From NCBI RefSeq assembly GCF_001999965.1, contig NZ_CP019646.1, positions 2,852,001 to 2,916,000 on the forward strand: a DNA stretch of 64,000 nt, in the 5' to 3' direction. Below are positions 1-64,000 of this stretch, in pieces (position 1 is the stretch's first letter; the number at the start of each line of letters is the position of its first letter). The translations under genes and the position numbers were made by a program. This DNA is from Limihaloglobus sulfuriphilus. Its GTDB lineage: Bacteria; Planctomycetota; Phycisphaerae; Sedimentisphaerales; Sedimentisphaeraceae. Below the pieces are notes generated by a model that saw nothing but the letters and a program-made list of their open reading frames with translations, searched no databases and was not told where the DNA came from.

Positions 1-235
1 CCTCGAGGCCAAGTGCCCAGTACAGGCAGTTATTCGTAAGAACGCCGGAGATAACCGCACTCTCGTCAACCTGATAGAGCTCGCCCATCTCAGGGTCTTT
101 AAGCTCAATCATTGTATCGTCCGCGAACAGGTCGATATTGCCTGCCGAGGAGAGGGCTGCCGTTTTTACAGGGATTGCTGATACTGCGGATACTGCGATT
201 AATACTGATGCTAATGTGATAAGTGTCTTCTTCAT
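1..235 (-). CDS. Secreted protein, N-terminal part (runs off left edge)
   Basis: Only the first 78 codons are in the window; the gene continues past base 1. The protein starts MKKTLITLASVLIAVSAVSA, a clear Sec signal peptide with two lysines, a hydrophobic core and a likely cut after SAVSA. The mature part begins IPVKTAALSSAGNIDLFADD and reads on without a stop. The ATG at 235 has AAAGGAAG about 8 bases upstream. The first residues resemble those of the PEP-CTERM gene next door (MKKTVFTLALA), so both may be exported surface proteins. The rest of the protein is not visible and I cannot name a family. A hairpin lies 48 bases upstream of the start, in the presumed leader. Confidence 0.7.
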   Translation of the reverse strand, partial: MKKTLITLASVLIAVSAVSAIPVKTAALSSAGNIDLFADDTMIELKDPEMGELYQVDESAVISGVLTNNCLYWALGLE

Positions 236-282
236 GGTAATCTTCCTTTTGTTTCTGATTGTTTCTTCTTCTTTTTGTTTTT

Positions 283-325
283 GACTCAGACGCGGCATCT
301 TTTGCACATTCACCGCGGGTGAGTC
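283..325 (-). other. Two-part hairpin in the leader of the left-edge gene
   Basis: GACTCA (283-288) pairs with TGAGTC (320-325), and inside it CGCGG (291-295) pairs with CCGCG (313-317). Read on the minus strand the hairpin is followed by a purine-rich stretch (AAAAACAAAAAGAAGAAGAAAC) that runs to the ribosome binding site. This hairpin-plus-purine layout recurs many times between 1.4 and 4.9 kb. The remaining sequence from 326 to about 680 shows no gene. Confidence 0.6.
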
Positions 326-683
326 TTCTTTTGCTTTACTGTTCTGTACCCACCGCCCGCACAGGCGGCAAGGCCCTTTTACTGATAAAAACCCGAGCAA
401 CACACTCTTTTGGGCTTACATCTGACGCTCCCATATCTTTCCGGCAACGCAATGCCTCTAACGGGAACGTGAATCCTTTCTTTTAAGCCTTATGCAGGGT
501 AAACAGCCGCACTTGCTTAACGGATATGCCGCACAACGTTCTTATTTTGCCGTTGGGAACATCATACCTGCATTCCGTTATAAAGTTTCTAAAGAGCTTT
601 CTTCTACTTGACCGGCCTTTCATCAGCCGGATAACATTTTTTAAAGTTGTATTAAAGAACTGTTTAAGTCGTGTCAGGATTAT

Positions 684-726
684 GCGGGGCAGGTATTTAC
701 TGACCCGCCCCGCGGATCATTTTTTT
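684..726. terminator. GC-rich hairpin with T-run beyond the PEP-CTERM gene
   Basis: GCGGGGC (684-690) pairs with GCCCCGC (707-713), and a T-run follows at 720-726 on the plus strand. On the minus strand the hairpin lies about 25 bases past the stop of the PEP-CTERM gene but lacks a T-run there. It could terminate plus-strand transcription or serve as a 3' stabilising hairpin for the minus-strand message. Confidence 0.5.
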
Positions 727-736
727 AGAAGTACTC

Positions 737-1375
737 TTAGCGTCTGCGGCGTATCATCAGACCGCCAAGGGCAAGCATTGCAAGCGTTACAGGCTCGGGA
801 ACCACAAAGCTCTGGCTGAAGCCGCTTATGTGGGCAAGGCCGTCGGTGCCGCCGCCGACAAATACATTCTTGGTTATCTCTACATGCATCTGGCCGGGGC
901 TGTAGTCGGCTGTGTCTCTGTTCTGTACACCAGAGGGACGGCTGTAAACCAGCTTGTTGGCGATTATATTGTCCATATCATCTATTGAATTTTCTGTGAT
1001 AAGGGCTCTGCCTGTGCCGGTTACGCCGTAAGCGTCCAGTCTCAGGGTATTGCCGACTATAGGGGCTGATAATGATGTAACATCAAAGTTTATCAGCGTA
1101 TCCACGGTCTCACCCTGGTCTGCCGTCCAGCCGCCGCTGAAGTAGAGGCGTACTTTGTCGCCGTCAACTTCACCTTTGATCGCTACGCCGGAAGCATCTA
1201 CTTCCGAGCCGCCGCCGGTTGCGCTGGAGAGGACGGTAAAGCTGCCGAACTCAAGGCCGCCAAGGGTAAAGGTGCTGCTCTCCCAGTCGCTGACATTGCC
1301 GAAATCGACAACCGCTGCCGGGGATGCTGCGATAAATACCGCTGCAAGGGCTAAGGTAAAAACTGTCTTCTTCAT
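737..1375 (-). CDS. PEP-CTERM exported protein
   Basis: A 212-residue protein with a signal peptide (MKKTVFTLALAAVFIAASPA) and a classic PEP-CTERM tail: VPEPVTLAMLALGGLMIRRRR, that is the PEP motif, a membrane segment and a run of arginines. In known systems this tail is recognised by exosortase, and the protein is released or anchored at the cell surface. The body (about residues 22-190) is rich in Gly, Ser, Thr and Asp and looks like a beta-sandwich; no catalytic motif is visible. The start has GTGAGGAAAG just upstream. A seven-codon ORF with nearly the same first codons lies directly upstream. No exosortase gene is in the window. Confidence 0.85.
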   Translation of the reverse strand: MKKTVFTLALAAVFIAASPAAVVDFGNVSDWESSTFTLGGLEFGSFTVLSSATGGGSEVDASGVAIKGEVDGDKVRLYFSGGWTADQGETVDTLINFDVTSLSAPIVGNTLRLDAYGVTGTGRALITENSIDDMDNIIANKLVYSRPSGVQNRDTADYSPGQMHVEITKNVFVGGGTDGLAHISGFSQSFVVPEPVTLAMLALGGLMIRRRR

Positions 1376-1390
1376 GATACTTTCCTCACT

Positions 1391-1414
1391 TTACTTAAAT
1401 ACGTTCTTCTTCAT
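1391..1414 (-). other. Mini-ORF MKKNVFK before the PEP-CTERM gene
   Basis: Fifteen bases upstream of the PEP-CTERM start lies ATG AAG AAG AAC GTA TTT AAG TAA. It matches the first codons of the gene itself (ATGAAGAAGACAGTTTTT) closely. It may be a remnant of a duplicated gene start or a short leader peptide. It has no clear ribosome binding site of its own, so translation is doubtful. Confidence 0.35.
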
Positions 1415-1484
1415 GTAAGACCCGCAAGACTATCCTGCAGGATACAACTTAAAATCTTATTAGTTATTCCGTCTTCCAAAACCT

Positions 1485-1558
1485 CGGACAGACTTTTATC
1501 GGGGCGAGCCAAACCGGCAGGCCCCGGTAATGTCTGTTTGAAAAAGTTGAAGAAAAAC
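1485..1558 (+). other. Hairpin with purine tail (first of the array)
   Basis: ACAGAC (1488-1493) pairs with GTCTGT (1532-1537), extended by G-T pairs. An inner stem CGGGGC (1500-1505) pairs with GCCCCG (1521-1526). The tail AAAAAGTTGAAGAAAAACGG follows. The design (outer stem, internal loop, GC-rich inner stem, purine tail) is shared with the elements at 1830, 2093, 2384, 2919, 3544, 3995, 4275 and 4502. Confidence 0.6.
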
Positions 1559-1578
1559 GGTTTACGGACGTTTTTAAT

Positions 1579-1665
1579 AATTAGGAATTAGGAATGCAGA
1601 ATTAAGAATTGCGGCGTTCGCTTCGCTCACGGCTGTTCTAATTCCTAATTCGTAATTCGTAATTC
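1579..1665. repeat. Inverted pair of 7-bp repeat tracts
   Basis: The left arm has AATTAGG units (1579-1608) and the right arm AATTCCT/AATTCGT units (1640-1665) in opposite orientation, around a GC-rich centre. The whole could fold into a long hairpin, like a small non-autonomous element. No ORF is inside. Confidence 0.55.
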
Positions 1666-1679
1666 TCTAAGTACTTCAT

Positions 1680-1826
1680 TATTAACTTGTAAATATTATA
1701 TCTTTAACCTCTCTTCTGTATTTCAGGCATTAGGCATTAGGCAATAGGCATCAGGCATCAGGCAATAGTTTTGCCGGGCACCGCCTAATTCTTAATTCTT
1801 AATTCCTAATTCCTAATTCTTAATTA
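1680..1826. repeat. Partial repeat unit with two heptamer tracts
   Basis: This is the right half of the unit that is repeated three times downstream. It contains six 7-bp steps of TAGGCAT/CAGGCAT/TAGGCAA type (1724-1768) and a second 7-bp tract of TTCCTAA/TTCTTAA type (about 1787-1826). Both tracts recur in each following copy with changes in unit number. Confidence 0.6.
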
Positions 1827-2088
1827 GAATCAGGAGGTCCGGGGGCTTCGCGTTGGCCCGTGCTAATGCCCCCGAGGCCTGTATCCTGAAATCGAAGAAA
1901 GAAGTCGTTCGTTTTCAAAGTGAACGGGTAATAATCGTGCTGCTGTGCAGCTCTTAACCATTCACTGTTTCTTATTAACTTGTAAATTATATCTTTAACC
2001 TCTCTTCTGTATTTCAGGCAATAGGCATCAGGCAATAGTTTTGCCGGGCACCGCCTGATTCTTAATTCCTAATTCCTAATTCGCAATT
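1826..2088. repeat. Long direct repeat, copy 1 (263 bp)
   Basis: The unit starts AGAATCAGGAGGTCCGGGGG. It has a hairpin (1830-1889: TCAGGA with TCCTGA outside, CGGGGGC with GCCCCCG inside), the purine tail ATCGAAGAAAGAAGTCG, about 130 bases of plain sequence, then two heptamer tracts. Copies 1 and 2 are nearly identical over most of their length. The ORFs that cross the unit are not conserved between copies. Confidence 0.8.
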
Positions 2089-2379
2089 AGAATCAGGAGG
2101 TCCGGGGGCTTCGCGTTGGCCCGTGCTACTGCCCCCGAGGCCTGTATCCTGAAATCGAAGAAAGAAGTCGTTCGTTTTCAAAGTGAACGGGTAATAATTG
2201 TGCTGCTGTGCAGCCGTTAACCATTCACTGTTTCTTATTAACTTGTAAATTATATCTTTAACCTCTCTTCTGTATTTCAGGCATTAGGCAATAGGCATCA
2301 GGCAATAGTTTTGCCGGGCACCGCCTGATTCTTAATTCCTAATTCTCAATTCCTAATTCCTAATTCCTAATTCGCAATT
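2089..2379. repeat. Long direct repeat, copy 2 (291 bp)
   Basis: Nearly identical to copy 1, with single-base differences (for example AATAATTG for AATAATCG, CAGCCG for CAGCTC) and extra heptamer steps at its right end, which account for the greater length. The hairpin spans 2093-2152. Confidence 0.8.
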
Positions 2380-2467
2380 AGAATCAGGAGGTCCGGGGGC
2401 TTCGCGTTGGCCCGTGCTAATCCCCCGAGGCCTGTATCCTGAAATCGAAGAAAGAAGTCGTTCGTTT
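2380..2467. repeat. Long direct repeat, copy 3 (truncated)
   Basis: Keeps the hairpin (2384-2442) and the purine tail, then departs from the other copies after TTCGTTT at 2467. One base is lost at the inner stem (TCCCCCG for GCCCCCG), which shortens the inner stem by a pair. Confidence 0.75.
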
Positions 2468-2918
2468 CTAATAAGCTGTCATCTTGCGCGGAGTCTTCGG
2501 GGCATCTCTCAGAGATGCTTAGACTTCGCCGCGGACGGGTCTCTTTTACGCGGCGGATAAGCAGCCGCGGACAACCCGGCGGGCAGGTTTCAATATCCCA
2601 GCGTACAGCACGGATCGCGGCATCAAATATGCGGCGTTAAACTTCCGCTCTGCAACGCAGGAAAACTCTGCGCCGAACAGCTTTTAATTATTCAATTGTG
2701 AGCCCTGAAAACACAGGGCCGATTGAGCTTTACTCGTATCTTGTTCTGCTTCGTTAATAATTCTCCGTAATTAACAATTTCTCGACCAATATTTTAAATT
2801 TACACTTCTTTGCCGTTACACGCTCTGCGATAAAGCCGGCTCTGCCGCGGACGGCGGTCTATCCACCGTCCGCAGAAGCCATATCTTTATCATTAACTCT
2901 CTGCCAATATCTAACATA
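2468..2918. other. Gene-free stretch inside the hairpin region
   Basis: No credible gene. A hairpin near 2486-2533 (AGTCT, GGCATCTCT with AGAGATGC, AGACT) has no purine tail. The rest is a mix of GC-rich and AT-rich sequence with no repeat that I could match elsewhere in the window. Confidence 0.5.
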
Positions 2919-3027
2919 ACCAGAATCTGTAAATGAAAGCGTAAAGGGGCTCCGCGGCAGGTGGCCGCCCGCGCGGAGACCCCATGCTTTCATTTTTCTG
3001 GTCTGAGAAATTGGAGAAAGAAGCTGT
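2919..3027 (+). other. Hairpin with GGAGAAAGAAG tail
   Basis: Three nested stems: ACCAGA (2919-2924) with TCTGGT (2997-3002), AAATGAAAGC with GCTTTCATTT, and CTCCGCG with CGCGGAG. The two arms differ in length, leaving unpaired bases on one side. The tail reads CTGAGAAATTGGAGAAAGAAG and shares GGTCTGA and ATTGGAGAAAGAAG with the tail of the element at 3544. Confidence 0.6.
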
Positions 3028-3061
3028 ACTTTGTTACAGGCAATAGGCAATAGGCAATAGT

Positions 3062-3097
3062 AGAGACGCCCCGAAGAACATCGGAACATGCGTCTCT
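3062..3097. repeat. Dispersed palindrome AGAGACGC/GCGTCTCT
   Basis: AGAGACGC (3062-3069) pairs with GCGTCTCT (3090-3097). A close relative lies at 58643-58665. Just before it are three TAGGCAA steps (about 3041-3060). These are short dispersed repeats rather than parts of a gene. Confidence 0.55.
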
Positions 3098-3543
3098 CTA
3101 CGCATACAACATCGGCGCCTCTGTGTATGCTTCCGCACACACTCTCTGTGCAGGTATCCGAGGCGGCCATGTCTATATGTCCGCACTGATACGCTCCACC
3201 GCCGCACCTTCGCCGCGTGTAATCAGCTCCCGCTCCGAACAGGTATATACATATACCGTATTTCAGATACAGGATACGCATCCCCAGACTAACCACGGCC
3301 TTGTATTTAGCCTCTTCTAAGGCCGCTCATCCGGTAATACGCATTACATATTCAATTGTCAGCAGCTCATCAGGGACCGGTAAGGCTCTCCAACCTTATG
3401 ATCCCGGCTAAGCCTGGGTATTTTGTTCTAACTTCTTCGTTCCAATCATACCTTTCGTAAATTTAACTTCATTTCTCGTTTTTTCTTCAAACCATATATA
3501 TAACTTATCCTCTCTCCATACCTTCAACTGGTAACGACTCATC
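3098..3543. other. Gene-free stretch, one hairpin
   Basis: No gene is supported. GGGA-TAAGG pairs with CCTTA-TCCC near 3374-3406. The open frames here have no ribosome binding site or protein-like composition. Confidence 0.45.
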
Positions 3544-3684
3544 GACCTGGCCATATTAAAGGGAAAAACGGCAGGCTCATTATATACGAGCCTGCCGGCT
3601 CTTTTCCTTTGGTATCGGGCCGGGCTGCCAATGCCGCTAAACATCAGCGCACCATGCCCCAGGTCTGAAGATTGGAGAAAGAAG
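3544..3684 (+). other. Large hairpin with GGAGAAAGAAG tail
   Basis: The outer stem GACCTGG (3544-3550) pairs with CCAGGTC (3659-3665). Inside is a strong hairpin, GGCAGGCTC with GAGCCTGCC, whose flanks AAAGG-AAAA and TTTTCCTTT also pair. The tail is TGAAGATTGGAGAAAGAAGTCG (GGAGAAAGAAG at 3674-3684). Confidence 0.6.
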
Positions 3685-3697
3685 TCGTTCTGAATTA

Positions 3698-3817
3698 AGT
3701 GAAAAACTATTAACTATTAACTAATAGTTGATGAATCCGCCTGCGGCGGATAGTTGTTTAAATCGCGGCGTCAGCCGCCTCCACAACTATTAGTTTTTCA
3801 CTATTAGTTATTAGTTT
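3698..3817. repeat. MITE-like inverted repeat with TAACTAT heptamers
   Basis: AGTGAAAAACTA (3698-3709) is matched in inverse by TAGTTTTTCACT (3791-3802). Both arms carry 7-bp steps of TAACTAT/TAACTAA type. The centre is GC-rich. No ORF is inside. Confidence 0.55.
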
Positions 3818-3988
3818 AAAATGACCCGTGTGCCCGGCTCAATAACCTCCCCGGGCACACGGACCTGTACCACACTCCGTCCGGCTGTTAAGCCGGAAAT
3901 CATGTTATCCACGCACTTCACGCCGCCTTTGCACTTCTGAACAGATAATTTTATATGCGCGCTTATCTTGCGCTGCTGGGTCTGTTCA

Positions 3989-4105
3989 TTTAAAGAAAGT
4001 CCGGAGGTCTTGAATTTGGGCCCTCAAGACCCCGCTGGACTTTCCTTGTGAAAGGAGAAAGAAGTTGTGTTAGTGGTCTTATTAAACTAATAACTATTAA
4101 CTAAA
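3989..4105 (+). repeat. Hairpin module, direct repeat copy A
   Basis: GAAAGTCC and GGTCTTGA (3995-4013) pair with TCAAGACC and GGACTTTC (4024-4044); the tail is CTTGTGAAAGGAGAAAGAAG. About 117 bases match copy B 280 bases downstream. Where the copies differ in the hairpin (CC versus CA on the left, CCCG versus CTCA on the right), both can still fold. Confidence 0.75.
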
Positions 4106-4268
4106 ACTAACAGTTACTCACTTCAGCCTTGCGGCTGAAATATCTTGTTACCTGCGTCTATGAGCTTCTTCGGGACTCAAAAACGCTGCTTTTTCTTCGA
4201 CTTCTTCTTATTCTTCGATATTTACTTGTAAAATGTATCACAAATCAACTCTGCTTTGTCCTTTGTAG
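4106..4268. other. Spacer between hairpin modules
   Basis: No gene. Read on the minus strand it contains a purine-rich tract (about 4185-4220, GAAGAATAAGAAGAAGTCG type), similar to the tails elsewhere, after an ACTCA/TGAGT core without a clear partner arm. Confidence 0.4.
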
Positions 4269-4386
4269 TTTAAAGAAAGTCAGGAGGTCTTGAATTTGGG
4301 CCCTCAAGACCTCACTGGACTTTCCTTGTGAAAGGAGAAAGAAGTTGTGTTAGTGGTCTTATTAAACTAATAACTATTAACTAAAA
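4269..4386 (+). repeat. Hairpin module, direct repeat copy B
   Basis: Same module as copy A, with the hairpin at 4275-4324 and GGAGAAAGAAG at 4334-4344, followed by the same TTGTGTTAGTGGTC and TAACTATTAACTAA sequence. Confidence 0.75.
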
Positions 4387-4446
4387 ACTAATAGTTATGG
4401 TCTATCTTATTAACTTTTTAATATATTATCGTATCCAATTCTCTTC

Positions 4447-4497
4447 TTCCTAATTCCTAATTCTTAATTCCTAATTCTTAATTCCTAATTCTTAATA
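4447..4497. repeat. Heptamer tract TTCCTAA/TTCTTAA
   Basis: Seven consecutive 7-bp steps alternating between TTCCTAA and TTCTTAA. The same tract type occurs at 1787-1826, about 2060-2090 and about 2335-2380. Confidence 0.7.
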
Positions 4498-4501
4498 AGG
4501 T

Positions 4502-4630
4502 TCAGGAGACACCTGAAGACCCGCGGCCCAGAGCCGGCTCTGTCTGATGAGTTCGGGAAAACCTCAAACAGTTCAGGTCTTCGGTGTACTCTTCTGAAAA
4601 ATTAGGGAAAAGGGAGAAAGAGATTGTTGA
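4502..4630 (+). other. Hairpin with long loop and purine tail
   Basis: Outer stem TCAG (4502) with CTGA (4597); ACACC and GAAGACC on the left pair with GGTCTTC and GGTGT on the right; the loop of about 50 bases contains GAGCCGGCTC. The tail reads AAGGGAGAAAGAGATTG, the most diverged form of the conserved tract. Confidence 0.55.
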
Positions 4631-4744
4631 TGGTCTTTTATAAACTAATGACTAAGAACGAATAATTATAACGGTGAAAATTAAAACTCCAGGCGCAAAT
4701 CTTTCGCGGCTGTTTAAAGGGAGTTTTTTTGGGGCTCACTTCTT

Positions 4745-4820
4745 TCTTAGTCACATCTTCTTCTTTTTCTTCTGACTCAATATTCAGTATTTAAAAGAGC
4801 AATTATTACTTTTATTGAGT
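4745..4820 (-). other. Minus-strand hairpin with purine tail
   Basis: ACTCAAT (4775-4781) pairs with ATTGAGT (4814-4820). Read on the minus strand it is followed by CAGAAGAAAAAGAAGAAG and then AAGAAAGAAG. It is the counterpart of the leader hairpin at 283-325 but has no gene behind it. Confidence 0.5.
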
Positions 4821-4922
4821 GTTGAAAAATGGTGCTTGTTAGGCTTGCATTCTTCTTCACTTCTATCTTCATGTTAAAATCTACCACATACGCAACACCA
4901 AGTCAACAAGAAAAAATAAAAA

Positions 4923-4964
4923 ATTAGAAAAAAGTTAAAAGGGGCGGGTTTAAAACCCGCCCCT
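4923..4964 (-). terminator. Rho-independent terminator of the metal efflux operon
   Basis: On the minus strand GGGGCGGGTTT pairs with AAACCCGCCCC (4941-4964) and is followed by TTTTAACTTTTTT. It lies about 85 bases past the stop of the RND pump gene, in the right orientation to end that operon. Confidence 0.8.
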
Positions 4965-5048
4965 ACAGTAACATATATCTATCAAAGAACATTTAGTAAA
5001 CGGTGTTTTTGATCTCTGGGGGTAAATACAGGTTTGTCATTGTACGTT

Positions 5049-8000
5049 TTATTCCAACATTTCCGGCCTTACAGCGAACCATTTGTAAAACGCGGGTATA
5101 ACAAACAGGGTTAACAGAGTAGATGATATTATACCGAATATCACAACAGCCGCCAGCGGCCTTTGCACATCTGCCCCGATTCCTGTTGACAGCAGCAGCG
5201 GCAGCAGCCCAAGCACAGTAGTGATCGATGTCATCAAAACAGGGCGAAACCGCTGGTGGCAGCCGGTAATAACCGCTTCGACCATCTCCACGCCCTCTCT
5301 GCGGAGCTGGTTTATCGCGCTTACCAGAACCATACTGTCTTGAACGGCGATCCCGAAAAGAGCAATAAAGCCAACCGCGGCGGGTACGGAGATATATTCA
5401 CCCATAACATAAAGCCCTGCAACGCCTCCAATAAGCCCAAGCGGGATATTAACCATAACCAGCAGGCCGCTCTTTATCGAACCGAAGGCCAGATACAGCA
5501 TCAGCAGAACTGTCATGCCGACTACAGGCACTATAATACCCAGCCGCCGCATCGCACGCATTTGACTTTCGTACTGCCCGCCGTACTCAATATGATAGCC
5601 GTCGGGCAGCTCGATTTTCTCCGCGATAAGCCGGCGTATATCCCCGACAACACCCCCAAGGTCTCTGCCGCGTACATTACCCTGGACTATCCAGCGCCGC
5701 TGGTTGTTTTCACGGTTGATCTGTATCGAGCCGACATCTTCCCTGACCTCGGCGAGCTGGCTGAGCGGGAGCATCTGTCCGCTGCGTGAGGGCACCAGCA
5801 GCGACTTGATCGCGTGAATATTGTCCCGCGTGTCCTCTGTATAGCGGATCTGTATTCCATAACGCCTTGTATTGAGGTACACATGATCAACGATCTGCCC
5901 GCCGATAGCGGTTTCGACCAGCTCAAGTATCTCTCCGGCATTCACGCCATACGCAGCGCACGCACGGCGGTCAACAATCACCTGCACCTGAGGCTGGCCA
6001 AAGCTCTGCTCAACAGACAAATCCACAAGCCCCTCAATATTATCTATGCTGTTTCGTATTTCTGTGGCTTTTGATTGCAGGATATCGAGATCTTCACCAA
6101 AAACTTTGACAGCGACCTGCGACCTGACACCGGTTACCAGCTCATCAAAGGCATTTTGTATCGGCTGGGTGAAGTTGAGCTGTATTCCGGGGAAATCTGA
6201 GAGATTTTCTTCAAGCTCTTCAACAAGCTCGGCCTTGTCCGTCAGACGCGTCCATTCCTTTTCCGGATGCAGCTCAATATGCACCTCCGCGTAGTTGACA
6301 GGGTGCGGGTGGCTGCCGGCTTCGGGCCTTCCGATACGTGAAACAACCTCCTCCACCTCCGGCAGAGCGATAATGCGGGTTTCGAGTTTCTTAATGATAG
6401 CCGCCGCTTCTTCGAGGGCTATCGACGGGGCCATATTGACACCGATCATGATCGAGCCTTCTTCGAGCGTAGGTATAAACTCTGTCCCCAGGTTCATTGC
6501 CATAAATCCGCTGCCGCAAAGCAGGGCCAGAACTAACATAAGCACCAGAACGGGGTGTTTAACAGAAATCCTCAACAGCGGATCATGGAGTTTCTGCAGT
6601 ATAACGAATATGAAAAATTCTTTATGCTTTTTGACGTGCATCAGGTAGCTCGCCAAGGCGGGAACTGCCAGAACGGCGAAAATCAGCGAACCCAGCAGAG
6701 CAAAGCACAGGGTGTATGACATCGGTATAAACATCTGTCCCTCGGCACCTTGCAGCGTCAATATCGGCACAAAAACCACAATCACGATCAGCAGCGAAAA
6801 TGTAACCGGACGGGCCACCTCATACGCCGCGTCAATAATGATGGCGGTTCGGCTGCGTATATCATCGCCGGCATTGACGTTCAAATGACGGTAGATGTTC
6901 TCAACCATGACAATCGCACCGTCCACGAGCATACCCATGGCGATGGCGATTCCTCCAAGCGACATCAGGTTTGCAGATATGTCCGCCTGCTGCATCAGGA
7001 TAATCGAAACCAGCCCGCTGAAAGGCAGCGCAAATACAACTATCATAGCAGACCTGAAATTGCCGATAAAGGCAAACAGCACAATCGCCGCCAGCACTGC
7101 CCCTGTGAGCAGAGCGGATTTAACCGTCCATGTTGCACGCTGTACAATTTCCTGCTGCTCGTAGTACGGCACCAGCCTGACACCTTCGGGCAGCGATTTC
7201 TGCACGTCGGGCAGTTTCGCATACAGCCGCTCGATAACGTTTGATGCGTTTTCCCCGTAAAGCTGGAGCACAATGCCGCTTACGACTTCCTCGCCGCCGT
7301 TTCGCGAGACAATTCCCCGCCGCACGGCCCTGCCGTACTCAACATCGGCAACCTCCATAACGCGAACCGGTGTGCCGTCGATATTATCGATAATCACATT
7401 GCTGATATCTTCGAGCGAGTTTAGCAGGCCGATGCCCCGGACAAGGTTCTCCTCGCTGCCGGTTATAATATACTGGCCGCCGACATTTCCGTTATTCTGC
7501 CGGATTGCCTCGGTAACATCGTGAATCGAGAGACCGTACTGAAGCAGCATATCAGGTTTGATATTCACCTGATACTGCAGAACATGTCCGCCGACCGAGA
7601 GGATATCTGTAACGCCGCGAACAGTCTGGAGCTGATACTTGACAACCCAGTCATTCAGGTCCCGCAGATAGCTCAGCGGGTCTTTGCCCTCTGTGTCTGC
7701 CGAATCGTCAATGGTGAGATAGTATATAAAAATCTGGCCAAGCCCCGTTGATATGGGGCCGAGTTTGGGTTTTTCCTGCAAATCGGGCATTTGAGCCAGA
7801 GCCTCGCCGAGACGCTCATTAACCAGCTGCCTGGCAAAATAAATATCCATATCATCTTCGAAATAAACATATACCACAGACATGCCAAATGCCGAAGTGG
7901 ACTTTATCTGTGTAACTCCGGGCAGCCCGTTCATCACCGACTCAACGGGAAACGTAATCAGCCGCTCGACCTCTTCGGGTGCCATGCCGTCGGCTTCTGT

Positions 8001-8150
8001 GAAAACCGGCACCATGACGGGCGATATATCGGGGAAGGCATCAACCGGCAGGCTGTTGTACTGATGCACACCAACAGCCGTAACCATTATCAGAGCAAGC
8101 ACTACCAGCAATCGATAGTGAAGTGCCGTGTTGAGTAATCTTTTATGCAT
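5049..8150 (-). CDS. cusA: Heavy-metal RND efflux pump, CusA/CzcA family
   Basis: A 1033-residue inner-membrane proton-driven pump, the usual length for heavy-metal RND transporters. The N-terminal membrane segment (LLVVLALIMVTAVGVHQYNSL) is followed by PVDAFPDISPV, typical of this subfamily. Membrane segment 4 carries GMLVDGAIVMVEN (about residues 405-417), with the acidic residues used for proton relay. Together with GGIAIAMG this is nearer the Cu/Ag and HME3-type pumps than Zn/Co CzcA. The central methionine pattern of E. coli CusA is not fully kept (NYAEVHI where CusA has MVETTI), so the substrate metal is uncertain. It follows the adaptor gene by 18 bases with AAGGAAC as ribosome binding site and closes the operon before a terminator. 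Confidence 0.9.
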   Translation of the reverse strand: MHKRLLNTALHYRLLVVLALIMVTAVGVHQYNSLPVDAFPDISPVMVPVFTEADGMAPEEVERLITFPVESVMNGLPGVTQIKSTSAFGMSVVYVYFEDDMDIYFARQLVNERLGEALAQMPDLQEKPKLGPISTGLGQIFIYYLTIDDSADTEGKDPLSYLRDLNDWVVKYQLQTVRGVTDILSVGGHVLQYQVNIKPDMLLQYGLSIHDVTEAIRQNNGNVGGQYIITGSEENLVRGIGLLNSLEDISNVIIDNIDGTPVRVMEVADVEYGRAVRRGIVSRNGGEEVVSGIVLQLYGENASNVIERLYAKLPDVQKSLPEGVRLVPYYEQQEIVQRATWTVKSALLTGAVLAAIVLFAFIGNFRSAMIVVFALPFSGLVSIILMQQADISANLMSLGGIAIAMGMLVDGAIVMVENIYRHLNVNAGDDIRSRTAIIIDAAYEVARPVTFSLLIVIVVFVPILTLQGAEGQMFIPMSYTLCFALLGSLIFAVLAVPALASYLMHVKKHKEFFIFVILQKLHDPLLRISVKHPVLVLMLVLALLCGSGFMAMNLGTEFIPTLEEGSIMIGVNMAPSIALEEAAAIIKKLETRIIALPEVEEVVSRIGRPEAGSHPHPVNYAEVHIELHPEKEWTRLTDKAELVEELEENLSDFPGIQLNFTQPIQNAFDELVTGVRSQVAVKVFGEDLDILQSKATEIRNSIDNIEGLVDLSVEQSFGQPQVQVIVDRRACAAYGVNAGEILELVETAIGGQIVDHVYLNTRRYGIQIRYTEDTRDNIHAIKSLLVPSRSGQMLPLSQLAEVREDVGSIQINRENNQRRWIVQGNVRGRDLGGVVGDIRRLIAEKIELPDGYHIEYGGQYESQMRAMRRLGIIVPVVGMTVLLMLYLAFGSIKSGLLVMVNIPLGLIGGVAGLYVMGEYISVPAAVGFIALFGIAVQDSMVLVSAINQLRREGVEMVEAVITGCHQRFRPVLMTSITTVLGLLPLLLSTGIGADVQRPLAAVVIFGIISSTLLTLFVIPAFYKWFAVRPEMLE

Positions 8151-8168
8151 ATTCAGTTCCTTATATTA

Positions 8169-9536
8169 TCAGTGTCCGTGTCCGGCATGACTGTCGAGTG
8201 TTGATGTTACGATTTTTGCCTTAAGCGAGAAGCCGCCCTTCACAACGTATTCCATCCCCGGCTCCAGGCCGGCAATGACTTCCAGCTTTTCGGCGTTTTC
8301 CATGCCTGTTTCTATAAACACCGGCTCAAATCCGGCGTCTGTCTTTACAAAGACGCATTTTTTGTTCTCAAGCCTCTGTACAGCGCCGGCGGGCACAACC
8401 ACCTCGCAATTCTTGTAAGAAACGTCAACCAGAGCGTTTATATACAGCCCAGGCCGCAGTGTCCCGGCTTCGTTGTCCAGCACAACACGAGCCAGCGCAG
8501 TGCGTGACTGCCGGCTGACGAGGCCGCCGAGATAGTCTATCCTGCCCTTTACCGGCGGTAGATGCTCGCCGGCCTTAACCGTAACCGCCTGGCCGGGCTT
8601 TATGCGTGCCAGATACACAGGGTAAACGTCAATATCCGCCCAGACATTGCTCAGGTCGGCGATTATATATACCGTTTCGTCTGTCTTTACCAGCTCACCG
8701 AGAACGATATGCTTTTCAATAACGGTTCCGGCAAAGGGAGCCCGTATCTCAAAACTTGTAAGACTCTGCTGAGGCTCGGTTTCGAGGCGTTTGAGATATG
8801 TATCGTCCAGACCCGCGGCGATGAGTTTCTGCTTTGACGTGCGGAAATTGATTTTCGCCTCGCTCAAACGCTGCCGGCTCTCAAGGTATTCCTGTTCTGC
8901 TGATATTTTTTGTTTCCAGAGCCGCTCTTCACGATCAAAAGCTATCTGTGCCATTTCGAGACGCTCAATATCTGCAAGATATGCCGCCTTAATGTCGGCG
9001 AGTTCGCGGCTTTCAATCACGGCGATTATCTCACCGGCCTCTACCTTATCGCCGAGATTTTTCATCACTTTCGAGACAACCCCCTCAACACGAGGCACGA
9101 TATGCACCATGCGGTCCTGATTAACATTTATTTCACCCGGCAGGCTGACCTGTATCCCGATTTCACCGCCGGCGGCGATCGCTGTTTCAATACCGGCATT
9201 AGCTGCGGCTTCCGGGCTGAGAGTTACAAGGCCCTCATCCTCGTCATGTTGGTGAGCGTCTGAATCTTCACCTTCATGCTCGCTGTGCTGGTGAGCGTCT
9301 GAATCTTCGCCTTCATGTTCGCTGTGCTGGTGGGCTTGCGATTCGCATTCCCCGCCGTGGGCGTGGTCTTCGTGTTCATCTTCGGCATGTTCACCTGAAT
9401 CGGCGGCGTGCGAATCTTCTATGTGCTGATGTTCACAATCGCTATGGTCGTCATGCCCTGTTTGTGCCAGAGTATAATAAACAGGCAAAGCCAGGGCAGA
9501 CATGAAAACTATGGTTGTAAGTATTTTATTTTTCAT
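8169..9536 (-). CDS. cusB: RND periplasmic adaptor (CusB/CzcB type) with His-rich N-terminus
   Basis: A 455-residue membrane fusion protein that would link the inner-membrane pump to the outer-membrane channel. After a signal sequence (LTTIVFMSALALPVYYTLA) come about 75 residues dense in His, Asp, Glu and some Cys, including a 13-residue unit AHQHSEHEGEDSD repeated twice and a half. This is a likely metal-binding region. The core follows: barrel-sandwich half (VHIVPRVEGVVSKVMKNLGD), alpha-hairpin (IERLEMAQIAFDREERLWKQ), second half (SFEIRAPFAGTVIEKHI), beta-barrel and a membrane-proximal domain ending VVKGGFSLKAKIV. It ends with HAGHGH. The start overlaps the 3' end of the channel gene by 11 bases, so translation is probably coupled. 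Confidence 0.9.
   Translation of the reverse strand: MKNKILTTIVFMSALALPVYYTLAQTGHDDHSDCEHQHIEDSHAADSGEHAEDEHEDHAHGGECESQAHQHSEHEGEDSDAHQHSEHEGEDSDAHQHDEDEGLVTLSPEAAANAGIETAIAAGGEIGIQVSLPGEINVNQDRMVHIVPRVEGVVSKVMKNLGDKVEAGEIIAVIESRELADIKAAYLADIERLEMAQIAFDREERLWKQKISAEQEYLESRQRLSEAKINFRTSKQKLIAAGLDDTYLKRLETEPQQSLTSFEIRAPFAGTVIEKHIVLGELVKTDETVYIIADLSNVWADIDVYPVYLARIKPGQAVTVKAGEHLPPVKGRIDYLGGLVSRQSRTALARVVLDNEAGTLRPGLYINALVDVSYKNCEVVVPAGAVQRLENKKCVFVKTDAGFEPVFIETGMENAEKLEVIAGLEPGMEYVVKGGFSLKAKIVTSTLDSHAGHGH
9249..9330 (-). repeat. 39-bp in-frame tandem repeat in the adaptor gene
   Basis: Two full copies and part of a third, encoding AHQHSEHEGEDSD. Copies differ at only a few bases (for example CACCTTCATGCTC versus CGCCTTCATGTTC). 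The repeat can gain or lose metal-binding units by slippage without shifting the frame. Confidence 0.8.
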
Positions 9537-10836
9537 CGTTTATATTTCCTGAAAATTTGTTGACTGTTTGGTTTGCCCGCGGGTTGAGTGTGCAGAGCCT
9601 GTCCAGCTCGGCATTTGCCAGATGGTAACGCAGCAGGCATGAGACATACTCGCTTTTGACATCAAAAAGTGCCTGCTGAGCCTCTATCACCCTCAAAAAG
9701 TCTGTTTTGCCCTCGCGGTAAGATTGCAAGACCGTGTTGTATATCTTCTCGGATTCGGGCAGTATATTATCCCGCAGAGCCTCGGCATTTTCAAATGCGC
9801 TGGAAAGCTCGAGATATGCCGCGTTGAATTGGTTCAAAAGCTCCTGCCTGGCGGCCATAGACCCGCGTTTTGCCATTGCCAGCCTGTAAGAAGCCGCCTG
9901 GATCGTGCCCTGGTTTCTGCTGTTGACCGGCAGCGGTATCGAAATGCCAAACAGCAGTGAAGCGTCATCAGATTCGTTCATCCATTTCACGCCGCCGCCG
10001 ATGGTTATGTCGCCTTTTGCCCTTGCTCTCTCGAGTTCAAGCTCAGCGCGTTTCTGACTGACAAGTACATCATTTGATTTTATACGCGGGGTGCTCTCGA
10101 GTGCGGCCTTCAATGCGGTCTCATTCGCCGGCACATCAAGCGATTGAAAATCCCCCAGAGCCCTGTCGAACTGCGGCTCGTCGCTGCCCCAGAATCCGCT
10201 AAGCTGCCTTTTTGCATACTTAAGGTCGCGGCGGGCTTGTTCATGCGAGCTTTCGGCGCGTGATAGAGTAACCCGGGCCTGGGATATCTCAACCGGTGAA
10301 TCCCTGCCGGACTCGACACGAAGAGTTACAATCCGAAGCGACTCACGGCTCAACTCCAGTATTTCAGAGGTAAGTTGCTCTTGCTGCTGAGCTTGCAAAA
10401 CTTTGAAGTAGGCCTTCTGAACCTCTGAAAAGACGGATATTCGTTTGTGCTGATAATCAAGGTCCGCGATCTTAACGCCAAGCCTGCTGACATCGCGGCG
10501 TTTTTCAAGTTTGCCGCCGACCTCTACAAGCTGACTGAGCATCACGGCTGTCTCTAAAGTGTCCAGGCCGCTGTGCCCGCCCGTGCCGCCGACGTTTTCC
10601 ATCTCGACTTCCAGCTCGGGGTTTGGCTTTAGCGAAGACTGGAGCTGCTCGGCGCGGGTGGCCTTGATGCCGGTTGAATACGCCGCGAGCTCGGGGTTGT
10701 GCTGCTCTGTAAGCGATAATGCCCGCTTTAAGGTTATGTCGCTGCCGGCGGTTTTTGCATCTTCAGAGCCTGCGAAGACCGAGACCGTAAATATGCACGG
10801 CAGCAAAAGACAGATAAATATCTTGGGGTTAAACAT
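9526..10836 (-). CDS. cusC: TolC-family outer-membrane channel (CusC/CzcC type)
   Basis: A 436-residue outer-membrane efflux protein with a signal peptide (IFICLLLPCIFTVSVFAGS). Two OEP repeats can be seen: SLTEQHNPELAAYSTGIKAT near residue 40 and the second half with FNAAYLELSSAFENAEALRD and YREGKTDFLRVIEAQQALFD, the classic TolC helix signature. No lipobox Cys is evident at the mature N-terminus. The start ATG has AGGGA upstream. It is the first pump gene of the operon, followed directly by the adaptor and the RND pump. Confidence 0.88.
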   Translation of the reverse strand: MFNPKIFICLLLPCIFTVSVFAGSEDAKTAGSDITLKRALSLTEQHNPELAAYSTGIKATRAEQLQSSLKPNPELEVEMENVGGTGGHSGLDTLETAVMLSQLVEVGGKLEKRRDVSRLGVKIADLDYQHKRISVFSEVQKAYFKVLQAQQQEQLTSEILELSRESLRIVTLRVESGRDSPVEISQARVTLSRAESSHEQARRDLKYAKRQLSGFWGSDEPQFDRALGDFQSLDVPANETALKAALESTPRIKSNDVLVSQKRAELELERARAKGDITIGGGVKWMNESDDASLLFGISIPLPVNSRNQGTIQAASYRLAMAKRGSMAARQELLNQFNAAYLELSSAFENAEALRDNILPESEKIYNTVLQSYREGKTDFLRVIEAQQALFDVKSEYVSCLLRYHLANAELDRLCTLNPRANQTVNKFSGNINDEK

Positions 10837-10948
10837 GTTATTTCCCTGGTTAGTTAGTTTCTATGCTGCAGTCCGTGCGCAATAGACGCCGCGACTGCGT
10901 AATAATAGATAAACGCCTCTGAATAAGAGACTTGCGATACACCTTTCC

Positions 10949-10962
10949 CGTGATTTATCACG
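10949..10962. promoter_or_regulatory. Perfect palindrome upstream of the efflux operon
   Basis: CGTGATTTATCACG is a perfect inverted repeat between the small Cys/His protein gene and the channel gene. It could be an operator for a metal sensor or a hairpin separating the two genes. No regulator gene is adjacent, so the function is a guess. Confidence 0.35.
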
Positions 10963-10995
10963 CGAAAAGCAGCGGGAGAAAACCCGAGGGAAATA

Positions 10996-11391
10996 TCAGG
11001 AGAGAATTATAATAGATTTCAGCGGCTCATGAAAGCCCGAACAATCAGGGGGAGATTCGTAAAACTTTATAATAAGAGGTCTTACAACTTCTGCCGCCGG
11101 TTGTGAAATGAGCCTTACAGCTGCCGGCCCATGCTGGGATTTGGCAGGCTTTGAAAAGGTAAAAGACGAAACCGCCGGAACATCGATACAATGCCTGTGG
11201 GGCACACGAATTATGCTGCTGCCCGTTTCACCGCCGTCAGAACAGCCGGCTTTTGACGAACAGCACCCGTGGTCGGCAGGTTTTATCGCAGACCCGCCGT
11301 CGTACCCGTAGCAAATCACAGAACCGCTGCCGAGCAGATAGCTTGCCAAAAATAGGCTGATTGATAATAATGTCATCTTTCTAAACGTCAT
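10996..11391 (-). CDS. Small secreted Cys/His-rich protein at head of efflux operon
   Basis: About 131 residues from the ATG at 11391; an upstream TTG at 11430 would add 13 residues that do not look like a protein start. After the signal (MTLLSISLFLASYLLGSGS) come HGCCSSKAGC and HRHCIDVP, with six Cys and several His in total. Small secreted proteins with a conserved C-x-D-x-P motif are known beside czc/cus efflux genes, usually without an assigned role. Same strand as and 159 bases before the channel gene, so it is probably co-regulated and may bind the exported metal in the periplasm. The family name is not certain. Confidence 0.6.
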   Translation of the reverse strand: MTFRKMTLLSISLFLASYLLGSGSVICYGYDGGSAIKPADHGCCSSKAGCSDGGETGSSIIRVPHRHCIDVPAVSSFTFSKPAKSQHGPAAVRLISQPAAEVVRPLIIKFYESPPDCSGFHEPLKSIIILS

Positions 11392-11536
11392 ATTGACCGG
11401 TGATTCTAACAAGTATCCTGCTTGTTTCAACGAAAAAAACTCTCACATTATGACAGTAAGTTAATGTATTATAGTGTTAAACTTTCCAAATGTTCAACTT
11501 ACAGAGGAATTACAGGATTATTATTAAATATTTCTG

Positions 11537-11566
11537 ATCCGCAGATTACGCAGATTTTCGCAGATT
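11537..11566 (+). repeat. Left inverted repeat flanking the restriction locus
   Basis: Three CGCAGATT-type steps in a 30-base sequence starting ATCCGCAGATT. An inverted copy with 25 of 30 matching bases lies at 17698-17727, just past hsdM. The upstream open frame that runs through this repeat is not part of hsdR. Confidence 0.7.
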
Positions 11567-11655
11567 ATTCTTGTAAAAATGATAAATCTACGCTATCGTT
11601 TGGTTTGTATTCGATTCTTGACAGGATGACAGGATTTTTCATCAGAGAATTCATA

Positions 11656-14034
11656 ATGAACAGAGAGCCATACAACGAAGCAGACACAAGGGCCAAGCTC
11701 ATAGATCCGGCTATACATGCCAGGGGCTGGAGCGAGGATTTGATCCGGCGTGAAGAATCTGCCCCGGCTGTTGAGATTATCAACGGCAGGCCAAGGCGCC
11801 GGCACAAGGGTCGTATCGATTATACACTCCGTATAAAAGTCACGCACGACACACAACCCGTTGCTGTTGCTCTGCTTGAAGCAAAAAAAGAATCGCTGCC
11901 GCCCGGTCACGGCCTCCAGCAGGCTAAGGGCTATGCAAGCTGCAAGCGGCTCAATGTTCCCTTTGTGTTTTCATCAAACGGTCATTTATTCGTAGAATTC
12001 AGCAGCATTACCGGCCTTACCAGCCAACCAAAACCGCTGGAAGAGTTTCCAACACCCGGTGAACTCAGAAAAAGATACGAACAGGCAAGACAAATTGACC
12101 TTGATTCCGAACTCGCCAAACCGCTGCTGGTAAAATACGCCGGAGGTGAAGCCCAGAGAAGGTACTATCAGGATGCCGCCATTCGTGCCGTATTTGAAAA
12201 GATCGCCAGGGGCGAAAAACGTGCCCTGCTATCGCTGGCTACCGGGGCAGGCAAGACCTTTATCGCGGTAAACCTGCTTCGCCGCATCGCCGATGCCGGC
12301 CAGCTCAAGAGAGCGCTTTTTCTCTGCGACCGTGACGAGCTCCGCTCACAGGGCCTTGGAGCCTTTACAAACGTCTTCGGTGCCAATGCCGCACCGGTTT
12401 ACCAGAGACCAGACGGCAAAAACAACGCCAAAAACGCCCGTATTCACATCGCCACATACCAGACGCTTGATGTTGACAGGGACGATTCAGACGGCAATTT
12501 TCTAACAAAACATTATCCCGAAAACCATTTCAGCCATATAATTATAGACGAATGCCACCGTTCCGCATGGGGCAAATGGTCACAGGTCCTCAAACGCAAC
12601 AGTGATGCCGTACAGATCGGCCTTACAGCAACGCCCCGGGAAATCATAACTACAGAAAACACCCCCGAAGCGCAGGAAGACATGGAAATTTCCGCCGACA
12701 ACCTGAAATATTTCGGAGAGCCGGTATATGAATACTCCATCACCCAGGGCATAGAAGACGGCTACCTTGCCGCATGCCAGATACAAAAGGGCAGGGTAAA
12801 CCTTGATGAAACCGGCATAACTCTTGAACAGATCGCCTCGCGAAATCCGCGGGACGCAATCACTGGTCGGACATTAACTGTCGATGAGTTGAAAGAACGC
12901 TACGAAAAAACAGAATATGAAAACCGGATTTTACTGCCCGACCGTGTCCTTGCCATGTGCAGTGATCTTTTCGACTACCTTGTCAGTACCGGCGGCCCTG
13001 AGCAGAAAACCATTATTTTCTGCGCCCGTGACCGCCACGCCGATGATGTAGCCGCGACAATGAACAACCTTTATGCCGAATGGTGCAGTAAAAATAACCT
13101 CGAGCGAAAAGAATCATACGCGTTTAAATGTACCCAAAAGGGCAATGGCAATGACTACCTGCCGGACTTTAGGGGTGCATCCCGCCATCACTTCATCGCA
13201 ACCACAGTGGAGCTGCTGACAACCGGCGTTGATGTACCTTGTGTAAAGAATATCGTGTTTTTCAAATACGTCAAATCACCGATATCCTTTTACCAGATGG
13301 TCGGCAGGGGCACACGCATTGACGAGCCGAGCAATAAGATGATGTTCACCGTTTACGATTATACGAACGCCACACGCCTCTTTGGCGAGGATTTCAGGAC
13401 AAAAAAGAAAAAATCCGGCCCCAAAGGTCCCGGGCCGGAGCCCCCTCCGCCGCCACCGCCGCCGGAGCCGACCGTTATCGTTGACGGTTTCGAAGTGTAT
13501 GTGAACGAGGCAGGAAAGTATATTCTCGGCGAAATTGACGGAAAGCCCGTACCGATCAGGATAGAAGAATACAAACGCCGTATCGCTCGCAGGCTGGTAG
13601 ATGAGCTGCCCGACCTCGATGCGTTCCGCCAATGCTGGATAGACCCTGCAAACCGCAGGAGCCTCATTGATAATCTCGTTGGTGCGGGCTGTTCTCCAAA
13701 GATTATCCAGACGGTGGAAGAAATGGACGATTACGATCTCTACGATGTACTTGCCGAGCTGGGCTACGGGCTCGCGCCGCAGACACGAATACTGCGGGCA
13801 GAGGCGTTTAAGTACAAACACAGCGACTGGCTGAAAACCCTGCCGGATAACACCGCCGCCACACTCAAAGCCATCACCGGGCAGTTCGCCGGCGGCGGCA
13901 CCGATTCACTCGAAAGTCAGCACATCTTCGAGCTGCCCGAGATAATAAACGCCGGAGGCCTAAACGCGCTGTCGGCTATCGGAAAACCGGCTGATATTCT
14001 CAAAATGACAAAAGAGAGGATATTCGCAGCGTGA
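11656..14034 (+). CDS. hsdR: Type I restriction enzyme, R (motor/nuclease) subunit
   Basis: 792 residues from the ATG at 11656. The frame is open further upstream, but that part contains dispersed repeat sequence. Near the N-terminus is a PD-(D/E)xK nuclease: D55 in RIDYTL, E75 and K77 in LLEAKKE, then Q89-Y93 (QAKGY). SF2 translocase motifs follow: Walker A LATGAGKTF (about 195), DECH in IIIDECHRS (about 297), GLTATPR and motif VI QMVGRGTRID (about 547). The C-terminal part fits the EcoEI-type R domain. A stretch PPPPPPPPEP (about residue 598) links the motor to this domain. It cuts DNA lacking the host methyl mark after translocation. The hsdS GTG overlaps its stop by 4 bases. Confidence 0.93.
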   Translation: MNREPYNEADTRAKLIDPAIHARGWSEDLIRREESAPAVEIINGRPRRRHKGRIDYTLRIKVTHDTQPVAVALLEAKKESLPPGHGLQQAKGYASCKRLNVPFVFSSNGHLFVEFSSITGLTSQPKPLEEFPTPGELRKRYEQARQIDLDSELAKPLLVKYAGGEAQRRYYQDAAIRAVFEKIARGEKRALLSLATGAGKTFIAVNLLRRIADAGQLKRALFLCDRDELRSQGLGAFTNVFGANAAPVYQRPDGKNNAKNARIHIATYQTLDVDRDDSDGNFLTKHYPENHFSHIIIDECHRSAWGKWSQVLKRNSDAVQIGLTATPREIITTENTPEAQEDMEISADNLKYFGEPVYEYSITQGIEDGYLAACQIQKGRVNLDETGITLEQIASRNPRDAITGRTLTVDELKERYEKTEYENRILLPDRVLAMCSDLFDYLVSTGGPEQKTIIFCARDRHADDVAATMNNLYAEWCSKNNLERKESYAFKCTQKGNGNDYLPDFRGASRHHFIATTVELLTTGVDVPCVKNIVFFKYVKSPISFYQMVGRGTRIDEPSNKMMFTVYDYTNATRLFGEDFRTKKKKSGPKGPGPEPPPPPPPPEPTVIVDGFEVYVNEAGKYILGEIDGKPVPIRIEEYKRRIARRLVDELPDLDAFRQCWIDPANRRSLIDNLVGAGCSPKIIQTVEEMDDYDLYDVLAELGYGLAPQTRILRAEAFKYKHSDWLKTLPDNTAATLKAITGQFAGGGTDSLESQHIFELPEIINAGGLNALSAIGKPADILKMTKERIFAA

Positions 14035-15254
14035 TTGACACCGAAAAAAAATTACCAAACGGCTGGAAATGGGTAAAGCTGGGAGAAGTTTGTGATGTTA
14101 TAAGTGGTACAACCCCCAAAACTGGTATTTCTAAGTATTGGAATGGTGATATAGTATGGGTAACCCCTACCGACTTAGGAAAATTGAAAACCCCAAAAAT
14201 CAACAATTCAGAGCGTAAAATTACCAAAGCAGGTTTTAACAGTTGTAATCTGAACCTTATCACAAAAGGTGCGGTGGTACTGTCTTCAAGAGCTCCAATA
14301 GGACATCTGGCTATTGCCTGTGTTGACTTGTGTACTAATCAAGGCTGTAAGAGTTTTGTTGCAGATTCAAAAGTCATAGATAATGTTTTTCTGTATTTTA
14401 CTTTGAAAAAATCAACTCCTGTTTTGCAATCTTTGGGTAGTGGTGCTACTTTCGCTGAAATTTCTAAATCCCAGTTATTCAATTTTTCTATCCCCCTGCC
14501 GCCCCTAGCGGAGCAGAAAAGAATAACAACGGTTTTGACCGCTCAGATGGCGGCAGCGGAAAAGGCAAAAAAAGCATGTCAGGAAAAGTTAGAAGCCGCG
14601 GAAAAACTCCAGACTTCTTTTCTAAACGCAATCTTTGAAAGCGAAAATGCAAAAAAATGGCCAAAGAAAAAACTGGGGGAAGTGTGTAAAATAAACCCTA
14701 CGAGGAATCCTATAATAGCAGATATGAAACAAAATGTTACTTTTGTCCCAATGCCGGCTGTAAATTCAGAAACTGGTATTATTGATAAAGCAGAAGTCAA
14801 AAAGTTAAAAGATGTATTTAAGGGATATACATATTTTGAAGAAAATGATGTTTTATTCGCTAAAATTACCCCGTGTATGCAAAACGGAAAGCACGCGATT
14901 GCCAGACAATTGTTGAATGGTTTTGGTTTTGGGACGACAGAGTTTCATGTGATTAGACCTTCTGAACAGATTCTACCAGAGTGGATACACAGTTATATAC
15001 GTCAACCTCAAATACTGCATGAAGCAGAAAAGTGTTTTACTGGTGCTGTAGGTCAGCAGCGTGTTCCTAAAAACTTTTTAATAACTCTTAATATCCCCCT
15101 GCCGCTCCTGACGGAGCAGAAGCGTATAGTAAAGGTTTTGACCGCTCAGATCGCGGCAGCGGAAAAGGCAAAAAAAGCAATCATAGACGAATTTGAACTA
15201 ATCGACAAACTACCAGTATCATTATTGAAACAAACATTTGAAAGGAAATTGTAA
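14031..15254 (+). CDS. hsdS: Type I restriction-modification specificity subunit
   Basis: 407 residues, starting at GTG in a GTGA overlap with the hsdR stop. Two target-recognition domains are present: the first from LPNGWKWVKLGEVCDV to about residue 155, the second from KKWPKKKLGEVCKINP. Each is followed by nearly the same helical spacer (IPLPPLAEQKRITTVLTAQM and IPLPLLTEQKRIVKVLTAQI, then AAAEKAKKA). It sets the bipartite DNA sequence recognised by both nuclease and methylase complexes. The two TRD segments are clearly AT-richer than hsdR and hsdM, as expected when recognition domains are exchanged between strains. Confidence 0.93.
   Translation: MIDTEKKLPNGWKWVKLGEVCDVISGTTPKTGISKYWNGDIVWVTPTDLGKLKTPKINNSERKITKAGFNSCNLNLITKGAVVLSSRAPIGHLAIACVDLCTNQGCKSFVADSKVIDNVFLYFTLKKSTPVLQSLGSGATFAEISKSQLFNFSIPLPPLAEQKRITTVLTAQMAAAEKAKKACQEKLEAAEKLQTSFLNAIFESENAKKWPKKKLGEVCKINPTRNPIIADMKQNVTFVPMPAVNSETGIIDKAEVKKLKDVFKGYTYFEENDVLFAKITPCMQNGKHAIARQLLNGFGFGTTEFHVIRPSEQILPEWIHSYIRQPQILHEAEKCFTGAVGQQRVPKNFLITLNIPLPLLTEQKRIVKVLTAQIAAAEKAKKAIIDEFELIDKLPVSLLKQTFERKL
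14490..14576 (+). repeat. hsdS internal direct repeat, copy 1
   Basis: About 87 bases coding for the first conserved spacer. Matches the copy 603 bases downstream at most positions, with a long identical core (GGTTTTGACCGCTCAGAT and GCGGCAGCGGAAAAGGCAAA). Such repeats allow recombination between half-subunits. Confidence 0.8.
15093..15179 (+). repeat. hsdS internal direct repeat, copy 2
   Basis: Second copy of the spacer-coding repeat, 603 bases after the first. Confidence 0.8.
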
Positions 15255-15255
15255 A

Positions 15256-15837
15256 ATGACATTGTATGAAACATTAGCAGTCTCAGCGATTGGCGGTTCT
15301 ATCCCATTAATTCTTAAGGGGGGATTTTATGTGTTCCAAAATAAAATTGATATAAGCGGACAAAAAAAACTTTATATACATCAATGTCAGTTTGAAAAAG
15401 AGTTCAATGCTTATGTTGAAATTTGGGTTGGATTGCTTCCACTCGTAAATTATGTTAATAATTTACCCGCCAATGCGATACCCACCAATGGTGGATACTT
15501 ACTGAACCCCACAAGTCCAGAGAGCAGAAAAAAACTGACAATTGCCGACGTTCTCCCTGCTTTTTATAGCACACTAACTAAAAACCAGCCTTTTTTATAT
15601 CCGGACATTCTTGATAAATGTAGTGCTGTTCTTGAAGGAATAGCTCTTTTTCAAGATAAGGTCTTAAGTGTTAAAGACTCAGAAGAAGCAGACATTGAAA
15701 AAGAAAAGCAAAGTGTGCTTAAACAAGAAATTGAAGACGTAAAGCAAAGTGTGCTTCAACAAATTGAAGACGTAAAAAATGCTATAAGAGCAAGAGTATG
15801 GAATTTAAATAAACGTGGCAAAAAGAAATTTATCTAA
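15256..15837 (+). CDS. Unknown membrane-anchored coiled-coil protein inside the RM locus
   Basis: 193 residues from the ATG at 15256, which has AAAGGA 10 bases upstream. The gene starts just after the hsdS stop. A single hydrophobic segment near the N-terminus (TLAVSAIGGSIPLILKGGFY) would anchor it; the middle part (residues 25-140) has no motif I recognise. The C-terminus is highly charged and helical, with two copies of KQSVLxQ-IEDV coded by a recent tandem duplication (15706-15740 and 15742-15773), ending in a basic tail. AT-rich compared with hsdR and hsdM. Position inside a type I system suggests an accessory or hitch-hiking defence gene, but no function can be assigned. Confidence 0.7.
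   Translation: MTLYETLAVSAIGGSIPLILKGGFYVFQNKIDISGQKKLYIHQCQFEKEFNAYVEIWVGLLPLVNYVNNLPANAIPTNGGYLLNPTSPESRKKLTIADVLPAFYSTLTKNQPFLYPDILDKCSAVLEGIALFQDKVLSVKDSEEADIEKEKQSVLKQEIEDVKQSVLQQIEDVKNAIRARVWNLNKRGKKKFI
15706..15773 (+). repeat. In-frame tandem duplication in the coiled-coil ORF
   Basis: A 35-base unit beginning AAGCAAAGTGTGCTT is followed at once by a 32-base copy lacking one codon. It encodes one extra coiled-coil turn and looks recent, since the copies are almost identical. Confidence 0.8.
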
Positions 15838-15886
15838 AACTAAAAACTACAATTCAGAGCAGTCGGTGAATGACGCTTTTGAGTGT

Positions 15887-15941
15887 GTAGGTCAGGCTTC
15901 CAGCCTGATACTCAATAAGTCGGGCTGGAAGCCCGACCTAC
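15887..15941. repeat. Dispersed palindrome directly before hsdM
   Basis: GTAGGTCAGGCTTCCAGCC and GGCTGGAAGCCCGACCTAC form a long near-perfect inverted repeat of a type often seen scattered in bacterial genomes. It ends six bases before the hsdM ATG, so in mRNA it would occupy the place of the ribosome binding site. Confidence 0.75.
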
Positions 15942-15947
15942 GATACT

Positions 15948-17675
15948 ATGGCAAAAAATAAAAAGACAAAGAATAAACGATACAACGGCCAGCAGTCAGT
16001 AAACGCAGCCGTAAAATCAATATGCGATATAATGCGGCGGAGCAACTGCGCCGGGGCTTTGCAGTATGTCCCCGAGCTTACCTGGCTGTTATTTCTGCGT
16101 ATCCTCGATGAACGCGAACATGACGAGCAGCGTTACTGCCGTGCTGTCGGCGCGGAATTCACCCCGTCGTTTGAGTATCCCTACCGCTGGCAGGACTGGG
16201 CGGCGCCAAACGGCAAGAAACGGCTTGAGCTGAGCGAGTCGGGCATGAATAAGTTCTTCGGGTTTGTCAATGACGAGCTGCTGCCGCATTTAAAAGAGCT
16301 GAAAAACCGGCCCAACGCCTCCCCTCGGCAGAAGGTTATAAGCGAGATACTCTCGGGCGTAGAACATGTGCGTATCGATACAGAACGCAATTTCCAGGAT
16401 GTCCTTGATAAGGTTGACGAGATAACCACCGCCGCGGTTGATGATACGCACGTTTTTACCCTTTCACAGGTCTATGAGGGCCTTCTTCTCAAGATGGGCG
16501 AAAAGGGCAACGACGGCGGCCAGTTCTTCACCCCCCGCGAGGTTATCCGTGCCATGGCAAAAGCCGTTGAGCCTGTCATTGGTGAAACGGTATATGACCC
16601 CTGCTGCGGCACCGGCGGTTTTCTCGCGCAGTCATATGAGTTTATGACGGGCAAGGATAATAAAAAAATCAATTCTCCCCAGCAGCTCGACGTACTCAAA
16701 CACAGCACCTTTTACGGCCGCGAAAAAGAAAACCTCATCTACCCGATAGCCCTTGCCAATCTTGTCCTGCACGGGATAGATCACCCGCACCTCTGGCACG
16801 GCAATACCCTCACCGGCGCAGCGGCGTATGAGGGGCTGTTTGAACACGCCCCAAAACAGTTTGACGTAATCCTTACAAATCCACCCTTCGGCGGCAAAGA
16901 AGGCAAAGACGCACAGACCAGATTCGCCTATAAAACCGGCTCGACACAGGTATTGTTTTTACAGCATATCATCGACAGCCTCAAAAACGGCGGCAGGTGC
17001 GGCATGGTACTCGATGAGGGGCTGCTGTTTCGTACCAATGAAACCGCTTTTGTCCAGACAAAACGCAAGTTGCTTGATGAGTGCGACTTATGGTGTGTCG
17101 TAAGCCTGCCCGGTGGAGTATTTACCGCGGCAGGCGCCGGCGTTAAAACAGACCTGCTGTTCTTCACCAAGGGTAAACCTACTGAAAAGATATGGTATTA
17201 CGACCTCTCGCACCTGAAAATCAGAAAAAAATCTCCTCTGACCCAGGCGCATTTTGAAGGTTTCTTCAGGCTGCTGCCGGGCCGCAAAGACAGCGAGTAC
17301 AGCTGGACTGTAGATATTACAAAACTCAAAGCCGAAGCCGCAAAACAAGCCCACCCGTTCCAGCTCCACGCCGCGGAACACATGCACAGCGCACAGAACT
17401 ATACAGAAAAACTCAAGGCTCTGAAAAAACAAAAGCCCCTGGACAAAGACGCTATAAAGGAAACACTGGCGGTAATCAAAGATTTTGAAAAAAAATCAAG
17501 AGAAGAATCACAAAAAGCCGAGCAGATACTAAACGCGGTTTATGATATAAAGGCTGTAAATCCCAATATCGCACCTCCCCCGCCGCCACCGCCGCCGGCT
17601 GAGCTGATCAGACTGATAAATAAAAAATCCGAGGAAGTAAACCAGGCGATTCTTGAATTGCAGAAAATATCCTGA
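15948..17675 (+). CDS. hsdM: Type I DNA methyltransferase subunit
   Basis: 575 residues. The N-terminal helical domain (residues 1-150) is followed by the methyltransferase fold: SAM-binding motif VYDPCCGTGGF (about residue 216) and catalytic NPPF in DVILTNPPFGG (about residue 310), which marks it as an N6-adenine methylase. With HsdS it methylates the recognition site; with HsdR added it forms the restriction complex. The C-terminus has a helical region, then NIAPPPPPPPPAEL, a poly-proline run matching that in HsdR. It is separated from hsdS by the unknown ORF and a palindrome; no good ribosome binding site is seen before the ATG. Confidence 0.93.
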   Translation: MAKNKKTKNKRYNGQQSVNAAVKSICDIMRRSNCAGALQYVPELTWLLFLRILDEREHDEQRYCRAVGAEFTPSFEYPYRWQDWAAPNGKKRLELSESGMNKFFGFVNDELLPHLKELKNRPNASPRQKVISEILSGVEHVRIDTERNFQDVLDKVDEITTAAVDDTHVFTLSQVYEGLLLKMGEKGNDGGQFFTPREVIRAMAKAVEPVIGETVYDPCCGTGGFLAQSYEFMTGKDNKKINSPQQLDVLKHSTFYGREKENLIYPIALANLVLHGIDHPHLWHGNTLTGAAAYEGLFEHAPKQFDVILTNPPFGGKEGKDAQTRFAYKTGSTQVLFLQHIIDSLKNGGRCGMVLDEGLLFRTNETAFVQTKRKLLDECDLWCVVSLPGGVFTAAGAGVKTDLLFFTKGKPTEKIWYYDLSHLKIRKKSPLTQAHFEGFFRLLPGRKDSEYSWTVDITKLKAEAAKQAHPFQLHAAEHMHSAQNYTEKLKALKKQKPLDKDAIKETLAVIKDFEKKSREESQKAEQILNAVYDIKAVNPNIAPPPPPPPPAELIRLINKKSEEVNQAILELQKIS

Positions 17676-17697
17676 TATTACCGGCAACCTTATAAGC

Positions 17698-17727
17698 GTT
17701 CTGCGGGAATCTGCGTTATCTGCGGAT
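17698..17727 (-). repeat. Right inverted repeat flanking the restriction locus
   Basis: Inverted relative of the 30-base repeat at 11537-11566 (25 of 30 bases equal), 22 bases past the hsdM stop. Together they bracket the whole R-S-x-M locus. Confidence 0.7.
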
Positions 17728-17784
17728 AGTTTCGTTTACATTATTATCCTGTGGTGCCGCGTTTTTTAACATAGCGGCGATGAT

Positions 17785-19092
17785 TCAGACGAATACTTCA
17801 TCCAATACCGCTTTGTTTTTTTGGGCCGGGGGCGATAATCTTCCTGCTCTGTTTATAACTTTGTTTTCTTTTCTTGCCCGTTCAGCGTCGAAAACCATGA
17901 AATGCGACTCGAGTGTCTCGGCGGGGCCTGTTATAATCTCGTCGGGGTTATCGGTCTCTATCGCGGCTATAAAACTGCTGACCAGGCCCATATCTCCGCC
18001 GCCGTGGCCGCCAATGATGGTGCCGTCGGCGGAATTGCCCTCATAGACATCGCGTGAACCGGTGAGAAAATCATAGATTTCTATATGGGATTCATTGCCG
18101 TATATTTCGCCTTTTGTGCCGAAGATTCTGGTTTTTCTCGGGCCGGCGTCTATTGTAAAACCGGTCATTGTGAACGATACGGTGCTGCCGTTTTCAAAAA
18201 GCATGTTCACTACCTGGTGATCAACGACAGTATTGTCACAGTCAAAGACGCACCTGCCGTAGGGCCCTTCCTTGAGAGCCTGCGTAACTCCCTTTACAGT
18301 GAGATCTTTTGTTATGGTTCTCACGGGCCAGTCAAAATCGCCTTTCTCTGCCCGGCCTATATAGATTTTTTTCGCCGAATATGGGCACTGCGGCTCTACA
18401 GGGCAGTCTAAACACCTGTGGGCGGCACCTTCGGGCTGATTTTCTTTTTTGAAATATTTGAGATTCCCAAACGACGATATACTGCTGCACGGAGAATCAA
18501 TAATATACCTCAGCCAGTCAAGGTCATGGCAGGATTTGGCCAGAAGCATTGAAGACGACTCATCTTCGTTTCTCCAATGCCCTCTTATGTATGAATGGGC
18601 CTGGTGAAAATATCCAACCGGCTCGAGGTGCTGAATACATATAATATCTCCGATAACACCTGAGTCTAAAAGCTGTTTGAGTTTTTTGGTATATTGTGTA
18701 TATCTCAGGACATGGCACACGGAAAACAGTTTGCCGCTTTCATTGGCGGCCTGGACAATCTCACGGCACTGGCTGCTATCAGGCGACATCGGCTTTTCCA
18801 GCAGGACATGATAGCCCTGCTTAATGAAATACATAGCCGGCTCATAGTGCTGATTGTCCTGGGTGGCAATTACCACCGCGTCTGCTATTTTACCTTTGCC
18901 GGTCAGCTCGCGCCAGTCATCAAAGATATTCTCATCAGCTATATTATGCTGTTTTACTATCGTATCCCGACGAATGGGGTCAGGCTCCGCTACTGCGACA
19001 ACCTCTGCCTTCGAGCTGCTTTCCAAGATACATCTTGAATACGAAACTCCTCTTGAGCCTGCTCCAATAATCAGGAATTTAACTTTTGACAT
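17785..19092 (-). CDS. Gfo/Idh/MocA family oxidoreductase
   Basis: 435 residues from the ATG at 19092, which has GCGGAG just upstream; a TTG six bases earlier is less likely. The N-terminal Rossmann fold binds NAD(P) (VKFLIIGAGSRGVSY), and the family motif EKPM sits in YHVLLEKPMSPD. The C-terminal alpha/beta domain includes SCHDLDWLRYI. An insertion with four Cys, CLDCPVEPQCPYSAKKIYIG, is found in one branch of this family and may bind a metal. These enzymes oxidise or reduce sugars, inositols or related compounds; the substrate here is not evident. It lies alone next to secreted-protein genes and convergent with hsdM. Confidence 0.88.
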   Translation of the reverse strand: MSKVKFLIIGAGSRGVSYSRCILESSSKAEVVAVAEPDPIRRDTIVKQHNIADENIFDDWRELTGKGKIADAVVIATQDNQHYEPAMYFIKQGYHVLLEKPMSPDSSQCREIVQAANESGKLFSVCHVLRYTQYTKKLKQLLDSGVIGDIICIQHLEPVGYFHQAHSYIRGHWRNEDESSSMLLAKSCHDLDWLRYIIDSPCSSISSFGNLKYFKKENQPEGAAHRCLDCPVEPQCPYSAKKIYIGRAEKGDFDWPVRTITKDLTVKGVTQALKEGPYGRCVFDCDNTVVDHQVVNMLFENGSTVSFTMTGFTIDAGPRKTRIFGTKGEIYGNESHIEIYDFLTGSRDVYEGNSADGTIIGGHGGGDMGLVSSFIAAIETDNPDEIITGPAETLESHFMVFDAERARKENKVINRAGRLSPPAQKNKAVLDEVFV

Positions 19093-19203
19093 TTTCAACT
19101 CCGCTTATATTAAATTCAATTAAGTTCTATCTCTAAGTAAAAACACGGCAGCCGCCGCATACCGGTAATTTTTTCTTTAAACTGCATCAGCGTCCTTAAA
19201 TAA

Positions 19204-22200
19204 TTATTCCAGAATCCTTACGATTGCCTCGTCGCCTTCAATGTATGCCCTGTTGAAGTAAAACACCCTGCCGGTCTCGGTTCCGATAAGCAGATCGGGC
19301 CTGCCGTCATTATCCCAGTCAACAATAGAGGGCCCTGCGTTGTGGTTTGCCAGACGCTCTTTAACCAGATCGCCCCTGTCTTTAAATAAAGGACGCTCGT
19401 TATCCGTAACATTTTCATAATACCTCGCATTGACATTGTCCAGGATCAAATCATAATCACCGTCGCCGTCCCAATCCGCAAGATTTACAATCGTCCTTCC
19501 AGACATGCCCGCCCTGGCATTGGGTGCCCTGTTCCAGACAAGTGCCTGGCTGTATGGAGTTTCAAATGTAAAAATATTCTGCGGCTCATTGAGCACAAGT
19601 TTTCCATCAGGCGTCTTTGACCTCAGGTACAGTGCCAACTCTCCGGTATGGTCAAGCGTAACATAATCAGTCAGGCCGTCACCGTTGTAGTCTATTGCTT
19701 CCGGCCTGGTGCGCCAGACGGTAATCAGCTCATCTGCCTGCGGTATAACGGTTGACCATTCAGGATACAGCGGCTCATCTTTCCAGTCAACTTCCATGAG
19801 CGTCCCTCTTTGGAGCCGCGGGGCTGTTTTGCTGCCGATATTTCGGAACAGGACATGCTCACCCCTTATGCCGCTTACGATCAGGTCCTTAAGCCCGTCG
19901 CCGTCCCAGTCCGCCGTTTCGGCGTTATTGTACTGCCAGCAAAGCTCTTCGATACCCTGTATCGAGCCCTCATCGCCGGCCCTTAGCTGGATCTTGCTCC
20001 CGCCTGCTCTCATATCCCGCGGATGCGACCAGAAAGGCTTAGTGTCTGTGCCGAGATTCTCGTAGTATTGCAAAGTATTCGACGCGGCTATAATCAGGTC
20101 TTTATCCCCGTCGCAGTCCCAGTCAACCGCATGGGGTACAGAGATTGAACCCCCATCAACAACCGGACGAGTCTGGTTGAGATAAACCGGCTGACGAAGC
20201 TGAGGCTTTTTGCCCTGCCCTGCGATATTTTCCATAAAGCCGACCACGCCGTCCTCACACCCGTAAAGCAGGTCCTTATCCCCGTCGCCGTCCCAGTCAA
20301 CTACAACAATGTTGATCAGAGCCTGCGGGATATTGATTTCCCGCCTGTCGTATGTTTTGATCCGTTCGGCATGGGGAAATTGCGGGTTGGCGTCTGTGCC
20401 GGTATTTTCATAGAAATACAGCTCGTGTATAAAACCGGCTGATATGAAATCCGTATCGCCGTCGCAGTCCCAGTCTGTCGGTATATACTGCCATTGCAGA
20501 TCCACTTTTGGGATATCTATCTCTACCGGATTTGCCGTGTCTATCAGCGGCTCACCGGCGGTACCGACATTTGGGTAAACGTAAATAGACGGAGTAACCT
20601 CGTCTTTTCCCAGACTGCCCAGCTGGGATGCGATTACATCGCCGAGGCCGTCTTTGTCCCAGTCGTACCAGAAAGTCTTGGCCTCTGTCTTTATCGGCTC
20701 TGCCGTAAACCTGAAGGGTACAATTTCATCTATAACGACATTGCCTTCTTCATAATGCCACTTCCACCATTCCTGGCTGCTCCTGCCAAGCACCATTATA
20801 TCCATCTTCCCATCGTGGTCCACATCGCAGAACTGCGGGATCACAACCCCTGATATGTAACCGTAAGGGGTGTTGTCTCTTATTATCAGCCTGCCCGGCG
20901 CGAAGGTGTCTTTTTTGTTCAATTCATCGCTGATATTCTCAAAATAGTAATGGCCGACCTGCAGCTCAGTGCAAGCACGGGTTTTGAGCGTACCGGAGTT
21001 CATCCACAAATCAAGATTGCCGTCACCGTCTATATCGAACACATCAAAGACGCCGCTTATGCCCGAACACAGCATTCCGGTTGTGTCTTTGCGTCCGATT
21101 CTCAGCCTGTCTCCATTGCCGACCATCGGTATCTCAAGCGGATACGGCTGCCGATAACCCTTCGCTGTGTCGTAGTAAAAGGAGTAACCCGCCTCGCGGC
21201 TGCCCTGATGGGTAAACCTCAGCACTGCCGAGGGACTGTAAAAGAGAGAGTCATCGATTTGAAACGGGATAAAAAATCTGTTTTCGCCTGACTGTGATTT
21301 GTCATAAACAACCGGCTCGCCGCTCTGTGGGTCATACCGAAGAAGCCTGAAAGAGTTGAGAGCTTTTCGTTTTTGAGCAGGCGTAAGATCCATCCACTCT
21401 TGGGTAAATTCTATTTCCGCCTTAACCGGCAGCCTGTCCCATTTATCATTGACAGGCTCAACATGTATATTTACACGGTATCTGTTTTTGCCTATATGCC
21501 GCGGAGTTGTGTTGAAGTTTTCCGGCAGGGCCCGGCTCTTTTGCGCCGGCGGCTGCGACGGGTCATCATCAAGCCAGGTGTCTGTTATTACAACCTCATC
21601 GATAACCCCGTCAAAGTGCTCCATTCTCATAAGAGCCGTCTGGTTGGAATTTGTGCCCAGATACATATCGTATGCCATCGCCTCGGGCAGTTGAGGTATC
21701 GAAGCATCCTCAATAACAGCCCATTCGCTGTTATCGGCCTTCAGTGCCAGCATAGACTTTTCACGATCCCAGGACATACATACTCTGTGCCATTGATCCG
21801 CTTTCCAGTCCTCAATGGGGACATTTATATTGCTTCTGCCGCCCTCTTTGCTGCCGGTCATAAGCCACAGACCGGGCGGAGTCTTATCGTTTCTAAGACG
21901 CAGCTCAATCATATCTCCGGTACGAATGCGGATACTGAAAAGGCATTGAACCTCGGGGCCGAACTGCTCGCGGTTTTTGCCGGGATTGTAGTTGGGCTTT
22001 ACCCACATACAGACAGTGGCGAGATTAAAGCTGATATTTTCATCAGTCTCATACCTTATGTACTCGTTGGGCCTGCACCAAAGCCCCCGGCCGCTCTTGC
22101 CCGTTACAGGTGAAAGGCTGTCATGAAAAACTGCCGCGGCGCTGCCGCCGGCGTAATCGGCTCTGAAGCCGTCATCTTCAAATGAATTGTAAAACAACAC

Positions 22201-22275
22201 CTCACCCGAAGCATTTATTGCCCAAAGGCTTAGAAGAACATAAAGGTATATAAGGCTTTTTTGAAATATCTTCAT
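19204..22275 (-). CDS. Secreted LamG and FG-GAP/VCBS repeat protein
   Basis: 1023 residues from the ATG at 22275 (AGGA upstream); an earlier ATG at 22296 lacks a signal-like start. A signal peptide (MKIFQKSLIYLYVLLSLWA) leads into a LamG/concanavalin-like domain (about residues 25-230, NSFEDDGFRADYAGG ... DGVIDEVVITDTWLDD). Then come a connecting beta domain and about ten Ca-binding repeats of the form DWDGDGDKDLL (variants DIDGDGNLDLW, DVDHDGKMDIM, DYNGDGLTDYV, DWDNDGRPDLL) spread over the C-terminal 650 residues, probably forming a beta-propeller. In planctomycetes such proteins are common near polysaccharide-degradation genes and are thought to bind glycans; no catalytic residues are visible. 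Confidence 0.85.
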   Translation of the reverse strand: MKIFQKSLIYLYVLLSLWAINASGEVLFYNSFEDDGFRADYAGGSAAAVFHDSLSPVTGKSGRGLWCRPNEYIRYETDENISFNLATVCMWVKPNYNPGKNREQFGPEVQCLFSIRIRTGDMIELRLRNDKTPPGLWLMTGSKEGGRSNINVPIEDWKADQWHRVCMSWDREKSMLALKADNSEWAVIEDASIPQLPEAMAYDMYLGTNSNQTALMRMEHFDGVIDEVVITDTWLDDDPSQPPAQKSRALPENFNTTPRHIGKNRYRVNIHVEPVNDKWDRLPVKAEIEFTQEWMDLTPAQKRKALNSFRLLRYDPQSGEPVVYDKSQSGENRFFIPFQIDDSLFYSPSAVLRFTHQGSREAGYSFYYDTAKGYRQPYPLEIPMVGNGDRLRIGRKDTTGMLCSGISGVFDVFDIDGDGNLDLWMNSGTLKTRACTELQVGHYYFENISDELNKKDTFAPGRLIIRDNTPYGYISGVVIPQFCDVDHDGKMDIMVLGRSSQEWWKWHYEEGNVVIDEIVPFRFTAEPIKTEAKTFWYDWDKDGLGDVIASQLGSLGKDEVTPSIYVYPNVGTAGEPLIDTANPVEIDIPKVDLQWQYIPTDWDCDGDTDFISAGFIHELYFYENTGTDANPQFPHAERIKTYDRREINIPQALINIVVVDWDGDGDKDLLYGCEDGVVGFMENIAGQGKKPQLRQPVYLNQTRPVVDGGSISVPHAVDWDCDGDKDLIIAASNTLQYYENLGTDTKPFWSHPRDMRAGGSKIQLRAGDEGSIQGIEELCWQYNNAETADWDGDGLKDLIVSGIRGEHVLFRNIGSKTAPRLQRGTLMEVDWKDEPLYPEWSTVIPQADELITVWRTRPEAIDYNGDGLTDYVTLDHTGELALYLRSKTPDGKLVLNEPQNIFTFETPYSQALVWNRAPNARAGMSGRTIVNLADWDGDGDYDLILDNVNARYYENVTDNERPLFKDRGDLVKERLANHNAGPSIVDWDNDGRPDLLIGTETGRVFYFNRAYIEGDEAIVRILE

Positions 22276-22296
22276 TGTTAAAATCCTGTTATTCAT

Positions 22297-22453
22297 CGTA
22301 ATAAAGCTGCAATCCTGAAATGCGGTTCACTGCTGTCGGCCGGATTCGAAGAAATCCAGTTCCAGGGAAACTTTCCTGCCGTGAGTAATGTAAGCTGTAA
22401 TTGCCGGAAAAAAAATAGACGGACTATTTTATTAGTCAAGGGCACTGCCTTTC
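22297..22453. other. Intergenic, no gene seen
   Basis: Separates the LamG/FG-GAP gene from the terminator of the PEP-CTERM operon. It probably holds the promoter of the LamG gene; no clear -35/-10 pair stands out. Confidence 0.4.
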
Positions 22454-22489
22454 AAAAAAAATGGGGAGTATCCGAGAACACTCCCCACT
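22454..22489 (-). terminator. Rho-independent terminator of the PEP-CTERM operon
   Basis: On the minus strand GTGGGGAGT pairs with ACTCCCCAT (22461-22488) and is followed by eight T. It lies about 30 bases past the stop of the 64-residue gene. Confidence 0.88.
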
Positions 22490-22519
22490 ATAAAAGTTAT
22501 AATTTAAGGGGGTATCCAA

Positions 22520-22714
22520 TCAGTAATACTGCACGCTGAGCCACTCTGCGGCCATTAAGGCAATATCAGCAATATCTACGGTGCAGTCATCGTTTATGCC
22601 CTCCTGGCCGATAATATCGCCTGCGGGGTAGTCGAACGGCTCACTGGCAAGTTCCGCCCCAATTGCCGGCAGAATAAAAGCCGACAACAATAAAAGCAAT
22701 ACTGTTTTTTTCAT
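22520..22714 (-). CDS. Short secreted protein with dockerin-like tail (shortened paralogue)
   Basis: 64 residues: signal peptide MKKTVLLLLLSAFILPAIGA, then ELASEPFDYPAGDIIGQEG and NDDCTVDIADIALMAAEWL. The middle piece matches the start of the mature neighbouring protein (ALMSESFEYELGELAGNDGG). The last piece resembles one half of a type I dockerin, a common C-terminal tag in planctomycete secreted proteins. The ribosome binding site AAGGAAATTATC is intact. It looks like a PEP-CTERM/LamG-type gene that lost its central domain, or a minimal exported tag protein. It follows the PEP-CTERM gene by 15 bases and shares its terminator. Confidence 0.65.
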   Translation of the reverse strand: MKKTVLLLLLSAFILPAIGAELASEPFDYPAGDIIGQEGINDDCTVDIADIALMAAEWLSVQYY

Positions 22715-22729
22715 GATAATTTCCTTAGA

Positions 22730-23590
22730 TTATTTTTTTCTTTTCAGAAAAACGCCTGTCATGCCAAAACCGAACATAAGCATGGTTGTCGGCTCGGGTA
22801 CAACTACATCGCTAAGCGATGCGCCGTAGTTAAGCTCATCGAAAACCGCTGAGAAGCTCGTGTTGGAGCTGTCTGCTACCAGCATGTTTACAAAATCATC
22901 CGTTGTCAGCGTCCTGTTAGAATGCGGCGCGCTGGGGGCAAGCGCATGAACTGCGATCAATTCCTCTACTGTTATGCCGCCCGCTTTGATCTGGTCATAA
23001 TGGCTTTCGCTCAGCACCCACATCGTTGCCTCGCCTCCAGTGGCCTGGCCCAGGTCGGCAAAACGTGTTACCATCATAAAAGTCTCGCCGCTCTGGACAT
23101 TCCATCCGCCGCTGGCTGCTGCGCCGGCACCGTAATCAACGGCAACACCTTGTGAACCGCTGTTTTTGGGCTTCATTCTGAGCTTGAGGCCGTGCCTTAT
23201 AGATGCTGTTCGGCTGGCAACCGAAGCCAGGGGAGCGTCCGGCTGGGCATACAGAAAACTGACCCAAAGGTCGCCGGATGTTACGTTTATGCCGACCGCC
23301 CTCCTGGCGATTGCGTCAGCAAAACCGTCGTTACTCGTCATGGTGATGCGGGCGGCGTTACCTGATACCTGGTAATCACTGAATGAAAGACCTTCTACTA
23401 CAGTTGCCGTTCCGTCCGGGTCTGTCATCGTCCAGGCTCCGCCCCAGCCGATTCCGCCGTCGTTTCCGGCAAGCTCACCCAGCTCATACTCAAAAGACTC
23501 GCTCATCAAAGCTGCCGCCCAGATATTGCTAACACACAATACCGCCATAACAACTGCTGCCATAAATAAATTTCTTTCTGATTTTCTCAT
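22730..23590 (-). CDS. PEP-CTERM exported protein
   Basis: 286 residues from the ATG at 23590, chosen because AAGGAG sits six bases upstream and the signal peptide (MRKSERNLFMAAVVMAVLCV...WAA) begins there. The body starts ALMSESFEYELGELAGNDGG and contains segments typical of a LamG-like beta-sandwich (GDLWVSFLYAQ, WNVQSGETFMMVTRF). It ends VVPEPTTMLMFGFGMTGVFLKRKK, a PEP-CTERM sorting tail. It is transcribed away from the XylR-type regulator next door, which may control it. Confidence 0.87.
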   Translation of the reverse strand: MRKSERNLFMAAVVMAVLCVSNIWAAALMSESFEYELGELAGNDGGIGWGGAWTMTDPDGTATVVEGLSFSDYQVSGNAARITMTSNDGFADAIARRAVGINVTSGDLWVSFLYAQPDAPLASVASRTASIRHGLKLRMKPKNSGSQGVAVDYGAGAAASGGWNVQSGETFMMVTRFADLGQATGGEATMWVLSESHYDQIKAGGITVEELIAVHALAPSAPHSNRTLTTDDFVNMLVADSSNTSFSAVFDELNYGASLSDVVVPEPTTMLMFGFGMTGVFLKRKK

Positions 23591-23710
23591 TTCAATCTCC
23601 TTAGAATAGGTTAAAAATTTATGCCTGATACGGCATTCCACTAATACCCATCATTATACTATAAAATTGTTCAATAAAAATACCATATTCGGATTATTTT
23701 TTCACAATTT

Positions 23711-23728
23711 ACGCAATATTGATTGCGT
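23711..23728. promoter_or_regulatory. Candidate operator between divergent genes
   Basis: ACGCAAT (23711-23717) and ATTGCGT (23722-23728) form a perfect inverted repeat with a 4-base spacer. It lies between the PEP-CTERM operon and the AraC/XylR-type regulator, close to a -10-like TATAAT at 23745-23750. Confidence 0.5.
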
Positions 23729-23747
23729 TTCTTTTTAAAAAAACTAT

Positions 23748-23767
23748 AATCCAATTTAAATCGGATT
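23748..23767 (+). promoter_or_regulatory. Palindrome touching the regulator start codon
   Basis: AATCC-ATTTAAAT-GGATT is a 20-base near-perfect palindrome that ends at the base before the regulator ATG (23768) and overlaps the putative -10 box. A site for autoregulation is plausible. The 5' leader would be very short. Confidence 0.45.
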
Positions 23768-24952
23768 ATGTTTACTCAAATACCAAAAGTAATACTGGCA
23801 ATCGAAGATTCCAGTTCATATTGCAGAGACCTTATCAAAGGGATTTCTCGTTACGCACGCGTTCACGGGCCATGGTCGATCTACAGGGACATTCATGATT
23901 CATCTTATCTGCACGGCAGAAACTACAGGAAGGAATTCTATGAGCATCTTCAGGATATTGAAGCTGACGGACTGATAACCAGAAGCCCCAAAAGGACGAT
24001 GAAACTCACCCGGAAGGGCATCCCAACCATAGTTGCCATTACCGAATCCAAAGCCGTAGGCGATTTCCCTAAACTCCAGATAAATCATATCGCGGTGGGC
24101 GAGATGGCCGCAAAATACTTCCTTGAAAAGGGTTACAAAAATTTTGCTTTTTACGGCGACACAAAATACCTCTGGACAAAGATGCGGTATAAAGGCTTCC
24201 GCAATATAGTCGAGAAATCCCGCTGCTCTCTTACATGCTACGACCCCCCCCCGGCAAAAACCATAATGCAAAAGGGTTTTGGCTACAAAATAAACCATAT
24301 TGCCGACTGGCTCAGCTCCCTGGAGAAACCCATCGCGGTGATGGCGTCCAGCGATGCCTGGGCGGTGAATGTCATAGAGGCCGCCAGAATCGCCGGAATC
24401 AATATTCCCGAACAGCTCTCGCTTATAGGAGTTGACAACGATGTCCCGATTTGCGATACATGCTTCCCCCAGCTCTCAAGCATTCACCTTAACAGTGAAC
24501 AGGCGGGCTTTAAAATTGCCGAGCTGCTTGACAGAATCATGAAGGGTGAGAAGACATACGAGCATATCGTAAAAGTTGAGCCCGTTCAGGTTATCACCAG
24601 AGTATCCACAGACACACTCGCCGTTGAAGACGAAGACGTGGTTACAGCGATGCGGTATATACGCGCAATGAAACGGGAACCTGTTCAAATCACCGAGGTT
24701 GCCGAAGAGGCGGCCGTTTCGCTGAGAACACTCCAGAAAAAATTCAAAGAAAACCTCAACAGCACTATCCTCGATGAAATAAAAAGAACACGCATAAACT
24801 ACATAAAAGAGCTGCTGCTAAATACGGATATGAGCATTACCAAGGTATCTGACTTTTTGTATTTTTCCGGAACAAACAGTTTCAGCAGATACTTTAAGGC
24901 CAATACCGGCTACTCGCCTCTGGAATACCGAAAAAAATACGGCAGATATTGA
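23768..24952 (+). CDS. XylR-type regulator: LacI-like sensor fused to AraC HTH
   Basis: 394 residues. Residues 1 to about 285 are a periplasmic-binding-protein-like sensor (VILAIEDSSSYCRDLIKGIS ... AVMASSDAWAVNVIEAARIAGINIPEQLSLIGVDNDV), the layout of LacI-family ligand domains and of XylR. Residues 295-390 carry two helix-turn-helix motifs of AraC type (ITEVAEEAAVSLRTLQKKFK and ITKVSDFLYFSGTNSFSRYF, then GYSPLEYRK). It should bind DNA in response to a sugar or sugar acid. It is divergent from the PEP-CTERM operon and upstream of a secreted PHP-like enzyme, which are its likely targets. Confidence 0.9.
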   Translation: MFTQIPKVILAIEDSSSYCRDLIKGISRYARVHGPWSIYRDIHDSSYLHGRNYRKEFYEHLQDIEADGLITRSPKRTMKLTRKGIPTIVAITESKAVGDFPKLQINHIAVGEMAAKYFLEKGYKNFAFYGDTKYLWTKMRYKGFRNIVEKSRCSLTCYDPPPAKTIMQKGFGYKINHIADWLSSLEKPIAVMASSDAWAVNVIEAARIAGINIPEQLSLIGVDNDVPICDTCFPQLSSIHLNSEQAGFKIAELLDRIMKGEKTYEHIVKVEPVQVITRVSTDTLAVEDEDVVTAMRYIRAMKREPVQITEVAEEAAVSLRTLQKKFKENLNSTILDEIKRTRINYIKELLLNTDMSITKVSDFLYFSGTNSFSRYFKANTGYSPLEYRKKYGRY

Positions 24953-25069
24953 AAACTTCTGAAAATTCTTTGCAAAAAAAAACCCGCAAAGGACCCTCAA
25001 GTGTTTAAATTGGCGCATTTTGTGAAAAAATAAACACGAAAAGAGATTCTCACAAGCACTGTTTGAGCG

Positions 25070-25075
25070 TATAAT
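25070..25075 (+). promoter_or_regulatory. Possible -10 box for the PHP-like gene
   Basis: TATAAT 49 bases before the start; the matching -35 region (TTCTCA, 17 bases upstream) is weak. An inverted pair TTGTGA/TCACAA (25020-25055) lies just upstream. Confidence 0.3.
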
Positions 25076-25123
25076 TTGAAAGATAATATTATAATCACAA
25101 CTAACGCTTCACAGGAGAAAAAA

Positions 25124-27253
25124 ATGGACAGGCGAAAGTTTATGAAAAACTTATGCGGCAGTTCCGTTATGATGACAATACTGCCGGCAGCCAACTCTTT
25201 TGCGCAGTCAATGAATACAGGTTTATTCGGGAATAAAGATCACATGAAAGACTTGAGATTCTTTTCAAATCCGCTTCTTGGAAATACAACAAAAGTCAGC
25301 GTCTCACCAGATAAGGTTCAGAGCGAATCTTATAACACCTTTACTTTTACGATAGTTCTGGGCGAGGACGGACTTGCAAAGGGTGAGAGCATCGGAATTG
25401 TCAGCGGCAGCAACATCGACCGCTGGCAGTTTTCCTGGCCGGACCAGATGTGGGGCTGCCAGTGTCCCTGGCAGACTGAACGCTCGCAAGACGATAACTA
25501 CATAACCGCAAGATGCAGTAACAGCGATGCTGAACTGGAATTAAAGGTCGGTGAGTTAGGCGGTTTCAAGCCCTACTGTAACGAAAGAGCCCATCTTGTC
25601 AGATCGCTTAAAGACAGACTGCGGTATGTGCTTGAGATAAAGGCCGGCAGTGAGCTTCGCCCAGGCGACGTCATAACCGTCACCTGGGGAGATAAGCGAG
25701 AAGGCTCAGAAGGCGTCAAGGCGCCTATAACAGCGATGAAATATTATTTTATGCCTTTCAGGTTTTCACTGCTTCCGGCGCTGGACAGCAAAACGCCTGT
25801 TCGCAGGGGCGGCTTTGACATGCTCCCTTCAATTACAGTAGCGGCCAAAAGCGCGGTGAGACTCTATGTGACAGCTCAGCCGTTTGTTCAGGCAGGAAAA
25901 GATATCGAGGTAAAAATATCGGCATTAGACGAGTATTTCAGTTTAGATGAGAATTTCTCGGGCGATATAAAATTAACCGTTGAGGGCGAAAATGAAACTA
26001 TAACACGCTCTCTCAAGATGTCCGCGGCAGATAAAGGCTCGATAAGCACAAAATTAAAGATTAACAAAACCGGCTGGTTTAAAGCAAAAGCATCTTCCAA
26101 AAATATAAACGGATACTCAAATTACATCATCGCCGGCGAAGAAGAGCCGGAGAATAAGGTGTATTTTGGAGATATGCATTGCCATACGCTCGATTGCGAC
26201 GCGACAGTGCCGCGGGAGCATCACTTCGAATATGCACGCTCCGCGGCCGGTCTGGATTTTATATCCGTTTCCTGCCACGCATCGCATTTGGGCAGCAAGC
26301 AGGCCTGGGATAACCTTCTCGATAAAACCGAGCTGTATCACGAGCCGGGAAGTTTCGTTACGTTTGCGGGCTATGAATGGGCAGGCGACGGACATTGCAA
26401 CGCATATTTTGTCAACACCGGCGATGCCGAGCTGTTCTATAACCCGGCACTGGAACAGGAAGCGGAATTAGACGATCCGAAATTCAGAACGCCCGTGCCG
26501 ATACCCGGAACCAGGGAAAAGAAACCCGGCAAGCCCTACTTTGTAAAAGGAGTGATAGATTTTCTTGAAGCGGTAAACAAACTCAACGTGCCGGCATTTG
26601 TAATAGGCCATTGCCACACCCGCTATCAGTTCGCTGATGATAATGTGATGTGGCTTTTTGAAATGCATACAACCCACCAGGTCAGCGACCAGGAAAAACG
26701 GTTTCAGCAGTTTGTCGGAGCAGCCGGTAAATACTTCGGAGTATGCGGCGGCAGCGACAACCACAGATTGCCCGCCGGCAGTATGATGCCAAACCCGGGA
26801 GAGAAATGGCCCAATCCGTTCGTGCCGGATATCTGTTACAATACAGCCGGATTACAGGCAACTTTCGCCAATAATCTAACACGAGAGAGTCTCTACGAAG
26901 GCATGAAAGCCCGCCACTGCTACGGCACTAACGGCTGTCGAATGGTAATCTCATTCAACTGCGGAGGCGCGATGATGGGTGACAAAACTGAAATCGGCCC
27001 AGGTCAAAAGCCGCGGTTCTCCATAAAGGTCGGAGGCACAGCGCCGCTCAAAGATATTGTCCTGTGGAAATACTCATCAGAAGACAGAGATTGGATTGAG
27101 GCAGAGAAATTCACAGACATCGGCAGTGACCGCTGGGAAGCAGAATTAGAGGACGAAAAATTCAGCAGTGACGCAATCTACTACCTCAGAGCTGTACAGG
27201 CAGACGGCGGAACCGGCTGGAGCAGCCCGATATGGGCTGCAAAAAAAGCCTGA
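25124..27253 (+). CDS. Exported PHP-like (DUF3604-type) metal-dependent hydrolase
   Basis: 709 residues from the ATG at 25124, where AGGAG precedes it; the upstream in-frame start lacks these features. The N-terminus MDRRKFMKNLCGSSVMMTIL resembles a twin-arginine signal. The first 340 residues look like beta-sandwich domains. The second half opens with KVYFGDMHCHTLDCDA, the H-x-H metal motif of PHP-like proteins, and goes on with DFISVSCHASH, FAGYEWAGDGHCN, VIGHCHTRY and GGSDNHR, each supplying likely metal ligands. The substrate is unknown; DUF3604 proteins are often found in catabolic gene clusters. Likely controlled by the XylR-type gene upstream. Confidence 0.75.
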   Translation: MDRRKFMKNLCGSSVMMTILPAANSFAQSMNTGLFGNKDHMKDLRFFSNPLLGNTTKVSVSPDKVQSESYNTFTFTIVLGEDGLAKGESIGIVSGSNIDRWQFSWPDQMWGCQCPWQTERSQDDNYITARCSNSDAELELKVGELGGFKPYCNERAHLVRSLKDRLRYVLEIKAGSELRPGDVITVTWGDKREGSEGVKAPITAMKYYFMPFRFSLLPALDSKTPVRRGGFDMLPSITVAAKSAVRLYVTAQPFVQAGKDIEVKISALDEYFSLDENFSGDIKLTVEGENETITRSLKMSAADKGSISTKLKINKTGWFKAKASSKNINGYSNYIIAGEEEPENKVYFGDMHCHTLDCDATVPREHHFEYARSAAGLDFISVSCHASHLGSKQAWDNLLDKTELYHEPGSFVTFAGYEWAGDGHCNAYFVNTGDAELFYNPALEQEAELDDPKFRTPVPIPGTREKKPGKPYFVKGVIDFLEAVNKLNVPAFVIGHCHTRYQFADDNVMWLFEMHTTHQVSDQEKRFQQFVGAAGKYFGVCGGSDNHRLPAGSMMPNPGEKWPNPFVPDICYNTAGLQATFANNLTRESLYEGMKARHCYGTNGCRMVISFNCGGAMMGDKTEIGPGQKPRFSIKVGGTAPLKDIVLWKYSSEDRDWIEAEKFTDIGSDRWEAELEDEKFSSDAIYYLRAVQADGGTGWSSPIWAAKKA

Positions 27254-27307
27254 ACAGCCTCGGAGATGTCTATCGGGAATGACCGCCGCGATTAAATTGA
27301 ACGGCGG

Positions 27308-27682
27308 TTATTCGCGATCCCGCTGTGTCTGGGAGAACCCGCACTCAGGGCAGGTATCGGGATAGCCGCGTCTTGCCGCGCCGTTGGGGAATAAAAATCC
27401 GCACTCCGGGCATTTATTTACACGCATTGCCCTGCCGCCGCACTTCGAGCATTCCACCGAACTCTCGAAATTATTATATTCATCTCGGATCATCTGGTAA
27501 TACTCAGACAAATCCATCTCTTCGACATGGCCGCAATCGGCTTCAAAGCATTTTATATACGCGATCTCGCCCTTATAATCTTCAATCCCGTCAGACTCTT
27601 CCTTAAAACTCATAGCAATTATTACAACCGCCAAAGCAAGGCAGACCCCTGCTGCGAGCAACTTGGTTTTGTTTTTTTTCAT
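27308..27682 (-). CDS. Membrane-anchored zinc-ribbon protein
   Basis: 124 residues. One N-terminal membrane segment (KLLAAGVCLALAVVIIAMSF) and then, outside or in the cytoplasm, Cys pairs: CFEADCG, CSKCGG, CPECG and CPECG. These make two zinc ribbons, the second built from the two CPECG knuckles. No catalytic motif. Proteins of this layout sit beside prepilin-like genes in planctomycetes, as here (the prepilin-like gene is 58 bases upstream on the same strand), but the role is unknown. Confidence 0.7.
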   Translation of the reverse strand: MKKNKTKLLAAGVCLALAVVIIAMSFKEESDGIEDYKGEIAYIKCFEADCGHVEEMDLSEYYQMIRDEYNNFESSVECSKCGGRAMRVNKCPECGFLFPNGAARRGYPDTCPECGFSQTQRDRE

Positions 27683-27740
27683 AATCTAAATCTAAAACGA
27701 TATCTTAGAAATATTAAACGGATTTATTGCCGCCGTCAGA

Positions 27741-28562
27741 CTACTCAAGCCACTGCGGTTTACGGGGCAGCCTCAGGTCTGTCCTGAACTCACGATGCCA
27801 TTTAAGCCGCCACAGCTCTTGCAGGCCGCTGTTGCGAACTGACTGATCAAGAAATATCAGGTTTATCCCCTCATCATGCCTCTGCATACAGAATCTTGCC
27901 AGGTTGTAACCGCTGTTGCCGCTGTAAAAATCCTCATACGGCGGCAGAGCATCGGTATCCTGCGGCCAGGCACTGATAAACATGCAATCGCCCATCAAGG
28001 GAACATTATCGGCATTGTCAACGTCCAATGAACGCCAGTACTTCTGATAGCCGCCGGTGGGTTTCTTACCGCCCTGCGGGGGATTGGTTATCCAAGAGTT
28101 CAAACCATAACTGCCGGTAGCGCCTTCTACATCCCAGTTGTTCCCGGAATTGCCCTTAAAAACTCCCCAGGCATATTTGGTGGAACCAATAGCGGTATTC
28201 TTTGCAACCTCACTTCGTGACCGCGACGAGCTGGGGCAAAGCAGAATTTCAGGAGTCTGATAATACGGCTCCCATACTTCCAGCCAGCTTTTATCCTTTG
28301 CCGGGTCGGCAACGTTGAATCTGCCGGCATGGAACCGGTTATTATTGTCCTGGGTGTACATCTGAGCGATTAAGCCCCACTGTCTAAGATTAGACATACA
28401 CACAACGTTTTTGGCAGAATCACGCACTTTCTGAAGTGAAGGCATCAATATCGCCATCAATAAGGCGATGATTGAAATCACCACCAGTAACTCTATTAAA
28501 GTAAAACCGCCCAAAGACTTACGGTAACCGCCACGATATTTAACATTATATTTCTTATTCAT
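27741..28562 (-). CDS. Prepilin-like protein (type II secretion/type IV pilin N-terminus)
   Basis: 273 residues from the ATG at 28562; an in-frame ATG six codons earlier is also possible. The N-terminal motif [22 protein letters not shown] is the type III signal of prepilins, with cleavage before the Phe, Glu at +5 and the hydrophobic helix. The rest ([22 protein letters not shown] ... [15 protein letters not shown] ... [17 protein letters not shown]) is the large family of such proteins expanded in planctomycetes, often called DUF1559-like or H-X9-DG type. Function is not established; a surface or pseudopilin role is assumed. Confidence 0.82.
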
Positions 28563-28765
28563 AGTATCATTAAACCTCATTGCTTAAGAGTTATTTTATT
28601 ATGCCTGATTATATTCGATTGAAGGATTATTACAATACCATATCAGGTTTAAAATTTCACATAATGCGCAAAACCAGCCAGGTTCAAAATCGCCCAAAGT
28701 ATGCGAGGATAGGACATGTCAGATGTATAACTACCTTATATGCGGTAAGTTGACGGCAAAACAGC

Positions 28766-29563
28766 TCAAATTTTCTCTGCTGTAACCCTGTGTTCCAGCC
28801 GCCCGATGCCTTCGATTTGCATTTCCAGTTTATCACCCGGCCGCAGGAAAACCTTCGGCTCGCGGCCGACTCCAACCCCCGGCGGCGTGCCGGTGAGTAT
28901 CATGCTTCCAGGCATAAGCGTCATACAGCGGGACAGATAGCTTACAAGATAGCGGCAGCCGAAAATCATATCGGACGTGTTGGAATCCTGCATCGTCTCG
29001 CCGTTGAGTTTGAGGCTGATGCCGAGGTTATCGCCGTCAAGCCCGGTCGCGATACAGGGTCCCGCCGGACAGAACGTGTCGAAACACTTGCCCCGGGCCC
29101 ACTGCATATCAAGCCGCAGCTGGCAGTCACGGGCGGAAATATCCATCGCGCAGGTATAGCCGAGAATATAATCATCTGCCTGCTCGGGAGTTATGTTTTT
29201 AGCCGTCTTGCCGACAACTATCGCAAGCTCCGCCTCGAAATCCACCTCATCAGGCGCCATCGCAGGCAGTACAATATCCTCCCCGCTGCCGATAAGCGTG
29301 TTGAGGGTCTTGACAAAAACAACCGGCGCATCGGGCAGAGGCCTGCCGCACTCGGCGGCGTGCTCACGGTAATTAACTCCGATCGCGATTATCTGCCGCG
29401 GCTCAACCGGTGCCAGAAGGTGTGCCTGGTCAAAAGCAACCTCCTCACCGGTGATTTCGATTTTTTCGGCGAATGGGTCTTTGATGACCATATAACGGTC
29501 ATCTTCTAATAAAGCGTAGAGGACGCTGCCTCCATGTATTTTCTGTATGCGTGCTATCTTCAT
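28766..29563 (-). CDS. Fumarylacetoacetate hydrolase family protein
   Basis: 265 residues. The FAH fold covers residues 60-260: IIAIGVNYREHAAECG, the metal-binding acidic cluster in DEVDFEAELAIVVG, the catalytic-site region YTCAMDISARDCQ and MTLMPGSMILTGTPPGVG. Members split C-C bonds or hydrate 2-keto sugar acids and aromatic breakdown products (for example 2,4-diketo-3-deoxy sugar acid hydrolase). GGAG lies 10 bases before the ATG. Neighbours do not fix the substrate. Confidence 0.88.
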   Translation of the reverse strand: MKIARIQKIHGGSVLYALLEDDRYMVIKDPFAEKIEITGEEVAFDQAHLLAPVEPRQIIAIGVNYREHAAECGRPLPDAPVVFVKTLNTLIGSGEDIVLPAMAPDEVDFEAELAIVVGKTAKNITPEQADDYILGYTCAMDISARDCQLRLDMQWARGKCFDTFCPAGPCIATGLDGDNLGISLKLNGETMQDSNTSDMIFGCRYLVSYLSRCMTLMPGSMILTGTPPGVGVGREPKVFLRPGDKLEMQIEGIGRLEHRVTAEKI

Positions 29564-29570
29564 GCGTTTT

Positions 29571-30329
29571 TTACTCCGCTAAATGCCTTATTATGCCGTA
29601 TTTACGCAAAACAACCAAATCCGCCCTGCGGGGGGCTTCTTCCGCGGATATGCTATAATTAACATCCAAAAGCTCGACAAACTCCGATGTGTAATCCTTG
29701 AGGATCCCTTCTATTTCGAGCAGTTTATCACCTTTGATCAGTTCAAGAACCACCTTGTGCCCGATATGCCTCTCAAGCAGCGGCTCATAAGAGGTTGCGA
29801 CAGAGCTTATAAGCTCATTTTTCATCTGGTTTACATATTTATCCTGGCTGGTCAGCATCGAGCCGGCGGGCGTGGTCTTCTTGACCTGGCTCAATAAAAC
29901 GTTGATAACCTCGATTATCGAATCGCGAATAGTCTTGAATATGTTCTTGATACGCCTGCCGAGACGGCGGAGTAAACGCGGGTGATACGTCCGGGCAAGC
30001 TCTTTGTCGCGGCGGTTTCTGCCCCGCTCGTCGAGCTGGTCATGATAACGGATTACCGCCTGCATATTGGAGTATTCCTGTTTGTAAAGGATATAGCTGG
30101 TTTCGAGATGCCCGTCGCAATCTTTGTGCGGCGAGCAATAGAGAAGCTCCAGACCGGTATTCTCAAGACGAAGCCGGCCCCAGACCTGCTTGCCGCCGAC
30201 ATTTTCGATTACAACATCGAAGCCGACAAAACTCTTGAGGCACTTATCCCGGCTTCTTCGCCGGACAAAAGCACCGACAAGCGTCACAAGTGCGACAAAT
30301 ACAATCGTTATAAAAAGCGGGTTATTCAA
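29571..30329 (-). CDS. Membrane-anchored hypothetical protein
   Basis: 252 residues, TTG start with GGGA upstream. One N-terminal membrane helix (LFITIVFVALVTLVGAFV), then a soluble domain with FVGFDVVIENVGGKQVWGRL, a basic helical middle (RLLRRLGRRIKNIFKTIRDS) and a second beta-rich part (GHKVVLELIKGDKLLEIEGIL ... FVELLDVNY). The repeated form 'gene product acts on a value: V-x-L/E-x-G-x-L' hints at SH3-like or Sm-like folds, but I recognise no family. It ends 8 bases before the FAH gene, so they are probably one operon. Confidence 0.65.
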   Translation of the reverse strand: MNNPLFITIVFVALVTLVGAFVRRRSRDKCLKSFVGFDVVIENVGGKQVWGRLRLENTGLELLYCSPHKDCDGHLETSYILYKQEYSNMQAVIRYHDQLDERGRNRRDKELARTYHPRLLRRLGRRIKNIFKTIRDSIIEVINVLLSQVKKTTPAGSMLTSQDKYVNQMKNELISSVATSYEPLLERHIGHKVVLELIKGDKLLEIEGILKDYTSEFVELLDVNYSISAEEAPRRADLVVLRKYGIIRHLAE

Positions 30330-30549
30330 CGGTTTTCCCGGGTTAAAGGTGGTTAATTACGCGGCGGCGTGCCTGGACACCGCCAACTGCCGGCTGATTT
30401 TAAACATTCAGAGCCATTATGTCAACAGCTTCACCCCAACAATTCCCACTTGCCAAAGTTTAGCTTGCATGTTGTCAGGCTAACAGTTAAAATGGGTTTA
30501 GTATATAAATAACATGTATTCTCTGCCTATAGTGCGGAAAGGTCATTAT

Positions 30550-31491
30550 ATGAATAAAAAAATGCTCATAAGGTTAGGGGTAATAGCAATTGTTCTGGTA
30601 GGGATTTTCGCGGCGATTGTCTATGGCACATATTACCACGACGTAAGGTTTTACACAAAATACGGCGAGCTTACAAGAGACGCAAACAGGTTCTTCCAGG
30701 ACGGTGAATACGAGAATTCTATGGCGTGCGTTGAAGAAGCCATCGAAATGCTGCCCCAGGACATAAGCAATTACCACATGAAGGCTTACATATACTACGA
30801 AATGGGTGATGAGCAAGCCGCCAAAGAACAGGCAACATGGACGGTGGAGAATTCCAGTAATTCGATGAGCAAATGCGAAAACCTGCTTTTCAGGGCCGGC
30901 CTCTACAGTGAAATGGGGCTGGAAGAGCTGGCAATGGCAGATTATGATGCAGCGATAGAACTTGTGCCGGATTATCCTGATCTCTACAGCTCACGCGCAT
31001 CCGCCCTTTCACTCAACGGCAATTATGAAGCTGCCGTTGCGGACTATGCCAAGATGCTGGAACTTAACCCGAATTCAGCCATTGCATACTGGAACCGAGG
31101 CTGCGGCTACTACAAACTCGGAGAATTTGAGCTGGCCGAGAAAGACTTCACCAGCGCCAAGGAGGTTGTAAGAAGCGCCGGCGAGATGGCGGGCCTGCAT
31201 ACTGACTGGGCGATATGCGAGTACCGCTCGGGAGACCTGGAAGGCGCGAAAGAAAAACTCGCCCAGGCGTACGAATATTACCCCGAATTTGTTACCCACA
31301 TGGCCGATTATCTGGTTAAAATGCCGCCGTTAGAAGAGATACAAGGCCCGATAAGCCCGGTAATGCAGCTTATTGTAGAGCCGGTAGATTTACCTATAAT
31401 ATGCTACATTGTTTCGACCTGTGCCGCTGAGCTGGAAGTCCTCAGCGCAGAAGATGCGGCAATACTGGCAGCAAAATCCGGAATAAATTAA
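30550..31491 (+). CDS. Membrane-anchored TPR protein
   Basis: 313 residues from the ATG at 30550 (AAAGG upstream). A single N-terminal helix (LIRLGVIAIVLVGIFAAIVY) and then about six TPR units, for example ANRFFQDGEYENSMACVEEA, AGLYSEMGLEELAMADYDAA, ASALSLNGNYEAAVADYAKM, NRGCGYYKLGEFELAEKDFT and AICEYRSGDLEGAKEKLAQA. It is a likely scaffold for protein complexes on the outer face of the inner membrane. Divergent from the FAH operon and followed by 319 bases without a gene. Confidence 0.8.
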   Translation: MNKKMLIRLGVIAIVLVGIFAAIVYGTYYHDVRFYTKYGELTRDANRFFQDGEYENSMACVEEAIEMLPQDISNYHMKAYIYYEMGDEQAAKEQATWTVENSSNSMSKCENLLFRAGLYSEMGLEELAMADYDAAIELVPDYPDLYSSRASALSLNGNYEAAVADYAKMLELNPNSAIAYWNRGCGYYKLGEFELAEKDFTSAKEVVRSAGEMAGLHTDWAICEYRSGDLEGAKEKLAQAYEYYPEFVTHMADYLVKMPPLEEIQGPISPVMQLIVEPVDLPIICYIVSTCAAELEVLSAEDAAILAAKSGIN

Positions 31492-31691
31492 ACGAAACAC
31501 CCGTTCTTCACTCTGAGCCCTGCGAACGGCCCAAGCAGGCGGCTTCTTTTAAGTCTTTTTTATACAAGGCCTTAACCGTCGCCCTTTTAAACTTGCAATG
31601 CTCTGTATTTTCAGAAAAAAGCCAATAAGCAGCACACAAAAAAATCTTATGCACTACCCTGCTATAAACGAAGTTTGTTAGTAGTTTGTTA
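31492..31691. other. Intergenic, no gene seen
   Basis: AT-rich stretch between the TPR gene and the promoter of the next operon. I see no terminator with a convincing stem and no small RNA signature. Confidence 0.4.
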
Positions 31692-31720
31692 TTGACATTC
31701 TGGTTTCTTTTAAATATAAT
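31692..31720 (+). promoter_or_regulatory. Consensus sigma-70 promoter for the DUF502-hpf-pts operon
   Basis: TTGACA (31692-31697), a 17-base spacer and TATAAT (31715-31720): both boxes match the consensus exactly. Transcription would begin near 31727, giving a leader of about 85 bases before the DUF502 start. Confidence 0.85.
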
Positions 31721-31810
31721 TAACTTAAAGCCTTGTAGAAAAAAGTATTTTACGGTGTTAGATGAACTTAACAGTTTTTCCCGGTTTCAAACCGTTATAA
31801 TAAAATAAAC

Positions 31811-32509
31811 ATGCGGATATTAAAAACTTTTAAAAGTTACTTTATCAGGGGCATAGCCGCTCTATTGCCCACCATACTTACAGTGTGGCTTTTGATGCAG
31901 CTGTATCATTTTCTAAGCCACAACGTGAGCAGGCACGTCAACGTCTATATAGTTAAGCTAATTTCAGCATTTACAGACAATTACACCGTTGCACAGCTCG
32001 AAGCGTTCTGGGTCAGCGGCGGCGGCCAGGTAGCGGGATTTATAGTCCCGCTGATAGCAATCTGCATAATCGGCGCGATGCTTGCCAGCGTTATCGGCAG
32101 AAGTTTTCTTCATGCCTTTGACGATTTTCTCAAAAAACTGCCGCTTTTTAAAGATATCTATCCGTACCTAAAGCAGATTACGGATTTTTTCTTTTCTCAC
32201 GACAAAATCCAGTTTAAACGGGTTGTCGCAATTGAGTACCCCCGCAAAGGTATATGGTCTTTGGGACTCGTTACGGGCGAAGGTTTGACCAGATTCCCTG
32301 AAATTGTAGGCGAGTCAGGGCGAATGCTTACAATTTTTATTCCAAGTTCACCGACCCCGTTCACCGGTTATGTCGTAATGATAAAGGAAAGCGACGCTGT
32401 AAATATGTCTTTAACCATAGAAGAGGCGCTTCGCTTTACAATAAGCGGGGGAGTTGTCACCCCCACACAATGGAATCAACATGTTCAGAAGAGTTCCGAA
32501 CATGCTTAG
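31811..32509 (+). CDS. DUF502 family membrane protein
   Basis: 232 residues with two membrane segments, GIAALLPTILTVWLLMQLYHF and GFIVPLIAICIIGAMLASVIG, followed by the family pattern VPLFKDIYPYLKQI-type (here LPLFKDIYPYLKQITDF) and YPRKGIWSLGLVTGEG ... TIFIPSSPTPFTGYVVMI. DUF502 proteins are widespread in bacteria and plants and have no settled function. First gene of a probable operon with hpf and PTS genes. Confidence 0.85.
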   Translation: MRILKTFKSYFIRGIAALLPTILTVWLLMQLYHFLSHNVSRHVNVYIVKLISAFTDNYTVAQLEAFWVSGGGQVAGFIVPLIAICIIGAMLASVIGRSFLHAFDDFLKKLPLFKDIYPYLKQITDFFFSHDKIQFKRVVAIEYPRKGIWSLGLVTGEGLTRFPEIVGESGRMLTIFIPSSPTPFTGYVVMIKESDAVNMSLTIEEALRFTISGGVVTPTQWNQHVQKSSEHA

Positions 32510-32550
32510 AATATTATAATTGCAGTCTTTATGTCTAAAAAGGAGACGCT

Positions 32551-32883
32551 ATGAACATTCAAATTACTGGAAAACATTTTGATGTTACCGATGCTATTCG
32601 GTCTCATACAGAAGAAAAAGCCTCAAGACTGCCTCGTTATTACAGCAGCATTCACGAAATCGAAATCGTTTATGGTACCTCTGATAATGGTATCTTTGCA
32701 GAAGTGATTGTGCGCTGCGGCCGCGGACATGTATTTGTGGCCACCGAAAAAGGCGAAGCAAAAAAAGACCTTTACTCCTGTATTGACAGTGTTTTCCACA
32801 AAATGGAGCGTCAACTTACAAAAGCAAAAGGTAAAGAACGCAACCCAAAACACGCAGCAAAAAGTGATGCGTTAGCGGGTTAA
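32551..32883 (+). CDS. hpf: Ribosome hibernation-promoting factor, short form
   Basis: 110 residues, starting MNIQITGKHFDVTDAIRSHTEEKASRL, the conserved opening of HPF/RaiA proteins. It binds the 30S subunit and helps silence ribosomes when growth stops. The length fits the short form or YfiA type, without the dimerising C-terminal domain of long HPF. Ribosome binding site AAGGAG. As in many bacteria, it precedes ptsN; here rpoN is absent from the cluster. Confidence 0.93.
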   Translation: MNIQITGKHFDVTDAIRSHTEEKASRLPRYYSSIHEIEIVYGTSDNGIFAEVIVRCGRGHVFVATEKGEAKKDLYSCIDSVFHKMERQLTKAKGKERNPKHAAKSDALAG

Positions 32884-32905
32884 TTTAGTTAATTACGGAG
32901 AACAA

Positions 32906-33376
32906 ATGAACTTTAATGACCTTGTGCAGGAAGGAGCGATTGATGCAGAATTGCAATCCTCTGACCGGGATGCTGTAATAAAACAACTTGTGGACATGCT
33001 TGTTTCGATCGGTGATATAAAAAAGAAAGATGCCAAGGGCATTTTCGATTTACTGATCAAACGCGAGAATGAGGCAAGCACAGGGATTGGCAAAGGTGTT
33101 GCTGTACCTCACGTCAAACACAGCGGAATTAAAAAAGTTGTAGCGGCTATCGGAGTCTCACAAAACGGTATAGACTTTAACTCTCTGGACAAAGAACCCG
33201 TTTACGCGGTGATACTGATGATCAGTCCGGAGAAAGACCCGGACGCTCACCTTAAGGCTATGGAAATTGTGTTTAAAAACCTTCAAAAAGAAGATTTTCG
33301 CAGATTCCTGTGCCAGGCCAGAAGCACCGAGGATGTTCGCGATCTTCTTTGCGAGGTCGATGAAGGTGAAATTTAG
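32906..33376 (+). CDS. ptsN: PTS IIA protein of the nitrogen/fructose type
   Basis: 156 residues. EIIA (fructose/Ntr) fold with the phosphorylated histidine H69 in TGIGKGVAVPHVKHSG. It receives phosphate from HPr, encoded 38 bases downstream. No sugar permease is near, so a regulatory PTS branch is likely. Ribosome binding site ACGGAG. Confidence 0.92.
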   Translation: MNFNDLVQEGAIDAELQSSDRDAVIKQLVDMLVSIGDIKKKDAKGIFDLLIKRENEASTGIGKGVAVPHVKHSGIKKVVAAIGVSQNGIDFNSLDKEPVYAVILMISPEKDPDAHLKAMEIVFKNLQKEDFRRFLCQARSTEDVRDLLCEVDEGEI

Positions 33377-33414
33377 TATTAATATTCTGGCTGTGCAATA
33401 AACGGAGTAAAACC

Positions 33415-33705
33415 TTGGCAGAGGTTCGTGAAATACATTTAGAGCTGAAAAACGAAGACGGCCTGCACATGAGGCCGGCGACACTCTTTACGGAGCTGGC
33501 GACACGGTTCCGTTCAAAGATAGAAGTTTCGCACAAAGACTTTGTTGCCGACGGCAAGAGCATTATGCATATTTTGATGCTCGGAGCCGGACCGGGAGCA
33601 AAACTAAAGATTACAGCCAGCGGCGAAGATGCCGAAGATGCTATAAATGCGATTCACGATTTAGTAGCTGTCAAGATGTTTGATTTGTCTCAAGAGCAGC
33701 AGTAA
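33415..33705 (+). CDS. ptsH: Phosphocarrier protein HPr
   Basis: 96 residues from a TTG start with CGGAG upstream. Active-site histidine H18 in EDGLHMRPA; the regulatory serine is kept as S49 in ADGKSIMHILML, so a HPr kinase could act on it. It passes phosphate from enzyme I to the IIA protein encoded upstream. Confidence 0.93.
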   Translation: MAEVREIHLELKNEDGLHMRPATLFTELATRFRSKIEVSHKDFVADGKSIMHILMLGAGPGAKLKITASGEDAEDAINAIHDLVAVKMFDLSQEQQ

Positions 33706-33718
33706 TGAACTTGCAAGA

Positions 33719-35458
33719 ATGAAAGTAATCAAAGGCATTGCCGTTTCGCCCGGTATAGCCATCGCCGATGCTATCGTACTCGATAGCGGTGAGATACGCA
33801 TACCGAGGCGCAGAATCACGGAAGCGATTGTTCGTGAGGAGCAGGACAAGGTGCGCAGTGCCTTTGCCTCGGCGGTGCTTGAGCTGAGGAATTTCCAGAA
33901 CAGCCCTGATGTTCATGAAAAGAACGTCAGAGATATATTCGCCTCGCACAAAGCATTTCTCAAAGACAGGGTACTGCGAAAGAGAATTAACGAGCGTGTC
34001 CGAAACGAGCTTGTTACAGCAGAATATGCCATATCGTCGGTAATGAGGGAGCTTGCGGAGTACTTTTCAAGCCTAAAAGACGTATATATCAGACAGCGGG
34101 CTTCGGATATATACAGCCTCGAAAGACGCGTGCTAAAGTACCTTATCGACGCTGTTCAGCAGGACATACAGACCGTCAGTAAAGACACGGTTATTGTCGC
34201 GCATGACCTGACCCCCAGCCAGACGGTGAGCCTGAACCGGGAATTTGTCAAGGGATTTGCCACGGATGTAGGCGGCCGAACAAGCCACACAGCTATCGTT
34301 GCAAGAGCGCTTGGAATTCCGGCGGTCGTAGCACTCGAGCACATCACAGATTTCGCAGAGCCGGGCGTTACCGTCATTATTGACGGAAACCGCGGTTATG
34401 CCATTGTTGACCCCGACGAGAAGACGCTCCTCGAGTACCGCGGCCTCGCAAAGGATATGAAGCGGCTCAAAAAGCAGTTCGCGGCATTGAAAGACAAAGA
34501 AGCCGTTACCAGGGACGGGGTTAAAATCACGATTCTGGGCAATATTGAGCTGCCCGATGAAGCAGAGCTGGTACTTAAAAACGGCGGCGAAGGCATCGGC
34601 CTCTACAGAACGGAATTTCTCTACCTGAAAGACGGCAGAGAACCTTCAGTCCAGGACCAGCTGCGGGCATACAAAGAAGTATCCCGAATCATGGGCTCCA
34701 GGCCGGTGGTTATACGCACAATGGACCTCGGAGCTGACAAGGTGGTTTTAGGCGGCGAGGAATTCACCCACGAACACAATCCCGTTCTCGGTTTTAAATC
34801 TATACGGTTCTGCCTCGAGAACATGGATATGTTCAAAAATCAGCTCAGAGCTATTTTGCTGGCCTCCGGCTGCGGCACTATCAGCGTGATGATACCAATG
34901 GTTACAAACCTTTACGAGGTTCGCCAGACAAAGATGCTGCTTCGTGATGTCATGGAAGATCTCGCAGAGGAGGGTATCAGTTATAACTCCGACATAAAAT
35001 TCGGGGCAATGATAGAGACTCCCAGTGCCGCGATTATGTCCGACAGGCTTTGCAGAAATGTCGATTTTGTGAGTATAGGCACCAACGACCTCATACAGTA
35101 CACCCTCGCTGTTGACAGGGCCAACGAACGTGTCGCAACGCTGTACAACCCCGGCGACCCGGCAGTTCTGCGGCTGCTTAGACTCTCTGTTGACAATGTC
35201 TTAGCCGCCGGATGCGGGCTGAGTGTCTGCGGAGAAATGGCATCCGATCCGGAGTTTATCTTTTTCCTTTTGGGTATAGGCGTGAGAACCCTTTCAATCG
35301 CTCCGGCGATGATACCTGAAATAAAGAAGGTTATTCTTTCCGTTTCAATTGAAGAATGCCGCCGGCTCGCCGAAGAGGCCCGTGATATGTGCTTCCCTGC
35401 GCAGGTAAGTAATCATTTCAGGGCCGCGGCAATGAAAATACTGCCGGAAACGTATTAA
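33719..35458 (+). CDS. ptsI: PTS enzyme I
   Basis: 579 residues from the ATG at 33719 (MKVIKGIAVSPGIA), 13 bases after the HPr stop. Phosphohistidine site GGRTSHTAIVARALGIPAVV (His about 190), PEP-binding TIM barrel with GEGIGLYRTEFLY, MIPMVTN and GTNDLIQYTLAVDRAN. It takes phosphate from PEP and gives it to HPr. No GAF domain in front, so it is the ordinary EI rather than PtsP. HPr, EI and IIA together form a complete relay. Confidence 0.95.
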   Translation: MKVIKGIAVSPGIAIADAIVLDSGEIRIPRRRITEAIVREEQDKVRSAFASAVLELRNFQNSPDVHEKNVRDIFASHKAFLKDRVLRKRINERVRNELVTAEYAISSVMRELAEYFSSLKDVYIRQRASDIYSLERRVLKYLIDAVQQDIQTVSKDTVIVAHDLTPSQTVSLNREFVKGFATDVGGRTSHTAIVARALGIPAVVALEHITDFAEPGVTVIIDGNRGYAIVDPDEKTLLEYRGLAKDMKRLKKQFAALKDKEAVTRDGVKITILGNIELPDEAELVLKNGGEGIGLYRTEFLYLKDGREPSVQDQLRAYKEVSRIMGSRPVVIRTMDLGADKVVLGGEEFTHEHNPVLGFKSIRFCLENMDMFKNQLRAILLASGCGTISVMIPMVTNLYEVRQTKMLLRDVMEDLAEEGISYNSDIKFGAMIETPSAAIMSDRLCRNVDFVSIGTNDLIQYTLAVDRANERVATLYNPGDPAVLRLLRLSVDNVLAAGCGLSVCGEMASDPEFIFFLLGIGVRTLSIAPAMIPEIKKVILSVSIEECRRLAEEARDMCFPAQVSNHFRAAAMKILPETY

Positions 35459-35481
35459 AATACAGAAAAGAAATTACATTA

Positions 35482-35607
35482 GTGAAAATAGACAGAAGAG
35501 ACATACTGATTCCTATATCAGAAAACCGGATATTATTTCGGCATGGTTTCATGACCTCTGGTTACCTGCCGCAATGGGCTTGTAAAAGCACGGGGGCTCT
35601 GATATGA
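35482..35607 (+). CDS. Candidate 41-residue protein coupled to the DUF2344 gene
   Basis: A GTG-started ORF of 42 codons, MKIDRRDILIPISENRILFR and on to WACKSTGALI. Its stop codon overlaps the start of the next gene as ATGA (35604-35607), the arrangement of translationally coupled genes. It fills most of the 145-base gap after ptsI. The ribosome binding site (AAAAGAAA) is weak. The sequence belongs to no family I know; a remnant of a longer partner gene is possible. Confidence 0.45.
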   Translation: MKIDRRDILIPISENRILFRHGFMTSGYLPQWACKSTGALI

Positions 35608-36266
35608 AATCTACGCTGGCGATAGGATTTTCAGTTAGCGGTCTTACAGGGTATCTTTCCCATCAGGAGATGATGCGCCTTTTTCAGCGATGCTTTATTC
35701 GGGCGGGCCTGAATCTCTGGTTCAGCCGCGGATTCAATCCAAGGCCGAAGATGACAATCCCGCTGCCAAGGCCCGTAGGGGTCAATTCTCTGGCGGAGAT
35801 TATCTGCGTAAGCATTGAACAGGACGAAAATGAAAATTTCGATTCCGATGAGACCACCCGGAAACTGCAAAAACAGCTCCCCGAAGGGGTGAAAATAGAA
35901 ACGCTCGAATGCTGTCCGGGCAAAAAAACTTTTCTGCCTCAAAGCGTCGAATATGTGATTTCTCCGAAGACGGAGTGTTTTGATGAGACGGTAAAAACCA
36001 GGGTAACCGCCGCGGCGCAAACCGTCAAAAGCGGCGGCCCGCTGCCGATCAGGAGGACTAATCCGGCAAAAAACATTGACAAACAGCTCAATGCGGCCGA
36101 TTATATCAATTCAATAGAGACCGGAAACGGCGAAATTGTATTTGACTGCTCTGTTACACAGTCGGGGTCATTGAGGGTAGATGAGATGATGGAGCTTGCG
36201 GGCCTGAAGCCGGAGGAACTGGCAGGGCCGATATTAAGAAGAAGTGTACGATGGACCACAAAATAA
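35604..36266 (+). CDS. Radical-SAM-linked protein (DUF2344, TIGR03936 type)
   Basis: 220 residues. The conserved opening GYLSHQEMMRLFQRCFIRAGLNLWFSRGFNPRPKMTIPLPRPVGV is plain: 'S-H-x-D/E ... RA-G-L ... G-F-x-P-x-P'. This family is linked with a radical SAM protein in many genomes, either fused or adjacent, and often sits next to RNase E/G or ribosomal protein L21/L27 genes. Here RNase E/G follows at once, while the radical SAM partner is not in the window. Role unknown, perhaps tRNA or rRNA related. Confidence 0.87.
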   Translation: MKSTLAIGFSVSGLTGYLSHQEMMRLFQRCFIRAGLNLWFSRGFNPRPKMTIPLPRPVGVNSLAEIICVSIEQDENENFDSDETTRKLQKQLPEGVKIETLECCPGKKTFLPQSVEYVISPKTECFDETVKTRVTAAAQTVKSGGPLPIRRTNPAKNIDKQLNAADYINSIETGNGEIVFDCSVTQSGSLRVDEMMELAGLKPEELAGPILRRSVRWTTK

Positions 36267-36288
36267 CAATAACAAGGATAAATATACA

Positions 36289-37815
36289 ATGTCAAGAGAT
36301 GTACTCGTCAATGTATCGCAGCCGGAAGAATGCCGGGTTGCGGTCGTAGAAGACGGAATATTAGATGAACTATATATCGAACGAACAAACCTGCAAAGCT
36401 GCGTAAACAATGTTTACAAAGGCAAAATAACCGGAATAGAACCGAGCATACAGGCGGCTTTTGTTGAATTTGGCGGCCCCAAAGCCGGTTTTCTCCACAT
36501 CAGCGATGTTCACCCGAAATATTTCACAAAGGATTACCCCGTAGAAAAGGTCGGCCAGAGACTTTCAATGAGAAAGCGGCCGCCCATTCAGAAATGCCTC
36601 AAACGAGGCCAGGAAATAATGATTCAGGTAACGCGGGACGGCATCGAGAAGAAAGGCCCTACCGTTACCACGTACATATCAATGCCCGGAAGGTATCTGG
36701 TGCTTATGCCCTGGCTGCACGGCGTGGGAATTTCACAAAAGGTCGAAGAAAACGAGGACCGAAAACGGCTCAGAGAAATATTTGATGACGAAGATCAGTA
36801 CAGAAACTGCGGCCTGATTGTCCGGACTGCCGCAAAAGACGCTTCAAAACGCGCGCTCCAGAGCGATTTGCGATATGTCATGCGTCTGTGGGGTTCGATA
36901 CAGAAAAAGTTTAAGCGGAGCAAAGCTCCCACAGAAATATATCAGGATTCAAATCTGGCTATACGCACACTGCGGGATATCTTTAACACAAAGCTGACGA
37001 AAATTGTCTGCGACTCTGAAGAAATGGGCAGAAAACTCATGGAATTTGTCGCTATCAGCCAGCCAAGAATGAAGAAGATTGTCAGCATTTATAATGACAA
37101 GGTACCCCTATTCCACCATTACAATATCGAAGACCAGATAAAAACAATACACTCCAACAGGGTTGAGCTGCCAAGCGGCGCCTCGATTGTTATCGATCAG
37201 ACAGAGGCCCTCGTCGCAATTGATGTAAACACCGGCAAAGGCTCGCGGCACAATGATGCCGAGACAAACATATACAAGACAAACCTCGAAGCTGCCGTCG
37301 AGATTGCCAGACAGCTGCGGCTCCGCGACCTTGGAGGACTGATAATATGCGACTTTATCGATATGGCGGTAAGCAAACACCGCCGCGAAGTCGAAAAGGT
37401 TTTCAGGGCGGCGATGAAAAACGATCATGCCAAACTGAGAATCCTCAAAATGAGCGCGTTCGGGCTTATCGAGATTACCCGTCAGCGGATGCGGTCTTCA
37501 ATAGGACGCTCAACCTATTACAAATGCCCATACTGCAAAGGAACCGGAAACATAAAGAACGATGACATGCTCGGACTCGAGCTGATCCGGCTGCTTCAGC
37601 TTGCGGGAGCGAAAAAAGAAACATACAGAATCGAAATGCTTGTCTCGCCCGGTGTCGCGGACTTTCTCCAAAACTTTAAACGTACAGACATTTCACGCAT
37701 TGAGCAGCTATGCGATAAGAGGATTATCGTACGAAGCGATGAGAACATTGTGGGAGAAAACTATATAATCAACTGTTACGACAACCGTGACAGACACTTG
37801 AACATGGATTTTTGA
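36289..37815 (+). CDS. rng: RNase E/G family endoribonuclease
   Basis: 508 residues from the ATG at 36289 (AAGGA upstream). N-terminal S1-like domain (VYKGKITGIEPSIQAAFVEFGGPKAGFLHISDV), then the catalytic domain with the two acidic metal sites in ALVAIDVNTGKG (about 308) and IICDFIDM (about 354), and the zinc-link pair CPYC in YYKCPYCKGTGNIKN (about 413). No long C-terminal scaffold arm, so it is closer to RNase G in size. It processes rRNA and mRNA in the cytoplasm. Confidence 0.93.
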   Translation: MSRDVLVNVSQPEECRVAVVEDGILDELYIERTNLQSCVNNVYKGKITGIEPSIQAAFVEFGGPKAGFLHISDVHPKYFTKDYPVEKVGQRLSMRKRPPIQKCLKRGQEIMIQVTRDGIEKKGPTVTTYISMPGRYLVLMPWLHGVGISQKVEENEDRKRLREIFDDEDQYRNCGLIVRTAAKDASKRALQSDLRYVMRLWGSIQKKFKRSKAPTEIYQDSNLAIRTLRDIFNTKLTKIVCDSEEMGRKLMEFVAISQPRMKKIVSIYNDKVPLFHHYNIEDQIKTIHSNRVELPSGASIVIDQTEALVAIDVNTGKGSRHNDAETNIYKTNLEAAVEIARQLRLRDLGGLIICDFIDMAVSKHRREVEKVFRAAMKNDHAKLRILKMSAFGLIEITRQRMRSSIGRSTYYKCPYCKGTGNIKNDDMLGLELIRLLQLAGAKKETYRIEMLVSPGVADFLQNFKRTDISRIEQLCDKRIIVRSDENIVGENYIINCYDNRDRHLNMDF

Positions 37816-37846
37816 CAACCTGAGGGACAAGGGAATACTGACAATT

Positions 37847-38836
37847 ATGGATAAGCCGCATTTTGACATAGAATACGCAAGAAATGTTATAGAAATCGAG
37901 GCCCGCGGCGTAGAGAGCCTTCTGGGTTTGATCGGTTCAGAAGATTTTTCACACGCGCTTGAATTAACATATTCCTGCCGCGGAGCGGTTATAGTCACCG
38001 GAATCGGAAAAGCCGGCATAGTCGGCCGGAAGATATCCGCTACTATGGCATCTGTCGGCACGCCCAGCCATTTTCTACACCCTGTCGAGGCCGTGCACGG
38101 CGACCTGGGGCGGGTTCGCCCGGGTGATGTGGTGCTGGCGCTTAGCTTCGGCGGCGAAACGGACGAGATGATTCGTCTGATGAATCTGGTAAAACAGCAG
38201 GGGATAAAAATGATAGCCGTCACAGGCAACGATGATTCGAGGCTTGCCAAGCACTGCGACGTAACTCTGTGCATCGGCAAACTCGCCGAGGCGTGCCCGC
38301 TTGGTGTTGCCCCTACCGTATCGACGACCGCAATGCTCGCTCTGGGCGATGCGCTGGCGCTGACAGTGATGAAAGCGCGTGAGTTTACTGCCGAAGATTA
38401 CGCCCGTTACCATCCCGGCGGCTCTCTCGGGGCAAAACTCATAACCGTCGGGCAGTCAATGGATTTCAAACGAGATGACGAGCTGCCGGTAGTGCCGATG
38501 ACAGAGACGCTCAAAGAAATGCTCAAAGAAACAAAAGGGCTCAAACGCCGCGGCGCAGTTATGGCGGTAGATGGCGACGGAAAACTCGCCGGAATACTCA
38601 CCGACGCCGACTTCCGAAGAGCGGTATCGCAGCACGCTGAGGCGGCACTGGAGATGAAAGTCGCCCAGGCAATGACACCGGACTGCAAATACGTTACCGA
38701 AGAAACTCTCGCGGCAGAGGCGATGGCGATTTTCCATAAATACCGTATCGACGATTTGCCGGTTGTTGACGGCGACAAAAAACCCGTAGGAATGATTGAC
38801 GTTCAGGATATTGTTTCTATAAAGGTTGTTGGTTAA
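37847..38836 (+). CDS. kdsD: D-arabinose-5-phosphate isomerase
   Basis: 329 residues: SIS sugar isomerase domain (residues 35-180, GAVIVTGIGKAGIVGRKISATMASVGTPSHFLHP, GDLGRVRPGDVVLALSFGGET) followed by two CBS domains (from VPMTETLKEML to the end, with LPVVDGDKKPVGMIDVQDI). It makes arabinose 5-phosphate for KDO. kdsC follows in the same operon, so lipopolysaccharide with KDO is expected. Confidence 0.93.
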   Translation: MDKPHFDIEYARNVIEIEARGVESLLGLIGSEDFSHALELTYSCRGAVIVTGIGKAGIVGRKISATMASVGTPSHFLHPVEAVHGDLGRVRPGDVVLALSFGGETDEMIRLMNLVKQQGIKMIAVTGNDDSRLAKHCDVTLCIGKLAEACPLGVAPTVSTTAMLALGDALALTVMKAREFTAEDYARYHPGGSLGAKLITVGQSMDFKRDDELPVVPMTETLKEMLKETKGLKRRGAVMAVDGDGKLAGILTDADFRRAVSQHAEAALEMKVAQAMTPDCKYVTEETLAAEAMAIFHKYRIDDLPVVDGDKKPVGMIDVQDIVSIKVVG

Positions 38837-38841
38837 ATAAT

Positions 38842-39423
38842 TTGAAGCAGAACAACCCAAAGGCACCCAACCCTTTAAAAGCTGCAAAGGAACTGAATTT
38901 GAAAGTAGATGCTGAAAAAGCGAAAAATATAAAAATGCTGATTCTCGATGTTGACGGCGTTCTTACCGACGGCGGAATCATTCTGGCCGAAGACGGAACC
39001 GAAATGAAACTTTTTAACTCTCAAGACGGACACGGCATAAAGCTCTGGCAGCGTGCGGGGCTTGAGACGGCGATAATCAGCGGACGAGTAACAAATGTTA
39101 CCGCTAAACGCGCCGAGCAGCTTGATATTAAATATGTCATGCAGGGATGCAAAAAGAAACTCCCCGCTTATGAATCACTGCTGGAAAAAGTAGGGCTCAC
39201 TGCGGCCCAGACAGCCTATATCGGCGATGACACGATTGATATTCCGCTCGTTCGCAGGGCCGGTTTTGGTGCCGCGGTGGAAAACGCCGTTGACGAGCTG
39301 AAGCATTACGCAGATTATACCACAAAACGCAAAGGCGGAAGCGGCGCAGTTCGCGAAGTTATAGAGCTGCTCCTCAAAGCCTCCGGAAGATGGGATTCAC
39401 TTATGGAGCGGTACCTGATATAA
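38842..39423 (+). CDS. kdsC: KDO-8-phosphate phosphatase (HAD family)
   Basis: 193 residues from the TTG at 38842. A second TTG at 38899 has a much better ribosome binding site (AAAGGA, 7 bases away) and may be the true start, giving 174 residues, which is nearer the usual KdsC length. HAD motif I LDVDGVLTDG, motif II SGR, motif IV YIGDDTIDIPLV. Removes phosphate from KDO-8-phosphate. Its stop overlaps the next gene as TAATG. Confidence 0.92.
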   Translation: MKQNNPKAPNPLKAAKELNLKVDAEKAKNIKMLILDVDGVLTDGGIILAEDGTEMKLFNSQDGHGIKLWQRAGLETAIISGRVTNVTAKRAEQLDIKYVMQGCKKKLPAYESLLEKVGLTAAQTAYIGDDTIDIPLVRRAGFGAAVENAVDELKHYADYTTKRKGGSGAVREVIELLLKASGRWDSLMERYLI

Positions 39424-42104
39424 TGGCCGGCACAAGAAAAATCGCTGTTTTTTCAATCACTCTTGTTATCGCCGCCGCGGTATTCATAGTGTATCTGTTG
39501 TTTTTCGGCGGTGCCGAAGGCATCAAAATTGATCAACCCCAGACAGACCAGCTCAAAGAAAACAATATCGATGAGCTTTTTGAGACCGAAGGCGTAGATC
39601 GCGAGGGTGAAGTTAAAATCGGCCAGACCGACATCTCCGAATACAAGATGTTTGACGAAAGCGGAAACCTGACCAGGCGTTTCGGTTTCTCCGGCATAAC
39701 CCAGAAAAAAGACGGCGAATGGCTCGTAGAAAAACCATTTATCGAGGTCTATGAAAAGGATTTTGTCCTGATGCTGGGCTCAATGAAAGGACGTGTAATC
39801 GTGGACATTGTCGGCGGCCACGTCTTTCCCAGCGACGCAAGTCTGTATGACGGCGTGGAAATCGTATTTGAGCCGCGGGGAGAAGATAAATCCCGCCGCT
39901 GCGTCATAGAGATGGATGATATACGGTATTATTCCGACAGCTCAGAATTCCGAACCGACGGCAAGGTCAGCGTAACTTCCGCGCAGGCTTCAATCAAAGG
40001 ACGCGGCATGACGCTGATCTATAACGACCTGAAAAAACGAATCCGCCTGCTCAGAATTGACAAACTGTCAGAGGCAGTTTTGCAGTATGCCCGGCAGGAC
40101 ATTTCCTCCGGCGCAGACAACAGCGAGAAAGAAGACTCCGCGGCTAAATCCGGCAAAGATGCCGCGGCAGAGCTGTACCAGTGCTCTATATACAATGATG
40201 TTACAATCAAAGACGGCACAAACTCCATTTCGGCCAGGCAGATACTGGTAACAAACCTGCATTTTTTTGAGACTGGAGATTCGTCCGCGGAAGATTCCGA
40301 TGAACAGAGCTCAGAGCAGCAAACCCCGCCGCAGGATACAACCAAAATTGTTATCACCGCTAACGGAGGCCTCGAGCTCAAACCTATAGAAACGCAACAG
40401 CCCGCACCGGCAGAGCTTACAAGACAGATAAAATTCGAGGGCGAGCCGGTTGTTGTATATCAGCAGGAAAGCCCCATAGTGCAAAGCGGTGCGATCACAT
40501 ACGATATTGACAGGGAGACCCTGCTGATTGACCCGTCAACGGTGAACGAACAGGTAAAATTCAGCTTCTCAGACGAGAACACTAAGAGCCTTCTCAGCTC
40601 GCGCGGTCAGATTTTCTGGGACAGGGCCGGCTCACTTGCCCGGATTGAGGGCCCTGGAACGGTGCGGGCAGTAAGAACCGCCGCACAGGACGATTACGAG
40701 CTGAAGTTTAAAGATTCAATCAGCGTCTATTTCGACCCAGATTACAAGCCCAGGGAATCGGACAGGCCGGTTTTAAAGCGTATCGAGATTCATAACGGAT
40801 TTGAGCTGGCCTTCGGAGATGACCTGAACGACAGCGTAAAGGCTGACAAGGCAAGTGTTTATTTTGACGATGGACTTATATCAAGTATCGACATATCAGA
40901 CAATGTCCGGCTCTCTTATCTCTCGGGTAAACTTGAAACGAAACAGGCGAGAGTGGATTTCAAACGTGACTTTACCGGCACCACAGTACCGGTAAACGTG
41001 CAGGCTACCGGTCTGACAACGATGAGTTTTGTTGACAAAGACGCCTCGACGCCGGTGGTTATGACTGCCCCGGAAGTAAACTATGATCCGGCAGAGCAGA
41101 TCGCTATCGCAAAAGGCCCTGTAAAACTGCTGTATTACCCCGGAGCAGAGTTTGCCCAGAGCGGTTTTACACAGCCGGCACAGATTACTGCCCGTGACAG
41201 GCTGGAATTTCACCGCCTGGACAACACCGCTGTCTTAGTCGGCGAGGTTCACGCCTCCGGCACACGCGAGACCGACCAATACAATGAATCATACTCATTC
41301 AAGGGCGATAAGCTCTCAATCCAGTTCAGCCGCCGCCCGGCAGCAATGACAGAAAGCGATGACAGCGGCAAACCGGATCAATCAGAAAAAACTCCGGCAA
41401 CCGGCAGCGGGCGTGAAGTGGTCAAAAAACTCGAGCTGACCGGAAACAGAGTTTACTTCAACACACAGCGTAAATACAGCACCGGCAGAGAGGTAAAACT
41501 GCGTCTCGAAAGCGCCTCGATGGATTATGACGGCATAAAAGACGTCATTACCGCCTCCGGCCGCGGACAGATACAGCTAAGCAATCTCGGCGGTGATTCT
41601 TCCTCAGCGGCCCCCCTGCCCGGCGGCAGCCTCTCTCTGGGCAGACCGTGCTATGCCCTAATAGAGAGATTCAACCAGCTCAGGTGGGATATCGGCAGGG
41701 GCAGGATTGACGCACACACAGACCAGGAGCTGATACACATGGCATACGTGCCGCTGGACAATGAGGGAAAACCCATGCCGGCAAACCACATAGACGCCGG
41801 CAGAGTCAGTGTCTCAATCGAACAGGCCCCCGAGACCGGTCCGGTTATAAAAAATTTCACCGCCGACAACTCCGTCATCTACAAAGAAGACGGCGGGCAT
41901 CAGTTCTTCGGCGAGAGCATTTTTTACGATGAAAATGACAGGCTGCTAAAGGTTGCAGGCTCAGAAAATAATCCCTGTATATTTGACAACAATTTTGTAG
42001 ATGGTATTGTTTACAATATTGATACCGGTGATTATAAATTCAGGGTAGTTGAATCAGGCGGTTTTTCCGGTACGGGCATAACACCCGGCAGGCAAGGAAA
42101 TTAA
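39423..42104 (+). CDS. Very long LptC/OstA-like LPS transport protein
   Basis: 893 residues from the ATG at 39423 (TAATG overlap with kdsC). One N-terminal membrane helix (IAVFSITLVIAAAVFIVYLL), then the LptC-like start EYKMFDESGNLTRRFGFSG and repeated OstA/LptA-like jelly-roll segments (SVTSAQASIKGRGMTLIYND, ISARQILVTNLHFF, QARVDFKRDFTGT, DRLEFHRLDNTAVLVGEVHA, ASMDYDGIKDVITASGRGQI). E. coli LptC has about 190 residues, so this is over four times as long and may combine the LptC anchor with an LptA-type bridge across the periplasm. Position after kdsD-kdsC supports a role in LPS export. Confidence 0.75.
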   Translation: MAGTRKIAVFSITLVIAAAVFIVYLLFFGGAEGIKIDQPQTDQLKENNIDELFETEGVDREGEVKIGQTDISEYKMFDESGNLTRRFGFSGITQKKDGEWLVEKPFIEVYEKDFVLMLGSMKGRVIVDIVGGHVFPSDASLYDGVEIVFEPRGEDKSRRCVIEMDDIRYYSDSSEFRTDGKVSVTSAQASIKGRGMTLIYNDLKKRIRLLRIDKLSEAVLQYARQDISSGADNSEKEDSAAKSGKDAAAELYQCSIYNDVTIKDGTNSISARQILVTNLHFFETGDSSAEDSDEQSSEQQTPPQDTTKIVITANGGLELKPIETQQPAPAELTRQIKFEGEPVVVYQQESPIVQSGAITYDIDRETLLIDPSTVNEQVKFSFSDENTKSLLSSRGQIFWDRAGSLARIEGPGTVRAVRTAAQDDYELKFKDSISVYFDPDYKPRESDRPVLKRIEIHNGFELAFGDDLNDSVKADKASVYFDDGLISSIDISDNVRLSYLSGKLETKQARVDFKRDFTGTTVPVNVQATGLTTMSFVDKDASTPVVMTAPEVNYDPAEQIAIAKGPVKLLYYPGAEFAQSGFTQPAQITARDRLEFHRLDNTAVLVGEVHASGTRETDQYNESYSFKGDKLSIQFSRRPAAMTESDDSGKPDQSEKTPATGSGREVVKKLELTGNRVYFNTQRKYSTGREVKLRLESASMDYDGIKDVITASGRGQIQLSNLGGDSSSAAPLPGGSLSLGRPCYALIERFNQLRWDIGRGRIDAHTDQELIHMAYVPLDNEGKPMPANHIDAGRVSVSIEQAPETGPVIKNFTADNSVIYKEDGGHQFFGESIFYDENDRLLKVAGSENNPCIFDNNFVDGIVYNIDTGDYKFRVVESGGFSGTGITPGRQGN

Positions 42105-42106
42105 AC

Positions 42107-42625
42107 ATGACACAGTTACTTGACAAAAAACAGATAGACCAGGCCATCAGCCGGCTTGCTGATATGATAATCGAAAGCAGCGGCGATGAAGTTGTCATTC
42201 TGGGCATAAGAGACCGGGGCGAAATACTAAGTGAGCGGCTCTCAAAGATAATCACTTCCAGGGCCGGCAAAACCGCTCTCAGCGGAGCACTTGATATAAC
42301 TCTATACAGAGACGACATTACCGAGCCTTCCGGGGCAATGCGGGCGGTTCAGCCCTCGTACATACCGTGCCCGCTCAACGACAAAGAAATAATACTGGCA
42401 GACGATGTTCTGCATACGGGGCGTTCTTGCAGAGCGGCACTCGACGCGATAGTGGCATACGGGCGGCCCAGACTGATCAAGCTGGCGGTGCTCATAGACC
42501 GCGGCGGACGCGAATACCCGATCCAGGCAGATTATACCGGTGTCAAATTAGAGGTACGCGATGATCAGAAAGTCAGGGTTACACTCGAAGAATACGGAGA
42601 CATCGACCAGGCGGTTTTAGAATAG
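42107..42625 (+). CDS. pyrR: Pyrimidine regulator / uracil phosphoribosyltransferase
   Basis: 172 residues. PRTase fold with the PRPP loop EIILADDVLHTGRSCRAALDAI (about residue 95) and GIRDRGEILSERL near the start. PyrR binds RNA to attenuate pyr transcripts and has weak uracil PRTase activity. It begins two bases after the LptC-like gene, so it is part of that transcript; no PyrR-binding loop was recognised nearby. Confidence 0.92.
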   Translation: MTQLLDKKQIDQAISRLADMIIESSGDEVVILGIRDRGEILSERLSKIITSRAGKTALSGALDITLYRDDITEPSGAMRAVQPSYIPCPLNDKEIILADDVLHTGRSCRAALDAIVAYGRPRLIKLAVLIDRGGREYPIQADYTGVKLEVRDDQKVRVTLEEYGDIDQAVLE

Positions 42626-42703
42626 TTTCAATGGGGGCAAAACGAATAAACAAACCTTACGGCAAGAGTGAGTTAGTTACGGGATTTTATGAGGAAAAAT
42701 CAT

Positions 42704-43663
42704 ATGGAGTCTGAATCAAAAAGCGATTTTGTCTGGACAAGAAAGCACCTTATCGGCCTCAAGGACCTCAGCCGCAGGGAGCTTGAACATATCTTCAGCA
42801 CGGCGGACGCGTTTCGGCCGGTCGGCGGCAACAGAGTAATGAAATTCCCTACGCTGCGGGGCAGACTCGTTGTAAACATGTTCTTCGAGGACAGCACACG
42901 CACAAGAAACAGCTTTGCCCTGGCGGCAAAACGCTTAAGTGCTGATACACTTGACTTTACAAAAAAAGCCAGTGCGGTGAGCAAGGGCGAGACACTTGTC
43001 GATACCGCGAGAAATATTGTCTCGATGGGCGTTGATATGATCGTGATTCGCCACAACGCCGGCGGGGCTCCGCTGCTGCTTTCCAGAGCGGTGGACGTGC
43101 CGATAATAAACGCAGGCGACGGTTTCAACGAGCATCCCACACAGGCACTGCTCGATACATACACAATCCGCGCCCACCGCGGCAGCCTCGACGGGCTAAA
43201 GATCGCCATTGTCGGAGATATAGCACACTCAAGAGTTGCCCGCAGCGACATTTACGCCATGACAAAGCTCGGCGCGGAGGTTACGCTTGTCGGCCCGCCG
43301 ACACTGATGCCGCCAAAAGTATCACAGCTGCCGGTAAAGGTCAGCACAAGCCTTGATGATGTCATAGAAGAGGTGGACGTTATAAACATGCTGAGGATAC
43401 AGTTTGAACGCATGGGCAGCAACCCATTCCCCTCGGTGCGTGAGTATTCGAGGTTTTTCGCACTGACCGTTGACCGGCTGAAAAGAGCAAAACCCGATAT
43501 ACTCGTTATGCACCCGGGCCCGCTCAACCGAGGCGTAGAGATTGAGTCCGAAGTCGCCGACAGCCCAAACAGTGTCATACTCGAGCAGGTCGCACACGGC
43601 ATCACAACAAGAATGGCAGTCATGCTCCTGGTAAGCCAGGCCGCGGCAATGGAGAAAAATTAG
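42704..43663 (+). CDS. pyrB: Aspartate carbamoyltransferase catalytic subunit
   Basis: 319 residues from the ATG at 42704, which has GAGG at a good distance; an in-frame ATG at 42689 would add five residues. Carbamoyl-phosphate site FFEDSTRTRNSF, then HNAGGAPLL, GDGFNEHPTQALLDTYT and MHPGPLNRG. It forms carbamoyl aspartate in pyrimidine synthesis. pyrC, which commonly follows, is not here; a convergent helicase operon is. Confidence 0.95.
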   Translation: MESESKSDFVWTRKHLIGLKDLSRRELEHIFSTADAFRPVGGNRVMKFPTLRGRLVVNMFFEDSTRTRNSFALAAKRLSADTLDFTKKASAVSKGETLVDTARNIVSMGVDMIVIRHNAGGAPLLLSRAVDVPIINAGDGFNEHPTQALLDTYTIRAHRGSLDGLKIAIVGDIAHSRVARSDIYAMTKLGAEVTLVGPPTLMPPKVSQLPVKVSTSLDDVIEEVDVINMLRIQFERMGSNPFPSVREYSRFFALTVDRLKRAKPDILVMHPGPLNRGVEIESEVADSPNSVILEQVAHGITTRMAVMLLVSQAAAMEKN

Positions 43664-43951
43664 ATACTCTTTTGAAAATAATTAAGAGTGAGCAGCCAGG
43701 AATTAGGGGTTTACTGAATAATCTATAACTTTTTCATTCGCAGGTAGGTATTTTATGTCTGTACTGCTATGCTCGAACAAAGATGCCGGACACCCTTGTT
43801 TCATCTTTTCAGAGCCGCAACAGTAATGGAGCGGTTACGCAAAAACACTGTATAACAACAAAACACCAGAATAACCTCCGGCACATATTCAAGAGGCGAT
43901 TAAAAGGATAAGTTCAATGTTAAATATTTATAATTTTTTGTATTAGTGTTT
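43664..43951. other. Intergenic between pyrB and the helicase operon
   Basis: Holds a weak hairpin just after pyrB (ACTCTT/AAGAGT) and, at 43810-43838, one copy of a dispersed repeat. No gene is seen. AT-rich toward the right end. Confidence 0.5.
43810..43838. repeat. Dispersed repeat, copy 1
   Basis: About 27 bases starting AGAGCCGCAACAGTAATGGA and ending GCGGTTA. The other copy at 57237-57263 differs at one base. Confidence 0.7.
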
Positions 43952-45655
43952 TTACTGTAAAAAAGAGTTTGGGTCTTCCCTGTCGGTATCGCGAATTGAA
44001 TAAGTATAACCCTGTTCGCATAAAAATAACTGCCTTTTAAGAGCAAAGTCCTGTTCTATGGTATCGGCGCTTACTAAAGTGAAAAAATGAGCACGGTTAA
44101 GCCCCTGTTTGGGTCTTAAGATTCTGCCGAGTCTTTGGGCTTCTTCCTGTCTTGAGCCGAAAGTCCCAGATATTTGTATAGCCACTGACGCATCAGGTAA
44201 ATCCACCGCGAAATTAGCAATCTTTGAAACTGCAAGGATATGAATCTTGCCCTCTTTAAAATCTGCGAATAGCTTATCACGTTTGTCCTGACTGGTACTG
44301 CCTGTCAAAACAGGAATGTCTAAGTTTTTTGCAATAGACTTGATCTGGTCAAGATACATTGCGATTATCAGGATTTTTTCTTGCTTATATCGCGATATGA
44401 TATTTTTTACTATTTGCTCTTTAAGCGGATTTTCGGAAGCTATACGGAATTTTCTTTTAGAGTCAGCAACTGCGTAAGGCATGCGAATATCCTGTGGTAG
44501 AGGTATCCGTATCTCGGTACAGTCGGCTTTGGCTATCCAGCCCTGCTTCTCAAGAGTTTTCCAGGGGGCATCAGCTTTCTTAGGCCCTATTAATGCGAAG
44601 ACATCATTTTCGCGGCCATCTTCACGAACTAATGTTGCGGTAAGACCCAACCTGCGACGAGCCTGCAGAAATGCCGTAAACTGAAAAACAGGTGCCGGTA
44701 AAAGATGAACTTCATCATAAATAATAAGCCCCCAATTACGCTGGTCAAAAAGTGACATATGCTCAAAATTACTGTCTTTTGTTTTGCGGTATGTCATAAT
44801 CTGGTACGTTGCCAGAGTAATAGGTCGTATCTGTTTCATCTTACCGCTATATTCACCGATTTGTTCTTCGGTAAGGGTGGTTTTGTCAAGCAGTTCGTTT
44901 TTCCACTGCCGTACAGCAGTAACACTGGTTGTAAGAATCAGTGTTGATGATTGCAATCTGGCCATACAAGCTATGCCGACAATGGTCTTGCCGGCACCAC
45001 ATGGCAATACTATAACACCTGAACCGCCACTATTGGAACCGTTGGCATGGAAAGCTCTTACCGAATCATTTTGGTAACTTCGCAGTAGAAAAGCTTCACC
45101 GGCAACCGTAGTGTTGCGAAATTCCATACATAGTTCTTCCCCTTTGGTATAACCAGCTAAATCTTCTGCTGGGAAACCGATCTTAACCAACGCCTGCTTC
45201 AGCTTACCACGGGATATAGACTCAATTCGAAAAGTCAATGGAGATAATCGCTCAGCAAGAAGTGGTAACACAAGATTATTGTGGGATATCTCCTCAGCCA
45301 GCGGCTCTGCGTTAGCTGACAAGATCAGTGTCTCTGAGTCTCTGCGCATAAGTTTGAGTCTGCCATAGCGGGATGCAAAATCCTGGATCTTGACTAATAC
45401 ATGTTCAGGAATCGGATATTTGGAAAATTTATGCAGTGAACCTATAATCTGGTCTGTTTTTACGCCGGCTGCGCAAGCGTTCCAGATTGAAAGCGGTGTT
45501 ATACGATAAGTATGAATATGCTCAGGAGATTTGACCAATTCAGCAAATCGCGCAAGCTCATCTCTGGCCTGCGCATACCTTGGGCTCTCCACTTCCGCAA
45601 GTACCGTGTGATCACCCTGAACTATTAACGGATTCTCCAGATTTACTTTACTCAT
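43952..45655 (-). CDS. XPB-type (ERCC3-like) DNA helicase
   Basis: 567 residues from the ATG at 45655, which overlaps the upstream stop as ATGA; the longer frame lies inside the partner gene. An N-terminal domain (1-165) is followed by helicase half 1: Walker A LPCGAGKTIVGIA (about 217), DEVH box IIYDEVHLLPAP (about 313) and LGLTATLVREDGRE, which contains the RED motif specific to XPB. Half 2 ends with motif VI EEAQRLGRILRPKQG. Bacterial XPB unwinds DNA 3' to 5'; a repair role is suspected. It is AT-richer than its surroundings and paired with a large partner gene. Confidence 0.9.
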   Translation of the reverse strand: MSKVNLENPLIVQGDHTVLAEVESPRYAQARDELARFAELVKSPEHIHTYRITPLSIWNACAAGVKTDQIIGSLHKFSKYPIPEHVLVKIQDFASRYGRLKLMRRDSETLILSANAEPLAEEISHNNLVLPLLAERLSPLTFRIESISRGKLKQALVKIGFPAEDLAGYTKGEELCMEFRNTTVAGEAFLLRSYQNDSVRAFHANGSNSGGSGVIVLPCGAGKTIVGIACMARLQSSTLILTTSVTAVRQWKNELLDKTTLTEEQIGEYSGKMKQIRPITLATYQIMTYRKTKDSNFEHMSLFDQRNWGLIIYDEVHLLPAPVFQFTAFLQARRRLGLTATLVREDGRENDVFALIGPKKADAPWKTLEKQGWIAKADCTEIRIPLPQDIRMPYAVADSKRKFRIASENPLKEQIVKNIISRYKQEKILIIAMYLDQIKSIAKNLDIPVLTGSTSQDKRDKLFADFKEGKIHILAVSKIANFAVDLPDASVAIQISGTFGSRQEEAQRLGRILRPKQGLNRAHFFTLVSADTIEQDFALKRQLFLCEQGYTYSIRDTDREDPNSFLQ

Positions 45656-47439
45656 TGAGGCAGTACATATCCCATTTTCTTCAGGGCACTGCGAAACGCC
45701 CGTTCTTTTTTCTTTGGAACAACCAGCCGGAAACTGCCGGCTGGATAGCAGCACTTGCCCGCATGGCTATCGTGTGCGATAAGTGCAGCGGTAGTTTTAT
45801 CGTTTACTTCAATCAAGATAGCATCTTGAATACCGCAAAATGCAGATAGTTTCTTTTCTATATCACGGAGAAAAATATGTACAGTTTCTGGAATTTCACC
45901 ATCGGTCTTATTCTTTAAGAAAAGTTTCAAATTTTCTATCGAACCGCCGGATTCAATATGTTTTAAGATACGGTTTTTATCAAGTTTCCAGACAAACTCA
46001 CTCTTGGGTTTTGCGAATAACTCGAGCGTACATAAGTCTGCTGCCGGAATTTCACAGTCCTGCACTGATGCAAGTTCGTGATTGCTCAAAACCTTAAACA
46101 ACTTCCGCTGTTGTATTTTAGGTGCCTCATATTTATCGCAAATTCCAAGGCAATATGCACCCAGAGAATTGAGCTTCACATACAATAGACCATCATATCT
46201 CCCGCAAAAGCTTAGGTCATCTACACCCCAGCAATTGCCCATTTCCGGCCATAGGTGGTGCGGCCAGGTGTATGCCACGTCAACCAATCCAAGAGTTGCC
46301 AATGACTCAAAAAGAAAAACTCGCAAAAACTGGCGCTCTAATCCTTCACCAATACCATTGTATCCCAGACTGCCATAATTTTTATCGCAAAAATAAAGAT
46401 TCCACGGGTCACTATGACAGAGATCAAACATCTTACCTGATGCCATTGCAAAACGACACGCATCATTAAAGCCGATCCACTTATTAACAGGCCAATGTTC
46501 CATTGAGTTGCAGAAAACCACTTTTCGATCCGAAACACGGGTCATCTCGCGTTTGCCTTTGCCTGTCTGACCTCGGATATTATTGATCCTGTTCATCTCA
46601 TCAAATGAATCATTCCGCAGGTACCGTAAAAAACCTGTTTTCAGATCACTTGGGGTAATGCCACTAAGCAGTTTTTTACCCGTACGGGTAAAATCTAGTT
46701 TATTGCCATTGACCTTACACCATCCGCACTGTTGAAGAATAACACCCCAGGCGTGTGCACGTACCGCCCCTGCTGATTCATCCCATCGGCGAGCAATTTT
46801 TTCAGGGATATCCAGCTCAAAGTCAGGCAACACTAATGCTGTTGATATCTGACGCACAGATGAATCTGTAGGACGTTTGCTTTTGGCTGCAACCTTGATC
46901 TTTCCTGCCTGAACCATGCTTAACATTTGCCGCAATTCTGTAAAGACCACACTTTCGCCCTCAAAAATGTGGATTGGTCGTTCGGCAGCATCATATTTGT
47001 AAGTCTTCTCGATTGTATCAGCCGTTTTTATTGTTACCTTTTCAGGCTTAGGAAGAAGCTGCCTTAGCGATTCAACAATATCAGGCAGAACACAAATATG
47101 CCGACCATCCTCACTATTAAAAACAAGCAAGTTGAAAGGTGAGATGTCTTTGGATGGCCATGAATAATTCCGTTGCGGGCAAGGGTATCCGTATTTACCC
47201 TTGAAGGTCTTTTTCTGTACTTTGCCCTGACCATACGCAGCCTCTGCCAAAAGTGTCTTTTGCTTATCAGTACACAGGTCAAGTATTTTAGGCAGATCAT
47301 TTTCAAATAATCTTTGAAACTCATTTATCAGGTCTGCTTTGCGGGTGATATTTCTCGACAAATTTAGTTTTCTTGCAATTAACTTAAGATCCTCGCTTCG
47401 CAGCTGTTCAAGAACCGCCTTTGTCTGAATTTTAACCAT
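45652..47439 (-). CDS. Helicase-associated partner of XPB
   Basis: 595 residues. The first 60 residues look like a SAP/winged-helix start (VLEQLRSEDLKLIARKLNLS). Later parts are helical and winged-helix-like (HAWGVILQQCGWCKVNGNKLDFTRTG, FLRVFLFESLATLGLVDVAY). The C-terminal region (LFKVLSNHELASVQDCEIPAADLCTLELFAKP ... IESGGSIENLKLFLKNKT) matches the pattern of the Helicase_C_3 type domain found in proteins next to bacterial XPB, for example the Rv0862c-Rv0861c pair of Mycobacterium. No ATPase motif. It overlaps the helicase gene by four bases, which argues for a complex. It contains about a dozen Cys but no clear zinc motif. Confidence 0.7.
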   Translation of the reverse strand: MVKIQTKAVLEQLRSEDLKLIARKLNLSRNITRKADLINEFQRLFENDLPKILDLCTDKQKTLLAEAAYGQGKVQKKTFKGKYGYPCPQRNYSWPSKDISPFNLLVFNSEDGRHICVLPDIVESLRQLLPKPEKVTIKTADTIEKTYKYDAAERPIHIFEGESVVFTELRQMLSMVQAGKIKVAAKSKRPTDSSVRQISTALVLPDFELDIPEKIARRWDESAGAVRAHAWGVILQQCGWCKVNGNKLDFTRTGKKLLSGITPSDLKTGFLRYLRNDSFDEMNRINNIRGQTGKGKREMTRVSDRKVVFCNSMEHWPVNKWIGFNDACRFAMASGKMFDLCHSDPWNLYFCDKNYGSLGYNGIGEGLERQFLRVFLFESLATLGLVDVAYTWPHHLWPEMGNCWGVDDLSFCGRYDGLLYVKLNSLGAYCLGICDKYEAPKIQQRKLFKVLSNHELASVQDCEIPAADLCTLELFAKPKSEFVWKLDKNRILKHIESGGSIENLKLFLKNKTDGEIPETVHIFLRDIEKKLSAFCGIQDAILIEVNDKTTAALIAHDSHAGKCCYPAGSFRLVVPKKKERAFRSALKKMGYVLPQ

Positions 47440-47536
47440 ATTACATCTCTAAAAACTTATCCTATATGCTTAGCTGATTGCCATTTTCCGTTAATTGCGA
47501 AGTAAAACTCACAAAATACAAAACGAGAAACAGGGT

Positions 47537-47564
47537 AGTATAAAATAACGCTTGTACTTGTCAA
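47537..47564 (-). promoter_or_regulatory. Sigma-70-like promoter of the helicase operon
   Basis: On the minus strand TTGACA (47564-47559), a 16-base spacer and TATACT (47542-47537). The leader would be about 90 bases. Confidence 0.75.
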
Positions 47565-47950
47565 GCCCACATAAGACAAAATGAAAACTTAGTAAACACT
47601 GCCCGTAAATTCTTATCTTTTAACTGTCTAACCTGCTGCCAATAGGGGCTTTGTAGTGCCTACAGAAAAACTCCGGTTCTTTATTTACAAGGACTTACGT
47701 CAATTTACCGCCGAAGTCGAGACAACACAGCAAACTTACTCATAGGGCGCGTGATTTCGCGATTTACGACAATTTTTTCCTGTTTATTTAATTTTTCAAT
47801 TGAAAAAGGGGATGTAACGGTTAAAATACTATGTGTTTGAAAGAAGAAATATAGAAGTTGTGTCATATCCCCCCGGCGGAGGAGCAATCCTTATCCGTCT
47901 TCAGATATACACCATACTTCGCCCTGTGTTTATTTATTTGGTTAGTGTAG
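47565..47950. other. Intergenic, no gene seen
   Basis: Divergent region between the helicase operon and a PEP-CTERM gene, 386 bases. A 60-codon frame on the minus strand (47705-47887) has no ribosome binding site. Short palindromes (TTTTTCAATTGAAAAA) are present; no RNA gene was recognised. Confidence 0.5.
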
Positions 47951-47976
47951 AAACAGTTGGATACTGTTTGTATAAT
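47951..47976 (+). promoter_or_regulatory. Operator-like palindrome and -10 box before PEP-CTERM gene
   Basis: AAACAGT (47951-47957) and ACTGTTT (47963-47969) form a perfect inverted repeat with a 5-base spacer, immediately followed by TATAAT (47971-47976). The repeat covers the space between the -35 and -10 positions, where a repressor would block RNA polymerase. The -35 box itself is weak. Confidence 0.6.
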
Positions 47977-48015
47977 AGAAGTTATGTTATTGGTTAAAAG
48001 TTGAAAGGAAAGAAG

Positions 48016-48660
48016 ATGAAAAAGTTTTTAGCAGCGCTATGCGCAGCAATTATGGTGACCGGCTCGTTTGCCTACACAGTTGATTACGGCTGGGAAACAG
48101 GCTCACAGGCATACCTTGGAACCTACGGCAGTATTGATACCGTAAATACAGGTTTCAACACGGACGTAGCCCGCACCGGCACACAATCGTTGAAGATAGT
48201 GGAAGATCCCCTAAGCAGCACACCACAGGTTTATGTCGGCTGGGTTACCGGCGTCAGCGAAGGTGATGTAATTACTGCTACCGGCTGGATGTACAGCACA
48301 AGTGCAGACGCAGCAGTATCAAACCCCCGCGGCCGTCTGTGGTGCCATTACTCTACTGCTGCTGACATCACCACATACGAGGGCAGCGGTACAAATCCAA
48401 ACAACGACTATGCCGGCACAGTTGACTGGATGCAGTTTACCCAAAGTACCACTGTTGCTACCGGCAAAGAAGCAGTTGTTATCGAAGCACGTATCTACAG
48501 CGACCCTGCTCCAGGCAACGTGATTTACCTCGACGACCTCCAGATAACCGCACCAGAAGGGGCTCTGGTAACACTGGCCAACGGCACAACCGTACCCGAG
48601 CCGGCTACAATGGCTGTCATGGCGCTTGGCGGCATTTTCGCTTTCAGGAAAAGACGCTAA
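48016..48660 (+). CDS. PEP-CTERM exported protein
   Basis: 214 residues from the ATG at 48016, preceded by GAAAGGAAAGAAG. Signal peptide MKKFLAALCAAIMVTGSFAY, then a beta-sandwich body (YGWETGSQAYLGTYGSIDTV ... GNVIYLDDLQITAPEG) that resembles a carbohydrate-binding jelly roll, and the sorting tail VPEPATMAVMALGGIFAFRKRR. The ribosome-binding region resembles the purine tails of the hairpin array at 1.4-4.6 kb. Followed by its own terminator. Confidence 0.87.
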   Translation: MKKFLAALCAAIMVTGSFAYTVDYGWETGSQAYLGTYGSIDTVNTGFNTDVARTGTQSLKIVEDPLSSTPQVYVGWVTGVSEGDVITATGWMYSTSADAAVSNPRGRLWCHYSTAADITTYEGSGTNPNNDYAGTVDWMQFTQSTTVATGKEAVVIEARIYSDPAPGNVIYLDDLQITAPEGALVTLANGTTVPEPATMAVMALGGIFAFRKRR

Positions 48661-48686
48661 GTCATAAAATTTAAACAGATTACAAA

Positions 48687-48724
48687 AGGCCGTTTCCTTC
48701 AGCAGGGTGCGGCCTTTTGTTTTA
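48687..48724 (+). terminator. Rho-independent terminator of the PEP-CTERM gene
   Basis: AAAAGGCCG pairs with CGGCCTTTT and is followed by GTTTTAATT, about 25 bases past the stop codon. Confidence 0.85.
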
Positions 48725-48800
48725 ATTAAGAATTAGGAATTATTGTTTACTTCTTTCCGTTGTCATCGGTCGAGAGCCGCAGGCATTGCGGCTTCTACAT
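48725..48800. repeat. Heptamer remnant and AGAGCCGCA palindrome
   Basis: TTAAGAATTAGGAATTATTG is a short form of the heptamer tract seen at 1.6-4.5 kb. AGAGCCGCA (about 48773-48781) with TGCGGCT (48787-48793) belongs to the palindrome family also found at 58579-58601. Confidence 0.5.
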
Positions 48801-48875
48801 TATTGTCAGACACCACATCGCTTCGCAGCCAAATAATAATTTGCATTGAACCGCCTTATCAATTAAAATGCCTGC

Positions 48876-49079
48876 ATGGAACTTTTAGAAATAGCAGAAT
48901 ACAGCAGCGAAATAGAGGCTCGGCTTGCCGTAAATCTCCTTCAGGGCGCGGGCATAGAAGGTAAACTCTTAGACTCTAATTCGGCTAACATGTACGGTAC
49001 AGGCGCTATTACAATTCGTCTTGCGGTGGACAAAGCTGATGAAGAAAAAGCCCGCAAAGTTCTTGAGAGATTTTCCTGA
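48876..49079 (+). CDS. DUF2007 small protein
   Basis: 67 residues, MELLEIAEYSSEIEARLAVNLLQGAGIEGKLLDSN and so on to VDKADEEKARKVLERF: the ferredoxin-like DUF2007 pattern (a helix that covers 'A-x-x-L-L-x-x-x-G-I', then a second strand-helix ending in EEKARKVL). Called a putative signal-transducing protein; function unknown. It stands 42 bases before surE. Confidence 0.8.
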   Translation: MELLEIAEYSSEIEARLAVNLLQGAGIEGKLLDSNSANMYGTGAITIRLAVDKADEEKARKVLERFS

Positions 49080-49121
49080 CATGTGTAAGTTTAACAGGGA
49101 GTGCACCTTAGCGGTGTTAAC

Positions 49122-49898
49122 ATGAATATACTCCTTACAAATGATGACGGCATATCCGCCAACGGCCTCACCATGCTCTGTGAGCGACTCAGCGAGCTGG
49201 GCAATGTGTTTGTTGCTGCGCCGAGAGAACACATGTCCGCCGCCGGCCACGGGCTGAGCCTGGGGCCGATAGACGTTGAACAGGTAGAGGTCATCCCCGG
49301 CGTTACCGGTTTCAGCATTAACGGCACACCGGCAGACTGCGTCAAGCTGGCGATTCTTGAGCTTGTCGATGAACCGATAGACCTTGTTGTCTCGGGGCTT
49401 AACAACGGCACGAATCTGGGCGTGAATATCTGGTACTCCGGCACGGTAGCCGCGGCCAGAGAGGCCTGTTTTTACGGAATACCCGCGGTGGCTCTCAGTA
49501 CACAAATACATAATCCGGCTAAACTTAAACCCGTCTGCAATCATGCCCTGCACCTGCTCAAAAAGCTCTTGCCCCTTGAAGCGGGGATTTACAACATCAA
49601 TATACCGCATGAACCGGTGCTGGGCATGAAAGTGCTGCCTCAGAGCACGGTTAATTTTCATGAAGCCTATAAGCGGGTTGAAACGGCAAACGGGCTCTAC
49701 TACCAGGTTGTTATGAAAAACGAACAGCCCCAGATGCCCCGCAGCGATGTCGAGGCGTTTGAAGAGGGATATATAACTATAACCCCGCTTACTATAAACC
49801 AGACCAGCAGCGGCGAGATATCAAAACTCGAAAAACGTATAAACACTGTCAAGATTTACCGGCAGGTTAATGTAACTGCTGAAATAGAAATAGAATAG
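49122..49898 (+). CDS. surE: 5'/3'-nucleotidase SurE
   Basis: 258 residues from the ATG at 49122. The metal site D8-D9 in MNILLTNDDGISANGL is diagnostic, with AAPREHMSAAGHGLSL and SGLNNGTNLGVNIWYSGTVAAAREA supplying the other ligands. It removes phosphate from nucleoside monophosphates and is linked to stationary-phase survival. Confidence 0.94.
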   Translation: MNILLTNDDGISANGLTMLCERLSELGNVFVAAPREHMSAAGHGLSLGPIDVEQVEVIPGVTGFSINGTPADCVKLAILELVDEPIDLVVSGLNNGTNLGVNIWYSGTVAAAREACFYGIPAVALSTQIHNPAKLKPVCNHALHLLKKLLPLEAGIYNINIPHEPVLGMKVLPQSTVNFHEAYKRVETANGLYYQVVMKNEQPQMPRSDVEAFEEGYITITPLTINQTSSGEISKLEKRINTVKIYRQVNVTAEIEIE

Positions 49899-49906
49899 AG
49901 GAACAA

Positions 49907-50209
49907 ATGGCACGAAAAAAGACAAGAACTGCCGGTGAGCAGATATGCATTGTTACCGTAACCGGCCAGGACAAGGTCGGCATAATCGCACGCCTTGCAG
50001 TAACTCTGGCCCAGGTCAACGTCAACATAATAGATGTCAACCAGAACGTTATGGAGAGCTATTTTGTGATGACTATGGCATGCGATGTTGCCGGCGCAAG
50101 CGCGACGATGAAAGAGATTCACGCACGCCTCGAAGATGTAGCCCGTGAGATGGACCTGCGGATAACGTTCCAGCACGAGAATATCTTTAAAACAATGCAC
50201 AGGGTTTAG
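49907..50209 (+). CDS. ACT-domain protein (UPF0237 type)
   Basis: 100 residues forming one ACT domain (CIVTVTGQDKVGIIARLAVTLAQVNVNIIDVNQNVMESYFVMTM). The family is usually encoded right beside a DUF711/UPF0210 protein, as here. Probably senses an amino acid or small ligand. Ribosome binding site AGAGGA, eight bases after surE. Confidence 0.88.
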   Translation: MARKKTRTAGEQICIVTVTGQDKVGIIARLAVTLAQVNVNIIDVNQNVMESYFVMTMACDVAGASATMKEIHARLEDVAREMDLRITFQHENIFKTMHRV

Positions 50210-50230
50210 GGAACTAACCGGCATTATTGT

Positions 50231-50255
50231 AGAGAAAATTCACGAATTTTCTCAA
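50231..50255. terminator. Weak hairpin between ACT and DUF711 genes
   Basis: GAGAAAATTC and GAATTTTCTC form a perfect stem with a 2-base loop. No T-run follows directly, so it may be an attenuator or mRNA-processing hairpin rather than a terminator. Confidence 0.35.
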
Positions 50256-50347
50256 TTTAAAATTTTAGATCCCCCTCGCTGCCGCCAGGTTAAACATGTT
50301 AATTCCCTGAAAAACTGTTTAGTATAAATAATTAAGGACTTCCAGAT

Positions 50348-51712
50348 ATGATGCGAATATCCCTCGAAGAGGTTTTCGAAACCGTCCAGATGACAATGGA
50401 TCAGCATTTCGATATACGAACGACCACCCTCGGCATAAACCTTAAGGACTGCATGAGCCGCAGCCTCCCAGAGGTCAAAAAAAGCGTTTACCAGCGTGTT
50501 GTCCGAATGGGTAAACTGCTCAACACCCACGCCGACGAGCTTGAAGAGAAATACGGAATCCCGATAACCAACCGGCGTATCTCAATCACGCCGGCATCGC
50601 TGCTGCTGGAGCCGCTGCCAAAGACAAAAACTTCGGTAGTAGGCCTTGCCAAAGCGCTCGACAAGGCCGCACGTGATGCGGATATCGATTTTATCGGCGG
50701 TTTTGGAGCACTGATCCAAAAGGGACTGACAAAATCCGATGACAATCTCATCAAATGGCTGCCCGACGCACTCGAACAGACCGAAAGGGTTTGCAGTTTT
50801 CTCAACCTCGGCTCAACGCTTGCCGGCATAAACATGACCGCGGTAGATCGCGTCGGCAGGCTGATAAGAGAAATCGCATCCCGCAGTGAAAACGGCATCG
50901 GCTGCGCCAAGTTCGTGGTATTCGCCAACGCACCGGAGGACAACCCCTTCATGGCGGGCGCTCATCACGGTGTCGGCGAACCGGACTACTCGCTAAACGT
51001 CGGCATCTCCGGCCCCGGCGTAGTCAGGGCGATAGTGGGCAAGAATCCCGCCTGCGACCTTACACAGCTCTCCGAAGTTATAAAACGAACCGTATTCAAG
51101 ATTACCCGCGCAGGCGAGCTTGTCGGCAGGGAGATGGCCCAGCTGATGGGCGTTGAGTTTGGTATCGTTGATATATCCCTGGCCTCGACGACTGCCGTGG
51201 GCGATTCTGTCGCCGAGATTATAGAGGCAATGGGCGTAAGCAGAATGGGACGGCCCGGCTCAACGGCGGCACTGGCACTGCTGATAGACGCAGTGAAAAA
51301 AGGCGGAGCGATGGCCTCGGGCAATGTCGGCGGGCTCAGCGGTACGTTTATCCCCGTCAGCGAGGATATGGGAATGATCAAAGCGGTCAAGACCGGAGCT
51401 CTGAACCTGGAAAAACTCGAAGCCCTCACAAGCGTCTGCTCTGTCGGGCTGGACATGTTCGCGATTCCGGGCGATACGCCGGCTGATGTTATCTCGGCGA
51501 TAATAGCAGACGAACTGGCGATAGGCGTGGCAAACAACAAAACCACCGGCGTACGCGTGATAGTCGCACCCGGCACAAAGGCCGGCGAAGTAATCGATTT
51601 TGGAGGCCTGCTTGGAGCGGCACCAGTGATGAAAGTCAGCAAACAGGGCGCTGCCGATTTCATTAACCGCAAAGGAAGAATTCCAGCACCGATAAAGGCA
51701 CTGAGAAACTGA
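50348..51712 (+). CDS. DUF711/UPF0210 (PFL-like) family protein
   Basis: 454 residues. Begins MMRISLEEVFETVQMTMDQHFDIRTTTLGINLKDC, then NRRISITPASLL, DFIGGFGALIQKGLT, CAKFVVFANAPEDNPFMAGA, GVGEPDYSLNVGISGPGVV and GMIKAVKTGALNLEKLEALTSVCSVGLDM, all typical of the family. The fold is related to pyruvate formate-lyase but lacks a proven activity. Works with the ACT protein upstream in most genomes. Confidence 0.9.
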   Translation: MMRISLEEVFETVQMTMDQHFDIRTTTLGINLKDCMSRSLPEVKKSVYQRVVRMGKLLNTHADELEEKYGIPITNRRISITPASLLLEPLPKTKTSVVGLAKALDKAARDADIDFIGGFGALIQKGLTKSDDNLIKWLPDALEQTERVCSFLNLGSTLAGINMTAVDRVGRLIREIASRSENGIGCAKFVVFANAPEDNPFMAGAHHGVGEPDYSLNVGISGPGVVRAIVGKNPACDLTQLSEVIKRTVFKITRAGELVGREMAQLMGVEFGIVDISLASTTAVGDSVAEIIEAMGVSRMGRPGSTAALALLIDAVKKGGAMASGNVGGLSGTFIPVSEDMGMIKAVKTGALNLEKLEALTSVCSVGLDMFAIPGDTPADVISAIIADELAIGVANNKTTGVRVIVAPGTKAGEVIDFGGLLGAAPVMKVSKQGAADFINRKGRIPAPIKALRN

Positions 51713-51770
51713 CGCGCAGCGGATGCTTTTTGTCAAGACAACAAAACCTGGCGTATCCCTCTTGAAATAT

Positions 51771-53192
51771 ATGAATAACATCATCATCAAATGCTGTATA
51801 GTCCTGACAGCGATGAACGGCTTGTTCGGCTGCGCCGCCCGTCAGCGGGAATTTGATATCCCTGCCCGAATTGAACCGCTCAGCGTCGATTTAGAAAGCG
51901 GCAGATTCAATATTTCGCAGCACAGCCTCTCCAACGGTCTGCAGGTGCTTATTGCGGAGAAGCCCTCCGCTCCGGTGGTGTCTGTGCAGGTTTGGTACCG
52001 CGTAGGAAACGCCGACGAGACTGACGGCATACGCGGCATGGCACACCTGCTGGAACACATGATGTTTCGCGGCTCAAAGAACTACCCCGACCAGCAGCAC
52101 GCACGGCTTATCAACAGTGTCGGCGGGACATGCAACGCATATACCTCGGACGAGATGACAGTTTACTGGCAGCGGCTCCCGTCGAACAAACTGGAGCAGG
52201 CGTTAAAACTCGAAGCCGACCGCATGAAATCGCTGAACCTCGCCGCCGGAACGTTTGAGACGGAACGGGCGGTTGTGCTGGAGGAGTACCGAATGCGGGT
52301 TGAGAATGACCCGACAGGCAGGATGGAACAGAGCGTGCGAAAGCTGCTCTTTGCCGGCCACCCGTACGAAACCGGCCCGATCGGCACATACAAGGACGTT
52401 TCAGATATCACGCTTGAGCAGTGCCGGGATTTCTATGACAAATACTGCTGTCCAAACAACGCCGTGCTTGTTATCGTCGGCGATGTTGAGACCGCCGAGG
52501 CCCTCAGACTGACCCAAAAACACTTTGGCTCTGCCCCCCGCGGCAAAACACCGCCGAGAAATATACCGCAGGTTAATCCTCTGCACGTCCCGCAAGAAAG
52601 CCGGAGCACAACAGAGCTGCCCGTGCCCGTTACCGTGCTGGCGGTCTATACAGACGGCCTGCAGAGCAGGGAAAGCCTCGCCGCGGAGATTATATTTAAA
52701 AGTCTTGCCGGCGGAAAAAGCGGACGAATGTGGAAGCGGCTTGTTGCGGAAAAAAAAATCGCCGAATACTTCGCCGGCGTAAATATCCAGGGCGGCAATA
52801 ACGGGATAATGTTTTTCGGAGCGGTATCACTGCCGTTTCTCGAGGATAAATGCAGGCGGGCAATGCTTGATGAGATTGAGCTCGTCAAAAAGGACGGCCT
52901 GAGCGAATTTGAGTTTATAAAGGCCCGCAACCAAATGTACGCAGAGATGATCTTCAGCCGCTTAAACGCCAACGAGACGGCGGGCCGAATAGGCGAAAGC
53001 GAGCTTCTCCGCGGCGGGTATGAGAAGTTCTATGAGCTTATTACACGTGTCGAATCGCTCACGCAGGAAGACATAAAACACGCCGCGGAAAAGTATTTCA
53101 CGCCGGAGAATATAAAAACGGTTTATTTCGAACCGGAAAAAGGTATGTTTATCGCCGAGGTGGCGGGTTTCTTTAAATCGATATTTTACTGA
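51771..53192 (+). CDS. M16 zinc peptidase, catalytic partner (lipoprotein)
   Basis: 473 residues from the ATG at 51771. A lipoprotein-type signal ends LFGC with Cys21. The inverted zinc motif H92-L-L-E95-H96 lies in GMAHLLEHMMFRGSKNYP, with the third ligand in ERAVVLEEYRM. The C-terminal half has only a weak form of the R/Y substrate-binding motif. The following gene has the opposite set, so the two should form a heterodimer in the periplasm. Start codon region has no strong ribosome binding site. Confidence 0.88.
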   Translation: MNNIIIKCCIVLTAMNGLFGCAARQREFDIPARIEPLSVDLESGRFNISQHSLSNGLQVLIAEKPSAPVVSVQVWYRVGNADETDGIRGMAHLLEHMMFRGSKNYPDQQHARLINSVGGTCNAYTSDEMTVYWQRLPSNKLEQALKLEADRMKSLNLAAGTFETERAVVLEEYRMRVENDPTGRMEQSVRKLLFAGHPYETGPIGTYKDVSDITLEQCRDFYDKYCCPNNAVLVIVGDVETAEALRLTQKHFGSAPRGKTPPRNIPQVNPLHVPQESRSTTELPVPVTVLAVYTDGLQSRESLAAEIIFKSLAGGKSGRMWKRLVAEKKIAEYFAGVNIQGGNNGIMFFGAVSLPFLEDKCRRAMLDEIELVKKDGLSEFEFIKARNQMYAEMIFSRLNANETAGRIGESELLRGGYEKFYELITRVESLTQEDIKHAAEKYFTPENIKTVYFEPEKGMFIAEVAGFFKSIFY

Positions 53193-54613
53193 TGAAAACA
53201 CTACTGACAAAAAACCAAAACAGGCTTAGTACCCTAATATGGCGGCTATTGATGCTCCTGGCTGTTCCGCTGTGTTTCGGCATGGATAATCATTCCCTGT
53301 CGCTGCCCCAATGCAGTCAGTACACGCTGGATAACGGGCTTCGTGTGATGCTTCTTGAGCACCGTGAGCAGCCTGCGGTTTCGTTTCGGATGCTGGTTAA
53401 TGCCGGCACGCTTGATGAGCCGCAGGGCAAAGAAGGCACAGCCGTTATAACCGCCCGCTCACTCTTGCAGGGCTGTGAAACCATGAATGCCGAGGAAACC
53501 GCGGATATGCTCTCCGCCATCGCAGCGAGGTTTAATATCACAGTCCGTGCGCCGTACACCTCGCTCGAGCTTGACGCACTCACTGCCGCCGCGGACACCG
53601 GCTTTAACATTCTGGCGGATATTATCCTTACGCCGCGGTTTGCCTCAGAGGGTATTCGCAGGGTAAAGCGCGAGCAGCGGGCGATGCTCGAATATGAAAT
53701 GCTGGATAACCACACAATAGCCGCCAAACACGCCAGACGGCTCCTCTTCGGCGAAAACCACCCGCTGGGCAGGCCCGCGACCGCGGCAAGCCTTGGCGGC
53801 ATAAGCGCTTCAGATGCAAAAAGTTATTGGCAGCGATATTACCGCCCGAACAACTGCACGCTGATAATAATCGGCGATTATGACAAAGAGAAGATGATAA
53901 GCCTGATAAAGACAAGGTTTGCCGGCCGGCAAAGCGGGAATATTCAACGCCGCCGACACACCCCGCCCGGGCTCACGCACCGCGGCAGGCTGCTGCTGGT
54001 TGACAAGCCCGGCATGACACAGGCGGTGATACACATGCTCTCACCTGCCCCCGGCAGCGGCAGCGATGACCGCTGGGCGTTTGCAACGCTGGACTACACG
54101 CTGGGCGGCGGCGGGTTTTCATCACGGCTGATGTCAGCCGTCCGCAGTGAAGGCGGCAGAGCGTACGCCGTGTGGAGCAGCTACCAGAATGCACCAGATT
54201 TCGGGCTGCTCTCGATAACCACCTCTACACAAAACGAAACCGCCGCGGCGACATACTCACAGATAACCGGCCAGATCGAATCGCTCAGCCGGGACGGCAT
54301 AACAACCGCCGAACTGAACGCGGCGAAATCTCACAAGATCGGTGAGATACCCCTGCGTCTCGAATCGCCCGCAGACATCGCAAACCTGCTGCTGCGTTAT
54401 GAGGCGAATTATCCCGGCAGAGGATACGATGAGCTTTCGGGAATACTGGAAAGATACCGGCAACTCACGCGGGAAGAGGTCAACCGTGCCGCCGGCAAAT
54501 ATATCGACCCCGCTCGCTTCGACGTGGTAATACTGTGCGACCTGGACAAAATACGCGGCCAGTTCGAGAGCAGATACGAATTCGAGGAAATCAAATTCAC
54601 AAAAGGAATATAG
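53192..54613 (+). CDS. M16 peptidase-like, non-catalytic partner
   Basis: 473 residues, starting in an ATGA-type overlap with the catalytic partner. Signal/anchor near RLSTLIWRLLMLLAVPLCFG. In place of H-x-x-E-H it has GKEGTAVITARSLLQGC, so no zinc site. The C-terminal half has the full R/Y motif GGGGFSSRLMSAVRSEGGRAYAVWS. This matches the two-chain M16B arrangement in which one subunit cuts and the other supplies the R/Y pair. Confidence 0.88.
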   Translation: MKTLLTKNQNRLSTLIWRLLMLLAVPLCFGMDNHSLSLPQCSQYTLDNGLRVMLLEHREQPAVSFRMLVNAGTLDEPQGKEGTAVITARSLLQGCETMNAEETADMLSAIAARFNITVRAPYTSLELDALTAAADTGFNILADIILTPRFASEGIRRVKREQRAMLEYEMLDNHTIAAKHARRLLFGENHPLGRPATAASLGGISASDAKSYWQRYYRPNNCTLIIIGDYDKEKMISLIKTRFAGRQSGNIQRRRHTPPGLTHRGRLLLVDKPGMTQAVIHMLSPAPGSGSDDRWAFATLDYTLGGGGFSSRLMSAVRSEGGRAYAVWSSYQNAPDFGLLSITTSTQNETAAATYSQITGQIESLSRDGITTAELNAAKSHKIGEIPLRLESPADIANLLLRYEANYPGRGYDELSGILERYRQLTREEVNRAAGKYIDPARFDVVILCDLDKIRGQFESRYEFEEIKFTKGI

Positions 54614-54614
54614 A

Positions 54615-56396
54615 TTATTCGTAACCGATCAGCTCTCTAAGCTCGCCGATATGATCCAGATATACGCCCCGCGGCGTTGTATGGTATTTTTTGCACAGGC
54701 TCGCGGCATAGCCGACGGCAACGCCCATCTGCCCGGTAGTATGCATAACACGCGGCCCGCCAAGCCCGATATGTGAACAGCTGAAACAGCGTCCCGCCAT
54801 CATGAGGTTCTTGATATTTCTCGAATACAGAGAGCGGAACGGCAGGTAGTATTTGGGCGGCTTTTTGTAAAGAGCAGTAGAAAGAAAATCATATTTTGAG
54901 CCGGTCAGGTGATTCTGATAATGTACGTCAACCGAGCGGGTTTCCTCGGCGACGGTATCGGTAAACTCACGTCCCTCGATCATGTCACTCATCGTATAGA
55001 TATAATCACCCATCAGACGGCGTGATTCACGTTTACCGAGTATATAACCCACCCAGGCAAGTTCCATGTTGGCGTTTTCGGGCAGTTTCTTGGCATTGGC
55101 GAATGAACCGTAAATCGCGCAGAGCATATGGTCTCGTATCGCCTCCGCGTCATCAACCTGGTGCATGTCGTTGCTGGAATATTCCCACTCCCAGCCTCCT
55201 TCAAGGGCGGCGTGGTCCCTGGCCGTCTCCATAGCCCAGCTCACCTGCGGAAACTGCGACGGCTTGTCCGCATCGCGTGAATACCACAGCAGAGAAGCAC
55301 CCATCACTCTGTTATCCGCCGTCTCGGGCGACCACAATTCGCCATGTTTCTGCCAGCCCTCATCAAATTCGTCGCGGCTTTCCCTGCCGTAGCGGTAATC
55401 CGCACCTGCCCAGTATCCGATCCACCCGTCACCGGTACAATCTATGAACACCGGAGCATAAAAACGCTGCCTTTTGCCGCTGCCGGTATGTGCCGCGTCC
55501 ACGCTTTCGATTTTCCCGCCGTTTGTCCTGACGGCATACGCCCGCCACTCAAGGAACAGGCTGATATTGTCTTTGCCCTCGAACGCGGCGTGTCTTTTGC
55601 TGTTATCGGCTATCGAATCCGCCGAGCCGTTGGGCCAGTGCTCGGTGTTGATACTGCTGAGGATTTCGTCAGACTTGCCGGTGATCCCCTCCGTATGCAC
55701 GCGGACTTCATGACTGGCATTGCCGCCGAGAACCGGCCTGTCATGTACCAGGGCTACGCTCAATCCCTGTTTTTCCGCTGCAAGAGCTGCGCCGCAGCCG
55801 GCAATCCCCCCGCCGACAACTACGACATCGAAAGTTTGCTCATCCTCGGGTTTGCCGCCGTTGCGGCCGGCGAGACTATCGCGCCAAAGTTTCATCTTGT
55901 TCAGCTCGGCGGTAGGGGTAAAGTCTGTATCCTTAGTAAAAAACAGCGCATCGCAGCGGCCGTCAAAACCGCTTAAGTCCTCAAGCTCAATCCGTACAGA
56001 CGGCCCGGATATCTCCACCGCTCCGCCGTGATGCCACTGCCAGCCGGCCAGCGTGCCAAACGTCGTTTCTGCCGGCCTGGAGTTTATCAGCACCCTGAAC
56101 CGGCCCGGAGCGTGCCCGCCGCCGGGCTTCCAGTTTGTTGTGCGAACCCACAGGATATATGTTCCCCTTGACGGGAATTCCACCTCTGTCGAGGCGTTTT
56201 CGACCGGTCTGCCCAGCCCGTGAGCCAGCAGATAGGGCGAGCCCACAGTATCTACAAACTGCTGATCGAGCTGCCAGCCGCCATAATCCTGAAAACTCTC
56301 TGCCTCAACAAGAAGACTGTTACCTCGCATGTAAGACATCCCCAACGTAAAATTACAAATGCATAAAAATAGCAAATACAAACATTTTGGTTTCAT
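54615..56396 (-). CDS. Secreted FAD-dependent oxidoreductase with N-terminal sugar-binding-like domain
   Basis: 593 residues. Signal peptide, then a beta-sandwich (residues 25-160, ENASTEVEFPSRGTYILWVRT and FRVLINSRPAETTFGTLAGW) like those joined to planctomycete glycan enzymes. The FAD-binding domain starts FDVVVVGGGIAGCGAALAAEKQG, with VLGGNASHEVR and FIDCTGDGWIGYWAGADYRYGRES, and closes with LMMAGRCFSCSHIGLGGPRVMHTTGQMGVAVGYAA. PF12831-type FAD oxidoreductases of this kind are numerous in Lentisphaerae and planctomycetes and are thought to act on sugars. It is convergent with the M16 pair (1-base gap). Confidence 0.83.
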   Translation of the reverse strand: MKPKCLYLLFLCICNFTLGMSYMRGNSLLVEAESFQDYGGWQLDQQFVDTVGSPYLLAHGLGRPVENASTEVEFPSRGTYILWVRTTNWKPGGGHAPGRFRVLINSRPAETTFGTLAGWQWHHGGAVEISGPSVRIELEDLSGFDGRCDALFFTKDTDFTPTAELNKMKLWRDSLAGRNGGKPEDEQTFDVVVVGGGIAGCGAALAAEKQGLSVALVHDRPVLGGNASHEVRVHTEGITGKSDEILSSINTEHWPNGSADSIADNSKRHAAFEGKDNISLFLEWRAYAVRTNGGKIESVDAAHTGSGKRQRFYAPVFIDCTGDGWIGYWAGADYRYGRESRDEFDEGWQKHGELWSPETADNRVMGASLLWYSRDADKPSQFPQVSWAMETARDHAALEGGWEWEYSSNDMHQVDDAEAIRDHMLCAIYGSFANAKKLPENANMELAWVGYILGKRESRRLMGDYIYTMSDMIEGREFTDTVAEETRSVDVHYQNHLTGSKYDFLSTALYKKPPKYYLPFRSLYSRNIKNLMMAGRCFSCSHIGLGGPRVMHTTGQMGVAVGYAASLCKKYHTTPRGVYLDHIGELRELIGYE

Positions 56397-56451
56397 TTGG
56401 CACCTATGTAAGCTGTTTATATCTCAAGATATCACACCAAAGTGTGTAATC

Positions 56452-57195
56452 TTACGACTGCTGTTTTTTGAGCCAGTTTTCCTCGGCCTCTGCGAGGCGA
56501 AGGTATGAGGGCAGCAGCTCATCGGGATTGTCGAACCCGCCGGCATTTGCCTTTTCGCGGCAGAGCCTGTACACGTTCGAGGCGCTGCCGCACCAGATTG
56601 ATTCGGGCAGGATTCCCAGCCCGCCGGCCTCAAATTTTTCCCGGTAGTACTTAAGCCCTTCGCCAAGCACCCACATTTTATCGCCCGCGGCGTATTTCTC
56701 CAGCAGCTCGGGCGCCCGCATCATCGTATCGTCGAGCGTCTTAACCCACCCGCCGTCTGCCTGCCGCTGGTATATCGCAACGAAAAACTGCCCGCGTTTG
56801 GCATCTATAATCGCCGCAACCCGTTGTACATCAAGACCTTCCGCCTTGATATAATCAAATGCGTTTTGTGCGGTTACCGCCAGCGAGCTTACCGAGGCGA
56901 TCCTGACATTCGCGGCAAGAGCCATCATCTTGGCCATGGCGATACCTATACGCAGACCGGTAAAACTGCCCGGCCCGCTGGTAACATATACATCTTCGAT
57001 ATCCGCCGGCGTGCCGCCGTGTTTTTCAAGCAGAGAGCCGATAACCGGCAGAATCTCCGCCGCGTGCCGCATCATATCAGTAAACGGTTTTTCCTCAAGC
57101 ACCGCATCACCGACGCCGATCGCCGCCGAGCCTGCGCGGCCCGAGGTATCTACCGCAATATTAAACCTTTGTTTTTCGCTGTTCATGGCTGACAT
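56452..57195 (-). CDS. tsaB: tRNA t6A modification protein TsaB
   Basis: 247 residues (an ATG three codons in, at 57186, could also start it). ASKHA fold: FNIAVDTSGRAGSAAIG, VYVTSGPGSFTGLRIGIAMAKMMALAANVRI and VAAIIDAKRGQFFVAIYQ. It partners TsaD and TsaE in making N6-threonylcarbamoyladenosine on tRNAs; those genes are not here. The SGPGSFTGLRIG motif is diagnostic. Confidence 0.93.
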   Translation of the reverse strand: MSAMNSEKQRFNIAVDTSGRAGSAAIGVGDAVLEEKPFTDMMRHAAEILPVIGSLLEKHGGTPADIEDVYVTSGPGSFTGLRIGIAMAKMMALAANVRIASVSSLAVTAQNAFDYIKAEGLDVQRVAAIIDAKRGQFFVAIYQRQADGGWVKTLDDTMMRAPELLEKYAAGDKMWVLGEGLKYYREKFEAGGLGILPESIWCGSASNVYRLCREKANAGGFDNPDELLPSYLRLAEAEENWLKKQQS

Positions 57196-57549
57196 AATAT
57201 ATTAAATCGAACCTGCGGTCAAAGAAAAACCCGGTCAGAGCCGCGACAGTAATGGAGCGGTTATATTATTTCCGTATGCCGTTTATTTAATAAAGAAATA
57301 AATGAATGGATAATCTTGAAACTGCAATCTTTTAAGCCATAAAAGATTATATTCGTGAGAATAAAACGAATCTTACTTCTTCACAGCCTCAACCATAACT
57401 GCCTCGTAAGTAATTTAAAATGAGAGTTTTATAAAATATATCAAAAAATTTCTTCTGCGGCGATTGACATATTCAAATATTCTAATATATTTATATGCTA
57501 ATAATTGAATGTTAAAACCGAATTATAACTTTTATTCAGTGAGGTAACA
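57196..57549. other. Intergenic between tsaB and tlpA-like gene
   Basis: 354 bases, AT-rich toward the right. Holds the second copy of the dispersed repeat (57237-57263). Probably contains divergent promoters; AATATTCTAATATATTTATAT near 57475 resembles a -10-rich region but no clear -35 was found. Confidence 0.5.
57237..57263. repeat. Dispersed repeat, copy 2
   Basis: Same 27-base sequence as at 43810, with a single base changed (AGAGCCGCG for AGAGCCGCA). Confidence 0.7.
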
Positions 57550-58560
57550 GTGAAAAACAGATTTAAGATTACGATAACAGCTTTGCTTGCGGTACTTTTG
57601 GCGGCGGGCGTTTCAACAGCACAGGAACCTGCCCCGGGCGATGCAAAACCTGAAAAGACGGCAGAAAAACAGCAGGAAAAGAAGATTACTTTGAAAAAAG
57701 CCGCACCGCTTGAGGGCCTGACATGGGTTAAGGGCGAGCCGGTTAAGCAGTTTGAAAAGGGCAAGGTTTACGTTGTCGAGTTCTGGGCGACCTGGTGCGG
57801 GCCGTGCCGCCATTCGATACCGCATCTGACCAAGCTGCAGAAAAAATACCAAGACAAAGGCATAACCATAATAGGAATATCCGACGAAAGTATGGAAACT
57901 ATAAAACCGTTCATGGAAGAGATGGGCGATGAGATGGACTACACAATCGCATCCGACCCCAAAGGCATTGCCTCTAAGAACTACATGGAGGCATACAACC
58001 AGAGCGGCATACCCGCTGCATTTATCGTTGACTCGAACGGCTACGTGGCGTGGTACGGCCACCCGGGCGGCGGCGAGATGGATTACATCCTTGAGCTGGC
58101 GGCTGCCGGCGAGTTTGACGGCGAGGAATATGCCGTGAAAAAAGCCGAGGCAGAAGCGCTGAACAGAAAAATCAACAAGCTGTTCAACGAGTATTTCAGC
58201 GCGGTCATGGAAGCCAAGCCCTACAAGGAGCACCGCAAGACGCTGGATAAGATAATTGAGACAGAGCACCCGCAGGCACTCAACGAGCTGGCGTGGATTA
58301 TCCTGACACAGGTTCCCGAGAACAACCGCGATCTGGAAAAGGCACTTGAAATCGCTAAAAAGGTAAACACCTTAACAGAGAACAAAGAACCCGCCGCGAT
58401 GGATACCTATGCCCTTGCGCTGTTTGAGAACGGAGAAGTAAAAGATGCGGTAAAAACGCAGACTGCCGCCGTTGAGCTTGCGAAAAAGATGAAAGATGCC
58501 GACCCGATGATGCTCGAAGAGCTGAAAAAGAACCTCGAAAAATTCAAAGCAGCACAGTAA
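57550..58560 (+). CDS. TlpA-like thioredoxin with C-terminal helical domain
   Basis: 336 residues from a GTG start with GAGGTAAC upstream. Signal peptide (ITITALLAVLLAAGVSTAQ), charged linker, then a thioredoxin domain with the redox pair in VEFWATWCGPCRHSIPHL (Cys about 85 and 88) and the cis-proline loop QSGIPAAFIVD. After residue 200 a helical region follows with TPR-like pattern (ALEIAKKVNTLTENKEPAAMDTYALALFENGEVKDAVKTQ). It acts in the periplasm as a thiol reductase or in cytochrome assembly. Confidence 0.88.
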   Translation: MKNRFKITITALLAVLLAAGVSTAQEPAPGDAKPEKTAEKQQEKKITLKKAAPLEGLTWVKGEPVKQFEKGKVYVVEFWATWCGPCRHSIPHLTKLQKKYQDKGITIIGISDESMETIKPFMEEMGDEMDYTIASDPKGIASKNYMEAYNQSGIPAAFIVDSNGYVAWYGHPGGGEMDYILELAAAGEFDGEEYAVKKAEAEALNRKINKLFNEYFSAVMEAKPYKEHRKTLDKIIETEHPQALNELAWIILTQVPENNRDLEKALEIAKKVNTLTENKEPAAMDTYALALFENGEVKDAVKTQTAAVELAKKMKDADPMMLEELKKNLEKFKAAQ

Positions 58561-58578
58561 CCTAAAATACATCACTGT

Positions 58579-58665
58579 AGAGCCGCATTGAATGCGGCTC
58601 TCAATACAAATGATAAACAATTTAAAAGACACAAAAACTCTTAGAGACGCAAGCATTGCGTCTCT
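58579..58665. repeat. Two short palindromes after the tlpA-like gene
   Basis: AGAGCCGCATT/AATGCGGCTCT (58579-58601) and AGAGACGCAA/TTGCGTCTCT (58643-58665). Relatives of both occur elsewhere in the window (48773 and 3062). They can fold in RNA and may act as terminators, but no T-run follows. Confidence 0.65.
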
Positions 58666-58715
58666 ACCGGGGATTTTTATAAACATTATATTACACCGAA
58701 CAGGAAACTTAAAAA

Positions 58716-59003
58716 ATGGATTATGACACGGCACAAAATGTAGCGGGAGTTTTAAAGGCACTGGGACATCCGGTTCGGCTGCAAATCGTCGAGCTGCTCG
58801 AGCACGGCGAGATGTGCGTCGGCGATGTGGTCGAAAAACTCGGCATCCCCCAGTCCGCCGCAAGTCAGCAGCTGGGTCTGATGAAAGACAAACAGGTGCT
58901 GCAATGGCGGAGAGAAGGCGCAAAAGTTTTTTACAGCATCAAAAATCCAAACGTCATAAAACTTCTGCACTGTGTCCACAGCCATAGCGGCAAGAAAAAC
59001 TGA
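58716..59003 (+). CDS. ArsR-family transcription regulator
   Basis: 95 residues with a winged helix: LKALGHPVRLQIVELLEHGEMCVGDVVEKLGIPQSAASQQLGLMKDKQVL and the wing WRREGAKVFYSIK. The metal-binding pattern of ArsR (C-x-C) is missing; one Cys stands at the alpha-3 position (EMCVGD), and a His pair is near the C-terminus (HCVHSHSGKKN). It may sense redox state, metal or an organic ligand. It precedes the RND exporter gene by 63 bases and probably controls it. Confidence 0.87.
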   Translation: MDYDTAQNVAGVLKALGHPVRLQIVELLEHGEMCVGDVVEKLGIPQSAASQQLGLMKDKQVLQWRREGAKVFYSIKNPNVIKLLHCVHSHSGKKN

Positions 59004-59066
59004 TTTACCGGTCATATAGAAACTTTACACATTTAATACCTCAGCGTAAAGTCATGGAGAAAACAG

Positions 59067-61940
59067 ATGAAAGATCTTAAGGCAACAATAACCCGCTGGT
59101 CGGTCGAACACTATAAGCGAATCACTGTAATGATGATACTCTTTACAGTGATAACCGGCGATTTTATTCCTTTGATAAAGGTTGATACCGATCCGGAAAA
59201 CATGCTCAGTAAAGATGAGCCTGTGCGTGTGTTCCATAATAAGACCAAAGAAAAATTTGATCTCAGCGACATGGTAATCGTCGGCGTGATAAACGAAGAG
59301 CACGAGCACGGTGTGTTTAACCCCGAGACGCTGGGGCGTATTTATGAGCTGACAGAGTTTGCCAAAACCCTGCGCTGGCCCGACAAAGAAGAGTCCGGCA
59401 AAACCGCCGGAGTTATCGAGGCGGATATGATTGCACCATCAGTGGTTGACCATATCGGACAGGGCGGCCCGGGAACGATAAAGTTTGAATGGCTCATGCC
59501 AACACCGCCCCAGAACCAGAAGCAGGCTCTCGAGATACGCGACAAAGCGATGAGCAACCCCATGTTCGAGGGGACGATGGTATCCGAAGACGGCAGGGCA
59601 ATAATGATATTTCTGCCGCTTACAGATAAACACCTGAGTTACAGGGTTTACAAAGCACTCAACGAGAAGATCGCGTCTATGCCCGGCAGCGAAAACGAAG
59701 ATTACCACATCACCGGCCTGCCGGTTGCTGAGGATACATTCGGCGTGGAGATGTTCATACAGATGGCGATCTCCGCACCGCTGGCGATGCTGACAATTTT
59801 TATTCTCATGCTGCTCTTTTTCCGCAAGCTGGTTCTGATTATCTCGCCGATGATAATCGCAATGGTCTCGGTGATCTCCACGATGGGACTGCTGATAGGC
59901 TTTGGCTATCCGGTCCATATAATGAGCTCAATGATTCCGATATTCTTAATGCCGATCGCCGTTGTTGATTCGGTTCACATTCTATCGGAATTCTTCGATG
60001 TCTATGATAAGTCAAAGGGACGGCGTAAATCCATAGAGCTGGTTATGGAAGACCTCTTCTCACCGATGCTCTATACCTCGCTGACCTCCGCGGCGGGCTT
60101 TCTCTCGCTGGCGCTGACACCGATTCCGCCGGTACAGGTCTTCGGCGTGTTTGTCGCTATCGGTATAATGATCGCCTGGCTGTTCACTATCATGTTTGTG
60201 CCGGCGTATATAATGATGATTCCCGAGAAACGTCTTGAGAATTTCGGCATGGCGGCAGTTCACGAAGAAAAACAGACGCCGCTTACGCGCCTGCTCAAGA
60301 TAGCCGGCAGCGTCACCTGGAAATACGCTAAAGTGGTTACTGTCATTCTGGTAATACTGGTTGTCGCGGCTGTCTGGGGCATTACAAAAATCCAGATCAA
60401 CGACAATCCGGTCAAGTGGTTTGTAAAGAGCCACCCAATACGTCAGGCGGATATCGCACTCAACGAGCACTTCGGCGGAACTTACATGGCGTACCTGGTA
60501 CTCTCCGCCGACCAGCAGCAGCAACAGGGCGGAGCGTTCCCCCAATCGCAAATAAAAGCACTCCGCGAAGAAGCTGAAAATATAAAACAAGATTATCCAA
60601 AGTCGATTCAGGCGGCCGATGAAATATCCGCCCTGCTTGAATCAAAACAGCTCACAGAGGCAGATGCCGGAAAACGCGCTGAGCTTTTCGCTGACATGGC
60701 AGATGAGAAGATAAGCCGTATCCCCGCAGATGATGACGAGCTGTTTTATGCCTGGGATGAGCTGGCAAGTTTTGTCCGGTCAACCGGACTTGAGCAGCAG
60801 AAGGCAGAACCGTTTAAGAACCCCGAGACGCTTCGGTACATGCAGAATCTTCAGCAGCATCTCGAATCAGAAGGCCTGATCGGCAAAAGCAGCTCAGTTG
60901 CCGATGTCGTAAAAAAGGTTCACCAGGAACTGCTCGACGGCTCGGAAGAAAACTACCGGGTACCGGATGAGCAGGCTATGGTCTCGGAATGTCTTATCCA
61001 GTATCAGCAGAGCCACCGCCCCGGCGACCTGTGGCACTTCGTTACTCCGGACTACACCGAGTCTGTAATGTGGTTCCAGCTCACCAGCGGCGACAATAAG
61101 GACATGGAACGCGCAGTCGCCGAGGTGGATAAATACTTCAGAGAGAACACCCCGCCGGTAGAGCTGGCTCACAAATGGGCAGGCCTTACATACATCAATA
61201 TTGTGTGGCAGGAAAAAATGGTTTTCGGTATGCTCCAGTCATTTTTGGGCAGTTTCCTTGTCGTCTTTATAATGATGTCAATGCTCTTCGGCTCGCCTCT
61301 GTGGGGGCTGCTGTGCATGGTTCCGCTGACGATCACCATCGCCGCGATCTACGGCATGATCGGGTTCATCGGCAAGGATTATGATATGCCCGTAGCAGTG
61401 CTCAGCGCATTGACCCTGGGTATGGCGGTGGATTTTGCGATACACTTCCTCGAACGCAGCCGGGCGGCTTTTCAGAAACATGGAAACTGGAAAGACGCCG
61501 CGCCGGAGATGTTCGGCGAGCCGGCAAGGGCAATCAGCAGAAACGTGCTGGTTATTGCTATCGGTTTTCTGCCGCTGCTGGCGGCGCCGCTTGTACCGTA
61601 CAAAACGGTTGGCATCTTTCTCTGCGCAATTATGGCGGTATCGGGAATCATCACCCTGCTGGCTCTGCCCTCGCTGATAACAATTGCATCGAAGATGTTC
61701 TTTAGAGGGCTCGAGCAGAAAAAACCGGCAGGATGCAAGTGCGGGTTCTGCATGGTTATCTCCATATCGGTAACATTGCTGATCGCTCTGAATCTGCACC
61801 AGTACTGGCAGATCGGAGCAACGCGGCTTACATGGATCAGCCTGCCCGCGGTGCCGGTTCTAATTATAATTTGTAATTTGATTTCTCGACGGGAATCGTG
61901 TAAAATAATAGAAAATGAAAATCAGAACGATGAAAATTAA
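59067..61940 (+). CDS. RND/MMPL-family exporter
   Basis: 957 residues. Two membrane halves, each with one N-terminal helix, a large periplasmic loop and five further helices. The first bundle includes FIQMAISAPLAMLTIFILML and MSSMIPIFLMPIAVVDSVHI; the second LGSFLVVFIMMSMLFGSPLW and LTLGMAVDFAIHFLERSR, with the membrane-embedded Asp of proton-coupled RND proteins in both. The periplasmic loop of half 2 contains Gln/Glu-rich helices. Such MMPL proteins, coupled with a LolA-like protein and an outer-membrane barrel as here, are proposed to move lipids or hydrophobic compounds. Confidence 0.88.
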   Translation: MKDLKATITRWSVEHYKRITVMMILFTVITGDFIPLIKVDTDPENMLSKDEPVRVFHNKTKEKFDLSDMVIVGVINEEHEHGVFNPETLGRIYELTEFAKTLRWPDKEESGKTAGVIEADMIAPSVVDHIGQGGPGTIKFEWLMPTPPQNQKQALEIRDKAMSNPMFEGTMVSEDGRAIMIFLPLTDKHLSYRVYKALNEKIASMPGSENEDYHITGLPVAEDTFGVEMFIQMAISAPLAMLTIFILMLLFFRKLVLIISPMIIAMVSVISTMGLLIGFGYPVHIMSSMIPIFLMPIAVVDSVHILSEFFDVYDKSKGRRKSIELVMEDLFSPMLYTSLTSAAGFLSLALTPIPPVQVFGVFVAIGIMIAWLFTIMFVPAYIMMIPEKRLENFGMAAVHEEKQTPLTRLLKIAGSVTWKYAKVVTVILVILVVAAVWGITKIQINDNPVKWFVKSHPIRQADIALNEHFGGTYMAYLVLSADQQQQQGGAFPQSQIKALREEAENIKQDYPKSIQAADEISALLESKQLTEADAGKRAELFADMADEKISRIPADDDELFYAWDELASFVRSTGLEQQKAEPFKNPETLRYMQNLQQHLESEGLIGKSSSVADVVKKVHQELLDGSEENYRVPDEQAMVSECLIQYQQSHRPGDLWHFVTPDYTESVMWFQLTSGDNKDMERAVAEVDKYFRENTPPVELAHKWAGLTYINIVWQEKMVFGMLQSFLGSFLVVFIMMSMLFGSPLWGLLCMVPLTITIAAIYGMIGFIGKDYDMPVAVLSALTLGMAVDFAIHFLERSRAAFQKHGNWKDAAPEMFGEPARAISRNVLVIAIGFLPLLAAPLVPYKTVGIFLCAIMAVSGIITLLALPSLITIASKMFFRGLEQKKPAGCKCGFCMVISISVTLLIALNLHQYWQIGATRLTWISLPAVPVLIIICNLISRRESCKIIENENQNDEN

Positions 61941-61965
61941 AAAAACATCGAAAGTGAGGATTACA

Positions 61966-62796
61966 ATGAAAAATAAACTTACCTTACTGACACTTTTATT
62001 TGCCGCCTTTGCGGTTTTTAGTATTGCCGAGGCAAATGATGAGCTTACAGTTGAACAGATTGTTGAAAAAGCCAACCACGCGGCTTACTACCTCGGCGAT
62101 GACGGCAAGAGCACGGTAGAGATGACTATCACCGACAAGCAGGGACGCGAGAGAAACCGCCGCTTCAACATTCTCCGCATGAACGCAGGAGGAGGCGACG
62201 GCGACCAGAAGTATTTCGTATATTTCCAGGCCCCCTCCGACGTCCGCAAGATGGTGTATCTCGTGCATAAAAATGCAGAGCTTGACCAGGACGACGACCG
62301 CTGGATGTACCTGCCAAGCCTCGATCTGGTTAAGCGCATCGCGGCAAGCGATAAACGTACCAGCTTTGTGGGCTCGGATTATCTCTACGAAGACGTATCG
62401 GGCAGAAGCCTCGAGGCGGACAAACATGAGCTTACCAAAACAACCGAGGATGGCTATGTAGTGAAAAACACTCCGAAAAAGCCCGACATGGTGGAGTTCA
62501 GCTACTACAACACCATAATCGACAAGAAAACTTTTCTGCCGGTCAAGATGGAGTTTTATGATAAGTCCGGCGAGCTTTACCGTACAATAGAAGCTCTCAA
62601 GGTTGAAATGATAAAATCCAAAAAAGACGACAAAGAGGTTGAATACCCGACATCCACAGAATCACTCGTAAAAGATCTCAAAAGCGGAAGCACTACGAGA
62701 ATGAAGTTCTCAAACGTTGAGTACAATATCGGCCTCAAGGAGAGCATCTTCACCGAACGCTACCTCCGCCGCCCGCCGAGAGAAGCAATGCGATAA
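61966..62796 (+). CDS. LolA-like outer-membrane lipoprotein-sorting protein
   Basis: 276 residues from the ATG at 61966, where GTGAGGA precedes it; the ORF open upstream overlaps the end of the exporter gene. Signal peptide KNKLTLLTLLFAAFAVFSIAEA. The family hallmark (PF17131 type) is VYLVHKNAELDQDDDRWMYLPSLDLVKRIAASDKRTSFVGSDYLYED. The fold should be an open beta-barrel that carries a lipid or lipoprotein across the periplasm. Tight linkage with the RND exporter supports a shared transport task. Confidence 0.87.
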   Translation: MKNKLTLLTLLFAAFAVFSIAEANDELTVEQIVEKANHAAYYLGDDGKSTVEMTITDKQGRERNRRFNILRMNAGGGDGDQKYFVYFQAPSDVRKMVYLVHKNAELDQDDDRWMYLPSLDLVKRIAASDKRTSFVGSDYLYEDVSGRSLEADKHELTKTTEDGYVVKNTPKKPDMVEFSYYNTIIDKKTFLPVKMEFYDKSGELYRTIEALKVEMIKSKKDDKEVEYPTSTESLVKDLKSGSTTRMKFSNVEYNIGLKESIFTERYLRRPPREAMR

Positions 62797-62826
62797 TAAT
62801 TCGGACTTACTTACAGGGAGACATAT

Positions 62827-64000
62827 ATGAATTTCAAGAAGTTGATTATTCTGGCAGGCTTTGTTCTTTCTGCCGCGGTTTTTGCTGCTGATAACACTGA
62901 CCCCTTCGAGCTGCCCGAGTTCTTCGGCAAGCCACAGGTTCACGGCTTCATTGAAGGCCGCGGCGGCTACCGCACACAGAACGATTTGTACGAAAAGGAT
63001 ATATCCGTCATGGATACCCGGCTTCAGCTGGATATCTTTACATACAACGACTGGGGCGACTTTAAATATAAAGGCGATTTCTGGGGCGACGGCGTTACCG
63101 AACAGGGCAAATACCAGACACGCGAGCTGTGGTTCTTTACCCGCCCGCTGGACTTTCTTGATGTCAAGCTCGGCCGGCAGGTTCTCACCTGGGGTACCGG
63201 CGATTTGCTCTTTTTGAACGATTTATTCCCAAAAGACTGGCAGTCATTCATGATCGGCCGCGACACAGAGTACCTCAAGGCCCCCTCGGACGCGGCAAAA
63301 TTCAGCTTCTTTAGCGATATCGCCAATCTTGACCTGGTATATACGCCGAAATTCGATTCGGACAACTACATAACCGGCGACTATATATCTTACTGGAACG
63401 GCGGACTGGGCCGCACTGCCGGCAGAGATGCCATCGTCCGCGCAGATGAGCGGGAAAGCTGGTTTACCGATGACGAAATCGCCGCACGCCTTTACCGCAA
63501 TATCAACAACTACGAGCTGGCTCTGTACGGCTACTGGGGATACTGGAAAAGCCCCGGCGGCCAGACTCCCGCCGGCAGGGCGTATTTCCCAAGGCTGGAT
63601 GTGTACGGTGCCAGCGTTCGCGGGCAGCTCGGAGAGGGTATCGCAAACGCGGAGATTGCCTACTACCGCTCAGCCGATGACACAGGCGGCAATGATCCGC
63701 TCGTGAATAACTCCGAGATGCGGTATCTCCTCGGTTATTCACAGGAGATAGCCCGCGACTTCAACGCAGGAGTGCAGTATTACATAGAGCAGCTGCTCGA
63801 ATACGACGACTACCGGAGGTATCTTCCGCCCGCCGCGGCAGCGACAAAACGGGATGAGTTCCGCCAGGTGGTTACGCTGCGGCTTACTAAGCTGCTGATG
63901 AACCAGAATCTTACGCTATCAATGTTTACCTTTTACTCGCCAACCGATGAAGATGCCTATCTGCGGCCAAACATTCATTACAAATTCACAGATAACCTCG
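62827..64000 (+). CDS. Outer-membrane beta-barrel protein (cut by right edge)
   Basis: The gene runs past the window end; 391 codons are visible. It starts MNFKKLIILAGFVLSAAVFAAD, a signal peptide cut after VFA. The mature part is rich in aromatic residues and short alternating strands (VHGFIEGRGGYRTQND, LWFFTRPLDFLDVKLGRQVLTWGTGDLLFLNDLFP, ELALYGYWGYWKSPGG), as in outer-membrane porin-like proteins of the DUF1302-type. 31 bases after the LolA-like gene, with CAGGGAGACATAT before the ATG. Likely the outer-membrane exit of the RND/LolA system. Confidence 0.75.
   Translation, partial: MNFKKLIILAGFVLSAAVFAADNTDPFELPEFFGKPQVHGFIEGRGGYRTQNDLYEKDISVMDTRLQLDIFTYNDWGDFKYKGDFWGDGVTEQGKYQTRELWFFTRPLDFLDVKLGRQVLTWGTGDLLFLNDLFPKDWQSFMIGRDTEYLKAPSDAAKFSFFSDIANLDLVYTPKFDSDNYITGDYISYWNGGLGRTAGRDAIVRADERESWFTDDEIAARLYRNINNYELALYGYWGYWKSPGGQTPAGRAYFPRLDVYGASVRGQLGEGIANAEIAYYRSADDTGGNDPLVNNSEMRYLLGYSQEIARDFNAGVQYYIEQLLEYDDYRRYLPPAAAATKRDEFRQVVTLRLTKLLMNQNLTLSMFTFYSPTDEDAYLRPNIHYKFTDNL

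Follow-up and report, generated by a model that had tools for sequence, protein, structure and literature searches.

A 64,000-nucleotide stretch of Limihaloglobus sulfuriphilus DNA (hereafter the window) carries two adjoining genes that we read, with a probability of roughly 0.7, as a horizontally acquired two-subunit DNA translocase: an XPB helicase and a regulatory subunit apparently built like TFIIH p52/Tfb2. In TFIIH, a human complex of repair and transcription, p52 holds the same motor; judging from its predicted structure, the partner most likely acts on XPB likewise, as a clamp and regulator. An earlier note, made from the sequence only, had described the helicase and its partner; the p52-like predicted fold was missing from it, and the pairing of XPB with what is, by prediction, a p52-like protein is new relative to that account.

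XPB and its partner form a two-gene module

Both genes lie on the reverse strand. The partner gene (45652..47439, 595 aa) is the 5' member of the pair, and its TGA overlaps the ATG of the XPB gene (43952..45655) in an ATGA at 45652..45655. Counted from this in-frame ATG, XPB has 567 aa; the mechanical ORF list begins further 5', at a GTG. The protein scores 853.8 bits against the NF045503 cut-off of 610 and aligns with positions 1-547 of the 548 in the model, making it a full family member. Its GAGKT, DEVH, LVRED and QRLGR motifs are intact, with key residues at 220, 314, 342 and 507, which we take to be Walker A, DEVH, RED and motif VI, respectively. Residues 7-554 match the XPB chain 8ebt_A in a phmmer search of the PDB, and a PF13625 N-terminal domain (E 8.8e-36) occupies residues 10-137 (45245..45628, reverse strand). 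The Mycobacterium tuberculosis XPB is described in excerpts of PMC3353954 as a 3'-5' helicase with DNA-dependent ATPase activity. The earlier description of a separate two-gene module with an XPB helicase is borne out.

The pair is also AT-richer than its neighbours, as had been claimed. GC content is 0.427 for the partner and 0.434 for XPB, against 0.499 (sd 0.046) for the window's ORFs, and GC3 is 0.396 and 0.389, against 0.554 (sd 0.085); the reference is the 40 mechanical ORFs of at least 150 aa in the window, the pair's own frames included. A strong sigma-70-like site, TTGACA-16-TATACT (47537..47564, reverse strand), matches the consensus at 11 of 12 positions and lies 97 nt 5' of the partner ATG. 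Promoter-like sites in the region number 12, compared with 9.6 (sd 3.4) in shuffled sequence, which is chance level, so the pair's own promoter, asserted in the earlier note, is best called plausible. Downstream of XPB is a terminator-like hairpin with a T-rich tail (43863..43884, reverse strand), one of 8 such hairpins in the region, against 4.1 (sd 2.2) in shuffles.

Strands and coordinates agree with the reported convergence on pyrR-pyrB: a pyrR-like phosphoribosyltransferase gene (42107..42625) precedes pyrB (42689..43663), both on the forward strand. The pair occupies the site where pyrC would often be expected, since a pyrC-like gene comes next after pyrB in nine of the ten relatives examined (in one of these nine, a short ORF lies between the two). 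In the exception, genome G048, the pyrC-like gene is about 4 kb from pyrB and divergent. The pyrC of the window's own genome is at C1:2579058-2580332, 315 kb from the pair. We found no tRNA genes in the window and no repeats flanking the pair.

The partner is predicted to adopt the p52 fold

Sequence searches with the partner itself were silent. It has no match in Pfam, including Tfb2 (PF03849), Tfb2_C (PF18307) and PF13625, nor in NCBIfam or PADLOC; searched against PDB sequences it gave nothing credible, and its family profile gave no match there. An AlphaFold2 model built from an alignment of 78 sequences has a mean pLDDT of 92.2 and a pTM of 0.80. When this model was compared with the PDB by Foldseek, ranks 1-16 were all p52/Tfb2 chains, led by 8ebs_D (E 3.7e-8, probability 1.00), ranks 17-37 held 16 XPB and 5 p52 chains, and the first unrelated match had an E of 0.40. 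Chains 8ebt_D, 7o4i_2 and 6trs_A, entry 7zs9 and several XPB chains were identified by molecule name; the remaining chains were assigned to p52 or XPB by entry title and chain letter.

Pairwise superposition with VIA-align gives the same picture. Residues 138-591 of the model align with 8ebs_D over 302 residues (Z 12.8), with an rmsd of 7.6 that is high because the domains are placed differently, and the N-terminal half of p52 (6tru_C) is matched with Z 9.4. The clutch-like domain, residues 442-534 (45838..46116, reverse strand), superposes on the XPB N-terminal domain of 6ro4_A with Z 13.0 and an rmsd of 2.4 over 90 residues. The C-terminal domain, residues 535-595 (45655..45837, reverse strand), weakly resembles the Tfb2 domain that binds Tfb5/p8 (3dom_B: Z 4.7, rmsd 2.7, 55 of 58 residues). 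In this single predicted model, the partner has the p52 fold and domain order, including the clutch fold at 442-534.

More distant relatives point the same way. Of the 78 aligned partner family members, 75 match PF13625 with an E no higher than 0.01; among seven homologues scored against the 34.2-bit cut-off of that model, one was above, five were below and one had no match. Helicase-associated proteins that carry PF13625 align with the partner as remote homologues (hhalign 99.6%; E 1.4e-24 over 515 columns and 2.6e-24 over 368 columns). In a Tfb2 scan of ten relatives and neighbours, three matched under the cut-off and one, L213 3539-5797, passed it (E 9.2e-10, 38.4 bits, cut-off 34.5); this protein and the partner profile can be aligned across 331 columns (hhalign 99.1%, E 1.9e-18). 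A profile of five related bacterial proteins searched against all PDB sequences found p52 chains first (8ebt_D at E 1.9e-4, yeast TFB2 7o4i_2 at 3.7e-4) and then XPB (0.0031). Sequence alone is enough to link remote homologues of the partner with p52. Part of this likeness belongs to the domain that the clutch and XPB share, because in phmmer searches L213 matches XPB N-terminal domains (5.8e-5) ahead of p52 (0.025). The Tfb2_C model had no match above its cut-off in 14 genomes, and matches below it also occur in 9 of 14 control genomes.

The partner family is linked to XPB across phyla

A scan for the partner found 130 relatives, of which 80 were kept, so the XPB fractions that follow are not unbiased. 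Counted by tblastn, since an ORF-based count misses XPBs behind antisense ORFs, XPB lies within 500 nt of the partner homologue at 34 of the 80 loci and within the stretch read at 39. For 23 of the 80 the genome has no XPB (NF045503), so the partner can evidently do without XPB in some hosts, and 21 of these 23 homologues group as one branch. The partner set omits two of the 80 loci, L164 (short) and L187 (broken); the alignment (A4) comprises 77 loci plus the window and also drops L192, which is identical to L189. L124 and L062 (G048) are one and the same contig, and L126 and L174 share one genome.

The homologues from XPB-less genomes, together with a SAP-like stretch in one family member (E 0.0058), would suit a partner that is only a DNA-binding helper beside XPB in repair and forms no p52-like clamp. 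We regard this as unlikely: the linkage to XPB is tight and recurring, and the clutch-like domain has the fold of the XPB N-terminal domain, the docking surface in TFIIH, where, according to excerpts of PMC6422496, the p52 clutch and the XPB N-terminal domain share a common fold and pair with each other.

We prefer an XPB clamped by its partner. In such a complex the clutch-like domain would pair sheet to sheet with the same-fold XPB N-terminal domain, the proposed docking surface, and the partner's C-terminal domain would sit near RecA2. The front part of the partner may tether the motor to DNA or to other proteins. Like p52 in TFIIH, the partner would recruit XPB and set its ATPase, and the gene overlap would favour similar amounts of both proteins. 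The task of the complex would be DNA opening during repair. Because the predicted shape of the partner matches p52, the XPB motor may not act by itself in bacteria; if bacteria do make such a clamp, assays of bacterial XPB that omit the partner are incomplete.

The earlier note had also raised anti-phage action, in which the two proteins would sense or unwind invading DNA and travel on mobile elements. Sporadic spread, clades of mixed phyla and AT-rich composition fit this idea, as does a Gloeocapsopsis pair that is plasmid-borne. Hachiman genes adjoin one plasmid-borne homologue of the partner and Wadjet genes another, neither of them having an XPB in the sequence read, and among 97 neighbours at 22 XPB-less loci, JetA, JetC, DpdE and a type I methylase each match single genes. 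Against it, PADLOC-DB 2.0 matches neither the window's partner nor any of the 78 aligned members, and XPB matches PADLOC models in part only, as any SF2 helicase might. Pfam finds no nuclease or effector domain in the partner, and at the XPB-less loci none of the 25 most frequent of 101 families exceeds 3 of the 97 neighbours, the commonest being RecD-type. On the PADLOC nulls and this neighbour scan, which covered XPB-less loci and has no control set, we rejected defence as the main reading; it is improbable, and repair is the likelier role. In viral sequences the partner scan found one distant locus; 409 phage records match XPB, one of them, an unverified and unannotated record, over more than 80% of the query.

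The pair was probably acquired by horizontal transfer

Among 98 genomes of the same order or closer, 3, counting the window's own, have strong XPB matches and 2 have the partner. Some XPB match at E up to 0.001 is present in 72 of the 98, those that are not strong being partial, weak helicase matches. In four other genomes of the same family neither gene has a strong match. In a tree of 100 XPB rows (91 distinct) plus L093, which leaves out loci with a match under about 450 aa or containing a stop, the window's XPB belongs to an eight-row clade that spans six phyla (SH-aLRT 100). The partner belongs to a four-row clade spanning three phyla, also with an SH-aLRT of 100. Both trees are quick ones; in the partner tree the window and L125 are flagged as deviating in composition, and L126 as having a long branch. 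Because both proteins fall in fully supported mixed-phylum clades, transfer is a better account of the pair's origin than vertical descent.

The conserved position across the class that the earlier note had set against insertion is thus not what these genomes display; in G012 and G048, moreover, the pair's genes are on different contigs from pyrB. Vertical inheritance in the class, with loss in most relatives and pyrC displaced by an unrelated rearrangement, could draw on the related XPB in two other genomes of the order, on the separation of pyrB and pyrC in G048 too and on the presence of XPB in 166 of 392 genomes of the phylum, and we rejected it as improbable on the sporadic distribution and the mixed-phylum clades of both proteins.

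Relation to TFIIH and other XPB systems

The pair resembles the XPB-p52(Tfb2)-p8 part of TFIIH in having an XPB with a PF13625 N-terminal domain and a partner with, by prediction, the p52 domain order and a clutch-like domain. It differs in that the window locus has two genes only and that Pfam Tfb2 models do not match the partner. The XPB family is also shared with a bacterial arrangement, seen in Paenibacillus and at most Planctomycetota loci read, in which XPB is followed downstream by a PF13625 helicase-associated protein, whereas the window's partner is upstream of XPB and belongs to a separate subfamily. At L125 and L126 both kinds of partner flank one XPB, and G048 has both on two contigs; the window genome carries one kind only. 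An intact three-gene operon in the window genome was considered and rejected, as in that genome the third gene of L126 matches nothing beyond the N-terminal region of XPB (E 0.00124); an AlphaFold model of this third gene (pLDDT 40.7) was not used.

The layout had been likened to the actinobacterial XPB pair, of which we take Rv0862c-Rv0861c to be the type. The likeness holds for XPB, for which the five best matches on actinobacterial plasmids show 51-53% identity, and for a C-terminal domain in common with the Tsukamurella partner. It is partial, as that partner, the single actinobacterial one compared, aligns over the C-terminal 115 columns only (hhalign 77%) and the Tsukamurella genes are 3.5 kb apart. 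Archaeal XPB likewise has a dedicated partner, Bax1, described in excerpts of PMC7293015 as a nuclease; in the window's partner, which has a p52-like predicted fold, Pfam detected no nuclease domain (indeed no match at all).

A broader reading, which we hold tentatively and at somewhat less than even odds, is that bacteria and some Asgard archaea have true TFIIH p52 homologues. The XPB-p52 clutch would then predate eukaryotes, and TFIIH would have been built around a minimal XPB-p52 machine that had spread among bacteria. A separate branch would have left XPB to serve another motor, perhaps the adjoining RecD2-like helicase in some Burkholderiaceae. If bacteria do make a clamp of the p52 type for XPB, the published view of bacterial p52, stated in a 2012 paper to be unknown in bacteria, is wrong, and the origin of TFIIH becomes testable with a two-protein system expressible in Escherichia coli.

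The Asgard side involves an archaeal 'TFIIH-like' family, fam18955, which excerpts of PMC9258230 call RAD25-like and place beside RFC small subunit genes in Asgard genomes. Two Thorarchaeota proteins, L215 and L216, resemble that arrangement, and from their sequences we tentatively read them as fam18955 and the neighbouring gene as RFC. Searched against the PDB, L215 finds XPB chains at 0.03 and no p52. Both proteins carry PF13625, and one of them has a Tfb2 match under the cut-off.

A two-gene XPB module

The XPB helicase gene of the window (43952-45655, minus strand, 567 aa) is preceded by the gene for its partner, B (45652-47439, minus strand, 595 aa), and the two overlap by the ATGA common to both. 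Both genes are AT-rich, with a GC3 of 0.396 for B and 0.389 for XPB, compared to a window ORF mean of 0.554 (sd 0.085, 40 ORFs). The overlapping AT-rich module described in the earlier note is real. Its proposed sigma-70 promoter fares less clearly: a sigma-70-like site with 11/12 matches lies 97 nt upstream of B, in a region that shows no excess of such sites. The parallel drawn with the actinobacterial XPB pair holds only in part.

The helicase scores 853.8 bits against NCBIfam NF045503 (cut-off 610), has intact motifs and matches the XPB chain 8ebt_A (PDB) over residues 7-554. It contains PF13625 at residues 10-137 and the ERCC3/RAD25 C-terminal helicase domain. B by itself has no match in Pfam, NCBIfam or PADLOC. 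On the opposite strand, a PEP-CTERM protein gene (PF07589, 48001-48660) flanks the pair and adjoins an AT-rich gap; beyond the pair lie SurE (49101-49898) and DUF711 (50348-51712) genes, both ordinary neighbours.

B resembles the TFIIH subunit p52

An AlphaFold2 model of B, built from an alignment of 78, has a mean pLDDT of 92.2 and a pTM of 0.80. In a Foldseek search of the PDB, ranks 1-16 are chains of p52/Tfb2, the TFIIH subunit holding XPB (best E 3.7e-8). Ranks 17-37 comprise 16 XPB and 5 p52 chains, and the first unrelated chain appears at E 0.40. The molecule is named for 8ebt_D, 7o4i_2, 6trs_A, entry 7zs9 and several XPB chains; the others were identified by entry title and chain letter. 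With VIA-align, the model matches 8ebs_D over 302 residues (Z 12.8, rmsd 7.6) and the p52 N-terminal half, 6tru_C, over 153 (Z 9.4, rmsd 3.9). The XPB N-terminal domain aligns to model residues 443-534 (Z 13.0, rmsd 2.4, 90 residues), and the Tfb2 C-terminal domain aligns over 55 of its 58 residues (Z 4.7). The high overall rmsd to p52 may reflect domain placement; p52 is a flexible protein according to excerpts of PMC7708078. According to the same excerpts, a significant structural relative was found for neither the N-terminal nor the middle domain of p52, so a chance match to the whole p52 domain order seems less likely.

Sequence profiles provide a bridge to p52. PF13625, also present at the XPB N-terminus, matches 75 of the 78 aligned B members (E up to 0.01). 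The B profile aligns with downstream "helicase-associated" proteins of other XPB operons (99.6%, 515 columns, E 1.4e-24; 368 columns, E 2.6e-24 in a second profile alignment) and with a Chloroflexi protein (locus L213, 3539-5797; 99.1%, 331 columns, E 1.9e-18) that passes Pfam Tfb2 (E 9.2e-10, 38.4 bits, cut-off 34.5). When a profile of five such L213-type bacterial proteins, excluding B, was compared with all PDB sequences, p52 ranked first (8ebt_D, E 1.9e-4; yeast TFB2, 3.7e-4), followed by XPB (0.0031). Some evidence runs counter to this: by phmmer the L213 protein is closer to XPB (5.8e-5) than to p52 (0.025), and the Thorarchaeota protein L215 matches only XPB in the PDB. The Tfb2 model itself passes in 1 of 14 genomes, matches below cut-off in six control genomes, and does not match window B. 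Because the bridge supports the relationship but Tfb2 misses window B, we consider B p52-like and probably homologous to p52, and do not assign it to the Tfb2 family.

Two Asgard genomes (Thorarchaeota; L150, L158, L215, L216) encode the B family and, at a separate place, a second PF13625 protein, with a Tfb2 match below threshold in one genome. L215 and L216 are likely the Asgard "TFIIH-like" genes that adjoin RFC in the excerpt of PMC9258230.

The p52 clutch of TFIIH (306-399) shares its fold with the XPB N-terminal domain (PMC6422496, in excerpt) and pairs with it as a pseudo-symmetric dimer (excerpts of PMC6422496 and PMC13024598). The model suggests that these same two folds are encoded in the window by two overlapping genes. 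Because this arrangement would supply both pairing folds, a B-XPB heterodimer is expected by analogy with TFIIH, in which B would recruit the XPB motor and regulate it. Since Mtb XPB combines DNA-dependent ATPase with 3'-5' helicase activity, repair would by analogy be the likeliest pathway; the excerpt reporting these activities (PMC3353954) terms the role of XPB in bacteria poorly understood. A bacterial p52-like protein is not named in the titles and abstract openings of the literature searched, which lacked most subscription journals and bioRxiv, and the p52-like partner of XPB is the finding of interest here.

Position and ancestry of the pair

Of 10 relatives, 9 have a pyrC-like gene next after pyrB, in one case past a short ORF; in the tenth, G048 of the same order, pyrC is divergent and ~4 kb away. 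In the window genome the distance is 315 kb, confirming that the pair sits in an unusual place, where pyrC would often be expected. The relocated pyrC product is amidohydrolase/dihydroorotase-like (Pfam). Neither a tRNA gene nor a flanking repeat was found marking the B-XPB site. In G048 and another genome of the order, G012, XPB and pyrB are on different contigs. A Cas12a/Cpf1-like gene (Pfam REC1, REC2, PI-like, RuvC) adjoins the relocated pyrC outside the window (G000 C1 ~2580714-2584000; L217 5714-9001) and reaches the end of the stretch read.

In a set of 98 genomes from the same order or closer (the window genome counted), XPB has strong matches in 3 and B occurs in 2; at E 0.001 the XPB tally is 72, through weaker, partial helicase matches. 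The four other genomes of the family have no strong match to either protein, two of them single contigs of 98-99% completeness. Across the phylum, NF045503 matches 166 of 392 sampled genomes at E 1e-60. Among the matches listed, all except the own genome belong to another class, and G012 and G048 are absent.

We built quick trees of XPB (92 rows, IQ-TREE) and B (79 rows), both drawn midpoint-rooted. The XPB tree, proposed earlier as a check, places window XPB in a clade of 8 rows (SH-aLRT 100) spanning six phyla: Planctomycetota (window, G012), Fermentibacterota, Acidobacteriota, Lentisphaerota, Myxococcota and Pseudomonadota. Window B belongs to a clade of 4 (SH-aLRT 100) whose other rows are G048, L125 (Fermentibacterota) and L126 (Acidobacteriota); here composition is flagged as unlike in the window and L125 rows, and L126 has a long branch. 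G048, with XPB fragments only, is absent from the XPB tree. Because L125 and L126 join the window in both trees, B and XPB appear to have travelled together. Misbinning is possible for several rows, which come from metagenome bins; the window genome is a single contig. Against simple co-transfer, XPB of L193, L199 and L200 is 69% identical to window XPB but B only ~30%, which points either to partner exchange or to strongly unequal rates of evolution.

Operon types and B homologues

Among the 27 Planctomycetota loci L095-L121, 17 had an XPB retained by the ORF caller. Sixteen of these carry, downstream of XPB and on its strand, a gene of 568-716 aa, and 13 such genes were included in our set of downstream helicase-associated proteins; in the remaining one, L095, the gene after XPB is B itself. 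The downstream type also follows XPB in G012, L125 (cut by the contig end) and L126, the latter two with B upstream of XPB. G048 has such a gene on one contig, and B and the start of XPB on another. The window genome lacks a gene of this type: searched as a whole with the L126 gene, it gives a match only to XPB's own N-terminal region. Four Chloroflexota clusters (L129, L130, L132, L141), larger and in part cut, contain XPB, B, a SWIM-zinc-finger/PF13625 protein and a further PF13625 protein.

A scan of genome contigs found 130 B relatives, and the best 80 loci were kept. XPB lies within the stretch read in 39 (tblastn), within 500 nt in 34 of these, ordered B-XPB in 26, XPB-B in 6 and on opposite strands in 2. 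Among the remaining 41, NF045503 finds XPB elsewhere in the genome for 18 and none for 23, in genomes of unstated completeness. These 23 rows cluster strongly on the B tree (3 changes, against a shuffled value of 20.1), and a single branch (support 93) holds 21 of them; a genuine subfamily therefore seems a better reading than assembly gaps.

PADLOC was run on 97 genes neighbouring 22 XPB-less loci (the remaining one is a duplicate), and on these loci alone. Among the 25 most frequent of 101 families, none matched more than 3 neighbours; JetA, JetC, DpdE and a type I methylase matched one each. The commonest families, RecD-type and others, may reflect the same three helicases. In XPB-less Burkholderiaceae genomes (L148, L167, L171, L172), a common helicase gene adjoins the B homologue; Pfam identifies it as RecD2-like in both loci tested. 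On a Cupriavidus plasmid a B homologue neighbours Wadjet genes, and on a Polaromonas plasmid one neighbours Hachiman genes; the stretch read contains no XPB in either case. In a Xenococcaceae locus (L137), XPB is split over two frames and followed by two tandem B copies.
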